Source: Nocardioides bruguierae (GTDB taxonomy: Bacteria; Actinomycetota; Actinomycetes; Propionibacteriales; Nocardioidaceae). From it: 64,000 bases of DNA. Each line of letters opens with the position of its first letter. The stretch's first letter is position 1. A program made the translations under genes and the position numbers. Positions 1-64,000 of this stretch are shown piece after piece. The DNA is taken from assembly GCF_023656415.1 (NCBI RefSeq), contig NZ_JAMOIL010000010.1, positions 1-64,000 of the forward strand. The letters are read 5' to 3'. The notes below the pieces were generated by a model. The model saw nothing but the letters and a program-made list of their open reading frames with translations, searched no databases and was not told where the DNA came from.

Positions 1-166
1 CCAGGACCGATGCTCAGGAACCAGCTCCCAGAAAGCTCTCTCGACGCTCCGCCGTACCCGCGGCCGGCCTCCGACACCCATACACCCCTCCAGGGCTAGG
101 TGTTGCGACCACCGCATGAACCCAAGCGGCGTGTCGCCTGCAGAACGTCACGGACTATCGCGGGCC

Positions 167-1960
167 TCAGCCGCCGAGCCGCTCCAGCTCCTCCTCGACC
201 ACCGCGGTGTCGAGCTTGCGGAAGACGGGGGTCGGCTTGGCGACGGGCAGCCCGACGGTGATCGGGTGCCGCTGCCATGACGGCGCGGTCGTGTAGTCGC
301 CGGTGATGATCGGGTAGCCGTCGCCACCGTCGAGGTCGTCGGCATCCACGATCTGCGGCATCGGGGCGATCTCGCCGGTGCCACCGAGCGCCTTGTCGAC
401 GTCGTTGGCGCTGAACGGCAGGAACGGGCTGAGCACGAGGTTGAGGTCGGCCACGCACTGGGCGACCACGTGCAGCACGGTGCCCAGGCGCTCGCGCTGG
501 TCCTCGCCCTTCATCTTCCAGGGCTCGAGGTCGGAGACGTACTTGTTCACCTCGCCGACCGCGCGCATGGCCTCGCCGATCGCGGCCTTCTGCCGGTGCC
601 GGGAGATGAGGTCGCCGACCGTGCCGAACGCGGCCTCGGCGGCGGCGAGCACGGCCTCGTCCTCGGGCTGGAGCTGGCCGGCGGCCGGGATCTCGCCGAA
701 GTTCTTGGCGATCAGGTTCGCGGTGCGGTTGACCAGGTTGCCCCAGCCGGCCACGAGCTCGTCGTTGGTGCGACGGACGAACTCCGACCAGGTGAAGTCG
801 GAGTCCTGGTTCTCCGGGCCCGCGGAGGCGACGAAGTAGCGGAAGGCGTCCGGCTGGTAGCGGCTGAGCAGGTCGCGGACGTAGATGACGATCTTCTTGG
901 ACGAGGAGAACTTCCTGCCCTCCATCGTGAGGAACTCGCTCGAGACCACCTCGGTCGGCAGGTTGAGCGTGCCGAGGGAGTGCTCGGTGCCGCCCTTGTC
1001 GCCCTTGCCCGAGTAGGCCAGCAGCTCGGCCGGCCAGATCTGGCTGTGGAACGTGATGTTGTCCTTGCCCATGAAGTAGTAGGACAGGGCCTCGGGGTCG
1101 TTCCACCAGGCGCGCCAGGCGTCGGCGTCCCCGGTGCGACGGGCCCACTCGATCGACGCCGAGAGGTAGCCGATCACCGCGTCGAACCAGACGTACAGCT
1201 TCTTGGTCGGGTTCTCCCGCCAGCCGTCCAGCGGCACCGCGATGCCCCAGTCGATGTCGCGCGTCATGGCGCGCGGACGGATCTCCTTGAGGATGTTCTG
1301 GCTGAACCGGATGACGTTGGGCCGCCACAGACCGGTCTCGGCCCGCTCGTCCAGCCACGCGGTCAGCGCCTCGGCCAGGGCCGGCAGGTCGAGGAAGAAG
1401 TGCTGGGTCTCGATGAACTCCGGCGTCTCGCCGTTGATCTTGGAGACGGGGTCGATGAGGTCGGCCGGGTCGAGCTGGTTGCCGCAGGCGTCGCACTGGT
1501 CGCCGCGGGCGCCCGGGGTCTTGCAGATCGGGCAGGTGCCCTCGATGTAGCGGTCGGGCAGCGTGCGCCCGGTCGACGGGGAGATCGCGCCGTAGGTCGT
1601 CTGCTCGACGAAGTACCCGTTCTCGTAGACGCCCGTGAACATCTCCTGGACGACGGCGTGGTGGTTGCGCGTGGTCGTCCGGGTGTAGAGGTCGTAGCTG
1701 CAGCCGAGCGCGGCCAGGTCCTCCGCGATGACGCGGTGGTTCTGGTCCGCCAGCTGCTGCGGGGTCAGGCCGGCCTCGTCCGCGGCGATGAGGATCGGCG
1801 TCCCGTGCTCGTCGGAGCCGGAGACCATGAGCACGTCGTGACCGGCCATCCGCATGTACCGGCTGAAGACGTCGGAGGGCACGCCGAAACCGGCCACGTG
1901 GCCGATGTGGCGCGGGCCGTTGGCGTACGGCCAGGCGACTGCGGACAGGACTCTGCTCAT
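167..1960 (-). CDS. metG: methionine--tRNA ligase
   Basis: Cytoplasmic class I synthetase that charges tRNA-Met. It is 597 residues long. HIGH lies at residues 18-21 and the KMSKS-type loop reads KFSSS at 350-354. Between them a four-cysteine zinc site (Cys143, 146, 156, 159) marks the connective domain. The C-terminal half is the helical anticodon-binding domain, and there is no appended Trbp111-type domain. I chose ATG 1960 because the family N-terminus ([10 protein letters not shown]) follows directly. A TAGGAT box at 1968-1973 ends 7 bases upstream, so the mRNA is probably leaderless. The gene is divergent from the GPP34 gene. Identification is secure. Confidence 0.97.
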
Positions 1961-2016
1961 GCGGATGATCCTAGGTGCCACCACCGGTCCTTTACCTTCC
2001 GGCTACCGTGCCGGGC

Positions 2017-2727
2017 ATGAGCGCACTCGTCTCGGAGGACCTGCTCCTGCTTCTGCTCGACGTCGACCGGGGCACCGTCCCGTCCGGCTACGCACCTGAC
2101 CTGGGGCTGGGCGGGGCGCTGATGGTCGACCTCGCACTGGGTGGCCACGTCGACCTCGCCGAGCGCGAGGGCATGTGGCGTGGACAGGTGGTCGTGCCCC
2201 TGGACGGCGTCCCGGCCCCGGAGGACGGGCTGCTCGCCGCGGCCCTCGCGCGGGTGGCGGAGAAGCCGCGCTCGCCGAAGGACGCGGTGACGCGGCTCGG
2301 CAAGGACGCCCGCGGCGCCCTGGCCGACCGTCTGGTCGCGCGCGGCCTCGTCGAGCAGGTGGACGAGAAGGTGCTGTGGCTGTTCCCGCGCACCCGCTGG
2401 CCCGAGGCCGACGGCCGGCACGAGCGGGAGCTGCGGGCCGCCCTGCGCGCGACGCTGCTCGACGATGCCGACCCGGACCTGCGCACGGCGGCGCTCGTGG
2501 CCCTGCTCCACGCGGTCGGGCACGTCCACCGCGTCGTCCACGCCGACGGCGTGGGCGACCGCGAGGTCAAGCGCCGGGCGAAGGCCGTCGCGGACCGGCT
2601 CGGTGACGGCGGCTGGCCCGCCGCGGCGGTGACGGCCGCGGCCACGGAGGCCACCACGGCCGTCATCGTCGCCATGATGGCGACCGCTGCCGCGAGCGGC
2701 GGTGCCGCTGCTGCCAGCGGCTCCTGA
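2017..2727 (+). CDS. GPP34 (GOLPH3/Vps74-like) family phosphoprotein
   Basis: A 236-residue protein with the GPP34 fold: the N-terminal leucine run SEDLLLLLLD, then the GLGGALMVDLAL helix and a helical body. Eukaryotic relatives bind phosphoinositides at the Golgi; the role of the many actinobacterial copies is unknown. The Ala/Thr-rich C-terminus (about 200-236) is hydrophobic and could contact a membrane. ATG 2017 is favoured over an upstream in-frame codon because a TACCGT -10 box (2004-2009) ends 7 bases before it, suggesting a leaderless transcript divergent from metG. The family call is good; the function is open. Confidence 0.85.
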   Translation: MSALVSEDLLLLLLDVDRGTVPSGYAPDLGLGGALMVDLALGGHVDLAEREGMWRGQVVVPLDGVPAPEDGLLAAALARVAEKPRSPKDAVTRLGKDARGALADRLVARGLVEQVDEKVLWLFPRTRWPEADGRHERELRAALRATLLDDADPDLRTAALVALLHAVGHVHRVVHADGVGDREVKRRAKAVADRLGDGGWPAAAVTAAATEATTAVIVAMMATAAASGGAAAASGS

Positions 2728-2799
2728 CGGCCCTCGGGCTCTCCGACCCGACCGGTCAGGTGTGCCGCTCGGCTCCCCTCACCCGGTAGAGGACGGGGA

Positions 2800-4140
2800 G
2801 TGAGCACTCCCACGAGCGGCCGGCCGCGCACCGGCGTCGCCCCCGTCACCCCGCCGCCGTCGCGTCGTCTGCCCGGTCGCGGACGCCACCTGCTGCGGCG
2901 CCTGCTGCGTCCGTTCTGGGTGGTCCCCACGCTCTGGACGGTCCTGGCGATCGCGCTGGGCCTGGCGGCCCCCGAGATCGGGGCGCTGCGCACCGAGGCG
3001 GCGATCCCGTGGCTGTTCCCCGGCGACGTCGAGGGCGCCCGGTCGGTGCTCTCCACCATCGCCGGCGCGATGATCTCGGTGACGGGCCTGGTCTTCTCCA
3101 ACACCATGGTGGTGCTGCAGCTGGCCTCCAGCCAGTACTCGCCGCGGGTGCTGCGCACCTTCCTGGAGGACCGGGTCACCCAGCACACCCTCGGACTGTT
3201 CGCCGGGTCGTTCGTCTACGCCCTGACCGTGCTGCGCTCCATCGAGGGGTCGGGCGCCGGGGACGTCCCCCAGGTCGCGGTGACCCTGGCCTACGCCTGG
3301 GTGGTCGCGGCGCTGGCGATGTTCCTGGGCTTCATCAACCACATCACCGGGGCCGTCGGCGTGGACCGGGTGCTCGAGGAGACGACGCACAGCACCCGTG
3401 CGCTGCTCGAGGAGAGCCTCTCGACCCGCGCGCGCCAGCGCGGCGCACGGGCGGACGAGGCCCCGGCCGCCGGGGCGGACGACGACCTGGACGCCGTGCT
3501 GCGCGAGGCCCGCCAGGGGCGGCACCAGCTCGTCGTCGCGGGCAGCACCACGGGCTACCTGGACGGCGTGCTGCTCGCCGAGCTGGTGCGGTGCGCGGCC
3601 GAGGCCGACGTCCTCGTCGAGGTGCTGCACCCGCTGGGCACGTTCGTCGTCGAGGGCGACCCGGTCGCGCTCGTGCACGCCGACGGCGCGAGCACCGACG
3701 ACGCCCGGTCGGAGCTGGAGGAGACCGTCTGCGCGCACCTGGTCGTCGAGCCGGAGCGGACCCTGGAGCAGGACGTCGCGTTCGGCTTCCGCCGGCTCGT
3801 CGACATCGCCGAGAAGGCCCTCTCCCCCGGCGTCAACGACCCGACCACCGCCGTCCAGACCCTCGACCGGCTGCACGAGCTGCTGCGCCTCCTCGCGGTG
3901 GTCGACGACCCGCTGCCCGTGCACGCCGACGACGAGGGCGTGCCGCGGGTCGTCACCCGGGAGCCCGGGTTCGCCGGGTTCCTCGACCTCGCCGTCGACG
4001 AGATCGCCCACTACGGCGCCGAGGACGTCCAGGTCCCCCGCAGGCTGGCGCGGATGCTGGAGTCGCTCGGCGCCGTCGCGACGCCGGCGCACGCCGAGGT
4101 GATCGCGGCCAAGGCCGCCGCAATCAGGTCGCTCGGCTGA
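2800..4140 (+). CDS. DUF2254 family membrane protein
   Basis: A 446-residue protein with about four N-terminal membrane segments in its first third (for example around VVPTLWTVLAIALGLAAP and GAMISVTGLVFSNTM), followed by a long soluble C-terminal part with the SPGVNDPTTA motif typical of DUF2254. The function of the family is unknown. The GTG start at 2800 follows the purine-rich run AGGACGGGGA. The gene lies alone on the plus strand and converges on the Rv2466c-like gene with a 42-base gap. The family is recognised from the transmembrane layout plus the conserved VSPGVNDP-type segment. Confidence 0.85.
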   Translation: MSTPTSGRPRTGVAPVTPPPSRRLPGRGRHLLRRLLRPFWVVPTLWTVLAIALGLAAPEIGALRTEAAIPWLFPGDVEGARSVLSTIAGAMISVTGLVFSNTMVVLQLASSQYSPRVLRTFLEDRVTQHTLGLFAGSFVYALTVLRSIEGSGAGDVPQVAVTLAYAWVVAALAMFLGFINHITGAVGVDRVLEETTHSTRALLEESLSTRARQRGARADEAPAAGADDDLDAVLREARQGRHQLVVAGSTTGYLDGVLLAELVRCAAEADVLVEVLHPLGTFVVEGDPVALVHADGASTDDARSELEETVCAHLVVEPERTLEQDVAFGFRRLVDIAEKALSPGVNDPTTAVQTLDRLHELLRLLAVVDDPLPVHADDEGVPRVVTREPGFAGFLDLAVDEIAHYGAEDVQVPRRLARMLESLGAVATPAHAEVIAAKAAAIRSLG

Positions 4141-4182
4141 CCACGCCCCGCCCCCGGGCCAGGCCCACGATCAAGGGGCTGC

Positions 4183-4818
4183 TCAGCTGAAGTCGAGGTC
4201 CCCGGTGCGGGTGCGCTTGAGCTCGTAGAAGTGCGGGAACGAGGCCATGGCCACGGCGCCGTCCCACACGGTGCCGGCCTGCTCGCCCTTGGGGATCGCG
4301 CTCATGACCGGGCCGAAGAACGCGGTGCCGTTGACGGCGATCGTGGGCGTGCCCACCTCGGTGCCGACCTGGTCCATGCCCTCGTGGTGGCTGGTCGCGA
4401 TGGCGGCGTCCAGGGAGTCGTCGTCCTTGGCGGCGAGGTACTCGGCGGGCAGGCCGACGGCCTCCAGCGCCTCGAGCAGCACCTCGTCGTCCTTCCAGCC
4501 CCGCTTCTCGTTGTGGATGCGGGTGCCCATCGCCGTGTACAGCTCGGCGAGCTTCTCCTGGCCGTGGTCCTGGGAGACCTTCATCGCGATCCGCACCGGG
4601 CCCCAGGCGCCCTCGAGCATCGTCCGGTAGTCCTCGGGGATGTCCTTGTCCTGGTTGAGGTAGGCGAGGCTCATGATGTGCCACTCGACCTCGACGTCGC
4701 GGACCTTCTCGACCTCGAGGATCCACCGCGAGGAGATCCAGGCGAACGGGCACAGGGGGTCGAACCAGAAGTCGGCCTTGTCGGGGGTCTGCTCGGTCGT
4801 GGCGGCGTCGGTGCTCAT
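4183..4818 (-). CDS. DsbA/FrnE-like oxidoreductase, Rv2466c (mycothiol-dependent nitroreductase) homologue
   Basis: A 211-residue thioredoxin-fold protein very close in layout to mycobacterial Rv2466c: an ADFWFDPLCP start, a WEGPVR-type helix (here AWGPVRIA), a GTPTIAVNG cis-proline loop and an ELKRTRT tail. Rv2466c uses a CPWC motif with mycothiol to reduce nitro prodrugs and disulphides. Here the motif is Cys23-Pro-Phe-Ala26, so the second cysteine is lost and any chemistry must be monothiol (inferred). The neighbour pepN, after an inserted CHAP gene, keeps the Rv2466c-pepN association. It ends converging on the DUF2254 gene. Confidence 0.9.
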   Translation of the reverse strand: MSTDAATTEQTPDKADFWFDPLCPFAWISSRWILEVEKVRDVEVEWHIMSLAYLNQDKDIPEDYRTMLEGAWGPVRIAMKVSQDHGQEKLAELYTAMGTRIHNEKRGWKDDEVLLEALEAVGLPAEYLAAKDDDSLDAAIATSHHEGMDQVGTEVGTPTIAVNGTAFFGPVMSAIPKGEQAGTVWDGAVAMASFPHFYELKRTRTGDLDFS

Positions 4819-4835
4819 GCCGGTGCCAAGCCGGC

Positions 4836-4873
4836 GGCGCCCCGTCCTATTCCTGCCTGCTGGACGGGGCGCC
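4836..4873 (-). terminator. hairpin terminator downstream of the CHAP gene
   Basis: Twelve-base perfect inverted repeat (arms 4836-4847 and 4862-4873, GGCGCCCCGTCC type) around a 14-base loop. It lies between the end of the CHAP gene and the start of the Rv2466c-like gene. There is no T-run, as is usual in high-GC Actinobacteria. Confidence 0.6.
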
Positions 4874-4900
4874 CCGGGAGGGAGCTCGGCGTCGGGGCGC

Positions 4901-6640
4901 TCAGCGTCGGGGCACCCGCACCGTCACCTTGGCGGCGCTGGCCTCGACGATCTTCGTGCCGAGGTAGTCGACCCGGATCTTCTGCTTGCCGCGCGGCACG
5001 TTCGTGAGCACCAGGCGCACCGTGCCGTCCTCGAGGGTGCCCTCCACGACCTGCTGGGTGCCGTCGGCCAGCGTCAGCGTGGCGCGGACGGCCCCGTTGA
5101 CGACCTTGCGGCCGGGCGCCTCGACGCCCGCGTTCACGACGACCTTGCGGTTGACCACGGTCCGGGTGCGCTGGGTGCCCTTGACCCTGACCTCCCGGGT
5201 GCGCACGCGCGGGGTGGCGTCGAGGTCGAGCACCGAGCTCGTGGTGGTCAGCGAGCCCGAGCGCAGCACGAACTCCTCCGTCGTGTAGCCGGGTCGCGAG
5301 ACCGTGACCCGCACGCCGACCTGCTTGCCGACGTCTCGGGTGCCGAGGGTGTAGGTCAGCGAGTCCTCGCTGACCCCCGAGCCGTCGGTGCTGCTCGCCG
5401 AGCGCGCGTTGGAGGTGGTCTGGCCGCGCAGCCACTCGTAGCTGACGTCGGCGTCGGTGGGCCACGACACGGTGCCGGGGGCGACCGTGAGCGCGTCGCC
5501 CAGCTCCGCGCGACCGTCGAGGCCGAACGGGTCGTCGAGGCGGATGACGCCGGGCGCGACGTCCTTGGTCTCGGACGTGGTGGCGCGCTGCACCTTGTAG
5601 GCCTCCGTGCTGGCGGCGACCTTCGCGGTGATCCGGGTGTCGACCAGGTCGGGGGTCACGGTGAGCGTGCGGCCGCTCTCGCCGCGCACGCGGGTGCCGT
5701 CGGCGTACCAGGCGATCTTGGTCGCCGCCGCGGCCGGGCTGTAGCGGCCGAGGCTCGTGGTGAGCACCTGGTCGACCTGGGCGGTGCCGGTGACCACCGG
5801 GTCGGTGGTGACCTCGATGGTGCCGCGTCGCACGCCGTGCGTGCGGTCGGTGTCGATGACGGTGCGCGCGTAGCCGGTGGCCTTGGCGACGACGCGCACG
5901 GAGAGCCGCTTCTTCCACTGCGCCACGGTGGGGGTGAAGGTGAGAGCGGTGGCCCCCTTGATGCGGGTGCCGGCCGCGAACCACCGGACGCTCACGTCGG
6001 CGTCCTCGGCGTAGCTGCCGGGGTCGACGCTGAGGGTCTCGCCGACGGCGACGTCACCGCTGACGACGGGCTCGGAGACCACCTCGAGGGGCGTGTCGTT
6101 GACGTGGATGAACCCGTCGGGCCAGCCGTTGGTGCCCTTGGTGACCACGCGCCAGTCGAAGTCCCCGCCCCAGTTGTCCTCGGAGACGAGGATCTGGGTC
6201 GCGGAGACGACCTCCTCGACGTAGGCCACGTGGCCGGAGGAGCCCGCCCAGCCGCCGTTGGCCTTGTACCAGGCCACGGCACCGACGCGGGGCGTCTGGT
6301 CGACGAGGCCGGAGAGCGCGACGCCCCAGTTGGTGGCGTTGCCGCTGCCCGACCACGGCCGCTCGCTGGAGGCGCCCGACTTCACCAGCCGGTAGGCGAC
6401 GTAGTTGGTGCAGTTGTGGCCCGCGTACATGCGCCACCACATCTTGGAGCCCTCGGTGCGGTAGCCGCCCGAGGGGTAGCCGGCCTTGGAGCACGCCACG
6501 TACCCGGTGCACAGGTAGGTCGAGCTCGCGGCGGACGCGCTGGGGACCGCGGCCAGGCCGGCGAGGCCCAGGAGGAGGGCGAGCAGGCTCGCGAGGAGGG
6601 CCGGTCGAGGGGGCGACGGGCGTCGATCAGGGGGGAGCAC
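4901..6640 (-). CDS. secreted CHAP-domain cell-wall hydrolase with Ig-like repeats
   Basis: About 579 residues. A signal peptide (hydrophobic run LLASLLALLLGLAGLAAV, cut after SASA near residue 37) precedes a CHAP amidase/peptidase domain. The likely catalytic residues are Cys77 (HNCTNYVAY), His137 (SGHVAYVEE) and Glu154/Asn156 (SEDNWGG). Four or so repeated Ig-like modules of about 90 residues follow (VAWYADGTRVRG, VRWFAAGTRIKG), then a basic beta-rich tail ending VRVPRR. It probably trims peptidoglycan outside the membrane. GTG 6640 is the start giving a standard signal peptide; no Shine-Dalgarno is obvious and an in-frame TTG further up is possible. It interrupts the Rv2466c-pepN pair. Confidence 0.8.
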   Translation of the reverse strand: MLPPDRRPSPPRPALLASLLALLLGLAGLAAVPSASAASSTYLCTGYVACSKAGYPSGGYRTEGSKMWWRMYAGHNCTNYVAYRLVKSGASSERPWSGSGNATNWGVALSGLVDQTPRVGAVAWYKANGGWAGSSGHVAYVEEVVSATQILVSEDNWGGDFDWRVVTKGTNGWPDGFIHVNDTPLEVVSEPVVSGDVAVGETLSVDPGSYAEDADVSVRWFAAGTRIKGATALTFTPTVAQWKKRLSVRVVAKATGYARTVIDTDRTHGVRRGTIEVTTDPVVTGTAQVDQVLTTSLGRYSPAAAATKIAWYADGTRVRGESGRTLTVTPDLVDTRITAKVAASTEAYKVQRATTSETKDVAPGVIRLDDPFGLDGRAELGDALTVAPGTVSWPTDADVSYEWLRGQTTSNARSASSTDGSGVSEDSLTYTLGTRDVGKQVGVRVTVSRPGYTTEEFVLRSGSLTTTSSVLDLDATPRVRTREVRVKGTQRTRTVVNRKVVVNAGVEAPGRKVVNGAVRATLTLADGTQQVVEGTLEDGTVRLVLTNVPRGKQKIRVDYLGTKIVEASAAKVTVRVPRR

Positions 6641-6788
6641 GGGGAGTATGAAACCCGAAGTCAAGCACCGACACGCCGAATCCCGAAGAAATTTCACATT
6701 GGCCACATCGGCCACACCCGGCCCCGGGACAGTACAACTGCCCCACGAGTCACGCCGGGGACGGGTTCTCGGGCGGCGGCCCAGCACG

Positions 6789-6810
6789 CAGGTTGTTCAG
6801 GTCACCTGCC
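6789..6810. promoter_or_regulatory. inverted repeat between divergent CHAP and pepN genes
   Basis: Six-base inverted repeat, GCAGGT at 6789-6794 and ACCTGC at 6805-6810, spaced by ten bases and 37 bases upstream of the pepN start. It is a possible operator; no regulator is implied by the sequence. Confidence 0.25.
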
Positions 6811-6847
6811 CGTCCACCCCGTGGACAGGCAGTGAGAGGATCGCCGC

Positions 6848-9391
6848 ATGCCTGGAACCAACCTGACCCGGGACGAGGCCGCCACCCGCGCCGCCCTCCT
6901 GGACGTCACGTCGTACACCATCGACCTGGACCTCACGACGGGCGACAAGACCTTCGCGTCCACGACCACCATCCGCTTCACCGCCGCGACCCCCGGCGAG
7001 CAGACGTTCGCGGACCTGGTCGGCGCCGTCGTCCACGAGATCACCCTGAACGGGGAGGAGCTCGACCCGAGCACCGCCTACGCCGACAGCCGCATCGCGC
7101 TGCCCGGCCTGGCCGCCGAGAACGAGCTCGTGGTCCGCGCCGACTGCGCCTACTCCCACACGGGCGAGGGCCTGCACCGCTTCGTCGATCCCGCCGACGG
7201 CCGCGTCTACCTCTACTCCCAGTTCGAGGTGCCGGACGCCCGCCGCGTGTTCACCACCTTCGAGCAGCCCGACCTGAAGTCGGTCTTCTCGTTCAACGTG
7301 ACCGCGCCGGAGGACTGGAAGGTCGTCTCCAACTCCCCCTCCCCCGCCCCGCAGCCCCTCGGCGACGGCAAGGCCCTGTTCGCCTTCGAGCCGACCCAGC
7401 GGATGTCCACCTACATCACCGCGCTCGTCGCCGGTGAGTACCACGAGGTGCAGGACGTCTACGAGGGCAAGCACGGCACCATCCCGCTCGGCCACTACTG
7501 CCGTCAGTCGCTGGTGCCCTACCTCGACACCGACGAGCTGGTGAAGCTCACCCGTCAGGGGTTCGCCTTCTTCGAGGAGGCCTTCGACTACCCCTACCCG
7601 TTCGGCAAGTACGACCAGCTCTACGTGCCGGAGTACAACATGGGCGCGATGGAGAACGCGGGCTGCGTGACCCTGCGCGACGAGTACCTGCCCCGCTCGC
7701 GACAGCCGCGCTCGTTCTACGAGTTCCGCTGCTCGGTGATCCTGCACGAGATGGCCCACATGTGGTTCGGCGACCTCGTGACCATGAAGTGGTGGGACGA
7801 CCTCTGGCTCAACGAGTCCTTCGCGGAGTGGGCCTGCTACCACGCCGAGGTCGAGGCCACCGAGTACACCGACTCCTGGACCGGCTTCGCCAACGCGCGC
7901 AAGCAGACCGGCTACCGCCAGGACCAGCTGCCCTCCACGCACCCCATCGCGGCGGACAACTTCGACCTGCACGCCGTCGAGGTCAACTTCGACATGATCA
8001 CCTACGCCAAGGGCGCGTCGGTGCTCAAGCAGCTCGTCGCCTGGGTCGGCATCGACGACTTCATGGCCGGCCTGCGCCAGTACTTCAAGGACCACGCCTT
8101 CGGGAACTCCGAGTTCACCGACCTGCTCTCCGCCCTGGAGAAGGCCTCGGGCCGCGAGCTCTCCGGCTGGGCCGCCGAGTGGCTCCAGACCTCCGGCGTC
8201 AACACGCTGACCCCGGAGTTCGAGCTCGACGCCGACGGCGCGTACAGCCGGCTCGCCGTCCGCCAGAGCGCGCACCCCGACTACCCCACCCTGCGCCGCC
8301 ACCGCATCGGTGTGGGCCTCTACGACGAGGTCGACGGACGCATCGTGCGCCGCTCCTACGTCGAGACCGACGTCGAGGGTGAGCTGACCGAGATCGCCGA
8401 GCTGGTCGGCGAGAAGCAGCCCGACCTGCTGCTGCTCAACGACTCCGACCACACCTACGCCAAGATCCGGCTCGACGAGCGCTCGCTCGCCACCGCGATC
8501 TCCGGCCTCTCGAAGCTGGACGACTCCCTCGCCCGCGCCCTCGTCTGGGGCGCCGCCTGGGACATGACGCGGGACGCCGAGATGGCTGCGTCCGACTACG
8601 TCGCGCTCGTGCTGGCCAACATCGGCGAGGAGACCGACGCCTGGGGCGTCAGCCGCATCCCCTCGACGGCCGCCACCGCCGCCGCGCTGTACTCCGCCCC
8701 GGAGCACCGCGCGGAGCTGCGGGCCCGGTGGGAGGCCGGCATGCGGGAGCTCGCCCTGGCCGCCGAGCCGGGCTCGGACAGCCAGCTGACGTTCGTCCGC
8801 ACGTGGGCCTCGGCCGCGCACGGCGAGGAGTCCCTGGCCGCGCTCGAGGCGCTCCTGGACGGCACGTCCACCATCGAGGGCCTCGCGGTCGACCAGGACC
8901 TGCGCTGGTCGCTGGTGACGGCCCTGGCCGGCGCCGGCCGGGCCGGCAGCCGGATCGACGACGAGCTGGGCACGGACGCCACCATCTCGGGCCAGGAGCA
9001 CGCCGCCGCCGCCCGGGCCGCCCAGCCGGACGCCGACGCCAAGGCCGAGGCCTGGCGCGCGGGCATGGAGGACGCCTCCACGCCCAACGAGACCGCCCGC
9101 TCCATCGTCCTCGCGATCATGCGCGCGGGGCAGGACGACGTCCTCGCGCCCTACGTCGAGAAGTACCTCGAGGCCGCCGAGGTGGCCTGGGAGACCCTCG
9201 GCACCCACCGGGCGTCGGTGGCGCTGAACTACGCCTTCCCGACCGTGCTCGCCTCCCCGGCCCTGGCCGAGCGGGTCGAGTCCTGGCTGGCCACCACCAG
9301 CGCGCCGACGCCGGCCCAGCGCTACGTGCGCGAGGGCCTGGCCGACGTCCAGCGGGCCCTGGCCGCGCAGGAGCGGGACGCCCGGGCCTGA
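6848..9391 (+). CDS. pepN: aminopeptidase N (M1 zinc metalloprotease)
   Basis: An 847-residue M1 aminopeptidase that removes N-terminal residues from peptides in the cytoplasm. GAMEN exopeptidase motif at 266-270. Zinc site HEMAH at 300-304, with the third ligand Glu323 in LNESFAEW. The C-terminal ERAP1-like helical domain is complete, and the length is normal for the actinobacterial PepN group. The ATG at 6848 is preceded by the purine-rich GAGAGGATCG. A strong hairpin follows at 9427. Its neighbours DUF5130 and Rv2466c-like recur beside pepN in mycobacteria. Confidence 0.97.
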   Translation: MPGTNLTRDEAATRAALLDVTSYTIDLDLTTGDKTFASTTTIRFTAATPGEQTFADLVGAVVHEITLNGEELDPSTAYADSRIALPGLAAENELVVRADCAYSHTGEGLHRFVDPADGRVYLYSQFEVPDARRVFTTFEQPDLKSVFSFNVTAPEDWKVVSNSPSPAPQPLGDGKALFAFEPTQRMSTYITALVAGEYHEVQDVYEGKHGTIPLGHYCRQSLVPYLDTDELVKLTRQGFAFFEEAFDYPYPFGKYDQLYVPEYNMGAMENAGCVTLRDEYLPRSRQPRSFYEFRCSVILHEMAHMWFGDLVTMKWWDDLWLNESFAEWACYHAEVEATEYTDSWTGFANARKQTGYRQDQLPSTHPIAADNFDLHAVEVNFDMITYAKGASVLKQLVAWVGIDDFMAGLRQYFKDHAFGNSEFTDLLSALEKASGRELSGWAAEWLQTSGVNTLTPEFELDADGAYSRLAVRQSAHPDYPTLRRHRIGVGLYDEVDGRIVRRSYVETDVEGELTEIAELVGEKQPDLLLLNDSDHTYAKIRLDERSLATAISGLSKLDDSLARALVWGAAWDMTRDAEMAASDYVALVLANIGEETDAWGVSRIPSTAATAAALYSAPEHRAELRARWEAGMRELALAAEPGSDSQLTFVRTWASAAHGEESLAALEALLDGTSTIEGLAVDQDLRWSLVTALAGAGRAGSRIDDELGTDATISGQEHAAAARAAQPDADAKAEAWRAGMEDASTPNETARSIVLAIMRAGQDDVLAPYVEKYLEAAEVAWETLGTHRASVALNYAFPTVLASPALAERVESWLATTSAPTPAQRYVREGLADVQRALAAQERDARA

Positions 9392-9426
9392 GCGCCGCCG
9401 TCCCGGGGGTCCGCCCCCGGGACGAC

Positions 9427-9459
9427 GAGGCCCCCGCGACCGATGGTCGCGGGGGCCTC
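9427..9459. terminator. bidirectional hairpin terminator between pepN and the DUF5130 gene
   Basis: Perfect 15-base stem (9427-9441 with 9445-9459) and a GAT loop; stem core GAGGCCCCCGCGACC. It sits between convergent genes. The same GAGGCCCCCGC core recurs in the terminator at 17127. Confidence 0.8.
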
Positions 9460-9502
9460 GTGCTGTCGGGGTGCCGCCGGATGCTGTCGGGGCGGGCCAG
9501 GG

Positions 9503-9907
9503 TCAGGCCTCGACCGGCTCCTCGTCGGCGTGCAGGACACGCTGCGGGCGGGCGTGCTCGGCCAGCAGGCCGATGCAGCGCTTGAGGCCGCCGTGCACGT
9601 CGCCCGCGGCCAGGTCCGTGCTGAGCTGGATCGTGGCGATCTCGAGCTCGGCGTCGGTGAGGGTCCGGCGCACGTAGGAGCCGGCCACGATCTCCAGGGC
9701 GCGGCGGTTGCCGTCGATCATGATCAGGACGCTGCGGGCCGGGGCCGCCAGGCCGCCGTGCAGGCGCCGCGCGTAGGCGGCCGTGTCCTCGGGGGTGTCA
9801 CCGACGAAGACGGAGAACTCGACGCGGCTCAGCGTCTCGGCGGCGCGGATCGCCCCCTCGAGGTCGGCGCGCTTGGACGAGGAGAACGAGATGTCACCAG
9901 CGGGCAC
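9503..9907 (-). CDS. DUF5130 family protein (TPM-like fold)
   Basis: A 134-residue soluble protein matching DUF5130: the SSSKRADLEGAIRAAE start, a VFVGDTPEDTAAYARRLH segment and VLIMIDGNRRALEIVAG. This resembles the TPM domain, with acidic and aromatic positions kept. The function is unknown; mycobacterial Rv2468c sits beside pepN in the same way. Its ATG lies inside the end of the upstream membrane-protein gene (14-base overlap), so the two are translationally coupled. It ends converging on pepN over a shared terminator. Confidence 0.85.
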   Translation of the reverse strand: MPAGDISFSSSKRADLEGAIRAAETLSRVEFSVFVGDTPEDTAAYARRLHGGLAAPARSVLIMIDGNRRALEIVAGSYVRRTLTDAELEIATIQLSTDLAAGDVHGGLKRCIGLLAEHARPQRVLHADEEPVEA

Positions 9908-10250
9908 TGGTGCCGCCGGCCTCGTCGTCGGACTTCGTGGTCAGGGCGGCGGGCGAGCCGTCCGGGCCACCCAGCCACTCGTGCTCGGGGTTGCGCGAGC
10001 CGGGCAGCACCCGCTCACCGCGAGCGAGCGCGGGGCCGAAGGTCAGAGCCACGATCACCAGGGCCAGCACGAGCGGCACGCCCGCGACCACGAGGAAGAA
10101 GTGCAGCGGGTCCACCGGGTCCGGGTCGGACCAGCCGACGGGCACCTCGGCGGAGGCCGGGGCAGCGAGGGCGATCGCGCCGGTGGCGGCCACGCCGAGG
10201 ACGGCGAGGACGGCCGCCGCGCGGCGGGCGAGAGTGGTCAGCGCAGTCAC
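9894..10250 (-). CDS. small membrane protein with signal sequence, hypothetical
   Basis: 118 residues from GTG 10250. An N-terminal signal or anchor (RRAAAVLAVLGVAATGAIALAAPASAE) precedes a short exported stretch (VPVGWSDPDPVDP), a second membrane helix (FFLVVAGVPLVLALVIVALTF) and a cytoplasmic tail containing GSRNPEHEWLGGPDG. I recognise no family; similar two-helix proteins occur upstream of DUF5130 genes. TATCCT ends 7 bases before the GTG and there is no Shine-Dalgarno, so a leaderless start is likely. The 3' end overlaps the DUF5130 start, forming a two-gene operon. Confidence 0.7.
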   Translation of the reverse strand: MTALTTLARRAAAVLAVLGVAATGAIALAAPASAEVPVGWSDPDPVDPLHFFLVVAGVPLVLALVIVALTFGPALARGERVLPGSRNPEHEWLGGPDGSPAALTTKSDDEAGGTSARW

Positions 10251-10339
10251 GCGGAGAAGGATACCGACAGCGCGCCCACGGCCCGCACACCGGTTCACGT
10301 GGGCCGTGACACCCCTCTCACAGCCACCGCCCGGGGCCT

Positions 10340-10355
10340 GTGTCACGGCTGACAC
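10340..10355. promoter_or_regulatory. inverted repeat between divergent promoters
   Basis: GTGTCA (10340-10345), CGGC, TGACAC (10350-10355): a perfect six-base inverted repeat 45 bases before the mscS start. It is a candidate operator only. Confidence 0.3.
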
Positions 10356-10400
10356 CCGGGTGGTTCGGCTCCACGGCCCGACGTCTGTTTACTGGGGCCC

Positions 10401-11441
10401 ATGCTTCATCTCGCAGCACTCCAGAACCTCACGTGCGCGGACGACGCGGCCGTCTGTCAGTGGGTCACCGACACCACCGGCAACCAGACCGCCGGCACCG
10501 TGGCCGACTGGCTGGTCGGCAAGCCGCTGTCCGTGCTCGTCCTCCTCCTCCTCGGCTTCCTGGTCCGGTGGCTGCTGCACCGGCTCGTGGACCGGGTCGT
10601 GGCCCGGGCCGAGGACGGCGTGCTGCCCGACCGCGTCTCCCGGTTCTCCTTCGGCAAGGCCGCCCAGCAGGCGCAGGCCCGCGACGCGGCCACCGCGACC
10701 CGCCGGGTGCAGCGGGCGCAGACCATGGGCTCGCTGCTGAAGTCGATCGTCACCGGCATCCTCATCGCCGTCGTCGGCACCATGGTGCTCAGCGAGATCG
10801 GCGTGAACATCGCCCCGATCATCGCCTCGGCCGGCATCGTGGGCGTCGCGGTCGGCTTCGGCGCCCAGTCGCTGGTCAAGGACTTCTTCTCCGGCATCTT
10901 CATGATCTTCGAGGACCAGTTCGGCGTCGGCGACGTGGTGGACGTCGGGGAGGCCACCGGCACGATCGAGGCGGTCACGCTGCGCGTCACCCGCCTGCGC
11001 TCGCTCGACGGCACCGTCTGGTACGTCCCCAACGGCGAGATCCTGCGCGTCGGCAACCTCTCGCAGAACTGGTCGCGCGCCGTCATCAACGTGGGCGTGG
11101 CCTACGACTCCGACATCGACCGGTCCCTCGAGGTCCTGCGCGAGGTCGGCGCCGACCTCTACGCCGACCCCGACTTCCGCGACCTGATGATCGAGGAGCC
11201 CGAGGTGACGGGCGTCGAGGGCCTGGGCGCCGACTCGATCGACCTGCGCCTCATGGTGAAGACCGCCCCGCTGCAGAACTGGACGATCGCCCGCGAGCTG
11301 CGACAGCGGATCAAGGCCCGGTTCGACGCGGAGGGCATCGAGATCCCCTTCGCGCAGCGCGTGGTGTGGCACCGCAACGACGAGACCCGCGACGTGGCGG
11401 AGGCCCGCGCGGCCGAGGAGCGTGCCGGCAGCACCGACTGA
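10401..11441 (+). CDS. mechanosensitive ion channel family protein (MscS type)
   Basis: A 346-residue MscS-family channel that opens on hypo-osmotic shock. One N-terminal helix (about 40-60) is followed by a charged linker, then the pore-forming helices (SIVTGILIAVVGTMVLSEIG and the Gly/Ala-rich GIVGVAVGFGAQSLVKDFFSG). Next come the beta domain (VGDVVDVGEATGTIEAVTLR, VPNGEILRVGNLSQNWSRA) and the alpha/beta C-terminal vestibule. TTTACT ends 7 bases before ATG 10401, so the transcript may be leaderless. It stands alone and converges on the OsmC gene over a hairpin. Confidence 0.93.
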   Translation: MLHLAALQNLTCADDAAVCQWVTDTTGNQTAGTVADWLVGKPLSVLVLLLLGFLVRWLLHRLVDRVVARAEDGVLPDRVSRFSFGKAAQQAQARDAATATRRVQRAQTMGSLLKSIVTGILIAVVGTMVLSEIGVNIAPIIASAGIVGVAVGFGAQSLVKDFFSGIFMIFEDQFGVGDVVDVGEATGTIEAVTLRVTRLRSLDGTVWYVPNGEILRVGNLSQNWSRAVINVGVAYDSDIDRSLEVLREVGADLYADPDFRDLMIEEPEVTGVEGLGADSIDLRLMVKTAPLQNWTIARELRQRIKARFDAEGIEIPFAQRVVWHRNDETRDVAEARAAEERAGSTD

Positions 11442-11457
11442 CCACCACTCCGGACGC

Positions 11458-11496
11458 ACGACGGCCGCCGCCCCGGGAGGGGTCGGCGGCCGTCGT
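11458..11496. terminator. bidirectional hairpin terminator
   Basis: Thirteen-base perfect stem (11458-11470 with 11484-11496; core ACGACGGCCGCCG) and a 13-base loop, between convergent mscS and the OsmC gene. Confidence 0.8.
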
Positions 11497-11511
11497 CGTC
11501 CGCGACGCGGC

Positions 11512-11937
11512 TCAGGCCAGCGAGGCCTGCAGCGTGATGGTGGTGCCGGCCAGGGCCTGGGAGACCGGGCAGCCGGCCTTGGCGCCCTCGGCGGCGGCCA
11601 CGAAGTCCTCCGCGGAGATGCCCTCGACGGTGCCGACGACCGTCAGCGCGATGCCGGTGATGCCGGTGCCGGGGGTCAGCTCGACCTCGGCGGAGGTCTC
11701 GAGGGTGGTCGGCGGGGTGCCGGCCTTGGACAGCGCGGCGGACAGCGCCATCGAGAAGCAGCTCGAGTGGGCCGCGGCGATGAGCTCCTCGGGGCTGGTG
11801 AGGCCGTTGGGCTGCTCGGCCCGCGAGGGCCACGACACGTCGAAGGTGCCGATGCCGGAGGACTTCATCTCCACGGAGCCCTTGCCCTCGGCGAGGCTGC
11901 CGCTCCAGGTGGTGGTGGCGAGACGGGTGGTGGGCAT
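11512..11937 (-). CDS. OsmC family peroxiredoxin
   Basis: A 141-residue OsmC-type thiol peroxidase that reduces organic hydroperoxides. The two catalytic cysteines are in AAHSSCFSMALS (peroxidatic) and KAGCPVSQAL (resolving). NPEELIAAAH is here SPEELIAAAH, with the usual Glu. The SWPSRAEQPNGLTSPEEL segment is typical of the OsmC rather than the Ohr branch. ATG 11937 follows a good ribosome-binding site, AGGAGAAG. It is probably induced by stress, but no regulator is adjacent. Confidence 0.9.
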   Translation of the reverse strand: MPTTRLATTTWSGSLAEGKGSVEMKSSGIGTFDVSWPSRAEQPNGLTSPEELIAAAHSSCFSMALSAALSKAGTPPTTLETSAEVELTPGTGITGIALTVVGTVEGISAEDFVAAAEGAKAGCPVSQALAGTTITLQASLA

Positions 11938-12084
11938 GATTCTTCTCCTGTGCGGTGAGATCGGGGCTGCGCCGGGCGCGAGCGCCTCGGCGGGCGGACG
12001 GTGCCCAGCCAACCACGCACGCGGTGGCGCGTCCTCCCCCGGACCGGGCACCGGGCACCGGGCCGCGCGCAGGCACCCGGCACA

Positions 12085-12465
12085 ATGACGGGCGTGACGT
12101 TCTACGACGAGATCGGTGGGGAGCCGACGATCCGCACGGTCGTCGCGCGGTTCTACGAGGGCATCGCCGAGGACGAGGTGCTGCGCCCGATGTACCCGGA
12201 GGAGGACCTGGGCCCGGCCGAGGAGCGGCTCGCCCTGTTCCTCATGCAGTACTGGGGCGGACCCTCGTCCTACTCCGAGGCCCGCGGGCACCCGCGCCTG
12301 CGGATGCGGCACGCGCCGTACCGGGTGAACCCCGACGCGCGCGACCGGTGGCTCACCCACTTCCGCGCCGGTCTCGACAGCGTCGACCTGACCCCCGAGC
12401 AGGACGAGCAGTTCTGGGGTTACGCCCAGCACGCGGCCCAGTTCATGGTGAACTCTCCGGACTGA
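12085..12465 (+). CDS. glbO: group II truncated haemoglobin
   Basis: A 126-residue 2/2 haemoglobin of the GlbO class, an O2-binding haem protein linked to respiration and redox protection. The aromatic E-B pair FYDEIGG, AEDEVLRPMYPEEDL, the LFLMQYWGGP E-helix and RGHPRLRMRHAPYRV are all present. His76 is the proximal ligand and the G-helix Trp of group II is present (RDRWLTHF). The order pepN-DUF5130-glbO mirrors mycobacteria. The start could instead be GTG 12094, which lies 7 bases after CACAAT; ATG 12085 is given. Confidence 0.93.
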   Translation: MTGVTFYDEIGGEPTIRTVVARFYEGIAEDEVLRPMYPEEDLGPAEERLALFLMQYWGGPSSYSEARGHPRLRMRHAPYRVNPDARDRWLTHFRAGLDSVDLTPEQDEQFWGYAQHAAQFMVNSPD

Positions 12466-12546
12466 CCCGCACGCCCGAGGCGCCCCACGCCTTGGGCTGG
12501 ACCACCGACACCGACCCGTTTCGGCTCGGTGCCCCGCGGGAACGTG

Positions 12547-12574
12547 CTGTGAAGTTCTGTGAAGATCCTCGAAG
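12547..12574 (+). promoter_or_regulatory. 10-base-period direct repeats upstream of the sigma-factor operon
   Basis: CTGTGAAG at 12547-12554 and again at 12557-12564, then a decayed third copy (CCTCGAAG, 12567-12574). Spacing of one helical turn is the usual layout for OmpR/PhoP-type response regulators. The reverse strand reads TTCACAG twice, resembling mycobacterial PhoP sites, although those have 11-base spacing. Confidence 0.35.
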
Positions 12575-12652
12575 CATGTAACGCACGCCGTTGCTGGTGA
12601 CAGGTGAGCGCCGACACCTCACCCCGTCACCCCCAGATGGAGTCTCCCCCAG

Positions 12653-13648
12653 ATGCCCCCACACGACCGCCGCTCCGCCGAGCGTGGCCCGCTGCACGTC
12701 CACGCCCCCAGGCGTGAGCCCGACGACTGGTTCGTCACGCACCTGGCCGAGCTGGCGCGTGAGAGCACGCCCACGACCCGCGCGGTCGCGGCCGGCTGGC
12801 GCACCGGGCTGGTCGTGGCGGGCACCGCGGCCGTGGTCTCCGGCCTGGCCTGGGTCGGCGCGGCCGTGCCGGGCGTGCCCGGGCCGAGCGACCTCATGCC
12901 TGCCGACGACGTCATCTCCTCCACCGCGGCGGCCACCACCTCGCCCAGCGCGTCCGCCAGCGACTCCGTGAGCCCGTCGGCGGAGGAGTCCTCCTCCCCC
13001 GAGGCCGCCGCCAGCAGCTCCGACGCCACCGGGTCGAGCTCGCCGAGCGCCTCTGCCGCCGACGCCGCGGCCACCACCGCGACCGACCGCGGTCAGGGCA
13101 CGCGCGACCAGGACCAGGGCACCAGGAGCACCAACCAGGGCCAGGACCGTGGCCAGGGCGCCGGCCCGGCGACCTCCGTCCCCTCCTCGGCCGGGTCGAG
13201 CAACGCCGGTGGGCAGGGCTCCGCGCACGCCAACGCGAACGGCAACGCCGGGGGCAACAGCGGCAGCGTCTCCGTCGGGAGCAACGCCGGCGGCAAGGGC
13301 TCGACCGACTCCCGGGACTCCTCCGAGGGCAGCGGTGCGGGCACCGCCCCCGAGGAGACGACCGGCAACGGGAACGGGAACGGGAGCGGGAAGGCCAACG
13401 GCAAGGCAAAGGGCAAGGGCAACAGCGGCTCCCACGCCGGGGGGGACGGCAACGGCGGGAACGGCAACGGGAACGGGAACGGTGGCTCGCAGGCCGGCGG
13501 CAAGGACAAGGGCGGCAAGTCCAACGGCAAGGGCGCCTCGAACGGCAACGGCGGCTCGAACAGCAACGGCAACGGCAACGGCAAGTCCAACGGCAAGGGC
13601 AAGGGCAACAGCGGCTCCGCCGCGTCCTCCTCCGCCGTGGGCCGGTGA
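12653..13648 (+). CDS. single-pass membrane protein with long low-complexity extracellular region
   Basis: 331 residues, not recognised as any family. An N-terminal cytoplasmic part of about 45 residues (EPDDWFVTHLAELAREST) precedes one membrane helix (GLVVAGTAAVVSGLAWVGAAV). After it comes a Ser/Thr/Pro/Ala-rich stretch (about 80-145), then a Gly/Asn/Lys/Ser-rich repeat region to the end (NGNGNGSGK, GKAKGKGNSG). It has no cysteine, so no zinc anti-sigma motif. It ends 9 bases before the sigma-factor gene and must be co-transcribed. A membrane-tethered partner or sensor for that sigma factor is possible but unproven. The DNA at 13365-13620 is repetitive and slippage-prone. Confidence 0.7.
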   Translation: MPPHDRRSAERGPLHVHAPRREPDDWFVTHLAELARESTPTTRAVAAGWRTGLVVAGTAAVVSGLAWVGAAVPGVPGPSDLMPADDVISSTAAATTSPSASASDSVSPSAEESSSPEAAASSSDATGSSSPSASAADAAATTATDRGQGTRDQDQGTRSTNQGQDRGQGAGPATSVPSSAGSSNAGGQGSAHANANGNAGGNSGSVSVGSNAGGKGSTDSRDSSEGSGAGTAPEETTGNGNGNGSGKANGKAKGKGNSGSHAGGDGNGGNGNGNGNGGSQAGGKDKGGKSNGKGASNGNGGSNSNGNGNGKSNGKGKGNSGSAASSSAVGR

Positions 13649-13657
13649 TCGACGCAC

Positions 13658-14218
13658 GTGACCATCACTCGGGGGGAACGACGGGAGAGGACGCTCGTCG
13701 ACCAGGCCGCCGCCGGTGACCCGTCGGCGTGGCGTGAGCTCTACCGCCGTCACCACGGGCGACTGGTGGTGTGGCTGGCGAGCCGTCCCACGGGGGACGC
13801 CGCCGTCGCGGCCGAGGACATCGCGGCCGACGCCTGGCTGACGGCCGCGCGCAGCATCAGCGACTTCCACGGGGACGACGACGACTTCGCCGGCTGGCTG
13901 TTCGGTGTGGCCCGCCGGGTCGGCCTCAACGTCCACCGGCGTGGCCAGCGGCGTCAGACGACGCCCACCGACGAGGTGCCGGAGCAGGCACCCGCCCCGG
14001 GGCCCGAGCCGGCGTCCGCCGACCTGGACTGGGCCCTCTCGGTGCTGCGCCACCTCCCCGACCGGGAGCGTGAGGTGCTCACCTGCATGGAGGTCCTGGG
14101 CCTCGACACGGCCGGCACCTCCCAGGCGCTGGGGATCAGCAGCACCGCCGTGCGCGTCGCGCGGCACCGCGGCCTGCGCAAGCTGCGCGCCGCCCCCGCC
14201 GTCGTCCGCCCTGCCTGA
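13658..14218 (+). CDS. sigma-70 family RNA polymerase sigma factor (ECF-like)
   Basis: 186 residues with region 2 (about 15-100: AAAGDPSAWRELYRRH, EDIAADAWLTAARSI, FAGWLFGVARRVGLN) and region 4 (about 125-180: LPDREREVLTCMEVLGLDTAGTSQALGISSTAVRVARHRGLRKLR), joined by a Pro/Glu-rich linker. There is no region 1.1 or 3, so it is an ECF-type factor directing RNA polymerase to an unknown regulon. GTG 13658 has no clear ribosome-binding site and lies 9 bases after the preceding gene, suggesting coupling. No downstream anti-sigma gene is present; the thioesterase gene converges. Confidence 0.9.
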   Translation: MTITRGERRERTLVDQAAAGDPSAWRELYRRHHGRLVVWLASRPTGDAAVAAEDIAADAWLTAARSISDFHGDDDDFAGWLFGVARRVGLNVHRRGQRRQTTPTDEVPEQAPAPGPEPASADLDWALSVLRHLPDREREVLTCMEVLGLDTAGTSQALGISSTAVRVARHRGLRKLRAAPAVVRPA

Positions 14219-14236
14219 GCCGCACCCCGGCGAGTC

Positions 14237-14253
14237 CCGGCGGGGCCCGCCGG
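14237..14253. terminator. short GC hairpin between convergent genes
   Basis: CCGGCGGG / CCCGCCGG arms at 14237-14244 and 14246-14253, between the sigma factor and the thioesterase. The fold is tight, so this is a weak call. Confidence 0.35.
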
Positions 14254-15165
14254 TCAGCCTCCGAGCGCGGCGACGGCCTCCTCGTGCAGCGCCACGAGCG
14301 GCGCGCGCTGTGCCTCGGTCGGCTCCGACGAGCCCTGGGTCGCGGGGTCGAAGAAGACCAGCACGCAGCGGGCCCGGGCGCACACGACGTCCCCGTCGGT
14401 GAACTCGGTCTCGACGATCACCGAGGTGCGGCCCACCCGGCTGATCCAGGACCAGGCGTCGTAGGTGCCGTCGCGGTGCACCATCGGCACCCGGTAGTCC
14501 ACGTCGAGCCTCGCCACGACGACCTGGGTCTCGCCGGCCCGGTCCAGGTCGCCGCCCCAGAGCCCGGCGAGCACGGCGATCCGGGCCTCCTGGAGGTACT
14601 CGACGTACTTGACGTTGTTGACGTGGCCGTAGACGTCGACGTCGCTGAACCGGACGTGCAGGTCGACCCGTCCGCTCTCCAGGTGCACGGTCGGCGTCCA
14701 GCGGGTGCGCTCGAGGGCGCCGCCGGGCACGCCCAGCACGGGCTCCAGGTAGGGCTGGAGGCCCTCCTTCTCCTCGGCGGTGAGGCGACGCGGCCGCTCG
14801 GCGTCGAAGCGGAACGGGGAGAGCACGGTGGTGGCCCGCAGGTAGACCGTGCGTGTCCCGTCCGCGTGGGCGTCGAAGATCTCGTAGCCCAGGGTGAAGG
14901 ACGCGGCGCGGACCTCCTCCACCCAGACCTCGATCGTCACCGGGGCGAGGCGGTACAGCAGCGGGGCCAGGAACTGGAGGTCGTGGCGGACCACCACCAG
15001 CGCCTCGGCGGTGCCCGCCTCCCCCGGGCGGACGCCGTAGCGCCGCATGAGGTCGACGCGGGCCTCCTGGAGGTAGTCCACGTAGACGACGTTGTTGACG
15101 TGACCGAGCAGGTCGAGGTCGGCCCACCGCAGCGGGCACTCGTAGACGTGACGCACGCACGGCAT
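14254..15165 (-). CDS. acyl-CoA thioesterase, double hotdog (4HBT type)
   Basis: 303 residues built from two hotdog domains in tandem, each with the 4HBT signature. Residues 8-40 read PLRWADLDLLGHVNNVVYVDYLQEAR-like, and near 165-195 a second copy reads RFSDVDVYGHVNNVKYVEYLQEAR-like. Each keeps the Asp and HVNN loop used to bind CoA and activate water. It probably hydrolyses acyl-CoA in the cytoplasm; the substrate is unknown. The divergent thiolase start lies 100 bases away, so a shared fatty-acid role is plausible. ATG 15165 is used; GTG 15156 is an alternative. Confidence 0.88.
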   Translation of the reverse strand: MPCVRHVYECPLRWADLDLLGHVNNVVYVDYLQEARVDLMRRYGVRPGEAGTAEALVVVRHDLQFLAPLLYRLAPVTIEVWVEEVRAASFTLGYEIFDAHADGTRTVYLRATTVLSPFRFDAERPRRLTAEEKEGLQPYLEPVLGVPGGALERTRWTPTVHLESGRVDLHVRFSDVDVYGHVNNVKYVEYLQEARIAVLAGLWGGDLDRAGETQVVVARLDVDYRVPMVHRDGTYDAWSWISRVGRTSVIVETEFTDGDVVCARARCVLVFFDPATQGSSEPTEAQRAPLVALHEEAVAALGG

Positions 15166-15265
15166 GCTGCCACGTGCCCCGCGCGACCGCCCCTACCGGG
15201 GAGTAACGTGGCCCACACCGCGCCACGTCGCGCGCCCGTCACCACCCCGCGTCAGGAGATCCCCC

Positions 15266-16480
15266 ATGCCCGAGGCCGTCATCGTCGCCGCGTCCCGCAC
15301 CCCGATCGGCCGCGCCGGGAAGGGCTCCCTCGCGGGCGTCCGTCCGGACGACCTCGCGGCCACCGCCGTCCAGGCCGCCCTGGACAAGGTTCCCGCGCTC
15401 GACCCGCACACGATCGACGACCTGCTGCTCGGCTGCGGTCTGCCCGGCGCCGAGTCCGGCCACAACATGGGCCGCGTCGTGGCGGTGCAGCTGGGCCTGG
15501 ACGACGTGCCCGGCGCCACCGTGACCCGCTACTGCTCCTCCTCGGTGCAGACCACCCGCATGGCCCTGCACGCCATCAAGGCCGGCGAGGGCGACGTGTT
15601 CGTCTCCGCAGGTGTGGAGACCGTCTCGCGCTTCGCCCACGGCACCAGCGACGACCCGGCCACCTACAACCCGGCCTTCGCCGAGGCGCGGGCGCGCACG
15701 GAGGCGACCGCCGCCTGTGGCGTCGACTGGCACGACCCGCGGGAGGACGGTCTGCTCCCCGACGTCTACATCGCCATGGGGCAGACGGCGGAGAACGTGG
15801 CGCGGCTGCGCGGCCTGGACCGGCGCGAGCTCGACGAGTTCGGCGTCCGCAGCCAGAACCTGGCCGAGAAGGCCCTCGCCGACGGCTTCTGGGCCCGCGA
15901 GATCACCCCGGTCACGCTCCCCGACGGCACCGTCGTCTCCACCGACGACGGCCCCCGCGCCGGCGTCACCTACGAGGCGGTCAGCCAGCTCAAGCCCGTG
16001 TTCCGGCCCGACGGCGTGGTCACCGCCGGCAACTGCTGCGCGCTCAACGACGGCGCGGCCGCGGTCGTCGTCATGTCCGACACCCGTGCGGCCGAGCTCG
16101 GTCTGACCCCGCTGGCCAGGATCGTCTCCACCGGCGTCTCGGGCCTCTCCCCCGAGATCATGGGCCTCGGCCCGGTCGAGGCCACCCGGCAGGCCCTGCG
16201 GCACGCCGGCATGACCATCGACGACATCGACCTGGTCGAGATCAACGAGGCGTTCGCCGCGCAGGTGGTGCCCAGCTACCAGGACCTGGGCATCGACCTG
16301 GACCGGCTCAACGTCAACGGCGGGGCCATCGCCGTCGGCCACCCCTTCGGCATGACCGGCGCGCGGCTCCAGGCCACGATGCTCAACAGCCTCGACTGGC
16401 ACGACAAGTCCACCGGCCTCATCACCATGTGCGTGGGCGGCGGCCAGGGCATGGCCCTCGTCCTGGAGCGGCTCTCCTGA
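15266..16480 (+). CDS. acetyl-CoA C-acyltransferase (thiolase)
   Basis: A 404-residue thiolase that cleaves 3-ketoacyl-CoA in beta-oxidation (or condenses in reverse). The acyl-carrying nucleophile is Cys90 (RYCSSSVQT), with catalytic His359 (AVGHPFGMTG) and base Cys389 (MCVGGGQG). NEAF is present as EINEAFAAQ. ATG 15266 follows AGGAGAT, a good ribosome-binding site. It lies divergent from the thioesterase gene and upstream of a MarR regulator that may control it. Confidence 0.95.
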   Translation: MPEAVIVAASRTPIGRAGKGSLAGVRPDDLAATAVQAALDKVPALDPHTIDDLLLGCGLPGAESGHNMGRVVAVQLGLDDVPGATVTRYCSSSVQTTRMALHAIKAGEGDVFVSAGVETVSRFAHGTSDDPATYNPAFAEARARTEATAACGVDWHDPREDGLLPDVYIAMGQTAENVARLRGLDRRELDEFGVRSQNLAEKALADGFWAREITPVTLPDGTVVSTDDGPRAGVTYEAVSQLKPVFRPDGVVTAGNCCALNDGAAAVVVMSDTRAAELGLTPLARIVSTGVSGLSPEIMGLGPVEATRQALRHAGMTIDDIDLVEINEAFAAQVVPSYQDLGIDLDRLNVNGGAIAVGHPFGMTGARLQATMLNSLDWHDKSTGLITMCVGGGQGMALVLERLS

Positions 16481-16571
16481 GCGCAGGGCGGGGGACGACG
16501 GTGACGGAGGTCCCGCGCGCCGGCCCGGGCGCCGGAGCCCGACGGGACGCCCGTCGGACTAGGATCGCCCG

Positions 16572-17099
16572 GTGACCACCTCGGCAGAACCGCCCGCCCT
16601 GCGCCTGGTGCCGCGCCCCGAGACGCGCTGGCTGGACCACGGCCAGCAGCGCTCCTGGCGAGCCCTGATGCTCGGCATGCAGCTGCTGCTGGACCAGCTG
16701 GACGACGAGCTGCGCGAGCACGGTCTCTCCCTCCCGGAGTACGAGATCATGGTCCGTCTCTCGGAGTCCGACGGGCAGATGCGGATGGCGCGGCTGGCCG
16801 ACGCGCTCGCGCACTCCCGCAGCCGGGTCACGCACACCATCTCCCGGATGGAGAAGTCCGGCCTCGTGCGCCGCACCACCTCCCCCGAGGACGGCCGCGG
16901 CATCGTGGCGGTGATGACCGACGAGGGCTGGGAGCGTCTGCGCGCCGCGGCACCCACACACGTCACCGGGGTGCGCGAGCACCTCGTGGACCTCGTCGAC
17001 GCGGGCGACCTCGCTGCGGTGGGACGGGTCTTCGACGCGGTCTCGGACGCGCTCATCCACGCCCACCCCGAGCGGGAGATCCGCCAGGAGTGCGACTGA
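16572..17099 (+). CDS. MarR family transcriptional regulator
   Basis: 175 residues with the winged helix-turn-helix of MarR. A dimer helix (RSWRALMLGMQLLLDQLDDELREHG) is followed by LPEYEIMVRLSES, the recognition helix region MRMARLADALAHSRSRVTHTISRMEKSGLV and the wing RRTTSPEDGRGIVAVMTDEG. The GTG 16572 start lies 6 bases after TAGGAT (16560-16565), so the message is probably leaderless. The ligand is unknown; the neighbouring thiolase is a possible target. Strong tandem hairpins follow. Confidence 0.92.
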   Translation: MTTSAEPPALRLVPRPETRWLDHGQQRSWRALMLGMQLLLDQLDDELREHGLSLPEYEIMVRLSESDGQMRMARLADALAHSRSRVTHTISRMEKSGLVRRTTSPEDGRGIVAVMTDEGWERLRAAAPTHVTGVREHLVDLVDAGDLAAVGRVFDAVSDALIHAHPEREIRQECD

Positions 17100-17103
17100 C
17101 GTC

Positions 17104-17163
17104 GCTCGCCCGTCCGGGCGAGCAGCACGAGGCCCCCGCAGGCGCTGCCTGCGGGGGCCTCGT
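17104..17163. terminator. tandem hairpin terminators between marR-type gene and ettA
   Basis: Two hairpins in series. The first has arms GCTCGCCC/GGGCGAGC (17104-17111, 17116-17123). The second is a 17-base perfect stem (17127-17143 with 17147-17163) with a GCT loop and the GAGGCCCCCGC core also seen at 9427. They serve two convergent genes. Confidence 0.85.
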
Positions 17164-17185
17164 CGTCCAGCCGGTTCCGGGCTGA

Positions 17186-18868
<1,683 letters not shown>

Positions 18869-18936
18869 GGTCCCCGAGCCTAGTCGCTCCCCCCTCGGGA
18901 CGCCGCAACGGCTCGGGGACCCCGGTCGCCCTCCGC

Positions 18937-19443
18937 TCAGCCGACGGGCTGAGGGACGCGCTCGGTGGCGGTGAAGGGGTCACGCTCGAGGTCCTCGACG
19001 TCCGGCCCCTCCAGGTCCGGGTCGGCGACGTCGTCCACCCCGTGCCGCGCCTGCGTGGCGGCGAGCGCCTCGTCCTTGGCCGAGGCCGCCCGGGAGAACA
19101 CGGTGGTGCCCCAGGACAGGTCGTGGCCGACCACGGAGGCGTCGACCTCCATCGTGGTGGTCTCGGCGCCCGCGCTGGTGGTCCACGTGCTGGTGGTCAG
19201 GCGCCCGTGCACGATCACGGGGTCGCCGCTGCGCAGGGACGCGGCGCAGCGCTCGGCGAGCCCGCGCCAGGCGCTGACGGTGTACCACTGGGTCTCGCCG
19301 TCGCCCCACTCCCCCGTCCGTCGGTTCAGCCGGCGCGGGGTCACGGCGACGCGGAAGCTGGCGACGGGGGTCTCGCCGGCCTGGCGCAGGCTCACGCCGC
19401 TGCCCAGCCAGCCCTGCAGGGTCACGGTGGTGTCGTTGAGCAT
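18937..19443 (-). CDS. ssb: single-stranded DNA-binding protein, SsbB-like paralogue
   Basis: A 168-residue OB-fold single-stranded DNA-binding protein: VTLQGWLGSGVSLRQ, the VASFRVAVTPRRLNRRTGEWGDGETQWYTVSAW core, RCAASLRSGDPVIVHGRL and TTTMEVDASVVGHDLSWGTT. The C-terminus is short and ends ERVPQPVG; it lacks the acidic DDDIPF-type tip that recruits partners in canonical SSB. That makes it like Streptomyces SsbB, a second SSB needed for chromosome segregation in sporulation. ATG 19443 follows GAGGAGGACC. It sits between the GTPase genes and ettA. Confidence 0.9.
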   Translation of the reverse strand: MLNDTTVTLQGWLGSGVSLRQAGETPVASFRVAVTPRRLNRRTGEWGDGETQWYTVSAWRGLAERCAASLRSGDPVIVHGRLTTSTWTTSAGAETTTMEVDASVVGHDLSWGTTVFSRAASAKDEALAATQARHGVDDVADPDLEGPDVEDLERDPFTATERVPQPVG

Positions 19444-19555
19444 GGGGTCCTCCTCGGCCCTCTGGTCGGAGGCCGTGCGCCTCCGGGGTGCCACCAGCCT
19501 CGGCCGCACGGCCGAGCCGCGGGAGGGCCACCGCGGGAGCGGTGGAGAACGACGT

Positions 19556-19592
19556 CGCCCGGGCCCCCTGTGCACGACAGGTGGCCCGGGCG
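19556..19592 (-). terminator. hairpin terminator after the GTPase gene
   Basis: Arms 19556-19565 (CGCCCGGGCC) and 19583-19592, extended by CCTGT/ACAGG inside one mismatch, with a five-base loop. It lies 22 bases past the GTPase stop on the minus strand. Confidence 0.65.
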
Positions 19593-19614
19593 AGGGGTCG
19601 GAGGGAGCGCCTGC

Positions 19615-21258
19615 TCAGCCGCCGAGGACGGTGTCGACGCCGCTGCGGGTGCGGTGGTGAGCACCGAGCACCTCGGAGACCGGCTGGGCCACCAGCGTGG
19701 AGACGGTGTCGTGCACGACACCGCGCAGGTTCTCGTCGGCCTTGGCCGCCCGGGTGCGGGCGGTGCCGCCGACCAGGCCGCGACAGACCAGCCCCAGCAG
19801 CAGACCCAGGACCAGGGAACCGGCGAGCAGGACCAGCGGCACCGCGATGCCGAGCACCTGCGGGGTCTCGTCGAGGGTGCCCGAGGCGGCGGTCGCGACC
19901 GTCCAGCCCGCACCGCCGAGCGCAGCCAGCACCAGCAGCCACTGGAGGACGCCCACGACACCCGCCCAGACCGGCAGCCGGGTCGCGTTGAGGGTCACGC
20001 CGGCCAGGCCGGCGTCCAGGCTGTCACCGAGCTGGCCGAGGCGCTGCGTGGCCGCGTCGCGCACGGCGACCGACCAGCCCGGCCCCATCCCGGCGGAGAC
20101 CTCGTCGACCAGGGCACGGACCTCGTGGTCGACGCGCGCCCGCTCGACGGCGGTCGTCTCGGGGGCGGCGCTGGAGGACCCGCGCAGCTGCTTGCCGGCG
20201 GCGCCCAGGTCGAGCTCGAGCTTCTTGGCCGGGTCCGCCCGCAGCCGCGAGACCCAGCTGACCAGCGGCCAGCCGGTCGAGCGGGTGGCCCGCACCCGGG
20301 CGGCACGTTCCACGCCCTCGACGATCGTGGGCACGCCGGCGGCCTCGGCCACGGCCTCCTCGAGCGCCTGGACCCGGGCCGGCGGCAGCTCGCGGGACGG
20401 GGCGGTGCCGGTCGCCTCGCGCAGGCGGGTGGCCGCGGCGGCGATGTCGGCCTCGTAGCGCACGACGGTGGACTTCTTGTCCGCGACGCGACGCTCGATC
20501 TCGGCTCGCAGCGCGTCGAGACCCTGGCCGTGCCGGGCGCTCACGGGGATGACCGGGACGTCGGGCAGGCCGTCGTCCGCGAGGAGGCGGCGCACGTCGG
20601 CGACCATCGACTCGCGGCGCTCCTCGGGCACGGTGTCGATGTGGTTCAGCGCCACGACCATGACCTCGGCGTGGGTGCGCAGCGGGGCCAGGTAGCGGTC
20701 GTGGATCGCGGCGTCGGCGTACTTCTGCGGGTCGAGCACCCACACGAACATGTCCGAGAGCGCCACGAGACGGTCGACCTCGAGGTGGTGGCTGACCTCG
20801 GTGGAGTCGTGGTCGGGCAGGTCGAGCAGCACGACGCCCTCGAGCGCGTGCGACTCGCGCCGCGTGTCGAGCATCGAGTCGCGGGTGGTCTGGTGCCGGG
20901 GCGGGATGCCGAGCCAGTCGAGCAGCTCGCCGGCACCCTCGGTGCCCCACACGCAGGCGGTGGCCCACGAGGTGGTCGGACGGCGGACGCCGACCGCGGA
21001 CAGCTCCAGGCCGGTGAGGGCGTTGAAGGTCGAGGACTTGCCGGAGCCGGTGGCTCCCGCGATGGCGACGACCGTGTGGCCGGCCGACAGGCGCAGCCTT
21101 CCGGCGGCGCGCTCGCAGACCTCCAGCGCGGAGTCGACGACCTCGTCGTCGACCACCCCGCGCGCGGCCTCGGCGGCCTCGGTGAGCGCCTCGATGCGCC
21201 CACCGATGTCGGTACCCCGGGTCAGCAGCTGCTTGGCCCCCTCGAGCAAGGACGTCAT
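19615..21258 (-). CDS. dynamin-like membrane GTPase (first of a tandem pair)
   Basis: 547 residues. The GTPase domain has P-loop GATGSGKSS (68-76), G3 DLPD (146-149) and G4 NHID (205-208, in place of NKxD). A helical middle follows, then two membrane helices near residues 385-455 (VWAGVVGVLQWLLVLAALGG, IAVPLVLLAGSLVLGLLLGLV). It resembles the tandem dynamin-like GTPases of Actinobacteria, some of which (Streptomyces DynA/DynB) stabilise division septa; the role here is inferred. ATG 21258 is preferred: a TAGGGT box at 21297-21302 overlaps the upstream in-frame GTG, and GGGAGA precedes the ATG. Confidence 0.85.
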   Translation of the reverse strand: MTSLLEGAKQLLTRGTDIGGRIEALTEAAEAARGVVDDEVVDSALEVCERAAGRLRLSAGHTVVAIAGATGSGKSSTFNALTGLELSAVGVRRPTTSWATACVWGTEGAGELLDWLGIPPRHQTTRDSMLDTRRESHALEGVVLLDLPDHDSTEVSHHLEVDRLVALSDMFVWVLDPQKYADAAIHDRYLAPLRTHAEVMVVALNHIDTVPEERRESMVADVRRLLADDGLPDVPVIPVSARHGQGLDALRAEIERRVADKKSTVVRYEADIAAAATRLREATGTAPSRELPPARVQALEEAVAEAAGVPTIVEGVERAARVRATRSTGWPLVSWVSRLRADPAKKLELDLGAAGKQLRGSSSAAPETTAVERARVDHEVRALVDEVSAGMGPGWSVAVRDAATQRLGQLGDSLDAGLAGVTLNATRLPVWAGVVGVLQWLLVLAALGGAGWTVATAASGTLDETPQVLGIAVPLVLLAGSLVLGLLLGLVCRGLVGGTARTRAAKADENLRGVVHDTVSTLVAQPVSEVLGAHHRTRSGVDTVLGG

Positions 21259-21345
21259 CTTCTCCCACTCACGTGACTGGACTTCGCTGTGCGACACCCT
21301 AGGGGGTCGCCGTGCCGATCGTGCCCTCCCCCGTCCGGGACGGGC

Positions 21346-23091
21346 TCAGGGCTGGTTTGCCGCGAACCGCAGGTCGTCGACGCGCCGGACGGCCTCCCGC
21401 ACGGCGACGGCCGCCTCGGGAGCCACGGAGACCGCGTCCACCAGGGCGGTGTAGCGGGCCTCCTCGGCGGCGAACAGGTCACCGACCCGGTCGTCGAGCA
21501 GCTGGCGGGCCCGGGTGGCGAGGCCGCGGACGGCCTGGTCGCCGAAGACCGCCTCGAGCAGCTTCTGCCCGAGCGCGGCCGACCCGCCGGCGATGCCTGC
21601 CTCCACGCCGGTGACGCCGGCCGTCTGGGAGAACACCACGACCATCAGCGCGACGCCGAGGCCGTTTACGCCCAGGGCGAGGAACTTGGCCGTGGTGCGC
21701 CGGTCGGCGCCCTCGGCGCGGACCAGCTCCAGCACGTCGGTCTGCCACTCGCGCACGGCCTGCTCGGCACGGCGTCGCAGGTCGCGGGAGGCCCGGGAGA
21801 GGTCGGCGTCCGCCGAGGACAGGAGCTCCTGCCCGGCGGGCTGCTGGCGCCACGCCTCGGCGGCCCGCTCGGCCGCCTCCTCGGCGTGCTCCAGCACGAG
21901 CAGCTCCAGGCCGGACTCGACGGCCACGACCACGCGGTCCGCCTGCTGCGGCTTGCCCTTGACGGCGCTGACCAGCCGGTCGCGCAGGCGCCCCACCCGG
22001 TCCTCCAGGGAGCGGAGCAGCTCGCCGGTGCCGACGAACTCCTGCCAGCGGGCGAGGACCTCGCCGCGCATCAGGGTGCCGTCGGCGGTCGCGCGGCGGG
22101 TGTCGGCGAGGGCGAGGTCGTAGGCGCGCCGGCTGGACTCGCGCAGCCCGGAGGCCACCTCGGCCTGCCGCACCACCGCGTCGGCCACGGGGTGGACGTG
22201 GTGGGCGATCGAGCGCACCGCCCCGTCCAGCGTCTGCTTGACCACGGCCGTGCGGGCCGCGGTGTCGTCGGCGAGGGACTCCAGCCAGCCGCGGATGTCG
22301 CCGACGTGCCCGGGCGGCAGCAGCCCGTCGGAGTCGACCGGCGCCTCGTGGACGACGAACAGCGGGCAGTCCTTGAGCCCGCGGCTGGACAGCATGCGGG
22401 CCAGGTGGGTGGAGACGGTCTGGACGGCCTCGGCGGCCGTGCGGTCCAGCACCACCGCGACGGCGGTGGAGCGGTCGGCGGCCTGGCGCAGGAACTGCCA
22501 CGGCACGGCGTCGGCGTAGCGGGCCGAGGACGTGACGAAGAGCCACAGGTCCGCCGCCGCGAGCAGCTGGGCGGCGAGCTGGCGGTTGCGCTCCTCGACC
22601 GAGTCGACGTCCGGCGCGTCGAGGATCGCCAGGCCCTGCGGCACGGTCTCGGAGGCCACGAGCTGGAGCGAGTCGGGGTCGTCGGTGGCGTGCTCGACGC
22701 GCTTGAGGTCGGGCAGCAGACGGTCCTGGCCGAACCAGTGGGCGTCGTCGGGGTGGTGGACGAGGACGGGCGAGCGCGTCGTGGGCCGCAGCAGGCCCGG
22801 CGTGGTGACCCGCTTGCCGACGAGGCTGTTGACCAGCGTGGACTTGCCGGCGCCGGTGGAGCCGCCCACGACCGCCAGCATGGGCGAGTCGAGGGTCATC
22901 ACCCGCGGGATCACGTAGTCCTCGAGCTGGTCGAGCATCTGCTGGCGCGAGGCGCGCAGCTCGTCCGTCCCGGGCAGGTCCAGGGGCAGGGCTGCCTCCT
23001 GGAGGGCGCCGCGCAGCCGCACGAGCGCCGTCAGCATCTGTGCGTCCTGGCCCCCCGGGTTCGCGGAGGCGTCGTCGAGCCTGGCTGTCAT
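21346..23091 (-). CDS. dynamin-like membrane GTPase (second of a tandem pair)
   Basis: 581 residues. P-loop GGSTGAGKST at 76-85, G3 DAPD at 158-161 followed by SVEERNR, then a long helical region rich in Arg/Glu/Ala. A hydrophobic hairpin near 455-510 (FLALGVNGLGVALMVVVFS, GVEAGIAGGSAALGQ) suits membrane insertion. It is a paralogue of the GTPase gene 88 bases downstream. Its ATG overlaps the prsW stop (ATGA), so the two are translationally coupled. It is likely a heteromeric membrane-remodelling pair; function not proven. Confidence 0.85.
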   Translation of the reverse strand: MTARLDDASANPGGQDAQMLTALVRLRGALQEAALPLDLPGTDELRASRQQMLDQLEDYVIPRVMTLDSPMLAVVGGSTGAGKSTLVNSLVGKRVTTPGLLRPTTRSPVLVHHPDDAHWFGQDRLLPDLKRVEHATDDPDSLQLVASETVPQGLAILDAPDVDSVEERNRQLAAQLLAAADLWLFVTSSARYADAVPWQFLRQAADRSTAVAVVLDRTAAEAVQTVSTHLARMLSSRGLKDCPLFVVHEAPVDSDGLLPPGHVGDIRGWLESLADDTAARTAVVKQTLDGAVRSIAHHVHPVADAVVRQAEVASGLRESSRRAYDLALADTRRATADGTLMRGEVLARWQEFVGTGELLRSLEDRVGRLRDRLVSAVKGKPQQADRVVVAVESGLELLVLEHAEEAAERAAEAWRQQPAGQELLSSADADLSRASRDLRRRAEQAVREWQTDVLELVRAEGADRRTTAKFLALGVNGLGVALMVVVFSQTAGVTGVEAGIAGGSAALGQKLLEAVFGDQAVRGLATRARQLLDDRVGDLFAAEEARYTALVDAVSVAPEAAVAVREAVRRVDDLRFAANQP

Positions 23092-24209
23092 CGGGTCGGA
23101 ACCACCTGTCCTGGGAACTGAACGGACGGTCGCACGGCGCCGATCCGTGCGACGTAGGCGCCCCCGCGGGAGGCGAAGTCTGCCGGCGCGGTGCCGCGCA
23201 GGTAGCGATGATGCAGGAAGCCGAGCTCGATGGCCGCCTGCTGGTAGGCGCGCATGCGGTCCTCGGCCTCCTTGCCGCCGGTCTCGCGGGCGTAGCGGCG
23301 TGCCAGCCGACGGGCGCGCAGGTCGACGACCCACCCGATGTCGGTGGCCGGCAGCAGCCCGCGGGCCGCGGCGTCGCCGAGCGCACGGCCGAGCATCTGC
23401 CGCTCGGAGGTGCGCGCCCAGAACGCGAGCGCACCCACCAGGAGCAGGGCGGGCGCCATGATCACCAGGTACACGACGGCGAAGCCGCCGAGCCCGGCGA
23501 GCGTCGAGGCGTTCCAGAGACCGTGGCAGAGCACGGCCAGCAGGTACCCCGCGACCGGCGCGGCCAGTCGGACCACCCCGTGGCGCGAGGTCACCGCCAG
23601 GCCGACCCCGATGCCCGTGAAGGCGGTGAACAGGGGGTGGGCGAAGGGGCTGGCCAGGCAGCGCACCACGAACGTGGACGTGAGCGCGACCGTGCCACCG
23701 GGGCCCATCCCGTCCGTGCCGTCGTAGGCGGCGGCGAGGTAGAGGATGTTCTCGGTGAAGGCGAAGCCGGTGCCGACCATGCCGGCGTAGACCACGCCGT
23801 CGAGCAGCCCGTCCAGCTCCGCGCGGCGCCACCACAGCAGCGCCACGAGGAACGCGCCCTTGACCGCCTCCTCGGTCACCGGGGCGACCACGGCGAGGCT
23901 GCCGGCGTCCGTGACCGGGAGGAAGAGGCCGCCGATGCCCTGGAGCAGCAGCGCGGCCACGACCGCGACCGCCGCGCCCCAGCCGAGGCCGAGGAGCAGC
24001 AGCGAGCGCGGCTCGGGCTCGTAGCGGTCGAGCCAGAGGAAGACCATCACCACCGGCACCACGGGCAGTGCCGCCAGCACGGTGGCCAGCAGCACCGTGC
24101 CGGGGGCACCCGCCAGGGCCACGACCAGCAGCACCGGCAGGGCGCTCACGACCACCAGGATGCTCACGACCAGCGTGAACACCCTTCCGTCGTGACGCAG
24201 GCGGGGCAT
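23088..24209 (-). CDS. PrsW family intramembrane metalloprotease
   Basis: 373 residues with about eight membrane helices. The glutamate pair of the active site is in APVTEEAVKGAFL, FxxxENILYL in GTGFAFTENILYLAA, and histidines in ASPFAHPLFTAFTG and LCHGLWNAST. Bacillus PrsW cleaves an anti-sigma factor in the membrane; the substrate here is unknown. ATG 24209 lies 6 bases after TAGGGT (leaderless). The gene is co-transcribed with the GTPase through a four-base overlap, so its substrate may belong to that envelope pathway (inference). Confidence 0.9.
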   Translation of the reverse strand: MPRLRHDGRVFTLVVSILVVVSALPVLLVVALAGAPGTVLLATVLAALPVVPVVMVFLWLDRYEPEPRSLLLLGLGWGAAVAVVAALLLQGIGGLFLPVTDAGSLAVVAPVTEEAVKGAFLVALLWWRRAELDGLLDGVVYAGMVGTGFAFTENILYLAAAYDGTDGMGPGGTVALTSTFVVRCLASPFAHPLFTAFTGIGVGLAVTSRHGVVRLAAPVAGYLLAVLCHGLWNASTLAGLGGFAVVYLVIMAPALLLVGALAFWARTSERQMLGRALGDAAARGLLPATDIGWVVDLRARRLARRYARETGGKEAEDRMRAYQQAAIELGFLHHRYLRGTAPADFASRGGAYVARIGAVRPSVQFPGQVVPTR

Positions 24210-24299
24210 GGCAGCACCCTATCGGGCACCGACCCCGGGGGTGCGCACCTGGTGAACTGCGAGGTCAGGCGTTGCGCCACAGGTGTCGGCCTTCCCGGT

Positions 24300-24354
24300 C
24301 ACCCACGCGCCACCCGCGCGCCACCCGCGCGCCACCCGCGCGCCACCCGCGCAC
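24300..24354 (+). repeat. five tandem copies of an 11-base repeat
   Basis: Unit CACCCGCGCGC repeated five times (24300-24310, 24311-24321, 24322-24332, 24333-24343, 24344-24354), the first and last with single changes. It lies in the divergent promoter region of prsW and the M24 peptidase, ending 58 bases before the peptidase start. Confidence 0.8.
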
Positions 24355-24412
24355 CACCAGGCCGCCGCCCGGCCACCCGGCGGGGCCCACCGCCGGGACT
24401 ACAGTGGCCGCC

Positions 24413-25834
24413 ATGAGCGAGGAGAAGTCCGCCGAGTCCGCCGAGCCCCAGACCGAGTCGCACGACCCGGCGGTGCCCGAGGCCTACGCCTCCTTCATGC
24501 GCACCGGGTGGGGTGACCGCGACCTCGACCTGCCGCGCGCGGGCGTCGCCGCGTCCGCCGCCGCGCGCCGGACCGCGCTGGCCGAGGCGTTCCCCGGCGA
24601 GCGGCTCGTGCTGCCCGCGGGCACCTACAAGGTGCGGGCGAACGACACCGACTACCGGTTCCGCCCGGACACGGCCCACGCCTACTACTCCGGCAACCTC
24701 ACCTCCGACGCCGTGCTCGTGGTCGAGGACGGCGACGCCGTGCTGTACGCCCGGCCCCGCTCCTCCCGCGAGACCGACGAGTTCTTCCGCGACCGCCAGT
24801 ACGGCGAGCTGTGGGCCGGCCGCCGCCCGTCGCTGAAGGAGATCTCCGACTCCCTCGGCGTCGAGACCCGGCACATCGACTCCCTCGCCTCCGACCTGGC
24901 CGGCACCACCAAGACCCGCGTGCACCGTGGCGTGTCGTCCGCCGTGGACGGCCTGGTCACCGGCGACGAGCAGCGCGACGCCGAGCTGGCCCGCGTCGCC
25001 TCCGAGCAGCGCCTGGTCAAGGACGCCTGGGAGGTCGCCGAGCTCCAGGCCGCCTGCGACGCCACCACGCTGGGCTTCACCGACGTCGTGGCGGACTGGG
25101 AGAACGCCGTCCGCTACGGCGAGCGCTGGATCGAGGGCACCTTCTTCCGCCGTGCCCGCACCATGGGCAACGACATCGGCTACGACTCGATCGTCGGTGG
25201 CGGCCGGCACGCCACCACGCTGCACTGGATCGAGAACTCCGGCCCGATCACGCCGGGCGAGATGGTGCTGCTCGACATGGGCGTGGAGGGCACCAACCTC
25301 TACACCGCCGACGTCACCCGCACCATCCCGGTCGACGGCACCTACACCCCGCTCCAGCGCGAGCTCTACGAGCTCGTCCTGCAGGCCCAGGACGCCGGCA
25401 TGGCCGCCGTGAAGCCGGGCGCCGCGTTCTCCGACGTGCACGCCGCGTCGATGCGGGTGCTGGCCCTCGGCCTGGAGGAGCGAGGCCTGCTGCCGGTCTC
25501 CGCCGAGGAGGCGCTGCTGCCCGACAGCCGGGTCTACGCCCGCTGGACCCTGCACGGCACCAGCCACATGCTCGGCATGGACGTGCACGACTGCGGCATG
25601 GCGGCACCCGAGTCCTATGCCCGCGGCACGCTGGCCGCCGGCATGGTCCTGACCGTGGAGCCGGGCCTGTACTTCCAGGAGGACGACCTGCTCGTCCCCG
25701 AGGAGCTGCGCGGCATCGGCATCCGGATCGAGGACGACGTCCTCGTCACCGGGTCGGGCCACCAGAACCTCTCCGCCGCCCTCCCCCGCGCCTCGGCCGA
25801 CGTCGAGGCGTGGATGGCCGAGCACCGGCGCTGA
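24413..25834 (+). CDS. pepP: Xaa-Pro aminopeptidase (M24B)
   Basis: A 473-residue cytoplasmic metallopeptidase that removes residues before proline. An AMP_N domain (about 50-180: LPAGTYKVRANDTDYRFRP) precedes a pita-bread domain whose metal ligands are visible: two Asp (LLDMGVEGTNLYTADVTRT), His (GTSHMLGMDVHDCG) and two Glu (TVEPGLYF, GIRIEDDVLVT). TACAGT ends 7 bases before ATG 24413, so a leaderless start is likely. It is followed 6 bases later by the YibE/F gene. Confidence 0.93.
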   Translation: MSEEKSAESAEPQTESHDPAVPEAYASFMRTGWGDRDLDLPRAGVAASAAARRTALAEAFPGERLVLPAGTYKVRANDTDYRFRPDTAHAYYSGNLTSDAVLVVEDGDAVLYARPRSSRETDEFFRDRQYGELWAGRRPSLKEISDSLGVETRHIDSLASDLAGTTKTRVHRGVSSAVDGLVTGDEQRDAELARVASEQRLVKDAWEVAELQAACDATTLGFTDVVADWENAVRYGERWIEGTFFRRARTMGNDIGYDSIVGGGRHATTLHWIENSGPITPGEMVLLDMGVEGTNLYTADVTRTIPVDGTYTPLQRELYELVLQAQDAGMAAVKPGAAFSDVHAASMRVLALGLEERGLLPVSAEEALLPDSRVYARWTLHGTSHMLGMDVHDCGMAAPESYARGTLAAGMVLTVEPGLYFQEDDLLVPEELRGIGIRIEDDVLVTGSGHQNLSAALPRASADVEAWMAEHRR

Positions 25835-25839
25835 CGCGG

Positions 25840-27105
25840 GTGACGGGTCGACGGGCCGCCCCACGCTCGGCGCGTCGGCGGCGCGCCGTCCACGAGGACG
25901 CCGGGGCCGGGGGCCACGGGCACAGTCACGGGCACACCCACGGGCACGTCGCGCCGCTCGAGCTGACGCGCGCGACGCGCGGGGTGCTGCTCGCCCTCAT
26001 CGCGGTGGCCCTGCTGGCGGCGCTGGCCGGCACGGTGCGGCTGTGGCCGGAGTCCTCGGCGGTGGCCGCGGTCGACGACCTCGCCGGCTCCACCGCCCCC
26101 GGCACGACCTACGTCACCGGGCGGGTCGTGACCGTCCAGGAGCCGTGCGCCGACCAGAGCCAGGTCGGTGACGGCTGCGGCGCGCTGCGAGTGACCGTCG
26201 ACGGCGAGTCCTCGCCGGTGGTGGTGCCGGCCGCCGCCGAGGTGCTGGCGTCGGGCCTCGCCTCCGGCGACGAGGTGGAGCTGCTGCGCACGCAGCCGCA
26301 GGGCGACGGCGGCCAGGCCACGTACGCCTACTACGCCACCGACCGCGACGCAGCCCTGCTCTGGCTGCTGGTGCTGTTCGTGGTGGTGGCCGTGGCCGTG
26401 GCGCGGTTGCGGGGGCTCATGGCGATCGTCGGCCTGACGGTGAGCGGCCTGGTGCTGTGGCAGTTCACGCTGCCGGCGCTCCTCACCGGCGAGAACGGCG
26501 TGGCCGTCGCCCTGTGCACGGCCACGCTCATCCTGGTCGTGGTGCTCTACACGACCCACGGCCTCTCCTGGCGCACCAGCACGGCCCTGCTCGGCACGCT
26601 GGCCGGCGTCCTGATGGTGCTCGGGCTGGGCGAGGCGTGGATGCGCCTGGCGGCCCTCACCGGCGTCTCGGACGAGTCGACGGCGCTGCTCGGCGCCTAC
26701 GCCTCCGACCTCGACTACCGCGGGCTGCTGGCCTGCGCCCTGGTGATCGCCGGGCTGGGCATCCTCAACGACGTGACGATCACCCAGACCTCGGCGGTGT
26801 GGGAGCTGCGGGGCGCCGCCCCGGGCCTGCCCCGCACGGCGCTGTTCTCCCGGGGGATGCGGATCGGCCGCGACCACATCGCCTCCACGATCTACACGAT
26901 CGTCTTCGCCTACGCCGGCGGTGCGCTGGCCGTGCTGATGCTGCTCTACCTCTACGACCGGCCGCTGCTCGACCTGGTCTCCACCGAGCAGCTGGCCGAG
27001 GAGATCGTCCGCACCCTCACGGGCGCGGTGGGCCTGATGCTGGCGGTGCCGGTCACCACCGCGCTGGCCGCGGTGCTCGCGGGGCCGCCGCGCGCCGCCG
27101 ACTGA
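25840..27105 (+). CDS. YibE/F family multipass membrane protein
   Basis: 421 residues. A basic N-terminus carries a His-rich patch (GHGHSHGHTHGH, about 26-37), one helix, an extracytoplasmic beta-type domain with a Cys pair (EPCADQSQVGDGCG), then about seven helices with the YibE/F signature (RGLMAIVGLTVSG, LGILNDVTITQTSAVWELR, GRDHIASTIYTIVFAYAGGAL). Transport function is unknown; metal or phosphate handling is only a guess from the His patch. GTG 25840 is the first start after the peptidase stop, with no clear ribosome-binding site, so coupling is likely. Confidence 0.85.
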   Translation: MTGRRAAPRSARRRRAVHEDAGAGGHGHSHGHTHGHVAPLELTRATRGVLLALIAVALLAALAGTVRLWPESSAVAAVDDLAGSTAPGTTYVTGRVVTVQEPCADQSQVGDGCGALRVTVDGESSPVVVPAAAEVLASGLASGDEVELLRTQPQGDGGQATYAYYATDRDAALLWLLVLFVVVAVAVARLRGLMAIVGLTVSGLVLWQFTLPALLTGENGVAVALCTATLILVVVLYTTHGLSWRTSTALLGTLAGVLMVLGLGEAWMRLAALTGVSDESTALLGAYASDLDYRGLLACALVIAGLGILNDVTITQTSAVWELRGAAPGLPRTALFSRGMRIGRDHIASTIYTIVFAYAGGALAVLMLLYLYDRPLLDLVSTEQLAEEIVRTLTGAVGLMLAVPVTTALAAVLAGPPRAAD

Positions 27106-27112
27106 CGGGCGC

Positions 27113-29485
27113 TCAGCGCCCCCGACGTCCGCCGCCGCCCCCGCCGAAGCCCCGCGAGCCGCCACCGCCGCCGAACCCGCGGGAGCCACCGCCACCGCCG
27201 AAGCCGCGCGAACCGCCACCGCCGAACCCGCGGGAACGCCCGCCCCCACCGAGGCCCGAGCCCCCGGAGCGGCCCCGACCCGAGCCGCCGAGGAACGAGG
27301 CGGACGAGGCCGACGCACGACGACGACGGGCTGCGTCGCGCTCGGAGCGCGCACGGGAGGCCGCGGCGTCGGCGTCGCGCCGCACCCGGGCGGCACCGTC
27401 GGCGATCGCGGCGAGGCTCGCGAGGCGGTGGACGTCGGCGAGCTGCTGGGCCGCCAGCGCGGCGGCCTGCCGGGAGCCGGGCCCGACGTCGGCGCCCACC
27501 GTCTCGCGTCCGGCCCGCTCGACCGCCGCTCGGGCGGCGGCGAGCGCCTGCTGGGCGGCCGCGTGCTCGGCCACGACCGTGTCCACGCGCGCCCGCAGGC
27601 CCTCGATCTCACCGCCCAGGGCCACGGTCTCGGCCTCGACCTCCAGCAGCGCCGGACGCGGCAGTGCCAGCGCGGCCGTCAGCGCGCGTGCCCGGGCGAG
27701 CAGCGGACTCACCTGGGGCACCGGGGAGAGGTAGCCGACCGCCTCGGCGTGGCGGGCCACGTCCGACTCCAGCCGCGTGGCCGCCAGCCCGACCTGCTCG
27801 GCCCGGCCGGGCAGCTGCGCCGCCAGCGAGGCCAGCCGCTCACGACGCTGCGCCGGCAGGTCGCTGCGCTCCACCACGACCTCGACGTCCGCGGCGGCAC
27901 CGTCCACGGCCTCCCGGGCCTGCGCGAACTGCTGGGTGTCCATCCCGGCGGCCTGCTCGGCCGCCGTCAGGCGCGCGTCCAGGCCGGCGCGGAGCGTGCG
28001 GGCCGCCCCCAGGGCCTCGCGGACGTCGGCGTGGCAGCCCTCCTCGTAGGTGCCGGCGAGGTCGGCGAGCACCGCGTCGGCGGTGGCCAGGCGTCGGTCC
28101 AGCTCGGGGAGCCGGTCGCGGACCCCGCCGAGGTCGGCCAGCACCCGGTCGCGGAAGGCGGGCAGGTCCTCCACCAGGGCCGTGTGCTCGGCGACCCGGG
28201 CCTCGGCGACGTCCAGCAGGGCAGCGGAGTCCCCGTGCCGGCGCTCGGCCGACGTCCGCTCCGCCTCCTCGGCGCCGGCGCGGGCACGCTCGCCCGCGTC
28301 GAGGCTGGTGGAGCAGAAGTACCCCTCGCCCCGGCGACGTGACACGAGCCGGTCGAGGTCGGCCGCGGCGTCGCGCAGCGCGCCGCAGCGGCCGGGGACC
28401 GCGGCACCGGCGGCCTCGTAGCCGTCGATCAGCAGGCCGACCCGCTCGAAGCCGGCACGGGCCGCGACGAGCTGCTCGGTGGCGCCCAGCACCGTCGCGG
28501 TCTCGGCGCGCGCCTCGTCGGTGCCCAGGCGCGCGACGCGGGCGCTGGTGAGCCGCTCGCCGACGTCCAGCCAGGTCCGCTCGCCGGCCTCCCCCAGCCG
28601 CTCGGCCTCGGCGTGCCCCGCGCGCACCGCGGTGAGGGCCACGTCGTCGACCGCGGGGAGCGCCGCGACCCGCGCGTGCTCCAGCTCCGAGCCCTCCTCC
28701 ACGGCCAGCCACGCCGCGGCCAGCCCGTCGAGGGCGGTGGTGAGGTCGCGTCGGGCCGCGGCCCGCTGACGACGGCGGCGCAGCAGCGCCAGGCCGCCCC
28801 AGAGCCCGACGACGAGCACCACCAGCACGACGGCGGCCAGCAGCCCCCACGGCGTGCCCGCCGGCCCCGCCCCGTCCGAGGTGCCCCTGACGTCGCGCGC
28901 GCCCACCCCGCCGCCGGAGACCCCGGAGCCCGAGCCCGAGCCGGCACCCGAGCCGGAGCCCGTGCTCGCACCGGCCCGCGACCACCGCCTGTCGAACGCC
29001 TCGAGCGCGCCCACCATCCCGGCCGTCCAGGCGCCGGCGGTGAACCGGCCGGCCATGTCGTCGACGACCGCCTCGTAGCTGCGGTCGAAGGTGCTGGTGG
29101 CGGCACCGTCGAAGTACGCGCCGACGCGCTCGTCCCGGGTGGCGACGGCCAGCACCAGCAGCGAGCGCCCGCCCCCGCGGCGCCAGCCCCACTCGTCGCA
29201 GGTCGCGCGGAGATCGGCGACGGCCGCGTCGAGGCCGCCGGTGCCGGGGACGCGGCGGGTGGCGAGCACCTTCACGGTGAAGCCGGCGCGCTCGAGCGGG
29301 CGGGCAGCCCGCTGCACCCGGGCGACGTCGAGGACGCCGGCGGGGTCGCTGACCACGTCCGTGCTGCACAGGTCGACGCCCTCGACGGTGCCGCTCGCGG
29401 ACGCCGGCGCGACGACCGCTCCCGACAGCAGGAGGGCCAGACCGACCAGGAGCGCGGGGAGCAGGGAGCTCGGGGCTCGGCGCAC
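27113..29485 (-). CDS. TPM-domain membrane protein with Gly/Arg/Phe repeat tail
   Basis: 790 residues. Signal peptide (SSLLPALLVGLALLLSGAVV), extracytoplasmic TPM domain (about 35-165), a Gly/Ser linker, one membrane helix (LLAAVVLVVLVVGLWGGLALL), then a long cytoplasmic coiled-coil region rich in Ala, Arg and Glu (about 255-720). The tail has FGGGGSRG-type repeats with many arginines. GTG 29485 is chosen over 29491 because GGAGG ends 5 bases before it and overlaps the other. The function is unknown; the layout suggests an envelope-spanning scaffold. It converges with the YibE/F gene 7 bases away. Confidence 0.85.
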   Translation of the reverse strand: MRRAPSSLLPALLVGLALLLSGAVVAPASASGTVEGVDLCSTDVVSDPAGVLDVARVQRAARPLERAGFTVKVLATRRVPGTGGLDAAVADLRATCDEWGWRRGGGRSLLVLAVATRDERVGAYFDGAATSTFDRSYEAVVDDMAGRFTAGAWTAGMVGALEAFDRRWSRAGASTGSGSGAGSGSGSGVSGGGVGARDVRGTSDGAGPAGTPWGLLAAVVLVVLVVGLWGGLALLRRRRQRAAARRDLTTALDGLAAAWLAVEEGSELEHARVAALPAVDDVALTAVRAGHAEAERLGEAGERTWLDVGERLTSARVARLGTDEARAETATVLGATEQLVAARAGFERVGLLIDGYEAAGAAVPGRCGALRDAAADLDRLVSRRRGEGYFCSTSLDAGERARAGAEEAERTSAERRHGDSAALLDVAEARVAEHTALVEDLPAFRDRVLADLGGVRDRLPELDRRLATADAVLADLAGTYEEGCHADVREALGAARTLRAGLDARLTAAEQAAGMDTQQFAQAREAVDGAAADVEVVVERSDLPAQRRERLASLAAQLPGRAEQVGLAATRLESDVARHAEAVGYLSPVPQVSPLLARARALTAALALPRPALLEVEAETVALGGEIEGLRARVDTVVAEHAAAQQALAAARAAVERAGRETVGADVGPGSRQAAALAAQQLADVHRLASLAAIADGAARVRRDADAAASRARSERDAARRRRASASSASFLGGSGRGRSGGSGLGGGGRSRGFGGGGSRGFGGGGGSRGFGGGGGSRGFGGGGGGRRGR

Positions 29486-29695
29486 GGGCACCTCCGGTGA
29501 GGCGGCCGAGGACCGGCCGGGTGGGGCGGACCGCCCTGACGCTACCGCCCGGGGCGGCCACCGGGGGCGCATCCGTGCACCCGGCACACCTCGGGGCGTG
29601 CCGGATCGTGGTGCTGTCCCGATCGTGTCGGCAGCAGCAGGCACGGGTATTCTCCGGCCAGGCCGTGCCACGCGTCGCGACGCTGTCGGCCTCCC

Positions 29696-29769
29696 GCCTC
29701 CGTAGCTCAGCTGGATAGAGCAGCGGCCTTCTAATCCGCCGGTCGCAGGTTCGAATCCTGCCGGGGGCG
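29696..29769 (+). tRNA. tRNA-Arg (anticodon TCT)
   Basis: 74 bases, full cloverleaf. The acceptor GCCTCCG pairs with CGGGGGC, the D-arm is GCTC/GAGC, the anticodon loop CTTCTAA gives TCT, and the T-arm is GCAGG-TTCGAAT-CCTGC. The last anticodon-stem pair is a C-T mismatch. CCA is not encoded. A TATTCT -10 box lies at 29648-29653. Confidence 0.95.
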
Positions 29770-29865
29770 CGCGGTGATCCCCAGGAGGGGCGAGGCCCGG
29801 TGGACCGACGGTCCACCGGGCTTCCTGCTGCGTGGGCGGGCCCGGCCGCGGGGCACCGGGCGGGC

Positions 29866-30600
29866 CTACTCCGCCTCGCGCTCCTGCTCGGGACCGAGGC
29901 CGTGGGCCAGCCCCCAGAGCACGGCCTGGGCCCGCGAGTGCACGCCCATCTTCTTGTAGGCCGTGCGCACGTAGGTCTTCACCGAGTTGATCGACAGGTA
30001 GCAGGCCCGGGCGATCTCGATGTTCGCCATCCCGCGGGTGACCAGTGCGATCACCTCGGCCTCGCGGGCCGACAGCCCGTGCTCCTGGGCGGGCCAGGCC
30101 GGCTGCCCGACACGCGCCTCGTCCTCGTCGTGCGGCGTGGCCACGTCGACGTGGTCGGGCACGACCATGTCGGCAGCCTCCGGCTGCTCGGGCCCGAGGA
30201 GCCGCACGGAGTCACCGGCCGCGACCTTCTCGATGGCGGCCACCAGGTCCTCGGCGCTGACCCGCTTGCTCACGAAGCCGTGGGCACCGGAGTCGAAGGC
30301 GTCGTCGGCCGCCTCCGCGTGGTCGTTCCAGGAGTAGACGAGCACCAGCCCGGCCGAGGCGACGACGTCGGGCAGCGAGAGACCCTCGCCCTGCACCTGG
30401 GCGAACGTGTCGAAGAGCGCCACGTCGACCGGACGGACCACCTCGACCCCGGCGTCCAGCTCGCGCACCACCACGCGGTCGGAGAACGGCTCGAGCAGCG
30501 TCGACAGGCCGGCCACGACCACCTGGTAGTCGTTGACGAGCGCGACCGACAGGGGCCGGTCGTCGCCGTGCGGCACACGGGCGTCGCTGGGTGAACTCAT
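29866..30600 (-). CDS. LuxR-type response regulator (receiver plus HTH)
   Basis: 244 residues. An N-terminal receiver-like domain (SVALVNDYQVVVAGLSTLL; possible phospho-acceptor Asp in DVALFDTFAQ; GFVSKRVSAEDLVAAI near the end of the domain) is linked to a LuxR/NarL helix-turn-helix (LSAREAEVIALVTRGMANIEIA, SINSVKTYVRTAYKKMGV). The first acidic pocket is reduced (VNDYQ), so it may be atypical. No histidine kinase is nearby. ATG 30600 lies 6 bases after a TAGGCT box, suggesting a leaderless message. Confidence 0.9.
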   Translation of the reverse strand: MSSPSDARVPHGDDRPLSVALVNDYQVVVAGLSTLLEPFSDRVVVRELDAGVEVVRPVDVALFDTFAQVQGEGLSLPDVVASAGLVLVYSWNDHAEAADDAFDSGAHGFVSKRVSAEDLVAAIEKVAAGDSVRLLGPEQPEAADMVVPDHVDVATPHDEDEARVGQPAWPAQEHGLSAREAEVIALVTRGMANIEIARACYLSINSVKTYVRTAYKKMGVHSRAQAVLWGLAHGLGPEQEREAE

Positions 30601-30772
30601 GGCGGCAGCCTATTTCACCCAGCGGGAGGATGCTCCACCATGGACGGGGGTTTACGTTCGGTCCCCCGGATCGACAGGCTCCCCCCGACACTCCTGACGA
30701 CGAGAACCCACGACCAGCTCGGTCGGCCCGCCCTGGGGCCGTCCGCCCGGGCACAGCGAAGGGAACCACTCC

Positions 30773-31555
30773 GTGCACGAGACCTGGCAGCAGCACCCCG
30801 CCTGGGGACGTGGCCCTGCTCTCGACCTGACCAACCGGGGTCGCACCTGCGACCGGCTCGTCGTCGTCTCCGCGCACCCCGACGACGAGAGCCTGGGCGT
30901 GGGCGGGCTCATCGCCACCGCCCACCGCGCCGGCATGTCGGTCTACCTGGTGCTCCTCACCGCAGGCGAGTCGTCCCACCCGCCGCGCGAGGACATGAGC
31001 CGCCACTCCCTGGCCACCCTGCGGCTCGGCGAGCTCGACGCCGCCGTGGAGCAGCTGGCCCCGGGCGCGCCCGTCGTCTTCCTCGGCGCCCCCGACACCG
31101 GCGTCACCACGGTGGAGCGCGAGGTCGTCACCGCGCTCACCGAGATCGTCGGCGACGGCACCCGCACCCTGCTGGTCGCGCCCTGGCGGCACGACGGCCA
31201 CCCCGACCACGACGCCGCCGGGCGCGCCGCCGCGGAGGTCGCCGCGGTCACCGGTGCCCGGCTGGTGGAGTACCCCCTGCTCATGTGGCGCCACCACTCC
31301 CCCGACGAGGCGCCCTGGGAGGACATGGCCGTCCTCACCCTCGACGAGGAGGTGCTCGCCGCCAAGCACGACGCGATCCGTGCCCACGCCTCGCAGGTGC
31401 GCCCCAAGGACGTCGGAGGAGACGCCGAGCCCAGCATCGGGCCGGCCAGCCTGGCGCTGTTCGAGGCCGCCGTCGAGCACGTGGTCGTGCTCCCCGAGCC
31501 GGTGCTCGAGAACGGCGAGGACGAGGCGGGCGAACCCGCCCTCGAGGCGGTCTGA
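30773..31555 (+). CDS. PIG-L family deacetylase
   Basis: A 260-residue LmbE/PIG-L zinc amidohydrolase. The zinc-binding motif AHPDDE is at 34-39 and the second site HPDHD follows WRHDG. Relatives remove N-acetyl groups from GlcNAc derivatives, such as MshB and Mca in mycothiol metabolism. The sequence lacks the fuller MshB hallmarks, so the substrate is left open. GTG 30773 follows GAAGGGAA. It ends 15 bases before the convergent adenosine deaminase gene. Confidence 0.88.
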   Translation: MHETWQQHPAWGRGPALDLTNRGRTCDRLVVVSAHPDDESLGVGGLIATAHRAGMSVYLVLLTAGESSHPPREDMSRHSLATLRLGELDAAVEQLAPGAPVVFLGAPDTGVTTVEREVVTALTEIVGDGTRTLLVAPWRHDGHPDHDAAGRAAAEVAAVTGARLVEYPLLMWRHHSPDEAPWEDMAVLTLDEEVLAAKHDAIRAHASQVRPKDVGGDAEPSIGPASLALFEAAVEHVVVLPEPVLENGEDEAGEPALEAV

Positions 31556-31570
31556 GGCCACCCCGTCGGC

Positions 31571-32692
31571 TCAGTCGGCTGTGGGACCCGCGTAGTCGTC
31601 GATCTCCGCGAGCACCCGCGCACGCACGTCGTCCGGCGCGAACGAGGCGTCGACCGCGGCACGCGCGAGGTCGGCCAGCCCCGCCTCGTCCAGGCCGAGG
31701 AGGTCGGCGGCCACCAGGTACTCCTGGTTGAGCGTGGTGTTGAACATCGGCGGGTCGTCGGAGTTGATCGTCACCCGCACGCCGGCGTCCACGAAGGTCT
31801 TCAGCGGGTGGGCCGCCAGGTCGGTGACCGCCCGGGTGGCGACGTTGCTGGAGGGGCAGACCTCCAGCGGCACGCCCGTGGCGGCGAGGTGGGCGAGCAG
31901 CTCCGGGTCCTGCGCGGACGAGGTGCCGTGCCCGATCCGCTCGGCGCCGAGGTCGCGCAGGGCGTGCCAGACGGTCTCGGGGCCGGTGGTCTCACCGGCG
32001 TGCGGGACGCTGTGCAGCCCCTCGTTGAGCGCCTGGGTGAAGTGCCGGGCGAACTGGGGACGCGGCACGCCGATCTCGGGGCCGCCCAGACCGAAGCCGA
32101 CGAGGGCGTCGACCCGGTGGTCCATGGCCATCGCGAGGGTCGCGTCGGCGGCCCGGACCCCGGCCTCGCCGGGCACGTCGTAGATCCAGCGCAGCACGAC
32201 GCCGAGGTCGCGTTCCGCGGCGACCCGGGCGTCCTCGATGGCCTCGGTGTAGGCCTGGGCCGACATGCCCTCGCCCGGCCGGTAGGGCAGCACGCTGGTG
32301 TACGGCGTGCACGTCAGCTCCGCGTAGCGCACCTGCTGCGCCGCGAGCCCGCGCGCGACCTCGTAGGTCAGGAAGCGGACGTCCTCGGGGGTGCGCACCA
32401 GCGCCACCACCGCGAGGTAGACGTCGATGAAGTGCGCGAAGTCGCGGAACTCGAAGAAGGACCGGAGCTCGTCGAGGTCCGTGGGCACGCTGCCCGGGTG
32501 GCGGGCCGCCAGCCCGGCCACGATCTCGGGCGAGGCCGAGCCGACGTGGTGCACGTGCAGCTCGGCCTTCGGCAGGCCGGCCACGAACCCGGCGAGCGGG
32601 TGGGCGGCCAGCGCCGGGTCCAGGAGGCCGAGGTCCGCAGGCGTGGTGGGGCGGGACGGCGTGGTGCCGTCGTGGGGGGTCGCGGTGCTCAT
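31571..32692 (-). CDS. add: adenosine deaminase family protein
   Basis: A 373-residue TIM-barrel deaminase of the purine salvage type. Zinc ligands HVH (KAELHVHHVGS), His in SVPHAGETTG followed by Glu, HGTS (RIGHGTS), and the Asp pair in INSDDPPMF. The HVHHVGS variant in place of HVHLDG marks an actinobacterial subgroup of the ADA family, so deamination of a related adenine nucleoside is possible. ATG 32692 has no obvious ribosome-binding site. It lies between convergent PIG-L and the DsbA-type gene. Confidence 0.88.
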   Translation of the reverse strand: MSTATPHDGTTPSRPTTPADLGLLDPALAAHPLAGFVAGLPKAELHVHHVGSASPEIVAGLAARHPGSVPTDLDELRSFFEFRDFAHFIDVYLAVVALVRTPEDVRFLTYEVARGLAAQQVRYAELTCTPYTSVLPYRPGEGMSAQAYTEAIEDARVAAERDLGVVLRWIYDVPGEAGVRAADATLAMAMDHRVDALVGFGLGGPEIGVPRPQFARHFTQALNEGLHSVPHAGETTGPETVWHALRDLGAERIGHGTSSAQDPELLAHLAATGVPLEVCPSSNVATRAVTDLAAHPLKTFVDAGVRVTINSDDPPMFNTTLNQEYLVAADLLGLDEAGLADLARAAVDASFAPDDVRARVLAEIDDYAGPTAD

Positions 32693-32733
32693 CGGGGCAT
32701 GCTCTCACCCGCCGCCCCCTCCGGAACGGTGAC

Positions 32734-32770
32734 GGGCCGCCGTCCACCTCGCACGAGGGGACGACGGCCC
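32734..32770 (-). terminator. hairpin terminator after the DsbA-type gene
   Basis: Arms 32734-32745 and 32759-32770 (GGGCCGCCGTCC type) with one mismatch and a 13-base loop, on the 3' side of the thioredoxin-domain gene. Confidence 0.65.
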
Positions 32771-32802
32771 GCGGCCGCGGCGTCACGCGACGCCGGGGTG
32801 GC

Positions 32803-33537
32803 TCACTCCTGGACGGTGTCCAGGACCGTCTGCACGATCTGGTCGGCGGTGCCGGAGACCTGCTCGCCGTCCAGCAGGACGGTGGGGGTGCCCGAGACGC
32901 CGGCGTCGGTGGCGGCCGTGGTGGCCTCCTCGACCCAGTCGGTCATCGTCTGGTCGAGGATGCCGTCGCTGACGGTGGCCTCGTCGGCGCCGGCCTCGAC
33001 GGCCCAGTCCAGCAGCTGCTGGTTGTCCGGGAACTCCTCCGCGGACTCCGAGGGCTGGTTCTCGTAGAGGATGTCGTGGAACTTCTTCGCCACGGTCGCG
33101 CCCTCCTCGGTCAGCACCACCGCGAACGCGGACGTGGCCCGCTCGGAGTAGTCGCTGATGCCGGAGAGCAGGTTGAACGGGCGGTACTCGATCTGCACCT
33201 GGCCGGCGTTGGCGGCCTCGGTGAAGTCGTCGCGCGAGGCGGCCTCGAGCTGGCCGCAGTAGGGGCAGAGGAAGTCCTCGTAGACCACGACCTCGTGGGG
33301 GGCGTCGGCGTCGCCGATCGTGACGCCGTACTCGCCCTCGCCGGCGCCGGCCGCGGCGATGTCGCCCTGATTGCCCTTGCCGAGGAGGTACACGAAGACG
33401 CCACCGGCGATGAGCACGACGACGAGGCCCACGACCACGGCGGTGATGATGTTGCGGCGCTTCTCGGCCTTCTGCTGGGCCGCCAGGGCGGCGGCAGCGC
33501 GGGCCGCGCGCTCGTTGGTGTTCTGCTTCTTGGCCAT
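32803..33537 (-). CDS. membrane-anchored DsbA family thioredoxin-domain protein
   Basis: 244 residues. A charged N-terminus and one membrane helix (about 30-52, ITAVVVGLVVVLIAGGVFVYLL) anchor an extracytoplasmic DsbA-like domain. The active site is Cys91-Pro-Tyr-Cys94 and the cis-Pro loop is SGTPTVLL. It probably forms disulphides in exported proteins. The MauE-type gene lies 94 bases upstream on the same strand and may recycle it, a pairing common in Actinobacteria. Confidence 0.92.
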   Translation of the reverse strand: MAKKQNTNERAARAAAALAAQQKAEKRRNIITAVVVGLVVVLIAGGVFVYLLGKGNQGDIAAAGAGEGEYGVTIGDADAPHEVVVYEDFLCPYCGQLEAASRDDFTEAANAGQVQIEYRPFNLLSGISDYSERATSAFAVVLTEEGATVAKKFHDILYENQPSESAEEFPDNQQLLDWAVEAGADEATVSDGILDQTMTDWVEEATTAATDAGVSGTPTVLLDGEQVSGTADQIVQTVLDTVQE

Positions 33538-33631
33538 CTGTTCGGGTTCAGCCTTCCTCGGGCTCGCAGCGGCGACAGCGGTCGGAGCGAAGCGTACGGG
33601 GTCGCACCGAACGGGTGAGCCGGGGTGCGGC

Positions 33632-34195
33632 TCAGCCCCGATGCCCCCGCGGGGCGCTGAACAGCACCGGGTGCAGCGACATCCGCGTCCGCGGGCGAGC
33701 CACCAGCCACGCGGAGGCCAGCAACAGGCCGACGTCCCGGACGATCTCCCAGAAGTAGCTGCTGCCGGGGTCGGCCACCTGGCCGCCGCCGCCGAAGCAG
33801 CCGCAGTCGATCGTCAGGCCCCGGGCCCAGGCCTGGCTGATGGCCGCGACGAACACCACCAGGAGCACGGCGGAGACGACCGCGGCCGGGCGCGTGGCCA
33901 GCCCGAGCAGCAGCAGGAGCCCGACCACCAGCTCGATGCCGGGCAGCAGGGCCCCCAGGGTCGGCACCACGGCCTCGGGCAGCACCTCGTAGGCCCGGAC
34001 GGCCCGGACCGACTGCTGCGGGTCGGGCAGCTTCAGCAGGGACGCCACCACCCAGACGCCACCCACCACGAGCCGCGCCGCCAGACCCACCCAGGGACCC
34101 ACCCCGGGGCCCGGCCACGAGACCGACCCGTCGGACCGCGGCGCCGGCCCCTCGGCGTGGTGGGCGCTGTCGGGGGCACGGTGCACGAGGCTCAC
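33632..34195 (-). CDS. MauE/DoxX family redox-associated membrane protein
   Basis: 187 residues with four membrane helices (from about residue 37) and the MauE hallmark CGCFGGG in a loop (LTIDCGCFGGGGQV). MauE proteins support thiol or cofactor maturation of exported proteins, so the DsbA-type neighbour is a likely partner. GTG 34195 lies 6 bases after TACCGT, so a leaderless start is likely. It is divergent from orn. Confidence 0.85.
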   Translation of the reverse strand: MSLVHRAPDSAHHAEGPAPRSDGSVSWPGPGVGPWVGLAARLVVGGVWVVASLLKLPDPQQSVRAVRAYEVLPEAVVPTLGALLPGIELVVGLLLLLGLATRPAAVVSAVLLVVFVAAISQAWARGLTIDCGCFGGGGQVADPGSSYFWEIVRDVGLLLASAWLVARPRTRMSLHPVLFSAPRGHRG

Positions 34196-34353
34196 CCGGT
34201 CACGGTAGGCAGCACGGAGCCCGACGTGGAGGGCTGCGCCGCTCCCGGTGACCTTCGGCCCGACGGTCGTGGGCCGTCGTCCTGCCCGGGCGTGGCCGTC
34301 GTCCTGCCCGGGCGATGAGCGCCGGGGCGCAGGCCGTGGGTAGGGTCCAGGAC

Positions 34354-34980
34354 ATGAGCGACAGACTCGTGTGGATCGACTGCGAGATGACCGGGCTCGA
34401 CCTGACGGCGGACGCTCTCATCGAGGTCGCCGCGCTCGTGACCGACTTCGACCTCAACGTGCTGGGCGACGGCGTGGACATCATCATCAAGCCGCCGGCC
34501 GCCGCGCTGGAGCAGATGGTGCCGTTCGTGCGCGACATGCACGAGAAGTCCGGCCTGCTCGAGGAGCTCGACGCGGGCGTCACGATGGCCGAGGCGGAGA
34601 AGCAGGTCATGGACTACCTCCGTGAGCACTGCGCCGACGGGTCGCGGCCGCCGCTGGCCGGCAACACCGTGGCCACCGACCACGCCTTCCTCTCCCGCGA
34701 CATGCACGAGCTGGACGCCTTCCTGCACTACCGGATCGTCGACGTCTCCTCCATCAAGGAGCTCTCGCGACGCTGGTACCCGCGGGCCTACTACGCCTCG
34801 CCCAGCAAGAAGGGCAACCACCGCGCCCTGGCCGACATCCAGGAGTCGATCGAGGAGCTGCGGTACTACCGCGAGGCCGTCTTCGTCCCGCAGCCCGGCC
34901 CGGACTCGGAGACCGCCAAGGACATCGCGGCCCGCCACGGCGGCTCGCTCACGGGCCTCCAGGGCGACCACGGCGCCTGA
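34354..34980 (+). CDS. orn: oligoribonuclease
   Basis: A 208-residue DEDDh 3'-5' exonuclease that degrades diribonucleotides, including pGpG. Asp9 and Glu11 lie in WIDCEMTGLD, the third Asp in NTVATDHAFL, and His/Asp in KGNHRALADI. The Orn hallmark SSIKELSRRWYP is present. ATG 34354 is 7 bases after TAGGGT (34341-34346), so the mRNA is probably leaderless. It lies upstream of tRNA-His, as in many Actinobacteria. Confidence 0.96.
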   Translation: MSDRLVWIDCEMTGLDLTADALIEVAALVTDFDLNVLGDGVDIIIKPPAAALEQMVPFVRDMHEKSGLLEELDAGVTMAEAEKQVMDYLREHCADGSRPPLAGNTVATDHAFLSRDMHELDAFLHYRIVDVSSIKELSRRWYPRAYYASPSKKGNHRALADIQESIEELRYYREAVFVPQPGPDSETAKDIAARHGGSLTGLQGDHGA

Positions 34981-35071
34981 GGAGGCACCGCCCCACGGCG
35001 CCCTGCACGGGCCCAGCGGCGCCGCTCCGGGGCACCAGGACGCCGATTCGTCGCCGTCCGGCCCGCTCCCC

Positions 35072-35077
35072 TAGTAT
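35072..35077 (+). promoter_or_regulatory. -10 box of the tRNA-His promoter
   Basis: TAGTAT 28 bases before the mature tRNA-His 5' end. The -35 side (TTCGTC) is poorly spaced. Confidence 0.5.
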
Positions 35078-35104
35078 CTACCTCGGCCTGGTCACCGGGC
35101 CCAT

Positions 35105-35181
35105 GGTGGGCGTAGCTCAGCTGGTAGAGCATCGCGTTGTGGTCGCGAGGGTCGCGGGTTCAAGTCCCGTCGCTCACCCCA
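35105..35181 (+). tRNA. tRNA-His (anticodon GTG)
   Basis: The cloverleaf has the extra G at -1 (35105) facing C73. Acceptor GTGGGCG pairs with CGCTCAC, D-arm GCTC/GAGC, anticodon stem TCGCG/CGCGA, loop TTGTGGT, T-arm GCGGG-TTCAAGT-CCCGT. CCA is encoded (35179-35181), unlike in the other three tRNAs here. Confidence 0.97.
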
Positions 35182-35188
35182 TGCGCAT

Positions 35189-35219
35189 GAGGGCCCCGAT
35201 CGAGCAGATCGGGGCCCTC
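35189..35219 (+). terminator. hairpin terminator after tRNA-His
   Basis: Perfect 13-base stem (35189-35201 with 35207-35219; GAGGGCCCCGATC) and a five-base loop. Confidence 0.8.
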
Positions 35220-35329
35220 GCTGCGTCCGGAGGCCCTGCTCCGACACTTCTGAACCGGACCGGTCCGTCTTGTCGGAATCCTGACGATTCCTCGCTCGTG
35301 GCTAGCACCGCGCGGCCCACAGTGAAGCC

Positions 35330-35554
35330 ATGGCAAACGTTTACGAGACCCTCCGCACCGCGACCGTCGTCCCCCTCCGTCACGCGACCTCGGCGACCGA
35401 GCGCGCCCGTTCCGCCGAGCGCGCCCGCAGCGCCGTCGTCGACCTCCTGGCCGAGGCCCGACGACGTCACGTCCTCGCCGAGGAGCGGCGCAACGCCGAC
35501 CTGGCCTACGCCCTCACGCTCTCCTCGACCCGGGGCCTGGGCAGCGCTTCCTGA
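35330..35554 (+). CDS. small Ala/Arg-rich protein, hypothetical
   Basis: 74 residues (MANVYETLRTATVVPLRH and a helical RARSAERARSAVVDLLAEARRRHVLAEERR segment). GC-rich third positions and a convergent terminator 67 bases downstream support a real gene. There is no signal peptide or membrane helix, and the family is not recognised. The central Arg/Glu/Ala stretch should be one long amphipathic helix. It faces the sigma-factor gene. An inverted repeat GAATC/GATTC (35276-35290) lies 40 bases before the start. Confidence 0.6.
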   Translation: MANVYETLRTATVVPLRHATSATERARSAERARSAVVDLLAEARRRHVLAEERRNADLAYALTLSSTRGLGSAS

Positions 35555-35620
35555 CAGCCCCACCCCGTCCCCACGTCCCCTCACCCCCCACTCACCGACC
35601 CCGCACCTCCACGGGACACG

Positions 35621-35670
35621 CGAAGGGCCCCCGACCTCCTGCCGGCGAGCAGGAGGACGGGGGCCCTTCG
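35621..35670. terminator. long bidirectional hairpin terminator
   Basis: Arms 35621-35642 and 35649-35670 with a single A-A mismatch; outer stem CGAAGGGCCCCCG. The CGAAGGGCC/GGCCCTTCG outer stem recurs at 39449 and 54458. Confidence 0.85.
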
Positions 35671-35714
35671 TCCGTGAGCGGTGACAGCGCCTCGGTGGCT
35701 GAGTCGGATGGGGG

Positions 35715-36581
35715 TCAGGCGACCTCGCCCAGCGCCTGGCGCAGCTGCACGAGCAGCTTCTGCAGGAGACGGGAGACCTGGACCTGGGACATGCCGAGCT
35801 GCTCGGCGATCTCGCGCTGCGAGAGCTCGTCGGCGAACCGCAGGCGCAGCACGTCGCGCTCGCGGGTGCCGAGGGTCTTGAGCAGCGGCGCCAGGAGCAG
35901 GCGAGCCTCGCACTGCTCGGCGGACCGGTCGTCCGGCACCGCCACGTCGCGCGGCGCGGAGTCCTCGGTGACGGGCGCGTCGATGGAGAGCAGCGAGTAG
36001 AAGGAGCGAGCGGCGAGCGCCTCGCGCACGGTGTCGACGGACTCCTCGACCTCGGCGGCGAGGCCGGCGACGGCCTTCTCGTCCAGCTTCTCGAAGGAGG
36101 CCTGGGCCCGCAGGATGCGGGAGTGGGCACGCTGCACGTCGCGCGGCGGCCGGATCGTCCAGCCGTGGTCGCGGAAGTGGCGGCGGATCTCGCCGGTGAT
36201 CGAGGGCACCGCGTAGGCCAGGAGGTCGCGGCCCTGCTCGGGCTCGAAGGAGCGGACGACCCGCACCAGCGCGAGGTAGGCGACCTGGGTGAGGTCCTCG
36301 ATCGGGACGCCCTTGCGGGCGTAGCGGCGGGCGACAGCCTCGGCCACCCGCATGTTCAGCTCCACGACGCGGTCGAGCATCTGCTGACACTCGGCGTCGG
36401 AGCCGGCCGCGGCGGCCTGCTCGAGGAGGTGCTGGGTGAAGGCGGCGCGGTCGGCGTCACTGAGGCGACGGGCACGCGTGGCGTCGAGGTCGATGACCTC
36501 GGCACCCGCGTGTGCCACGACCTCGGTGCGGGGGCTGGTGCTGGGCACCGACTCCGGCGCGGAAGAGGCGGTCATGCTCAC
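35715..36581 (-). CDS. RNA polymerase sigma factor, SigB/SigF/SigG subfamily
   Basis: 288 residues with regions 2 (EAVARRYARKGVPIEDLTQVAYLALVRVVRSFEP), 3 (RPPRDVQRAHSRILRAQAS) and 4 (LGTRERDVLRLRFADELSQREIAEQLGMSQVQVSRLLQKLL), and no region 1.1. This is the group 3 stress/sporulation type (SigF/SigB), usually controlled by an anti-sigma kinase; none lies in the window. GTG 36581 has AGGAG six bases upstream. It is divergent from the MarR-GNAT gene. Confidence 0.92.
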   Translation of the reverse strand: MSMTASSAPESVPSTSPRTEVVAHAGAEVIDLDATRARRLSDADRAAFTQHLLEQAAAAGSDAECQQMLDRVVELNMRVAEAVARRYARKGVPIEDLTQVAYLALVRVVRSFEPEQGRDLLAYAVPSITGEIRRHFRDHGWTIRPPRDVQRAHSRILRAQASFEKLDEKAVAGLAAEVEESVDTVREALAARSFYSLLSIDAPVTEDSAPRDVAVPDDRSAEQCEARLLLAPLLKTLGTRERDVLRLRFADELSQREIAEQLGMSQVQVSRLLQKLLVQLRQALGEVA

Positions 36582-36711
36582 GGCTGGCTCCTGGTCGTAC
36601 GGGGTGGGTCACGCTGTCAGGAGGCTTATTGACCGTCGACAAACCTTCTACACCTCTCTCACCCCTTTGGGGTGCTCAGGTCTGGACCGGGCCGGCCACG
36701 CCGACGCAGGC

Positions 36712-36747
36712 TTGGCGGCGGCCATTTATCTGACTAAGGTCAGAGAT
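36712..36747 (+). promoter_or_regulatory. leaderless promoter with overlapping MarR-type operator
   Basis: -35 TTGGCG (36712-36717), 17 bases, -10 TAAGGT (36735-36740), then 7 bases to ATG 36748. A perfect palindrome with TCTGAC (36729-36734) and GTCAGA (36739-36744) arms covers the -10 box, as expected for autorepression by the encoded MarR domain. Confidence 0.65.
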
Positions 36748-37647
36748 ATGCAGGACGACGTCGCCACCCTCCGCCGCTTCAATCTCGCCTGGTCCCAGCG
36801 CACCGGCGTGCTCGAGCACTCCTTCCTCGGCCTGGGCCGCCCGCTGGCCGCCTCCCGCCTGCTGCTCGAGGTCGGCTCCTCCCCCGACGGCGCGAGCGTG
36901 CTCGACCTGCGCACCCGCCTCGGCCTCGACTCCGGCTACCTGTCCCGGCTGCTGCGCCGCCTCGAGCGCGAGGGACTCGTCCTCACCGAGCCCGACCCCG
37001 CGGACCAGCGCCGCCGGGTCGCCTCCCTGACCGAGGACGGGCGCCGCGAGCTGCGCGAGATCGACCGACGCTCGGACGCGCTCGCCTCCTCCCTGCTCAT
37101 GCCCCTGACCGAGAGCCAGCGCGCGCGGCTCGCCGAGGCGCTGCGCACCGCCGAGCTGCTGGTGCGGGCCGCGACCCTCGAGATCGGCGAGCACCCGCAC
37201 GACGACCCGCGCGTGCTCGCCGCCGTCGGCCGCTACGTGGACGAGGTGGCCGACCGGTTCTCCGACCTCGACGGGGGCTTCAACAGCCCCGGCGCGCTGG
37301 TGGACCCCGGCGGCCGCTACCTGCTGGCGCTCAGCGACGGCGTCGTGGTCGGGGTCGGCGGCATCCGCCCCACCCCGATGCCGGACGGCTCCGTGGCCGC
37401 CGAGGTCAAGCGCATGTGGGTGGACCCGAGCTGGCGCGGCAGCGGCCTGGGCCGCCGGCTCCTCGAGGCGCTGGAGCAGCTGGCCGCGAGCGACGGCCAC
37501 CCCGCCGTCGTCCTGGACACCAACCGGGTGCTCGGCGAGGCGCTCTCCCTCTACACGCGCACCGGGTACGTGGAGGTGCCTCGCTACAACGACAACCCCC
37601 ACGCCGACGCCTGGTTCCGCAAGGCCCTCTCCCCCGCGGCGGGCTGA
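36748..37647 (+). CDS. MarR-GNAT fusion: winged-helix regulator with N-acetyltransferase domain
   Basis: 299 residues. An N-terminal MarR domain (about 1-140: LLLEVGSSPDGASVLDLRTRLGLDSGYLSRLLRRLEREGLV, wing EPDPADQRRRVASLTEDG) is fused to a GNAT domain (about 150-299). The GNAT part has an acetyl-CoA loop, RGSGLGRRLLEAL, and VKRMWVDPSWRG. It may both acetylate a small molecule and sense it. No Shine-Dalgarno is present; the promoter places the transcript start at or next to the ATG. The downstream FAD enzyme begins 22 bases later. Confidence 0.9.
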   Translation: MQDDVATLRRFNLAWSQRTGVLEHSFLGLGRPLAASRLLLEVGSSPDGASVLDLRTRLGLDSGYLSRLLRRLEREGLVLTEPDPADQRRRVASLTEDGRRELREIDRRSDALASSLLMPLTESQRARLAEALRTAELLVRAATLEIGEHPHDDPRVLAAVGRYVDEVADRFSDLDGGFNSPGALVDPGGRYLLALSDGVVVGVGGIRPTPMPDGSVAAEVKRMWVDPSWRGSGLGRRLLEALEQLAASDGHPAVVLDTNRVLGEALSLYTRTGYVEVPRYNDNPHADAWFRKALSPAAG

Positions 37648-37668
37648 GCACGGGTTACGTTGACGGGC

Positions 37669-39255
37669 GTGAGCACCGTTGCCGCGTCCCGTGACCGCTA
37701 CGACGTCGTGGTCGTCGGAGGCGGCCACAACGGCCTGACCTCCGCCGCCCTCCTGGCCCGGGCGGGCCTGTCGGTGCTGGTGCTGGAGCGGCTCGGCCGC
37801 ACCGGCGGTGCCGCGGTCTCGGCCCCGGCGTTCACCGGGCACGACGTGCGGCTCTCCCGCTACTCCTACCTGGTCTCCCTCATGCCCGAGGCGCTGATGG
37901 CGGACCTCGACCTGGCCGTCGACCTGCGCTCGCGGCGCACCGCGTCGTTCACGCCGACCCTGCGAGGCGGCGTGCCCAGCGGGCTGCACGTGCACCGCCC
38001 GGAGGACGAGCGCACCGCCGCGTCCTTCGCCGCGCTGACCGGCGGCACCGAGGAGTACGCGGCCTGGCAGTCCTTCTACGGCGACGTCGAGCGGTTCGCC
38101 GCCGGGCTCGCCCCGACGTTCCTCCGGCCGCTGCCGAGCGAGGCGGACGCGGCGGCGCTGGCGGACCCGCAGATCTGGACCGACCTCGTGCAGCGGCCGC
38201 TCGGCGAGGCCGTCGAGCGCCGCTTCACCGACGACACCGTGCGCGGGGTCGTCGGCACCGACGCACTGATCGGCACCTTCGCCTCCCTGCACGACCCGTC
38301 GCTGGCCCAGAACCGCTGCTTCCTCTACCACCTGGTCGGCAACGGCACGGGCGAGTGGCGCGTGCCCGTCGGCGGCATGGGCGCGGTCACCGACGCACTG
38401 CTGCGAGCCGCGACCGGCGCCGGGGCGGAGGTGCTCACCGGCGCCGGCGTCAGCGCCGTGCGTCCGGGTGCCGACGAGGTCGAGGTCGCGTGGGACGACG
38501 AGGCCGGGCACCACGCCGTGCGCGCCGGCCACCTGCTCTCGGGCGTCGCCCCCTGGGTGCTGCGCATCCTGCTGGGCGAGGAGGCGGACGAGGCGACCAA
38601 GCCCGCCGGCTCGCAGCTGAAGATCAACCTGCTGCTGGAGCGTCTGCCGCGGCTCCGCTCGGGCGCCGACCCCCGCGAGGCGTTCGCCGGCACCCTGCAC
38701 ATCGCCGAGGACCACTCCCAGATCGAGCGTGCCTACCACCAGGCGGCCGAGGGCGTCCTGCCCGACGTGCTGCCGGGCGAGGTCTACTGCCACTCGCTCA
38801 CCGACCCCTCCATCCTCGGCTCGGCGCCCGAGGGCTGGCACACGATGACCTACTTCGGGCTCCACACCCCGGCCGCCCTCTTCGCCGACCCCGCCACGCG
38901 CGCCGAGCGCAAGGACGAGGCGGTGCGGCGCGCGATCGCCGCCCTGGACGAGCACCTCGAGGAGCCGCTGCTGTCCTGCGTGGCCACGGACGCCGACGGC
39001 CGCCCCTGCGTCGAGGCCAAGGTCCCGCAGGACGTCGAGGCCGACCTCGCCATGCCGGGCGGCCACATCTTCCACGGCGACCTGGAGTGGCCGTGGGCCC
39101 CGGGGCGGGCTCTGCTCGACACCCCGGCGCGACGCTGGGGCGTGCAGACCGACCACGAGCGCGTGCTGCTGTGCGGCTCCGGCGCCCGTCGCGGCGGGGC
39201 CGTCTCGGGCATCGGCGGCCACAACGCGGCACAGGCCGTGCTGGAAGCGCGCTGA
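37669..39255 (+). CDS. phytoene desaturase-like FAD-dependent oxidoreductase
   Basis: 528 residues of the CrtI/PYROXD2-like amine-oxidase superfamily. A Rossmann dinucleotide-binding motif (DVVVVGGGHNGLTSAALLARAG, about 14-35, followed by VLVLERLGRTGGAA) and a C-terminal FAD-closing segment (LLCGSGARRGGAVSGIGGHNAAQAVL) are clear. The substrate is unknown; no carotenoid genes are adjacent. GTG 37669 is chosen because TTACGT ends 8 bases upstream; TTG 37660 is an alternative. Confidence 0.88.
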   Translation: MSTVAASRDRYDVVVVGGGHNGLTSAALLARAGLSVLVLERLGRTGGAAVSAPAFTGHDVRLSRYSYLVSLMPEALMADLDLAVDLRSRRTASFTPTLRGGVPSGLHVHRPEDERTAASFAALTGGTEEYAAWQSFYGDVERFAAGLAPTFLRPLPSEADAAALADPQIWTDLVQRPLGEAVERRFTDDTVRGVVGTDALIGTFASLHDPSLAQNRCFLYHLVGNGTGEWRVPVGGMGAVTDALLRAATGAGAEVLTGAGVSAVRPGADEVEVAWDDEAGHHAVRAGHLLSGVAPWVLRILLGEEADEATKPAGSQLKINLLLERLPRLRSGADPREAFAGTLHIAEDHSQIERAYHQAAEGVLPDVLPGEVYCHSLTDPSILGSAPEGWHTMTYFGLHTPAALFADPATRAERKDEAVRRAIAALDEHLEEPLLSCVATDADGRPCVEAKVPQDVEADLAMPGGHIFHGDLEWPWAPGRALLDTPARRWGVQTDHERVLLCGSGARRGGAVSGIGGHNAAQAVLEAR

Positions 39256-39298
39256 CCTGGCCTTTCACCCGGACGACCCGGACGGGTGGCTCGCGATT

Positions 39299-39327
39299 TT
39301 CGCGGTCCGGTCATCCGCTGGTAATGT
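39299..39327 (+). promoter_or_regulatory. tRNA-Lys promoter
   Basis: -35 TTCGCG (39299-39304), 17 bases, -10 TAATGT (39322-39327), 44 bases before the tRNA. Confidence 0.55.
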
Positions 39328-39370
39328 TCTTCTCGTTGCAGCGCGGGGCGCAAGCCCAGCAAAGCAACGG

Positions 39371-39443
<73 letters not shown>

Positions 39444-39448
39444 CAGAA

Positions 39449-39480
39449 CGAAGGGCCAGGACGATCGTCCTGGCCCTTCG
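39449..39480. terminator. palindromic terminator after tRNA-Lys
   Basis: Perfect 32-base palindrome (16-base arms, outer CGAAGGGCC, inner AGGACGA) followed by GCGTTTT. It lies between tRNA-Lys and the convergent HxlR gene. Confidence 0.85.
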
Positions 39481-39518
39481 GCGTTTTCGCACGATCCCGC
39501 TCGGTCAGGATCTCCGCG

Positions 39519-39869
39519 TCAGCCGTCGCGCTGCGGCAGGTGGTCCCGGCTCCAGTCGGTGAGGGCGGCCAGCGCGGGGGCGAGCCCCTCCCCCGCCTCG
39601 GTCAGCGCGTAGGTGACGCGGGTGGGCGGCCCGGGGTCGACCGTCCGACTGACCAGCCCCGCCTCCGTGAGGCCGGCGAGCCGGTCGCTCAGCACGGAGT
39701 CGCTGATCCGCAGGGCCCGCCGCAGGTCGCTGAACCCGGCCGGCCCGTCGCTGAGCACCCCGAGCAGGAGGCCGTTCCACCGCTTGCCGAGGAAGGTCAT
39801 GGCCCGGGCGAGCGCCCCGTCGCACGCGCGCGGGTCGTGTGCCGTCGTGGGCACGCGGGGCGCGGTCAT
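39519..39869 (-). CDS. HxlR family transcriptional regulator
   Basis: 116 residues with the HxlR winged helix: CDGALARAMTFLGKRWNGLLLGVLSDGPAGFSDLRRALRISDSVLSDRLAGLTEAGLV, wing TRVTYALTEAG. The conserved N-terminal Cys (DPRACDGAL) could sense thiol-reactive compounds, as in YodB/HypR. ATG 39869 lies 7 bases after TAGGAT, suggesting a leaderless mRNA. It is divergent from a RutE-like nitroreductase that it probably controls. Confidence 0.9.
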   Translation of the reverse strand: MTAPRVPTTAHDPRACDGALARAMTFLGKRWNGLLLGVLSDGPAGFSDLRRALRISDSVLSDRLAGLTEAGLVSRTVDPGPPTRVTYALTEAGEGLAPALAALTDWSRDHLPQRDG

Positions 39870-39905
39870 GCGCGTCATCCTAGCCAGGGACGCCGGCCCG
39901 GGAAT

Positions 39906-39928
39906 GTTACTTCGCAAATCGAAGTTAC
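39906..39928. promoter_or_regulatory. probable HxlR operator
   Basis: Dyad of half-sites GTTACTTCG (39906-39914) and CGAAGTTAC (39920-39928) around CAAAT, imperfect at one position. It lies in the divergent promoter region of the HxlR and nitroreductase genes. Confidence 0.55.
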
Positions 39929-39968
39929 TCGTCTCGACCTAGCCACATCGCAGGAAGAAGCACGCCCC

Positions 39969-40580
39969 ATGACCAGCACGACCGACCTCCGCCCCCTCGA
40001 CGCCCCCGGGCGCGAGCTGCTCTTCACCGAGGCCCGCACCTCCAACACCTGGTCCGACACCCCCGTCACCGACGCCCAGCTGCACGAGATCTGGGACCTC
40101 GCCCGGTGGGCACCCAGCGCCGCCAACGGCCAGCCGCTGCGGGTCACCTTCGTCCGCGACGCCGCGGGCAAGGAGCGGCTCCTCCCGCACGTCGCCGAGG
40201 GCAACCAGGCCAAGGTCAGCGCCGCCCCGGTCACCGCGATCCTCGCCTTCGACCCCGAGTTCCACGAGCACTTCCCCACCACCTTCCCGGCGCGTGGCGA
40301 GATGATGCGGGAGAACTTCGCCGGGGACGCCGGCATGCGCGCCGGGGTCGCGGACTACAACGCCGCCCTGCAGACCGGCGTCCTGCTGCTCGCCGTCCGC
40401 TCCGCCGGCCTCGCCGCCGGCCCGATGGCCGGCTTCGACCGCGCCGGTGTCGACGCTGCGTTCCACGCCGAGAACGGCTGGCGCAGCCAGCTGCTGGTCA
40501 ACATCGGGCACCCGGGCGAGGACCCGTGGTTCCCGCGGCTGCCCCGCCTGGCCGACGAGACGGTGCTGGCCTGGGCCTGA
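39969..40580 (+). CDS. nitroreductase family protein, RutE-like (malonic semialdehyde reductase type)
   Basis: A 203-residue flavin reductase resembling RutE: LLFTEARTSNTWSDTPVTDAQLHEIWDLARWAPSAANGQPLR, NFAGDAGMRAGVADYNAALQTGVLLLAVRSAGLAAGPMAGFD, and VNIGHPGEDPWFPRLPRL. The family reduces malonic semialdehyde or nitro/quinone compounds with NAD(P)H and FMN. No rut genes are nearby. With the divergent HxlR regulator, an electrophile-stress role is more likely here (inferred). ATG 39969 follows AGGAAGAAG. Confidence 0.9.
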   Translation: MTSTTDLRPLDAPGRELLFTEARTSNTWSDTPVTDAQLHEIWDLARWAPSAANGQPLRVTFVRDAAGKERLLPHVAEGNQAKVSAAPVTAILAFDPEFHEHFPTTFPARGEMMRENFAGDAGMRAGVADYNAALQTGVLLLAVRSAGLAAGPMAGFDRAGVDAAFHAENGWRSQLLVNIGHPGEDPWFPRLPRLADETVLAWA

Positions 40581-40642
40581 GCCCGCGAGGTCCGCGCGTG
40601 CCGGGTGAGCCCCGCCCGCCCGGCACGCGCGAGCGTGGACCC

Positions 40643-41065
40643 ATGGAGATCGAGCAGGCCCTGACCGCCGCGCGCGGCACCCACCAGTCCGTGCTGACCA
40701 CGCTGCGGCGCAGCAACGGCCGCCCGCAGATCTCCAACGTGGTGCACGCCGTCGACGAGCACGGCACCGTGCGCGTCTCGATCACCGCCGACCGGGCGAA
40801 GTACGCCAACCTGCGGCACACCCCGTGGGCGGCGCTGCACGTCTCGGGCGGGTCCTTCTGGGCCTACGCGGTGCTGGAGTGCGAGGCCTCGCTCTCGGAG
40901 GTGGTGGCCTCCCCCGACGACGCGGCCGCCGAGGAGTCGGTGGCCCTGTACCGCGCCATCGCCGGCGAGCACGAGGACTGGGACGAGTACCGTGCCGCCC
41001 TCGTCACCGACCGTCGGCTCGTCGTCCGGCTCACGCCCGTGCACGCCTACGGCCAGCTGGGCTGA
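40643..41065 (+). CDS. PPOX class (F420-dependent) oxidoreductase
   Basis: A 140-residue split-barrel protein of the pyridoxamine-phosphate-oxidase-like superfamily: VLTTLRRSNGRPQISNVVHAVDEHGTVRVSITADRAKYANLRHTPWAALHV, then LECEASLSEVV and LVVRLTPVHAYG. The TADRAKYANLR segment is typical of actinobacterial F420- or FMN-binding members. The substrate is unknown. It follows the nitroreductase by 62 bases and may share its transcript. Confidence 0.88.
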   Translation: MEIEQALTAARGTHQSVLTTLRRSNGRPQISNVVHAVDEHGTVRVSITADRAKYANLRHTPWAALHVSGGSFWAYAVLECEASLSEVVASPDDAAAEESVALYRAIAGEHEDWDEYRAALVTDRRLVVRLTPVHAYGQLG

Positions 41066-41103
41066 GGCGGAACACACCGCCGCCCGACGCGGTTGGGGCG
41101 GGC

Positions 41104-42156
41104 GTGACCCACCACCACGGAGAGTTCAAGGTCCCGCAGGGCAAGCTGGTCGTCGTCGACCTGGAGGTCACCGACGAGGTGATCACCGAGGCCGTCGTCT
41201 CGGGCGACTTCTTCCTCGAGCCCGACGAGGCCCTCGGCGCCATGTCGGACGCCCTGCTCGGCCGGCCGGTCGACGTGCCGCTGGGCACCCTGGCGAGCGC
41301 CGTCGAGGAGGCCGCCGGCGACGCGGTGCTGGTCGGCTTCGACGCCCGCTCCCTCGGCATGGCCGTGCTGCGCGCCCTGGGCCGGAGCACGGCCTGGCAC
41401 GACCACGACTTCACGCTGCTGGAGGCCGGGCCGCTGCACCCGCCGGCCCAGATGGCGCTGGACGAGGTGCTGCTGCGCCAGGTCGCCTCCGGCGAGCGCG
41501 GCCCGACCCTGCGCGTGTGGGAGTGGGCCTCCAACGCGGTGATCATCGGCTCGTTCCAGTCGCTCTCGAACGAGGTCGACCTCGAGGCCGCCGCCCGGCA
41601 CGACGCCACGGTCGTGCGTCGGGTCTCCGGCGGCGGCGCCATGTTCGTGGAGCCGGGCAACACCATCACGTACTCGCTCTACGTGCCCGACACCCTGGTC
41701 GCGGGCCTGAGCTTCCTCGACTCCTACGCCTTCCTGGACGCCTGGGTCGTCCGCGCGCTGCGCGGCCTGGGCGTCGAGGCGTCCTACGTGCCGGTCAACG
41801 ACATCGTCTCGCCCGCCGGCAAGATCGGCGGCGCGGCGCAGAAGCGGGCCTCGGGCGCCGTGCTGCACCACGTCACCATGAGCTACGACATGGACGCCGA
41901 CGCGATGATGGACATCCTGCGCATCGGCCGCGAGAAGCTCTCCGACAAGGGGCACACCTCCTCGGGCAAGCGGGTCGACCCGATCCGCAGCCAGACCGGC
42001 CTCACGCGGGAGAAGGTCGTCGAGGCCATGCTCGACCACTTCGAGCAGTCCTACGGCCTGGGCCGCGAGGTCCTGGACGACGGCACGCGCGCTGCGTCCG
42101 AGGCGCTGGCGGCCGAGAAGTACGTCGGTGGGGAGTGGCTCGCCCGCGTCCCGTGA
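41104..42156 (+). CDS. lipoate--protein ligase family protein with N-terminal accessory domain
   Basis: 350 residues. The first 95 or so match the small accessory domain that normally sits at the C-terminus of LplA (GEFKVPQGKLVVVDLEV, SGDFFLEPDEAL). The catalytic BPL/LplA domain follows (PAQMALDEVLLRQVASG, RRVSGGGAMFVEPGNTITYS, PVNDIVSPAGKIGGAAQKR with the Lys that contacts lipoyl-AMP). It therefore carries the domains in permuted order and probably ligates lipoate or octanoate to E2/GcvH. GTG 41104 is the first plausible start. Confidence 0.88.
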   Translation: MTHHHGEFKVPQGKLVVVDLEVTDEVITEAVVSGDFFLEPDEALGAMSDALLGRPVDVPLGTLASAVEEAAGDAVLVGFDARSLGMAVLRALGRSTAWHDHDFTLLEAGPLHPPAQMALDEVLLRQVASGERGPTLRVWEWASNAVIIGSFQSLSNEVDLEAAARHDATVVRRVSGGGAMFVEPGNTITYSLYVPDTLVAGLSFLDSYAFLDAWVVRALRGLGVEASYVPVNDIVSPAGKIGGAAQKRASGAVLHHVTMSYDMDADAMMDILRIGREKLSDKGHTSSGKRVDPIRSQTGLTREKVVEAMLDHFEQSYGLGREVLDDGTRAASEALAAEKYVGGEWLARVP

Positions 42157-42217
42157 CCGACGCGGCGACATCGGCCTGCGGGACCCTGCACTGCGGGACG
42201 CGGGCGAGCCCTTCCTG

Positions 42218-42248
42218 GTCCCCTCCCCCGTTCCCGGGGTGAGGGGAC
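42218..42248. terminator. bidirectional hairpin terminator
   Basis: Arms GTCCCCTC (42218-42225) and GAGGGGAC (42241-42248), extended by CCCC/GGGG past a bulged T. It lies between the convergent ligase and kinase genes. Confidence 0.7.
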
Positions 42249-42249
42249 G

Positions 42250-42960
42250 TCAGCCGGCGAGCGGCGGCACGACCGCCACCGGCACGACGAGGTCCGCCCG
42301 AGGGGCGGTGTCGAGCACGAGCCGGGCGTTCGGCTCGTCGACGGAGGCCACCCACGCGACGGCCTCCTCGCGGGTCTTGCCGAACCGCACGTGCCGCTCC
42401 ACCAGCCGGGCGCGCCGCTCCTCGTCGGGCACGGCGCAGAACCACACCTCGTCCATGGCCGCGCGTGCCCGCTCCCAGCCGGCACCGTCGAGCAGCAGGT
42501 AGTTGCCCTCCGTCACCGCCAGACGGCACTCCGGCTGCACCGGCACGGCCCCGGCGATCGGCTGCTCCAGCTCCCGCTCGAAGGTGGGTGCGTAGACGAC
42601 CTCGCCCTCGCGCGGGGTCCGGATGCGCTCCAGCAACGCCGCGAAGCCGTGCGCGTCGAAGGTGTCCGGGGCGCCCTTGGCGTCGCGGCGCCCGATCCGC
42701 TCCAGCTCGACGTCGGCCAGGTGGTAGCCGTCCATCGGGACGTGCGCCACCCAGCCGTCCGTGCAGCCCTCGGGCACCGGCCCGGCTGCCAGCGCGCGCA
42801 CGATCTGCACGGCGAGGGTCGACTTGCCGGCGCCGGGGGTGCCGGCCACCCCGAGGACGTGGCGGCCCGGCCGCGCCACCAGCGCGCGGGCCCGGGCCAG
42901 CAGGTCCTCGAACGTGACGTCGTCGGTGGGCAGCGCGGTCTCGGCGGTCATGGGCGTCAT
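42250..42960 (-). CDS. P-loop nucleoside/nucleotide kinase family protein (FrcK-like)
   Basis: 236 residues. P-loop GTPGAGKST at 40-48, a substrate-binding VPMDGYHLADVEL loop and the EGNYLLLDGAGWERAR motif place it with the PRK/uridine kinase-like family that includes pantothenate kinase and FrcK. It is last in the sugar-transport operon, as frcK is in the Sinorhizobium frcBCAK operon, so a sugar or sugar-derived substrate is likely (inferred). ATG 42960 follows AGGAGG by four bases. Confidence 0.88.
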   Translation of the reverse strand: MTPMTAETALPTDDVTFEDLLARARALVARPGRHVLGVAGTPGAGKSTLAVQIVRALAAGPVPEGCTDGWVAHVPMDGYHLADVELERIGRRDAKGAPDTFDAHGFAALLERIRTPREGEVVYAPTFERELEQPIAGAVPVQPECRLAVTEGNYLLLDGAGWERARAAMDEVWFCAVPDEERRARLVERHVRFGKTREEAVAWVASVDEPNARLVLDTAPRADLVVPVAVVPPLAG

Positions 42961-42998
42961 GGTGCCTCCTGCCTGTCTCTGCGTGGCTCGCCCGCCGG

Positions 42999-43868
42999 TC
43001 AGGAGCGGTGCCCGGCCGCGGTCAGGCCGGCCGAGAGGAACTGGTGGGCGTGCCCGGCCAGGTCCGCGCCGTCGTCCCAGAGGTTGCGCCACACGGCGAG
43101 GTCGGCCGAGAGGGTCGGGTGGACCACGGCGGAGGAGAACGACTCGAAGGTGATCGGGCCGTCGTAGGAGATGTCCGCCAGCGCGTGGAAGAACCCGGTG
43201 AAGTCCAGGTGCCCGGACCCGAGGTAGCCGCGGTGGTTCTCGCCGATGTGGACGTAGCCGAGGCGGTCCCCGACCTCCAGGACGGGCCGCACGAGGTCGT
43301 CCTCCTCGATGTTCATGTGGTACGTGTCCAGGTGGATGACCACGTTGTCGGCGGCGATGTCGTCGGCCAGCGCGAGCGCCTGGCGAGCGGTGTTGACCAC
43401 GTTGGTCTCGTACCGGTTGCACACCTCGAGGCCGAGGGTGACGCCGCGCGTGGCGGCCTCGGCCGCCAGGTCCTTGAGCACGCGGACGACGTTGGCCCGA
43501 CCGACCTCGCTCAGCGGAGCGCCGTACTTGCCGAGCGCCGAGTACAGGGCGCCGGTGAGGTAGCGGCCGCCGAGGCCCGAGACGACGTCGAGGGACTCGT
43601 GCAGCAGCGCCTCGCCGCGCGCCACGACGGCCGGGTCGTCGCTGGAGACGTCCGCGTCGAAGGCGAGGCCGCGCGAGCAGGCCACCTGCAGGCCGTGCTG
43701 CTCGAGCAGGGCGCGGGTGCCGGGCACGTCGAGCTGCTGCAGGTCGTGCAGGCTCAGCTCGAGCAGGTCGAAGCCGGCGGCCGCGGTCTGCTTGACCGCG
43801 AGCTCCACGGACGCGGGGGCGCTGTCGCCGACCCAGACGAGGGCGTGGACGCCGAGGGGGCTGGACAT
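42999..43868 (-). CDS. sugar phosphate isomerase/epimerase family protein (tagatose/psicose 3-epimerase-like)
   Basis: A 289-residue xylose-isomerase-like TIM barrel. Metal ligands of the ketohexose 3-epimerase type are visible: Glu148 (LEVCNRYETN), Asp181 (HLDTYHMN), His207 (VHIGENHRG) and Glu242 (TFESFSS). The family epimerises ketoses such as tagatose or psicose at C3, which suits an uptake operon for a keto-sugar. ATG 43868 follows GAGGAGAAC. It lies between kinase and ABC ATPase genes on the minus strand. Confidence 0.88.
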   Translation of the reverse strand: MSSPLGVHALVWVGDSAPASVELAVKQTAAAGFDLLELSLHDLQQLDVPGTRALLEQHGLQVACSRGLAFDADVSSDDPAVVARGEALLHESLDVVSGLGGRYLTGALYSALGKYGAPLSEVGRANVVRVLKDLAAEAATRGVTLGLEVCNRYETNVVNTARQALALADDIAADNVVIHLDTYHMNIEEDDLVRPVLEVGDRLGYVHIGENHRGYLGSGHLDFTGFFHALADISYDGPITFESFSSAVVHPTLSADLAVWRNLWDDGADLAGHAHQFLSAGLTAAGHRS

Positions 43869-43915
43869 GGCGTTCTCCTCAGAAGGGTGGTGTCGGGGTG
43901 GTGGGGCGTGGCCGG

Positions 43916-44701
43916 TCAGGCGGCCTGGGCACCGGGGATGAGCGCGACGATCTCCTCGCCGGTGGTCTCGGCGGTGCGACGTCCGGCGACGCACCGGCCG
44001 GCGCGCATGACCCAGACCTGGTCCGAGAGGCGCATGACCTGGGCGAAGTTGTGGCTGATGAGCAGCACCGCGTGACCCTCGGACTTCAGCCGCAGGATCA
44101 GCTCCTCGACGCGTGCGGTCTCCTGCACACCGAGCGCGGCGGTCGGCTCGTCCATGATCACGAGACCGCTGGAGAAGCCGGCGGCGCGGCAGATGGAGAC
44201 CGCCTGGCGCTGGCCACCCGAGAGGCGGCGCACCTTGGAGGTCACCTCGGGGACGTTCACGGACAGCCCGGAGACCATCCGCTGCGCCTCCCTCTTCATC
44301 GCGCGTCGGTCGAGCAGGCGCAGCGGACCCACACCCCTGGTCAGCTCGCGGTTGAGGAAGAGGTTCTGCCAGACCGTGAGGTCCTCGACGAGGGCCAGGT
44401 TCTGGTGGACGGTCTCGATGCCGGCGCGGCGCGCCTCCTCGGGCGTCTTGAAGGACACCTGGCTGCCGTCCAGCTCGATGGTGCCGGAGTCGGGCGTGTG
44501 CACGCCGCAGATGCAGCGGACCAGGGTGGACTTGCCGGCGCCGTTGTCGCCGACGATCGCGGTGACCTCACCGCGGCGCAGCTCGACGTCGACGTCCTTG
44601 AGCGCCTGGACGTTGCCGAAGGACAGGGAGACGCCGGAGGCGCGGACGAGGACGTCGGCGGGGGCGGTGGGGCTGCTGGGGTCGATGGTCGTCTGGGTCA
44701 C
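43916..44701 (-). CDS. sugar ABC transporter ATP-binding protein (FrcA-like, single cassette)
   Basis: 261 residues with one ABC domain: Walker A GDNGAGKST at 51-59, Q-loop HQNLALVED, signature LSGGQRQAVSICRA, Walker B LVIMDEPTAAL, and H-loop LISHNFAQV. RbsA-type importers usually have two fused cassettes; FrcA-type fructose systems have a single one, so this gene helps place the transporter. GTG 44701 overlaps the permease stop (GTGA), indicating coupling. Confidence 0.93.
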   Translation of the reverse strand: MTQTTIDPSSPTAPADVLVRASGVSLSFGNVQALKDVDVELRRGEVTAIVGDNGAGKSTLVRCICGVHTPDSGTIELDGSQVSFKTPEEARRAGIETVHQNLALVEDLTVWQNLFLNRELTRGVGPLRLLDRRAMKREAQRMVSGLSVNVPEVTSKVRRLSGGQRQAVSICRAAGFSSGLVIMDEPTAALGVQETARVEELILRLKSEGHAVLLISHNFAQVMRLSDQVWVMRAGRCVAGRRTAETTGEEIVALIPGAQAA

Positions 44702-45702
44702 TTCTGGTACCTCGAGAGGAAGGCGGCGGCCACGACGACGCAGCCGACGGCGACGGGCTGGTAGTACTGCGAGACCCCGACGAGGGTGAGGCCGTTGGTC
44801 AGTCCGGTCAGCAGCAGGGCCCCGAAGAACGGGCCCACGATGGTGGCGCGGCCGCCGACGAGCGCCACGCCACCGAGGACGACGGCAGCGACGCAGTTGA
44901 GCAGGAACTGGGTGTTCGCCGCGGGCTCGTCAGCACCGATCCGGGCGACGAGGAGCACGCCCGCGATGCCCGCGCAGCTCCCGGAGATCGTGTAGACGGC
45001 CGTCTTGACCCGGGCCACGCTGATGCCGGTGGCGGTGGCGGCCTCCTCCGAGCCGCCGGCGGCGAGCACGTGGGTGCCGAAGCGGGTGTGGAACAGGACG
45101 ACGTGGGCCAGCACGGCGACGAGCACGGCGACGAGGACCGGGTAGCCGATGATCCACACCGAGCCGGTGGCGAAGCGGAGCAGGAAGCGGTCGATGATCG
45201 TCGTCGGCTGCCCGTCGGAGACCACGAGCGCCAGGCCCGAGGCCACCGAGAACCCGCCGAGGGTCACGATGAAGTCGGTGATCCGACCGCGTCCGATGAA
45301 CAGCCCCTGCACCAGCCCGAAGCCGGTCCCGGCCGCCACGGAGGCGAGCATGGCGACGCCGACCGGGGCTCCGGCGGCGAAGACGGTGCCGAAGATGATG
45401 GCCGAGAAGGTCATGGTGGAGGCCACGGCCAGGTCGATGCCGCCGGTCGCGACCGTGAAGGTCTGGCCGGTGGCCAGGACGATCAGGATCGCCGCCGCGG
45501 CGAGCATCGCCTCGATGTTGCCGAGGCTGAGGAACGTGGTGTTGAGCGACTGGAAGATCAGCACCATCACCAGGAAGCCGAGGGGCGCCGCCCACTCCGC
45601 CCAGGAGCCGGGGTCCTTGAGCCGGGTGCGCCAGCCGGTCGTGGGTGGCGAGGGCTGGGTGCTCTCGTCGGTCGGGGACGCTGCGTGCGTCACGGTGGTC
45701 AT
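44698..45702 (-). CDS. sugar ABC transporter permease (FrcC/RbsC type)
   Basis: 334 residues, with about ten membrane helices and the BPD_transp_2 signature (ILIVLATGQTFTVATGGIDLAV, GRGRITDFIVTLGG, FNTRFG-type here FHTRFGTHVLAAGGSEEAATATGI). It forms the channel of a ribose/fructose-class importer. ATG 45702 follows AAGGAGCG. It lies 145 bases downstream of the binding-protein gene, with a hairpin in between. Confidence 0.93.
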   Translation of the reverse strand: MTTVTHAASPTDESTQPSPPTTGWRTRLKDPGSWAEWAAPLGFLVMVLIFQSLNTTFLSLGNIEAMLAAAAILIVLATGQTFTVATGGIDLAVASTMTFSAIIFGTVFAAGAPVGVAMLASVAAGTGFGLVQGLFIGRGRITDFIVTLGGFSVASGLALVVSDGQPTTIIDRFLLRFATGSVWIIGYPVLVAVLVAVLAHVVLFHTRFGTHVLAAGGSEEAATATGISVARVKTAVYTISGSCAGIAGVLLVARIGADEPAANTQFLLNCVAAVVLGGVALVGGRATIVGPFFGALLLTGLTNGLTLVGVSQYYQPVAVGCVVVAAAFLSRYQK

Positions 45703-45806
45703 GCGCGCTCCTTGCTCTGCGGGACGGCCGGGGGACGGAGGTGGGACGGACGGGGTGGGGCCGGCGAGGTGACGGGTGGTCACCCGGGGGTCGGGGCGGG
45801 ATCGCC

Positions 45807-45844
45807 ACCCCGACCGCCGGTCCGTCCCCGTGAGGGGTCGGGGT
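45807..45844 (-). terminator. intercistronic hairpin after the binding-protein gene
   Basis: Arms ACCCCGACC (45807-45815) and GGTCGGGGT (45836-45844), three bases past the binding-protein stop. It probably attenuates read-through or protects the 3' end so that the binding protein is made in excess. Confidence 0.5.
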
Positions 45845-45847
45845 CGC

Positions 45848-46843
45848 TCAGTCGAGCGGGTTGTCGAACTCCTCGAACGGGGCGGGGAAGGCGCCCAGGG
45901 CCTCCTCGGCCACGTCGGGGGTCACGAGGGCGACGGGGGCCTCGATGCTCTCGGGGACGTCGTCACCCGCGACCAGCGCCTCGCAGGCCTGCATCCCGAG
46001 CTGACCGATGGCGTAGGGGTACTGCGCGACGGTGGCGTCGAGCGTGCCGTCGGCCACGGCCTGCAGCGCCTCCTCGTTGCCGTCGAGGCCGATGACGGCG
46101 ATCTCGTCGGTCTTCCCCGCGTTCGCCACGGCGCGCGCGGCGCCGAGTGCCATGTCGTCGTTGGCCGCGAAGATGCCGACCAGGTCGGGGTTCGCCGTCA
46201 TCAGGTCGGTGGCCGCGGTGAGGGCCTGCTGGCGGTTCCAGTCCGCCGAGACGACGGGCAGCAGGTCGAGGGTGTCGCCGGCGGCGTTCTCGAAGCCGGT
46301 CAGCCGGTCCTCCGAGGTGATGTTGCCGGCGATGCCGCCGATCATGCCGATGGAGCCGGAGCCCACGAGCTCGACCATGTGCTCGCCGGCGAGCTCGCCC
46401 GCGGAGACGTTGTCCGTGCCGATGTAGGTGGCGGCCTCGACCCCCGCCGCCTCGGCGGCGTCGCTGTCGAGGGGCTGGTCGATGTTGACCACCGGCACGT
46501 CGATGCCGGCGAGCCCCTGGACCAGGTTGTTGCCGCTGATGGGGTTCACGACGAAGCAGCCGAAGTCCTGCTGCGCCAGGGCGGTCAGGCGCTCGGCCTG
46601 GCCGGTGGTGTCCGAGATGTCCTGCGCCGCCTGCACCTCCACGGAGATGCCGTCCGCGTCGGCCTCGTCCGTCAGGCCGTCACGCATGGCCTGGAAGAAC
46701 GGGTTGTCCAGGCCCTTGATGACGGCAGCCACGCTCTCGGAGTCGGAGCCCGAGCCGGCGTCGGAGTCGCTGCCTCACGCGGTGAGCAGCAGGGACGGGA
46801 CGGCCAGCGCGGCCACGAGGTAGCGGGTACGGGTCGGGATCAT
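45848..46843 (-). pseudogene. sugar ABC transporter substrate-binding protein (FrcB-like), interrupted by TGA at the lipobox cysteine
   Basis: The frame opens at ATG 46843 behind a strong AAGGAGG site and encodes a lipoprotein signal (MIPTRTRYLVAALAVPSLLLTA). The next codon, where the lipobox cysteine belongs, is TGA (46775-46777). The frame then continues uninterrupted (GSDSDAGSGSDSESVAAVIKG) through a complete periplasmic-binding-protein-1 type domain (VIKGLDNPFFQAMRDG, NPISGNNLVQGLAG, FAANDDMALGAARAV) to 45848; 332 codons in all. A GTG at 46732 could restart translation but would give a cytosolic protein. It could be a nonsense mutation, strain-specific inactivation or a sequencing error. 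Confidence 0.85.
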
Positions 46844-46870
46844 GTCGCCTCCTTTTTGACTTGTGATGCG

Positions 46871-46899
46871 CATTAAGTGGGCTCGATCACACCCGTCAA
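46871..46899 (-). promoter_or_regulatory. promoter of the sugar ABC operon with flanking inverted repeat
   Basis: Minus strand: -35 TTGACG (46899-46894), 17 bases, -10 TTAATG (46876-46871), about 20 bases before the AAGGAGG site. TGTGAT (46862-46867) and ATCACA (46886-46891) form an inverted repeat around the -10, a candidate site for the divergent ROK repressor. Confidence 0.6.
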
Positions 46900-46915
46900 G
46901 ACCCAAAATGTCCGC

Positions 46916-46945
46916 TTGAATCTGAACTCCTGTGCCTAATAGGGT
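46916..46945 (+). promoter_or_regulatory. promoter of the ROK regulator gene
   Basis: -35 TTGAAT (46916-46921), 18 bases, -10 TAGGGT (46940-46945), 29 bases before GTG 46975. Confidence 0.45.
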
Positions 46946-46974
46946 GACCCGCACGACAGACGAAGGAGGCGGAC

Positions 46975-48153
46975 GTGCCTGACGTGTCAGAGGGCGCCAC
47001 CGAGCTGCTGCGCCTCGTGGCCAGCAGTCGCAGCGAGACCCGCGCGAGCATCGCCCGGGTCACCGGATGGGCCCGCAACACCGTCAACGCGCGCCTCGAC
47101 GAGCTGCTCGACCTCGGCCTGGTCACCGACACCGGTGCCGTGGGCGGCTCGCGGGGACGGCCCGCCGCCCGCTTCTCCTTCGACGCCTCGGCCGGCAGCC
47201 TCCTGATCGCCGACGTCGGCGCCTCGGCCGCCCGCTTCGCGCACGTGGACCTGCGGGGTGCCGTGCTCTCCCAGCAGGAGGTGTCGCTCGACATCACGGC
47301 CGGCCCCGAGCCCGTGCTCGACGCCGTCGTCCGCGGGCTGGAGGCACTGCCGACCCGCGACGACCTCCCCGCCTGGGCCCTGGGGGTCTCCCTGCCCGGC
47401 CCGATCGAGCAGCCGGCCGGCCGCGTGGTCAGCCCGCCGATCATGACCGGGTGGGACGGCATGAACGTCCCGGAGGTGCTGGGCCCGCGGCTGCGGGTGC
47501 CCGTGCTGGTCGAGAACGACGTGAACGCCATGGCGTGGGGCGAGGTGGTCTCCACCGGACGCATGCGCGACCTGTTGTTCGTCAAGGTCGGCACCGGCGT
47601 CGGCGCCGGCCTCGTCCTCAACGGCGCACTCCTGTCCGGTGCCCGCGGCGCCGCCGGCGACCTCGGGCACACCCACGTGGGCGTCGGCGACGGCGCGGTC
47701 CAGCCCCTGTGCCGGTGCGGCAAGCGCGGCTGCGTCGAGGCCTACGCCGGGGGCTGGGCGATCGCCCGCGACCTGAACGACGCCGGCGTCGACGCCGCCG
47801 GGGCGGCTGACGTCGTCGCCCGGCTCCAGGCGGGCGACCCCGTGGCCGTGGACCTCGTCCGCGAGGCGGGGCGGGTGCTGGGCGCGGGCATCGCCGCCGC
47901 GGTCAGCCTGGTCAACCCGGCCGAGGTGGTCATCGGCGGGCAGCTCAGCCACGCCGGTGAGCACCTGCTCATGGGCATCCGCGAGAAGGTGGCCGCCTAC
48001 GCGCTCCCCCTCGCCACGCAGGAACTGGTCATCCGCACCGCGTCCCGGCCGCACGACGTCGGGCTCGTCGGGCTCGTCGACCGGATGACCCGCTGGGCGC
48101 TCGAGCACGCCCATCTCTCCGAGATCCTCCGCCGGGTCGGCGTGGCCTCCTGA
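46975..48153 (+). CDS. ROK family transcriptional regulator
   Basis: 392 residues. An N-terminal winged helix (TELLRLVASSRSETRASIARVTGWARNTVNARLDELLDLGLV) is followed by a ROK sugar-binding domain with END loop ENDVNA (180-185), GTGVGAGL, and the zinc motif CRCGKRGC (Cys246, 248, 253). It is probably the repressor of the divergent sugar ABC operon, like FrcR, released by sugar. GTG 46975 follows GAAGGAGGC. Confidence 0.93.
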   Translation: MPDVSEGATELLRLVASSRSETRASIARVTGWARNTVNARLDELLDLGLVTDTGAVGGSRGRPAARFSFDASAGSLLIADVGASAARFAHVDLRGAVLSQQEVSLDITAGPEPVLDAVVRGLEALPTRDDLPAWALGVSLPGPIEQPAGRVVSPPIMTGWDGMNVPEVLGPRLRVPVLVENDVNAMAWGEVVSTGRMRDLLFVKVGTGVGAGLVLNGALLSGARGAAGDLGHTHVGVGDGAVQPLCRCGKRGCVEAYAGGWAIARDLNDAGVDAAGAADVVARLQAGDPVAVDLVREAGRVLGAGIAAAVSLVNPAEVVIGGQLSHAGEHLLMGIREKVAAYALPLATQELVIRTASRPHDVGLVGLVDRMTRWALEHAHLSEILRRVGVAS

Positions 48154-48458
48154 CCCTCCGCCTCGCCCGGCACGGCGACCGGCGTGTCGCCGCCGTCCCG
48201 CCGCCCACGCGGGGCACGCTCGTGGTCGTGCCGGCGGTGGCAGGCGCACGGGCCGCCAAGACGCGGATCGGTGCGGACGGTCCCGCCTGACCGGTCCGAC
48301 CGCCTCGTCCGGGCGGTGTGGACGACGTACCTCGTCCGGCCCGGCCGCACCGGACGGACGGTCGGCACGACCCTGGTCAACCGGTCACCGGGCTCCTAGG
48401 CTCCGGTCACGCCGCCCGCGCACGTTCCCCCTCCGGGCGGTCGTGCCAGGAGGCTGCC
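48154..48458. other. 305-base intergenic region between ROK and GntR genes
   Basis: Contains a small hairpin after the ROK gene (GGCGAC/GTCGCC, 48174-48191), the gntR promoter at 48374-48402 and GGTCA direct repeats (48376-48380, 48384-48388). I see no convincing gene. Confidence 0.6.
48374..48402 (+). promoter_or_regulatory. promoter of the GntR regulator gene
   Basis: -35 TGGTCA (48374-48379), 17 bases, -10 TAGGCT (48397-48402). The GGTCA direct repeats within it may be an autoregulatory site. Confidence 0.5.
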
Positions 48459-49235
48459 GTGCCGGACCCGTCCATCGACCGTTCCTCCCCCGTGCCCTAC
48501 TACCGACAGCTGGCCGAGGCCCTGGCCGCGCAGGTGGCGGCCGGCGACCTGGGGCCGGGCGACCGCCTCCCCAGCGAGTCCGACCTGGGCGGGCGCTACT
48601 CGCTCTCCCGCGCGACCGTGCGGCAGGCGCTCGCGCACCTGGAGGAGCAGGGGGTGGCCCGCCGGGTCGCCGGCCGCGGGGTGTTCGTGCGCGGCGACGA
48701 GCCCGACGCACCGACCGGCTGGCCCGTCACCGACCCCGCCGCCGTCCTGGAGGCTGCCTACGGGCCCGAGCACCCCCTGGTCGAGCTGGAGGTCCGGACC
48801 CGCGGCGAGGCCGTGCTGCCGCCCTGGGCCACCCGGTTGCTGGAGGTGCCGGACGGCACCCGCGGCCACGAGCTGGGCCGGCTGCACCTGCTCGACGGCA
48901 CACCCGCGCTGCTCAGCACCCACCTCCAGCCGCCGCCCGTCGACGCCGTGGTCGCGGTGGCCCTGGACGCCGGCGCTGCCGCCGGACGGGACGACCCGCT
49001 CGCCGTGGCGCTGGCTGCCGGCGGCCACGCACCGGTCGGCACCCGACGCTCCCTGCACGCGATGAGCCCCCGGGGAGCCGTGGCCGAGGCCCTGGAGGCC
49101 GGGCCGGCCACCCCCGTCCTGCGCATCCGCGCCGTCTCCTGGTCCCGCACGGGGGCCCTGGTGGACGCCGCCGAGAGCTGGGTCCGCACCGACGTCGCGC
49201 CCCTGGACCTCGAGGTGGGCAGCCCCCGCGGGTGA
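48459..49235 (+). CDS. GntR family transcriptional regulator with UTRA domain
   Basis: 258 residues. GntR winged helix (VPYYRQLAEALAAQVAAGDLGPGDRLPSESDLGGRYSLSRATVRQALAHLEEQGVARRVAGRGVFV, about 10-75) plus a UTRA/HutC-type ligand domain (about 95-255). GTG 48459 has AGGAGG five bases before it. It lies 306 bases after the ROK gene and may also act on the sugar locus; the effector is unknown. Confidence 0.92.
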   Translation: MPDPSIDRSSPVPYYRQLAEALAAQVAAGDLGPGDRLPSESDLGGRYSLSRATVRQALAHLEEQGVARRVAGRGVFVRGDEPDAPTGWPVTDPAAVLEAAYGPEHPLVELEVRTRGEAVLPPWATRLLEVPDGTRGHELGRLHLLDGTPALLSTHLQPPPVDAVVAVALDAGAAAGRDDPLAVALAAGGHAPVGTRRSLHAMSPRGAVAEALEAGPATPVLRIRAVSWSRTGALVDAAESWVRTDVAPLDLEVGSPRG

Positions 49236-49270
49236 CCCTCGCCGGCCGGAGGCGGTCGTAGGTTCGAGGC

Positions 49271-49672
49271 ATGCTCCGCACCCTCGCCCGGATCGTCCTG
49301 GGCTCGCTGATGACCGCCGCCGGCACCGCGCACCTCACGGTGCTGCGCGAGGAGTTCCAGGCACAAGTGCCCGACTGGGTGCCGGTCGACGACGACGCGG
49401 TGGTGCTCGGCTCCGGGGTCGTGGAGATCGCGCTGGGCTCGGCGTTCGTGCTGCTCCCCCGGCACCAGCGGCTCGTCGGTGGGCTGCTGGCCGCGTTCTA
49501 CGTCGCGATCTTCCCGGGCAACGTCGCCCAGTACGTGGAGCAGACCGACGCGTTCGGCCTCGACACCGACCGGGCCCGGTTCCTGCGCCTGTTCTTCCAG
49601 CCGGTGCTCGTCGCCTGGGCGCTGTGGGCCGGCCGCACCCTGACCAGGCGGAAGCCCGCCGACCGGGACTGA
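49271..49672 (+). CDS. DoxX-like small membrane protein
   Basis: 133 residues with four predicted helices (IVLGSLMTAAGTAHL, VLGSGVVEIALGSAFVLL, LVGGLLAAFYVAIFPG, LFFQPVLVAWALWA), DoxX-like. It lacks the CGCF motif of MauE. The function is unknown. ATG 49271 lies 6 bases after TAGGTT, suggesting a leaderless transcript. It converges on the DUF1501 gene with only 4 bases between them. Confidence 0.8.
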   Translation: MLRTLARIVLGSLMTAAGTAHLTVLREEFQAQVPDWVPVDDDAVVLGSGVVEIALGSAFVLLPRHQRLVGGLLAAFYVAIFPGNVAQYVEQTDAFGLDTDRARFLRLFFQPVLVAWALWAGRTLTRRKPADRD

Positions 49673-49676
49673 GCGC

Positions 49677-50973
49677 TCACGCCTGCCGCAGGAACCCCAG
49701 CGGCTCGTAGTGCAGGCCGGGGAACACGTCGGCGACCGCGGTGGCGCTGAACCGCTTCTGCACGATCTCCCCCAGCACCTGGCGGTAGTCGGTGGTGACG
49801 GTGAGGTCGGAGTCCACGCCCATCGACAGGCCCGGCCAGGTGCCGTAGTGCTGCCCGCCGCGCACCCCGGCGCCGGCCACCATCATCACGTTGCCGTAGC
49901 CGTGGTCGAGGCCCTGGTTCTGGTTCTCCTCGACCCGGCGGCCGAACTCGCTGAGCGCCACCAGGGTCACCTTGTGCCGCTGGTCGCCGAGGTCGGAGAA
50001 GAAGGTCGCGAGCGCCGAGGCCAGCTCGTCGACGTTGCGGATCATCTGGCCCCACTCGAGGGTCCCGAGCCGGCTGTGCATGTCCCAGGCGCCCTGGTCG
50101 AGGGTGATGACGTCCGTGCCGATGTCGGCGCGGATGAGGCGAGCCGCGTCGGCCAGCGCCGCCCCGAGGTCGCCCTGCCGGGTAGTCGGCGGTCCGCGAG
50201 CGCTGCCGCCGGGCGGGCGCGAAGTCGTCCACGGCGCCGAAGGTCTGCTGCATCGCGCGTCCGAGCACCCCCTTCTCGCCCTTCCACATCGTCCGCAGCC
50301 CCCGCTCGCGCTGGCGGGCGCGCGCGGCGTCCCACGACGGCCCGGGGATCTCGATGTCGTCGATCGCCTGGGTGACGAAGGTGGGCTGGCGGCCGAGCAG
50401 GGAGGTGGGAGCCGCCCCGGAGATGAGGCCCACGCCCTCGGTGGCGCTGCGGACGCTGTCGGTGCCCACGAGCCGGTTGAGCCACCCCTCGCGCCGGGCC
50501 GAGCCCGGGGCGGCGTCCTCCAGCTCCTCCATGGCGGCGAAGTGGGAGCGGTTCACGCTCGGCAGACCGGCGGCTTGCACGAACGCCAGCTCGCCGCCGT
50601 TCCACAGCGGCAGGAGGGGCTTCATCCGGGGGTGGAGCCCGAAGAACCCGTCCTTGGCGAGCAGCTCGGTGCGGGGCACGGCGATCCGCGGCCGCGCCTC
50701 GTAGTAGACGTCGTCGCCGTAGGGCACGACGACGGACATGCCGTCCATGGCCCCGCGCAGCGAGAGGACGACCAGCACCGACTCCGCGCTGGCGGCGGCC
50801 GACGGGGACGCGGTGAGCACGGCGGAGCCGAAGGTCGCGGTGGTGCCGGCGGCGACCAGCCCGCCGCGCAGCAGGCCGCGGCGGCTGAGGGCGGCCATGC
50901 CGGCCATCTCCGCGCAGCAGGACGGGGTCGTGGGCGCGAGCGTGGGGGCGGACGGGGCGGGGCGGGTGGTCAT
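49677..50973 (-). pseudogene. DUF1501 family exported protein, frameshifted
   Basis: A twin-arginine-type N-terminus (LSRRGLLRGGLVAAGTTATFGSAVL) leads into a DUF1501 domain (VLSLRGAMDGMSVVVPYGD, FGLHPRMKPLLPLWNGGELAFVQAAG). The frame is lost near 50178-50182 after ADYP; the rest of the family sequence (GDLGAALADAARLIRADIGTDV, TLDQGAWDMHSRLG, ALSEFGRRVEEN) continues in another frame to 49677. Removing one base restores 431 residues. It is paired with the DUF1800 gene. The change is a mutation or a sequencing error. Confidence 0.85.
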
Positions 50974-51033
50974 GCGGACTCCTGGCGGGGTCTGTGCAGG
51001 TCGACGGGGCGCGCGGCGGGCAGCGACGCAGCA

Positions 51034-52515
51034 TCAGCGAGAGAGGTGGGTGGGGCTGTCGAGCAGCGTGGTGAGCACGAAGCCGAGGCGGTGGACGATG
51101 ACCGGGTGCTCGGCGTGGACCACGTCCGAGGCGGAGACGTCCGCGGCCCGGCAGCAGGCCACGACGACCCTCCGCGTGGCCGGGACCCCGAGCATCGTCC
51201 GGGAGAGGTGGTCGACGAAGGCACCGAACCGCATGCGCCGCTGCGGCAGCCAGGCGGTCGGCTTGCGGTAGACGATGCCGCGGCTGGGCCAGTACGAACC
51301 GGCCATGAGCCAGTGGTTGCGAGACCCGCCCAGCATCCGCGAGGGCGTCGCCCACGCGTCGTCGGTGATCGGGGCACCGTCGGGCCGGGGCCAGTCGAAG
51401 GGCTTGAGACCGAGCCGCTGGCACTGGGTCGGGAGGGTGTGGGCGGCCCAGCCGTTGCCGGTGCCGCGGGCCTTCTCGCCGGGCTCGGTGACCCGGACCC
51501 CGAGGGCCCGGTGCGTGGCCACCACGTCCTCGCCCGCGTCGCGCACCTTCTGGCCGCGCGCGTCGCGGAACTCCTCGGAGCGGACGAGCGCCCGCAGCAC
51601 CGGGCGGATGTCGGTGTCGTGCTCGAGGTAGATCCGTGCCAGACGCCGGACGAGGGTCTGCGGCGCCGCGTCCGAGACGAGCTTGACGACGAGCTTGCGA
51701 GCGATCCGCTCGGCGGTCGCCGGGTGGTGCGCCAGGTACCGCACGAGGCTGCGGGCCGCGGCCCGCCCGTCGGCGTCGGCGTTGGCGTGCTTCCAGCCCA
51801 TGACGTTCACCGGACCCACCGCGTGGTCGGCCGTGCTGTAGGAGAAGGCGAAGGTGCCCCAGAGGTCCACGTGGTACCCGGTGAGGACCTGGGCGGCCTG
51901 CTTGACGTCGTCCTCGGTGTACTCGCCGCGGCCCACCGTGTGCAGCTCGAGCAGCTCGCGGGCGAGGTTCTCGTTCGGGTGCTGCCAGGTGGAGATGCCG
52001 GCGTCCAGGGCCAGCAGCATCGCGGGGTGCAGCACGGCGGCCTGCAGCAGCCGGTCGACGCGACCCAGGGCGTGCTTGCGGATGACGTCGCCGTAGCGCT
52101 TGCGCCAGGTGAAGGCGGCGTCGGCGCCGACCGGCACGTGCAGGTGGTTCTCCCAGAGCTCCGTCATCAGCTCCAGCACCTGGCGCTGGGAGTAGGTGCG
52201 GCGCAGGATCACGTAGGACTGGTAGTCGTTCATGACCTCCCAGTTCTCCTCCACACCGGACTTCTTGCGCTGGTAGAGGTCCTCCGGGGTGCGGGAGAGG
52301 CTGGGGAACCAGGTCAGGTAGGCGCCCGTGCCGCGGTCCTTGACCTTGCGGGGCGTGAGCTGTCGCTCGAACCAGCGCAGGCCGCCACCGGCGTTGCGCA
52401 CCTGGCGGGCGAGGGCGGGCGTGTGGCCGTAGGACAGGCGGTCGACGATGTGCCGGTCGCCCGCGAGCAGCACGCGGGTCGTGGCGCGGCCCGCGGGGGT
52501 CGTGCGGTCTGACAT
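51034..52515 (-). CDS. DUF1800 family protein
   Basis: 493 residues of the DUF1800 family: RHIVDRLSYGHTPALARQVRNAGG, the MTELWENHLHVPV motif, QHPNENLARELLELHTVGRGEYTEDDVKQAAQVLTGY (the family hallmark), and ARKLVVKLVSDAA. No signal peptide is clear. It forms a conserved pair with the exported DUF1501 protein downstream (61 bases); the function of the pair is unknown. ATG 52515 follows GGAGAG. Confidence 0.9.
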   Translation of the reverse strand: MSDRTTPAGRATTRVLLAGDRHIVDRLSYGHTPALARQVRNAGGGLRWFERQLTPRKVKDRGTGAYLTWFPSLSRTPEDLYQRKKSGVEENWEVMNDYQSYVILRRTYSQRQVLELMTELWENHLHVPVGADAAFTWRKRYGDVIRKHALGRVDRLLQAAVLHPAMLLALDAGISTWQHPNENLARELLELHTVGRGEYTEDDVKQAAQVLTGYHVDLWGTFAFSYSTADHAVGPVNVMGWKHANADADGRAAARSLVRYLAHHPATAERIARKLVVKLVSDAAPQTLVRRLARIYLEHDTDIRPVLRALVRSEEFRDARGQKVRDAGEDVVATHRALGVRVTEPGEKARGTGNGWAAHTLPTQCQRLGLKPFDWPRPDGAPITDDAWATPSRMLGGSRNHWLMAGSYWPSRGIVYRKPTAWLPQRRMRFGAFVDHLSRTMLGVPATRRVVVACCRAADVSASDVVHAEHPVIVHRLGFVLTTLLDSPTHLSR

Positions 52516-53134
52516 GGATGGCTCTCCAAGGTGTGGGACGGGCAGCGGCCGTCCTCCCTCCCCAGGGACGGGCGGCCCGCGCGTCTCTTCCTCACCTGCT
52601 TCGGAGCCGCGACGCCGGGCCTTGAGCCCACCGACGGAATCTTTACGAGTTCGCTGTGAGACGCCGCTCACGCCTCCGCGGCCCACGGGGGCGTCTCGTC
52701 GCCCTGCCGGCATCGACACCGGCCCGTGCCTCTCGGCTGGTGCACGGACGAACTCCGACTCCGGACCTCGTCCCTCGCCTTCCGCGCGCAGAAGGGCCTG
52801 ACCCGCGGCGACGCAGGCGGACGAGGCGGGCCACTGCCCGGCACGACGGCTACACGAGTGCTCCCGGGCCACGACTCGACGACCTTCTTCTCCGCCGCGG
52901 ACCCGCGCCCCTGACTTACGGAACGGGCCCCTGTCCCCTCATCGGACGCGGCCGTCCTGTCCCCGGGGAGCACCCGCCGCGGGACGGGCACCTGAGCCTC
53001 GCCTCGTCATCAGTTCATCCACGAAACACCTACATTCGCAGTACAACCGTCCCCTGACACCGCGCGATCTGACATCGTCACCCTGACGGACGTTCCGTCG
53101 CCCCGCACCAGCCCTGACCTGCACGAGGACGTCG
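52516..53134. other. 619-base intergenic region, no convincing gene
   Basis: Lies between divergent DUF1800 and secreted-protein genes. Small open frames here (for example 52726-52914, plus) have no ribosome-binding site or coding bias. An AT-richer stretch near 53010-53045 with TACATT (53031-53036) probably holds the promoter of the downstream gene. I see no hairpin or known RNA. Confidence 0.5.
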
Positions 53135-54430
53135 ATGACCCGCACCCGCACCCTGGCCGCCACCGCACTGACGGGAACGACCGTGGCCGCACTCGCCGGA
53201 GCCCTGGCCCTCGCCGGCCTCTCCGGCCCCGCCACCGCGGGCTCGGTCGCCTCGCGCAGCGCCGTGGACGACGACAAGGTCTGCGTGGACTACCTCGCCA
53301 CCACCGGCAGCGGCTCCGGCAAGATCGACGTGACCGGCAGCGTCACCTCGCTGACCGTGAGCGCCCCCGAGGGCTACGTCATCGACTACTACTGCGTGAA
53401 GTCCGGGTCCTCGAGCCAGGGCGACGGCCCGCGGGTCGTCGAGACCACGGACCCGCACCCGGCCAGCGTGACGCTGACCTACGAGACCACGCTGAAGAAC
53501 GGCAAGACGGTCTTCAAGGACCTGAGCCACTACTCGCTCCACTACGTGCCGGCCGCTGGTACGACGCCGTCGGAGGAGCCGTCCGGGACGCCGTCCGAGG
53601 AGCCCACCGAGACCCCCTCGGAGACCCCCACCGAGACGCCGTCCGAGGAGCCCACCGAGACCCCCTCGGAGACCCCCACCGAGACACCGTCCGAGGAGCC
53701 CACCGAGACGCCGTCCGAGACCCCGTCCGAGCCGGGCCCGGTGTTCGCCACCAACCCGCCGGCCACGACCGGTGACGGCTCGTTCGACTGGAACTGGCGC
53801 TACCCGGACCCGACCTGCACCGCGCTGACGGTCCCGTACCCGTCCAACTTCCCGGTCGACCAGACGACGGACATCAACGTGCGTGTCCGCTTCCCCGACG
53901 GCAGCACCCGGACGTTCAACTGGCACGCGAACGAGGGCGTCCAGCACACGATGAGCTTCCAGTTCGCCCAGCACCCCGACTGGCCGGCCGGCGTCACCGA
54001 GTACCAGGTCGAGTGGACCCAGGTCGGCGGCTCGAACTACCACTTCGGCGAGTCCTTCCACAACGCCGCGATCGCCAACCCGGTCGACTGCGTGGTCACC
54101 GACGGTGAGGTCGGCCCCCGCGCCGTCACCTCGCTGAAGGGCTTCTCCAGCGAGCGGGTCGTCGTGGCCGCAGGCCGCCGGGCCGCCTCCGACCGGGTGC
54201 TCGCCGACGCGCTCTACTCCGAGCCGCTCACCCTGCAGCGTCGCACCGCCCGCGGCTGGCGCACCGTCAGCACCGTGGCCCGCAACGACGGCCGCGCCGT
54301 CGTCCGCTACCCGCGTCTGCGCAAGGCCGGCCAGACCGTCCGGTTCCGCCTGCACGCGGCGGGCAGCGGTCTCGCCACGGGAGAGACGAGCAAGGTCCTG
54401 AAGGTGCGCGTGGTGCGCTCGCGCCGCTGA
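53135..54430 (+). CDS. secreted protein with Pro/Glu/Thr repeat linker, hypothetical
   Basis: 431 residues. Signal peptide (AALAGALALAGLSGPATA) followed by a beta-rich N-domain with two Cys (KVCVDYLA, DYYCVKSG). A PSEEPTETPSETPTET linker repeated three times (about 145-200) joins a second beta domain (WRYPDPTCTALTVPYPSNFPVDQTTDINVRVRFPDG) and a basic C-domain ending VRSRR. I recognise no family. It looks like a cell-surface protein with a stalk. ATG 53135 follows ACGAGGAC. A palindromic terminator follows. Confidence 0.75.
   Translation: MTRTRTLAATALTGTTVAALAGALALAGLSGPATAGSVASRSAVDDDKVCVDYLATTGSGSGKIDVTGSVTSLTVSAPEGYVIDYYCVKSGSSSQGDGPRVVETTDPHPASVTLTYETTLKNGKTVFKDLSHYSLHYVPAAGTTPSEEPSGTPSEEPTETPSETPTETPSEEPTETPSETPTETPSEEPTETPSETPSEPGPVFATNPPATTGDGSFDWNWRYPDPTCTALTVPYPSNFPVDQTTDINVRVRFPDGSTRTFNWHANEGVQHTMSFQFAQHPDWPAGVTEYQVEWTQVGGSNYHFGESFHNAAIANPVDCVVTDGEVGPRAVTSLKGFSSERVVVAAGRRAASDRVLADALYSEPLTLQRRTARGWRTVSTVARNDGRAVVRYPRLRKAGQTVRFRLHAAGSGLATGETSKVLKVRVVRSRR
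53567..53735 (+). repeat. 48-base coding tandem repeat
   Basis: Two full copies and one partial copy of a 48-base unit encoding PSEEPTETPSETPTET, inside the secreted-protein gene; a likely surface stalk. Confidence 0.8.
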
Positions 54431-54456
54431 CGCTCGACGGCCCACCGGCCGCACGC

Positions 54457-54490
54457 ACGAAGGGCCCCGCCGATCGGCGGGGCCCTTCGT
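54457..54490. terminator. palindromic bidirectional terminator
   Basis: Perfect 34-base palindrome (17-base arms; outer ACGAAGGGCC) between the convergent secreted-protein and GroES-like genes. Confidence 0.85.
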
Positions 54491-54549
54491 CGTGACTGGG
54501 TGGAGCAGAAGTGGATGGGTGGTCGACCAGGTGGGTGGCCGATCTGTGA

Positions 54550-54879
54550 TCAGAGGTAGAGGCCGGTGCTCTCGTCGCCGACGCGCTCCGCGGCCACCGC
54601 GTGCACGTCGCGCTCGCGCATGACGACGTAGGTCTCGCCGTGCACCTCGACCTCGCCGCGGTCGTCGGGGTCGAAGAGCACCCGGTCGCCGGCCTGCACG
54701 GCCCGGGCCTGCGGCCCGACGGCCACGACCTTGGCCCAAGCGAGCCGCTTGGCGCCCATGGCCGCGGTCGCGGGGATGACGATGCCGCCGGAGGACCGGC
54801 GCTCGCCGGCCTCGGCGTCGATCTCCACGAGCACCCGGTCGTGGAGCATCTTGATCGGGGTCTTGTCGCTCACGCCCAC
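54550..54879 (-). CDS. GroES family co-chaperonin (paralogue)
   Basis: 109 residues. GroES core: KMLHDRVLVEIDAEAGERRSSGGIVIPATAAMGAKRLAWAKVVAVGPQARAVQAGDRVLFDPDDRGEVEVHGETYVVMRERDV in layout, with the mobile loop RSSGGIVIP. No groEL is adjacent, so this is probably a second co-chaperonin distinct from the main groES. GTG 54879 (or 54873) is six bases after the upstream DUF3618 stop, indicating an operon. Confidence 0.88.
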   Translation of the reverse strand: MGVSDKTPIKMLHDRVLVEIDAEAGERRSSGGIVIPATAAMGAKRLAWAKVVAVGPQARAVQAGDRVLFDPDDRGEVEVHGETYVVMRERDVHAVAAERVGDESTGLYL

Positions 54880-54884
54880 CCCGG

Positions 54885-55133
54885 TCAGGCGGTGAGCCGG
54901 CGCACCACCAGGATGGCGGCGGCGACCCCGACGACCGTGCCGACGGTCTTGAGGATGTTGTCGGTACGGGGCTGGCCGGTGGCCGGGTCGACGTAGTGGG
55001 CCTTGATGCTCCAGGCCTGCCGCGAGGCGACCGTCTTGGGGCTGGCGCGGTGCAGGAGCTGGTCGATCGTGCCCGCCAGACGCTGGCGGGTCTCCTCCAT
55101 CTCGCGCTCCAGGGCGCTCGGGTCGGTGCTCAC
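54885..55133 (-). CDS. DUF3618 domain-containing small membrane protein
   Basis: 82 residues: the DUF3618 start (LEREMEETRQRLAGTIDQLLHRASPK) followed by one C-terminal membrane helix (TVGTVVGVAAAILVVRRL). The family is common beside envelope or stress proteins; its function is unknown. GTG 55133 lies 7 bases after TAGGTT, so a leaderless transcript is likely. It is first in an operon with the GroES-like gene. Confidence 0.88.
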   Translation of the reverse strand: MSTDPSALEREMEETRQRLAGTIDQLLHRASPKTVASRQAWSIKAHYVDPATGQPRTDNILKTVGTVVGVAAAILVVRRLTA

Positions 55134-55167
55134 GGTCAGAAACCTACCAACTCAGCAGGTCCGGGGG

Positions 55168-55938
55168 TCACCCGGTCGTGAGGCGGACGGCGGCGGCCGG
55201 GTCGAACCCCCACGGCAGCTCCAGACGGTGCCGGGTCATGAGCGCCTCGTCGGTGAGCACCTCGATCGTGGGGGCGTCCGCGACGACGCGTCCCTCGCTC
55301 AGCACGACGGCCCGGGGGCACAGCTCGAGGGCGTACGGCAGGTCGTGGGTGACCATCAGCACCGTCACGTCCAGGCTGCGCAGCACGTCGGCCAGCTCGC
55401 GGCGCGAGGCCGGGTCCAGGTTGGACGACGGCTCGTCGAGGACGAGGATCTCCGGCTGCATCGCCAGCACGGTGGCCACCGCGACGCGGCGCCGCTGCCC
55501 GAAGGAGAGGTGGTGCGGGGGACGGTCGACGAACTCGGTCATGCCGACCTGCTCGAGGGCCTCCATGACGCGGCGGTCCAGCGCGGCGCCGGTCAGCCCG
55601 AGGTTGGCGGGGCCGAACGCCACGTCCGCGCGGACGGTGCCCATGAACAGCTGGTCGTCGGGGTCCTGGAAGACGATCCCGACGCGCCGACGGATCTCCC
55701 GCAGGTGGTCCTTGGCCACCGGGAGGCCGCTGACCGCGACCGAGCCGGCCGCCGTGCCGGCGTCCGGGCCCAGGATGCCGTTGAGGTGCATGACGAGCGT
55801 GGTCTTGCCGGCGCCGTTCGGGCCGAGCAGCGCGACCCGCTCGCCGGCGTGCACGTGCAGGTCGACGCCGAACAGCGCCTGGTGGCCGTCGGGGTAGGCG
55901 AACGCGAGACCGGCGACGTCGAGGACGGGCGTGCTCAC
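55168..55938 (-). CDS. cbiO: energy-coupling factor transporter ATP-binding protein, nickel/cobalt type
   Basis: A 256-residue ABC ATPase: Walker A GPNGAGKTT (39-47), Q-loop VFQDPDDQLF, signature LSFGQRRRVAVA, Walker B ILVLDEPSSNLD and THDLPYALELC. QDPDDQLF is the hallmark of CbiO/NikO. GTG 55938 overlaps the CbiQ stop (GTGA). Last gene of a four-gene metal importer; see the upstream Nur-type box. Confidence 0.95.
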   Translation of the reverse strand: MSTPVLDVAGLAFAYPDGHQALFGVDLHVHAGERVALLGPNGAGKTTLVMHLNGILGPDAGTAAGSVAVSGLPVAKDHLREIRRRVGIVFQDPDDQLFMGTVRADVAFGPANLGLTGAALDRRVMEALEQVGMTEFVDRPPHHLSFGQRRRVAVATVLAMQPEILVLDEPSSNLDPASRRELADVLRSLDVTVLMVTHDLPYALELCPRAVVLSEGRVVADAPTIEVLTDEALMTRHRLELPWGFDPAAAVRLTTG

Positions 55939-56726
55939 CGGGCGGCCACCTCGCGGGCGGCGCGGCCCGGGTGCGGCTGCGTGCTGGTCCCGGGCTGGGG
56001 CGCGCCGTGGTGGGCGTGCCCGTGCGAGCCGTGCGCGCGGGCCGGAGCCGCCAGCGCGGCCTCGGGGATGGTGCCGTCGTAGCCGCGCGACAGCATGGCC
56101 AGGTGCACCCGCTCGCCGCGCTCGTAGGTGCGGATGAAGAGCGCGCCGAGGGTGCGCGCCAGCACCGGCCACTGCCGCGGGTCCCTGGCACGGAACCCAC
56201 GGGACTCCCGGGCCACCCGCATCCGCCCCAGCTCGGAGGTGACCACGTCGAGGTAGCGGACCATGAAGGACATGATCTGGATCAGCTGGGCGGGCACGCG
56301 CAGGCGCTGGAGCCCGATCAGCAGGGCGGTCGTCTCGGTGGTGGCGGCCAGGGTGAGGCTGGCGAGCACGCCGATGGTGCCCTTCGCCAGCAGCCCGAAC
56401 GCGGCGACCAGCCCCGAGGCCGACACCGAGAGGCCGAGCACCTCGACCCGCTCGCCCTGGGCGATGAACGGCAGCAGCACCGCGAACACGACGAACGGGA
56501 CCTCGGCGACCATCCGCGGCAGCAGGTAGCGCAGCGGCACGCCGGAGACCGCGATGACCCCCAGCAGGAGCGCCAGCCAGCCGGCGAAGGCCGCGTACCA
56601 GTGGTTCGGGGTGGCCACGACGGCCAGCACGAAGACCACGAGCCCGACCACCTTGAGGTGGGCGGGCGCGCGGTGCAGCGGGCTGTGGCCGTGCCAGTGC
56701 AGGGTGTGCCCGTGGTCGGCGCCCAT
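55935..56726 (-). CDS. cbiQ: energy-coupling factor transporter transmembrane protein CbiQ/NikQ
   Basis: 263 residues with about five helices and the EcfT signature (MRVARESRGFRARD, here coupling to the ATPase). Both ends are histidine-rich: N-terminal GADHGHTLHWHGHSPLH (3-18 region) and C-terminal HGSHGHAHHGAPQPG, probably binding metal. The ATG shares one base with the upstream stop (TGATG). It couples ATP hydrolysis to CbiM for divalent-metal import. Confidence 0.93.
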   Translation of the reverse strand: MGADHGHTLHWHGHSPLHRAPAHLKVVGLVVFVLAVVATPNHWYAAFAGWLALLLGVIAVSGVPLRYLLPRMVAEVPFVVFAVLLPFIAQGERVEVLGLSVSASGLVAAFGLLAKGTIGVLASLTLAATTETTALLIGLQRLRVPAQLIQIMSFMVRYLDVVTSELGRMRVARESRGFRARDPRQWPVLARTLGALFIRTYERGERVHLAMLSRGYDGTIPEAALAAPARAHGSHGHAHHGAPQPGTSTQPHPGRAAREVAAR

Positions 56727-57115
56727 CAGGCTGCGGTCTCCCCCGTCGAGGCCTCGTCCGCGGAGTCCTTCTCCGGACGCCGGCGACGGACCGCCCAGGT
56801 GAGGCCACCGGCCAGCACGAGCACGATCAGGACGCCCGCCACGCCGGCGATGCCGCCGGAGAGCCGACCGTCCGAGACGCCCGCGGTGCCGTAGTCGGCG
56901 AAGGGGCTGTCGGAGAGCTCGTGGTCGGTCTCGGTGGTGTGGAAGCCGAGGGTCTGGGAGACCTGCTCGAGACCGTCCGGCGAGGAGGCCGCGTAGTAGC
57001 TGACGACGCCGGCGAGCAGGAGGCTGACGAGCAGCGTCCCGGCCAGCACCCAGCGGGTCGCGACGCGCGGGCGGCCCTCGGCCTGGTCGGTGCGGTCCTC
57101 GGTGGCGGTGCTCAT
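56726..57115 (-). CDS. PDGLE domain-containing protein (CbiN/NikN-like)
   Basis: 129 residues with two membrane helices (WVLAGTLLVSLLLAGVVSYYAA and IAGVAGVLIVLVLAGGLTWAV) and the PDGLEQVSQTLGF motif in the loop. PDGLE proteins replace CbiN as the small stabilising subunit of nickel or cobalt importers. The ATG overlaps the cbiM stop by four bases (ATGA). Confidence 0.92.
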   Translation of the reverse strand: MSTATEDRTDQAEGRPRVATRWVLAGTLLVSLLLAGVVSYYAASSPDGLEQVSQTLGFHTTETDHELSDSPFADYGTAGVSDGRLSGGIAGVAGVLIVLVLAGGLTWAVRRRRPEKDSADEASTGETAA

Positions 57116-57825
57116 GCGGACGTCTCCTGGCTGCTGGTGGCGGGCGCGGTGTCGTGGATGACCAGGCGTCGCTGCTCGAGCAGCGGACGGGCGCCGTGGA
57201 CGAGGTCGGGCCGCACGCTGACGATGCTGGCCACGGCCAGGTAGGTGATGACGGCCTCGCCGATGCCGATCAGCACGTGCACGCCGACCATGGCCGTGGC
57301 CAGCGCGGCCAGGTCGATGTCGGCGTTGCCGCCGATCGCGTAGAGCACCACGAAGACCAGGGACGCCACCGGCACCGAGACGAGCGCGCCGAGGGCCGCC
57401 GCGAGCGGGACGAACGAGGCGCGCTTGGGCAGCACCGCCCGCATCCCGAGGAAGACCAGGTAGCCCACCAGCACCGTGGACAGCCCCATCAGCACGATGT
57501 TGGTGCCGAGGGCCGTGATGCCACCGTCGGCGAAGAGCAGGGCCTGGACGATGAAGACGACGCTGGTGGAGAGCACCGCCGTCCACGGCCCCACCAGGAC
57601 GGCGGCGAGCGCACCGCCCATGAGGTGCCCGCTCGTGCCTGCTCCCACCGGGAAGTTGAGCATCTGGACCGCGAAGATGAAGGCCGCGATGAGGCCGGCC
57701 ATGGGGGCGGTGCGGTCGTCGAGCTCCTTGCGCGCCTTGACGAGGGCCACACCGACGGCGGCGGTGGCCACCACTCCGGTGGCGACCGACGTGGGGGCGT
57801 CGAGGAAGCCGTTGGGCACGTGCAC
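57112..57825 (-). CDS. energy-coupling factor transporter substrate-capture protein CbiM/NikM
   Basis: 237 residues, six or so helices. The N-terminus VHVPNGFLD matches the CbiM/NikM start in which His2 binds the metal; FPVGAGTSGHLMGGALAAVLVGPW is the family core. It is the metal-binding S-component. GTG 57825 has AGGAGAC five bases upstream. The Nur-type box overlapping its promoter indicates nickel rather than cobalt as the cargo (inferred). Confidence 0.93.
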   Translation of the reverse strand: MHVPNGFLDAPTSVATGVVATAAVGVALVKARKELDDRTAPMAGLIAAFIFAVQMLNFPVGAGTSGHLMGGALAAVLVGPWTAVLSTSVVFIVQALLFADGGITALGTNIVLMGLSTVLVGYLVFLGMRAVLPKRASFVPLAAALGALVSVPVASLVFVVLYAIGGNADIDLAALATAMVGVHVLIGIGEAVITYLAVASIVSVRPDLVHGARPLLEQRRLVIHDTAPATSSQETSA

Positions 57826-57885
57826 GGGGCGTCTCCTGCTGGCGGATCGGGGGCGCCCGACGACGGGTGTCGTGCGGACTCGCTC

Positions 57886-57913
57886 ACCGTACGCTCTTGC
57901 AAGCGGTTTGCAA
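57886..57913 (-). promoter_or_regulatory. nickel-importer promoter with Nur-type box
   Basis: TTGCAA (57897-57902), five bases, TTGCAA (57908-57913): an exact match to the nickel-regulator Nur box reported in Streptomyces (TTGCAA-N5-TTGCAA). On the minus strand the outer TTGCAA doubles as the -35, with TACGGT (57891-57886) as the -10 sixteen bases on, so Ni-bound Nur would block RNA polymerase. Confidence 0.75.
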
Positions 57914-58037
57914 CAACGGACGTCTCGCACACTGGGAACCCCGTGTGCCGCGTCGGTGTTCCCCTCGCGGCAGACTGGCCCCGCCGCGTCCGCCCGGACC
58001 CGGCACCCGCACCGTCCCCCAGCCCGAGGAGAAACCC

Positions 58038-58508
58038 GTGAGCGAGCGCCTCGCCGTCGGCGACACCGCCCCTGACTTCACCCTGACCGACGACACCGGC
58101 GCCGAGGTCACCCTGTCGTCGTTCCGCGGCCGCAAGGTGATCGTGTACTTCTACCCGGCCGCGATGACCCCCGGCTGCACCAAGCAGGCCTGCGACTTCA
58201 CGGAGTCCCTCGACTCCCTGCAGGCCCAGGGCTACGAGGTGCTCGGCCTCTCCCCCGACAAGCCGGAGAAATTGGCGAAGTTCCGGGAGAAGGAGTCCCT
58301 GGGCATCACGCTGCTCTCCGACCCCGACAAGGCCGTGATGGGCGCGTGGGGCGCGTTCGGCGAGAAGAAGCTGTACGGCAAGGTCGTCGAGGGCGTCATC
58401 CGCTCCACGGTCGTGCTCGACGAGGACGGCGTCGTCACGCTCGCGCAGTACAACGTGAAGGCCACCGGCCACGTCGCCAAGCTGCGCCGCGACCTCGGCC
58501 TCGCCTGA
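58038..58508 (+). CDS. bcp: thioredoxin-dependent thiol peroxidase (BCP/PrxQ)
   Basis: 156 residues. The peroxidatic Cys47 and resolving Cys52 sit in the MTPGCTKQACDF motif, the CX4C arrangement of the PrxQ class. PDFTLTDDTGAEVTLSSFRGRKVIVYFYP and GLSPDKPEKLAKF complete the fold. It reduces peroxides with thioredoxin. GTG 58038 follows GAGGAGAAA. A hairpin at 58533 follows. Confidence 0.95.
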   Translation: MSERLAVGDTAPDFTLTDDTGAEVTLSSFRGRKVIVYFYPAAMTPGCTKQACDFTESLDSLQAQGYEVLGLSPDKPEKLAKFREKESLGITLLSDPDKAVMGAWGAFGEKKLYGKVVEGVIRSTVVLDEDGVVTLAQYNVKATGHVAKLRRDLGLA

Positions 58509-58532
58509 GCCCCGCTCCACCCCGACCACCCG

Positions 58533-58563
58533 CCGAGTCGGCAGCAAGTTACTGCCGACTCGG
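58533..58563. terminator. hairpin terminator shared with the end of the GNAT gene
   Basis: Perfect 12-base stem (58533-58544 with 58552-58563, CCGAGTCGGCAG) and a seven-base loop that contains the stop codon of the convergent GNAT gene. Confidence 0.8.
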
Positions 58564-59145
58564 CCAGGGGTCTCCGGCGATGCGGGCGTGCAGGTGCTCG
58601 TCGTGGTGGACCCCGTCGGGGTAGCGGTAGCTCTGCCGCAGCGTGCCCTCGAGCGCGAAGCCGGCGCGACGGGCGACTCCGCACGAGCCGATGTTCTCGA
58701 CCGCGTGGAACAGGTGCACACGGTGGCAGCCCAGCCGCTCGTGGGCGAAGGCCGAGACCGCGCGGACCGCGGCGGAGGCCACCCCGCGACCCCGGCCCCA
58801 GGGGGCGGTCCAGTAGCCGACCTCCACGTCGCCCTGCTCCAGGTCGAGGTGGTGCAGGGAGACCGCCCCGACGAGCAGGTCCTCGTGGTCGGCGACCGCC
58901 CACGAGGCGTGGGTGCCGTCCGACCAGTCGTTGCGCGAGCCGACCCAGGCCTCCAGCTCCTCGGGGTCGGTGGGCCCCGGGTTCCAGGTGCGGGTCACGG
59001 GGTCGGTGAACGCCTGGACGAGCATCGGGACGTCGGCCGGCAGGTACAGGCGCAGCACCAGCCCGTCGTCCGCGAGGTCGATCCGGTGCGGCCCGGCGGC
59101 CAGGACGGCGGCGGGCGCGACGTCGTCGGCAATGTCCTCGCTCAC
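58549..59145 (-). CDS. GNAT family N-acetyltransferase (RimJ/RimL type)
   Basis: 198 residues. LRLYLPADVPMLVQAFTDPVTRTWN, VGYWTAPWGRGRGVASAAVRAVSAFAHERLGCHRVHLFHAVENIGSCGVARRAGFALEGTLR contains the acetyl-CoA loop and the VENIGS motif of the RimJ/RimL class. It acetylates a protein N-terminus or a small amine; the target is unknown. GTG 59145 lies 6 bases after TACGCT. Confidence 0.9.
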   Translation of the reverse strand: MSEDIADDVAPAAVLAAGPHRIDLADDGLVLRLYLPADVPMLVQAFTDPVTRTWNPGPTDPEELEAWVGSRNDWSDGTHASWAVADHEDLLVGAVSLHHLDLEQGDVEVGYWTAPWGRGRGVASAAVRAVSAFAHERLGCHRVHLFHAVENIGSCGVARRAGFALEGTLRQSYRYPDGVHHDEHLHARIAGDPWPSRQ

Positions 59146-59191
59146 GGGGGCAGCGTAGGTGCCCCGCGACGGCCCTGCCGACCAGGGTTCC

Positions 59192-59197
59192 TAGACT
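59192..59197 (+). promoter_or_regulatory. -10 box of the tRNA-Leu promoter
   Basis: TAGACT 25 bases before the tRNA 5' end; the -35 is weak. Confidence 0.45.
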
Positions 59198-59221
59198 GAC
59201 CCCCGGCCTCCGGGCCGACGA

Positions 59222-59303
59222 GCCGAAGTGGTGGAACAGGCAGACACGCAGCACTTAGGATGCTGTGCCCCAGGGCGTGCGGGTTCAAGTCCCGCCTTCG
59301 GCA
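59222..59303 (+). tRNA. tRNA-Leu (anticodon TAG)
   Basis: 82 bases with the long variable arm of class II tRNAs. Acceptor GCCGAAG/CTTCGGC, anticodon stem CAGCA/TGCTG with loop CTTAGGA, T-arm GCGGG-TTCAAGT-CCCGC. CCA is not encoded. Confidence 0.97.
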
Positions 59304-59327
59304 CTCCCCCCGCGGCGCGCGGTCTGC

Positions 59328-59954
59328 TCAGCGCAGCCGCGCCGCCGCCACCGGGCCCAGCTCCCGCAGCGCGCGGCCGCGGTGGGAGATGGCGTCCTTC
59401 TCCTGCTTGGTGAGCTCTGCGGTGGTGCGGCCGGGGAGGTCGTCGGCGACGAAGAGGACGTCGTAGCCGAAGCCACCCTCCCCGCGGACCTCGCGGACGA
59501 CGTGGCCGTCCATCCGGCCCTGCACGACGGTCTCCCCCGCCGGGCCGTCCCCGTCCACGAGCGCCACGGAGCAGCGGAAGTGGGCACCGCGCCGCTCGTC
59601 CGGGACGTCGTGCAGCTGCGCCAGGAGCAGCGTGTTGTTCCGCTCGTCGCTCTTGGGCGGCCCGGACCAGCGCGCCGAGAGCACGCCCGGCATGCCGTTG
59701 AGGGCGTCCACGCAGAGCCCGGAGTCGTCGGCCAGGGTCGGCAGCCCGGTGGCGGCGAACCCGGCCCGAGCCTTGATCAGGGCGTTGCCGTCGAAGTCGG
59801 GTGCGTCCTCGACCGGCTCGTCGTAGGCGGGGACGTCGTCCAGGCCCACGACCTCGATGCCGGGCAGGTGCTCGGCGAGGATGCGCTGCATCTCCGCCAC
59901 CTTCTTGGCGTTGCGCGAGGCCAGGTGGACGCGGACGCTCCCCGCTGCCGTCAT
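59328..59954 (-). CDS. rdgB: non-canonical purine NTP pyrophosphatase (dITP/XTP)
   Basis: A 208-residue HAM1 family enzyme that hydrolyses ITP, dITP and XTP to keep them out of nucleic acid. [40 protein letters not shown] and [10 protein letters not shown] are the family motifs. ATG 59954 overlaps the rph stop (ATGA). The rph-rdgB order is conserved in Actinobacteria. Confidence 0.96.
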
Positions 59955-60673
59955 CGCGCGAGAGCCTCGTTCTGCAGCGCCGTCAGGTCCGCGCAGCCGC
60001 CCGCGGCGAGGTCGAGGAGCGCGTTGAGCTCCTCGCGGTCGAAGGCCGCGCCCTCGGCGGTGCCCTGCACCTCCACGAACGACCCGGCGCCGGTCATCAC
60101 GACGTTCATGTCGGTCTCGGCGCGCACGTCCTCGACGTAGGGCAGGTCCAGCCGCGGGACGCCGTCGATGATGCCCACGGAGACCGCGGCCACCGAGCCG
60201 GTCAGCGGCTCGCCGGTGAGGGCACCGGTGGAGCGCAGGTGGGAGACGGCGTCGGCCAGCGCCACGTAGGCGCCGGTGATGGCCGCGGTGCGGGTGCCCC
60301 CGTCGGCCTGGAGGACGTCGCAGTCGAGCTGGATCGTGTTCTCGCCCAGGGCCTCGTAGTCCACGACGGCGCGCAGCGAGCGCCCGATGAGCCGCGAGAT
60401 CTCGTGGGTGCGCCCGCCGATGCGGCCCTTGACCGACTCGCGGTCGGAGCGCGTGTTGGTGGACGCCGGGAGCATCGCGTACTCGGCCGTGACCCAGCCC
60501 AGGCCGGAGCCCTTGCGCCACCGCGGCACGCCCTCGGACGCGGAGGCGGCGCACAGCACCTTGGTCCTGCCGAACTCCACCAGCACCGAGCCCGCCGCGT
60601 GGTCGAGCCAGTTGCGGGTGATCGTGATGGGTCGCAGCTCGTCGTCGCGCCGGCCGTCCTCGCGTGCAGTCAT
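59951..60673 (-). CDS. rph: ribonuclease PH
   Basis: A 240-residue phosphorolytic 3'-5' exoribonuclease for tRNA maturation. [32 protein letters not shown], the [39 protein letters not shown] core and VDLPYVED-type ([20 protein letters not shown]) are present. ATG 60673 lies 7 bases after TAGCGT, so the transcript is probably leaderless and extends through rdgB. Confidence 0.97.
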
Positions 60674-60706
60674 GACCGCGACGCTATCCCCCGACGCGTG
60701 AGCGGG

Positions 60707-61534
60707 TCACTTCGGCTCGGAGGTCAGCACCCGCCGGAAGCCGATGACGAAGGGCAGCACGACCCACAGCAGGATCGAGGTGACCACGGCCAGCGGCTTC
60801 TTCTCCAGGAACATCACCGTGGGGTCGTTCTCCGCCGCCAGGTAGGGCGCCATCGAGTAGTTCATGTCGATGTAGGGGATGACGTCCGGCGCCCAGCTGA
60901 GCAGCGCCAGCAGGATCGAGTAGACGACCAGCGGCAGCAGCAGCGCCACCACGTAGAAGAAGGCGATGCCGCCCGGCGAGGACAGCGTCACGGTCGCCAG
61001 GCCGAAGGCCATGAGGAAGTAGCAGAGCAGCTGGACGATGATCCAGGTCAGCGTCGCCGCCGGCAGGTTCCACTCCGGCGAGGTGCCGTCGATCCCGGCG
61101 TTGACCACGTTGGCGATCGCCGCGAGCCCGACGGAGACGACGATGACGCCGACCGCGAAGAGCACCACGGCCACGAGCTTGGCGAGGAGCACCCGGAGCC
61201 GGTGCGGCTCCAGGGTGAAGGTGACGAGGCTGGTGCGCTGGCCCCACTCGCTGGTGACGGCGATGATCGGGAAGACCGGCAGCAGCAGCGTCAGCGGGGT
61301 GATCATCACCTGCACCCAGCCGTTGAAGCCGATGCCGAGGTCGTTGAGCTGCACGACCAGCTCGGTGATGCCGATGGCCGCGACCAGCAGCAGGCCCGTG
61401 ATCAGCATCAGCCAGAACCCGGCGCGGGTGTCGGTCATCTTGCGCCACTCGACCCCGACGAGGCGGGTGAACGGGACGCGGGCGGTGGCGCTGACGTCGA
61501 TGGCCAGCGGGGCTGCGGGGGCGGCGTGGCTCAT
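60707..61534 (-). CDS. ABC-2 type transporter permease
   Basis: 275 residues with six membrane helices (FWLMLITGLLLVAAIGI, VMITPLTLLLPVFPIIAV, LVAVVLFAVGVIVVSVGLAA and so on) and the FTRLVGVEWRKMTDTRAGF start typical of ABC-2 exporters. It forms an exporter with the ATPase whose stop overlaps its ATG (ATGA). The substrate is unknown. Confidence 0.9.
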   Translation of the reverse strand: MSHAAPAAPLAIDVSATARVPFTRLVGVEWRKMTDTRAGFWLMLITGLLLVAAIGITELVVQLNDLGIGFNGWVQVMITPLTLLLPVFPIIAVTSEWGQRTSLVTFTLEPHRLRVLLAKLVAVVLFAVGVIVVSVGLAAIANVVNAGIDGTSPEWNLPAATLTWIIVQLLCYFLMAFGLATVTLSSPGGIAFFYVVALLLPLVVYSILLALLSWAPDVIPYIDMNYSMAPYLAAENDPTVMFLEKKPLAVVTSILLWVVLPFVIGFRRVLTSEPK

Positions 61535-62466
61535 GCGGAGGCTCCCTGGTCGGCGGGCTGGCTCGCGGGGGCGCCGGGCGCCTCGCGCTGGGTGTCGGAG
61601 GTGAGCTCGAGGAAGAGGTCCTCGAGGTTGACGGACGTGGCGCGCAGGTCGGTGAGCACCACGCCGGCCTCCAGGGCGGCGCGGCCGATCACGGCAGGCT
61701 CGGCCGCGACCTGCAGCCCGGCACCGGCGGGGTCGACCTGGACGCCCTGGGCACGCAGGGCCGCCGCGAGCCGGTCGTTGTCCTCGCTCATGGTCTGGCT
61801 GCCGCCCTGGCTGCCGGCGGTGAGCGTCTCGCGCGTGCCGCGGGCGACGATCCGGCCCTGGCCGATGACCACCATCTCGTCGGCGATGATCTCGACCTCG
61901 TGCAGCAGGTGGCTGGAGAGCAGCACGGTGCCGCCGCGGTCGGCGAAGCCCTTCAGCAGCCCCCGCATCCAGCGGATGCCCGCGGGGTCGAGGCCGTTGG
62001 CGGGCTCGTCGAGGATGAGCACCTGCGGGTCGCCCAGCAGCGCGTGCGCGATGCCGAGCCGCTGCCGCATGCCGAGGGAGTAGTTGCGGATCTTGCGCTT
62101 GGCCTCGGTGTCCGTGAGCGAGACCAGCGCCAGCATCTCGTCCACCCGGGACGACGGCAGCCCCATGACCTTGGCGCCGAGGCTCAGCACCTCGCGGCCG
62201 GACCGGCCGGCGTGCTGCGCGGAGGCGTCGAGCAGGACGCCCACGTGCCGCCCGGGGTTGGGGATGTCGGCGTAGGCGTGGCCACCGATGAGGGTGCGAC
62301 CGGAGGTGGGCTGGGTCAGCCCGACCATCATCCGCATGGTGGTCGTCTTGCCGGCGCCGTTGGGGCCGAGGAAGCCGGTGACCCGGCCGGGCTCAGCCGT
62401 GAACGACACGTCGTCCACGGCGGTGTACGCCCCGTAGGTCTTCGTCAGGGCCTCGACGGTGATCAT
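61531..62466 (-). CDS. ABC transporter ATP-binding protein (ABC-2 exporter)
   Basis: 311 residues: Walker A GPNGAGKT (34-41), signature YSLGMRQRLGIA, Walker B VLILDEPANGLDPAGI, LSSHLLHEVEIIAD. A C-terminal DUF4162-like domain follows, ending TSVNLEDLFLELT. It drives the ABC-2 permease downstream. ATG 62466 is the start; no clean ribosome-binding site is seen (AAAGGCC precedes). Confidence 0.93.
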   Translation of the reverse strand: MITVEALTKTYGAYTAVDDVSFTAEPGRVTGFLGPNGAGKTTTMRMMVGLTQPTSGRTLIGGHAYADIPNPGRHVGVLLDASAQHAGRSGREVLSLGAKVMGLPSSRVDEMLALVSLTDTEAKRKIRNYSLGMRQRLGIAHALLGDPQVLILDEPANGLDPAGIRWMRGLLKGFADRGGTVLLSSHLLHEVEIIADEMVVIGQGRIVARGTRETLTAGSQGGSQTMSEDNDRLAAALRAQGVQVDPAGAGLQVAAEPAVIGRAALEAGVVLTDLRATSVNLEDLFLELTSDTQREAPGAPASQPADQGASA

Positions 62467-62609
62467 GGCCTTTACCCTGCCATGCGGGCCCAGACATCCG
62501 CCTCGGGGATCACCCTGGTCCGCGGCCGTGTCGCGCAGGAGTGGTGCCAGCACCCCCGACGCCAGGGACCAGGGCCCCGGCACCAGGGCCGCGCGCCACC
62601 AGCCGCGGG

Positions 62610-63404
62610 TCAGAGCTCGACGAGCATCCCCGGCTCGGCGAGCGAGATCCGCCCACCGCCGAACGTGCTGCGTGCCTCGTCCACCTGCGGGGCCTTCTCG
62701 TACCACGGCGGGATGTGGGTGAGCACCAGGTGCTGCACCCCCGCCTCGGTGGCCAGGGTGCCGCACTCGGCGGCGGTCAGGTGCAGGTTCGGCGGGTTGA
62801 CGTCGCCCTCGCGGAACGACGCCTCGGCCAGCAGCACGTCCGCGTCACGCGCGAGCTCGGTCAACTGCGGGCAGGGCCCGGTGTCGCCGGTGTAGGCCAG
62901 CACCGCCCCGTCCACCTCGATGCGCATGCCGTAGGCCAGCACGGGGTGGTCGACGGCGCGGGTGTGCACCGTGAACGGGCCGACCCGGACGCCCTCGGCG
63001 GGTGCGTCGGCCCAGTCGAGGAAGTCGAACTCCTCGCTCATGCCCGGCTCCTCGGGCAGGTCGTAGGCCCGCGCCATGCGGCCGGCGGTGTCCTCGGGGC
63101 CCCAGACGGGGATCATCGGCTGCTGCCCGGTGGGGTGGTACTTGCGCATCACGTAGTAGCCGCACAGGTCGAGGCAGTGGTCGGCGTGCAGGTGGCTGAT
63201 GAGCACCGCGTCGACGCCGAGCGGGTCGCTCCAGCGCTGGAGGTTGCTCAGCGCGCCGCTGCCGAGGTCGACGACGACGCGCCAGGTGCGCTCACCGGTG
63301 CCGTCGTCGAAGGGCGCCTCGAGCACGTAGGACGAGGCGGGCGACTCCGGCCCCGGGTAGGAGCCCGAGCAGCCGAGGACGCGGAGCGTGGGCCGGGCGC
63401 TCAT
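62610..63404 (-). CDS. MBL fold metallo-hydrolase, Rv1339-like (class II cAMP phosphodiesterase type)
   Basis: 264 residues. Metal site HLHADH (His71, His73, Asp75, His76), then GYYVMRKYHPTGQQPMIPVWGPE, TGDTGPCP and the LTHIPPWYEK region. It matches mycobacterial Rv1339, an atypical cAMP phosphodiesterase, both in sequence layout (VLGCSGSYPGPESPASSYVLEAP) and in its position by rph and rdgB (here separated by the ABC-2 genes). ATG 63404 follows GAGGTG. Confidence 0.88.
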   Translation of the reverse strand: MSARPTLRVLGCSGSYPGPESPASSYVLEAPFDDGTGERTWRVVVDLGSGALSNLQRWSDPLGVDAVLISHLHADHCLDLCGYYVMRKYHPTGQQPMIPVWGPEDTAGRMARAYDLPEEPGMSEEFDFLDWADAPAEGVRVGPFTVHTRAVDHPVLAYGMRIEVDGAVLAYTGDTGPCPQLTELARDADVLLAEASFREGDVNPPNLHLTAAECGTLATEAGVQHLVLTHIPPWYEKAPQVDEARSTFGGGRISLAEPGMLVEL

Positions 63405-63631
63405 GCCGACACCTCGCCGCAGGGACGGGCACCGCGCTCGACGCGGTGGCCGCGGGGGGCACCGTTGCCCGCCGGGGTCGTCACAGGACACACAGGAGAG
63501 AGGTTAAGCGCAGGTGACGACGGTGTGCACGACCGGGCTCCACCACCCGGTCGCGGGCTGCGTCCCGGCACGCTCACCGCGGGGCCGCGCGTGGCACGGA
63601 TCTCACCACCGGTACGCACCGTGCACACCTG

Positions 63632-64000
63632 CTAGCCGGCCACCCGGGAGATCTCTCCCGCGACGGGCCACGGGTTGAAGGTGCAGCCGCCGAGGTCCTT
63701 GGACTGCTGCATCATCACCGGCGCCGGCTGACCCGACCCCGGGCAGGTGCTGTGGCCCTGGCCGAGCCAGTGCCCGGTCTCGTGGTTGACGACCATGTGC
63801 CGGTAGTCGCGCAGCGAGCCGTCCGCCTCGTTCCAGGCCGGGGACGCGTGCCGCCACCGGGTCTGGTTGATCACCACGTAGCGGCCGACGCGGCACGACC
63901 ACTGCGTGGAGCACTCGCTCGAGAAGTCGGTGAGGGTGGAGGCCTCGGCGAGCACCAGGGTGAAGTCGCCGCCCGAGCGCACGCGGGTGAAGCGGACGCC
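63632..64000 (-). CDS. DUF3152 family protein, partial (start lies beyond the window)
   Basis: The C-terminal 122 residues of a DUF3152 protein; the frame is open to the window edge, so the N-terminus is missing. GVRFTRVRSGGDFTLVLAEAST leads into a metzincin-type zinc motif HETGHWLGQGH (HExxHxxGxxH) and a Cys-rich region (STCPGSGQPAPVMMQQSKDLGGCTFNPW). It is a probable extracytoplasmic metalloprotease-like domain; activity of the family is not established. Confidence 0.88.
   Translation of the reverse strand, partial: GVRFTRVRSGGDFTLVLAEASTLTDFSSECSTQWSCRVGRYVVINQTRWRHASPAWNEADGSLRDYRHMVVNHETGHWLGQGHSTCPGSGQPAPVMMQQSKDLGGCTFNPWPVAGEISRVAG

Follow-up and report, generated by a model that had tools for sequence, protein, structure and literature searches.

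A stop codon at the lipobox of a sugar-binding lipoprotein gene

What has happened to a transporter gene whose only internal stop codon falls exactly on the cysteine of its lipobox? The question is raised by a minus-strand gene in the 64,000-nucleotide stretch of Nocardioides bruguierae DNA analysed here (contig NZ_JAMOIL010000010.1, positions 1-64,000; hereafter the window, G+C 73.5%). The original prediction had described a TGA at the lipobox cysteine, behind a good ribosome-binding site and a lipoprotein signal and ahead of a frame intact down to 45848, and all of this description was borne out. Minus-strand positions 46777-46775 read TGA, in frame with both the ATG at 46843 and the terminal TGA at 45850-45848, such that the frame consists of MIPTRTRYLVAALAVPSLLLTA, the TGA and then GSDSDAGSGSDSESVAAVIKGLDNPFFQ onward; this TGA is the sole internal stop among 332 codons (both stops included). 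A ribosome-binding site, AAGGAGG, lies four bases 5' of the ATG (46848-46854, minus strand) and is followed by the 22 codons of the lipoprotein signal peptide (46778-46843, minus strand), which ends in LLLTA and resembles MFTTRTRIVAAVIAVPALALTA of a relative whose protein is 87% identical. The open remainder of the frame (45848-46774, minus strand; 308 codons plus stop) encodes an allose/ribose-type sugar-binding protein with a nearly complete PF13407 domain (161 bits, profile positions 3-257 of 258).

The solved structures nearest to this protein are allose- and ribose-binding proteins, the D-allose-binding protein 1gub being among the best (E 2.8e-42). AlsB (NF007254) is the best NCBIfam model but the score, 188.5 bits, falls short of the cut-off (335) and the protein is not AlsB by that model, and all 20 of the NCBIfam families listed for it score below their cut-offs, such that no equivalog among these defines its substrate. 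The transported sugar is probably fructose-, allose- or ribose-like.

That the stop should fall on the lipobox cysteine is striking, yet not improbable. The frame contains 49 codons that lie one base from a stop, the cysteine and 48 others, and seven of these, the cysteine among them, are within the first 60 codons. With 49 nonsense-prone codons available, of which the cysteine is one, no special cause is needed to explain where the stop lies.

The surrounding operon

The binding-protein gene is followed on the minus strand by four open genes. These encode an ABC permease of 334 aa (44698-45702; PF02653, 119.4 bits), an ABC ATPase of 261 aa with a single ATP-binding domain (43916-44701; PF00005, 112.6 bits), a xylose-isomerase-like TIM barrel of the sugar epimerase/isomerase type (42999-43868; PF01261, 129.7 bits) and a nucleoside/nucleotide-kinase-family protein in an FrcK-like position (42250-42960; NF006743, 299.9 bits, over the cut-off of 227). 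For the last two genes we picked the start codons ourselves, and the profile scans were run on 42999-43994 and 42250-43002, respectively. On the plus strand, a divergent gene for a ROK-family regulator is also open (46975-48153; PF00480, 184.6 bits). With PF13407, PF02653 and an ABC ATPase in one gene cluster, the locus has the composition of a Frc/Als/Rbs-type sugar ABC transporter.

In Sinorhizobium meliloti, FrcA is a single-domain protein and FrcR is of the ROK type. The fructose locus of that organism is described as frcB and frcCAK with a divergent frcRS (PMC10433430), and the window resembles this description in its order of binding protein, permease, ABC protein and kinase with a divergent regulator. 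It differs in having an extra TIM-barrel epimerase-like gene between the ATPase and kinase genes and in the interruption of its binding-protein gene; the likeness is one of gene order.

Orthologues and selection

The original prediction had named a comparison of the same codon in close relatives as a check. We found TGC at the lipobox position in 13 of 13 orthologues read, the 87%-identical one included, although three of them (L128-L130) are near-identical to one another and the 13 are therefore not independent witnesses. Ten, at 55-87% identity, came from the 215 genomes of the window's genus, where a search gave 16 non-self matches and six at 32-40% (L133-L138) were left out; 201 of the 215 (a count that includes the window's own genome) had no match at 1e-30. 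The other three, at 58-59% identity, were from Herbiconiux solani, Demequina pelophila and Cellulomonas chitinilytica and were taken from the best 80 of at least 592 matching stretches in a search of named genomes, the remaining 77, at 36% or less, being left out. A plasmid search returned 12 partially matching records, none covering 80% of the query. An in-frame TGA where relatives carry a sense codon is what is expected of a young pseudogene, and the sharing of the stop that would mark conserved programmed read-through was seen in none of the 13 orthologues read.

The closest orthologue lies in a genome (G149) that is colinear with the window over 41068-48142 at 80-82% DNA identity. In a two-species comparison with G149, which is a weak clock, the binding-protein gene had the lowest Ka/Ks of seven genes, 0.217 (Ka 0.078, Ks 0.36, 296 codons), followed by the kinase (0.238), permease (0.247), lipoate ligase (0.302), ATPase (0.328), epimerase-like (0.346) and ROK (0.352) genes. 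Two of 103 otherwise invariant columns were changed in the window protein alone, and 0 of 101 in the G149 protein alone. These figures suggest that normal selection acted on the frame up to a very recent time, if it does not act on it still. As the gene shows no decay, the TGA is either very recent or a base error; a young mutation and a base error give the same Ka/Ks and column counts, such that these figures have no power to separate the two.

Loss of the binding protein by a recent nonsense mutation

We favor, as the probable explanation, a recent single-base nonsense mutation that turned the lipobox cysteine codon of a Frc/Als-type sugar-binding lipoprotein gene into TGA. Our reasoning for this is that the TGA is present in the sequence, the orthologues read uniformly carry TGC, a genome-wide control for stops in ABC_tran matches was clean (see below) and RF2 is full length and open. 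Since the gene has not yet decayed, the change would be very young. The species is sampled by one genome, and the TGA is possibly a strain or laboratory variant.

Under this explanation, ribosomes would begin at ATG 46843, build the 22-residue signal peptide and terminate, and the secreted, lipid-anchored binding protein would not be produced. Restart at an in-frame GTG (46732) would yield at most a cytoplasmic protein without a signal. An ABC importer whose other parts are open would thus be deprived of its substrate receptor, and sugar uptake would be lost or strongly reduced. The suggestion in the original prediction that the rest of the operon stays open is correct for the reading frames, but the roughly 925 untranslated bases after the TGA could reduce expression of the downstream permease and ATPase genes by polarity.

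There is precedent for genes of this kind. Belinky et al. (2021; PMC7918605) describe bacterial genes with an in-frame stop, carbohydrate transport and metabolism being among the most abundant categories. The present frame resembles those of their set in combining purifying selection with a single nonsense codon, whereas their stops were filtered for occurrence in at least two species and the stop studied here is in a single genome. The case fits the ordinary picture that these authors give (PMC7918605). If real, it would be a clean natural case in which a one-base change deprives a transporter of its receptor and leaves all its other parts open, and it would be useful for following early gene loss.

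It is also conceivable, but in our view very improbable, that the stop serves a function, either by leaving a 22-codon minigene for the signal peptide only, from which a trimmed hydrophobic peptide of the cAD1/pPplA pheromone type is released, or by a regulated, stress-dependent UGA leak that sets a low receptor level. The position of the stop is the sole support for the pheromone reading: of such a precursor only the signal peptide is seen, and its predicted truncated form stops right where cleavage would naturally occur. In some Gram-positive bacteria peptide pheromones are described as deriving from lipoprotein signals, and in the construct reported in PMC4379056 the pheromone was still secreted after the lipoprotein part had been truncated. 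The stop engineered there lay 50 residues past the cleavage site, however, and the cysteine was therefore retained (PMC4379056). Here no cysteine remains at that position, which would deprive signal peptidase II of a substrate.

Recoding, read-through or a wrong base

The original prediction had offered recent inactivation, read-through or recoding, and error as options. The first and the last both fit the absence of decay and the uniform TGC; read-through and recoding are weakened by what follows. Translation of the gene as a recoded lipoprotein, through selenocysteine or a reassigned UGA, would suit a UGA at a cysteine position in RNA that can form hairpins, and there are indeed matches, all below cut-off, to the models for SelB and tRNA-Sec. 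We nevertheless give this reading almost no credence. SelA had no match in the genome; none of seven SelB matches was above cut-off, and the best (200.7 bits, the cut-off being 242.25) falls within a frame of 405 codons, which is as long as EF-Tu and probably encodes it. At the four tRNA-Sec matches, all under cut-off, ARAGORN reads Ser, Gly, Ser and Arg. A UCA anticodon was absent among 49 tRNA matches, ARAGORN giving anticodons for 48 and the 49th being a degenerate match of 34 bits with a UGU loop by eye. The fold around the TGA was unremarkable (z -1.34), 22 of 200 shuffled sequences doing as well or better, and an Rfam scan of 45800-47100 gave one match only, a narK element below threshold (E 0.12). 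A lipobox filter run on 464 kb of the genome found 13 TGC, one TGT and one TGA, the stop studied here (6, 1 and 1 with a stricter first filter), and on a further 80 kb it found four TGC, no TGA and one TAG that was not lipoprotein-like by eye; no second lipobox TGA was thus found in these 544 kb, in counts that are samples rather than a census because the filter is strict and several of its hits are non-lipoproteins. We rejected a selenoprotein (SelA without a match, SelB and tRNA-Sec below cut-off only) and likewise a UGA-reassigned code (no UCA-anticodon tRNA, no tRNA-Trp with a 4-bp stem and no stop in 98 ABC_tran matches), and the lipobox TGA does not extend the genetic code. The degenerate 34-bit copy is tRNA-Thr-like and adjoins tRNA-Thr(UGU) on contig C23 of the same genome (5812-5884); it resembles a decayed tRNA gene.

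Leaky read-through, in which a near-cognate tRNA-Trp or tRNA-Cys would decode the UGA at a low rate and give some full-length binding protein, we regard as unlikely, though less so than recoding. Insertion of cysteine alone would yield a lipoprotein; tryptophan would leave an uncleaved signal anchor. The pattern of purifying selection in the frame is in its favor, as are reports that TGA is a leaky stop and that in-frame stops under purifying selection are widespread in bacteria (PMC7918605), but that argument is built on shared stops and the present stop was in 0 of 13 orthologues. Furthermore, the anticodon stem of the only tRNA-Trp(CCA) is 5 bp long and, by eye, this tRNA has A9 and G24; it is therefore without the features to which PMC13092985 ascribes increased reading of UGA, and the open RF2 also speaks against leakage. 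A more serious competitor, which we hold to be possible but less likely than a genuine mutation, is that the cysteine codon is intact in the organism and was miscalled as TGA in a draft assembly of 75 contigs (99.08% complete). The absence of decay is equally expected from a base error, TGC in every one of the orthologues read agrees with it, and a second lesion, a frameshift in a DUF1501 gene, lies 3.4 kb away on the same contig. On the other hand, the draft looks clean elsewhere. None of 98 ABC_tran matches genome-wide (150 of 172 candidates scored) had an internal stop, from which gross sequence quality seems good, although this control is blind to stops within signal peptides, and a frame scan of 464 kb flagged 10 switches with only one real-looking frameshift. 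Wrong substitutions are infrequent where short-read contigs are well covered, which would apply here if the draft is of that kind. Overall, the locus is best described either as a recent nonsense interruption of an ordinary sort or as an error of assembly, and in the latter case it would matter only as an annotation warning.

The neighboring DUF1501 lesion

The one switch that on visual inspection resembled a genuine frameshift is that in the DUF1501 gene (49677-50973, minus strand), which adjoins a DUF1800 gene (51034-52506) and is frameshifted near 50175. The nine flagged switches outside the window resembled ordinary gene borders by eye, and none was flagged in 93 kb of G149; the script missed the lipobox TGA because it is too close to the gene start. 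In relatives, the two halves of the DUF1501 gene share one frame in 8 of 8 loci compared (11 loci fetched). The frameshift may point weakly to locally poor assembly around the TGA, or its proximity may be chance. Three more DUF1501-like copies elsewhere in the genome are open over the matched part, and loss of the frameshifted one may therefore be tolerated. For window positions 48200-54500, a stretch that includes this gene, blastn (E 1e-20) found no match in the operon-bearing 93 kb of G149; similarity returns at window position 54550, which in G149 lies about 17 kb away.
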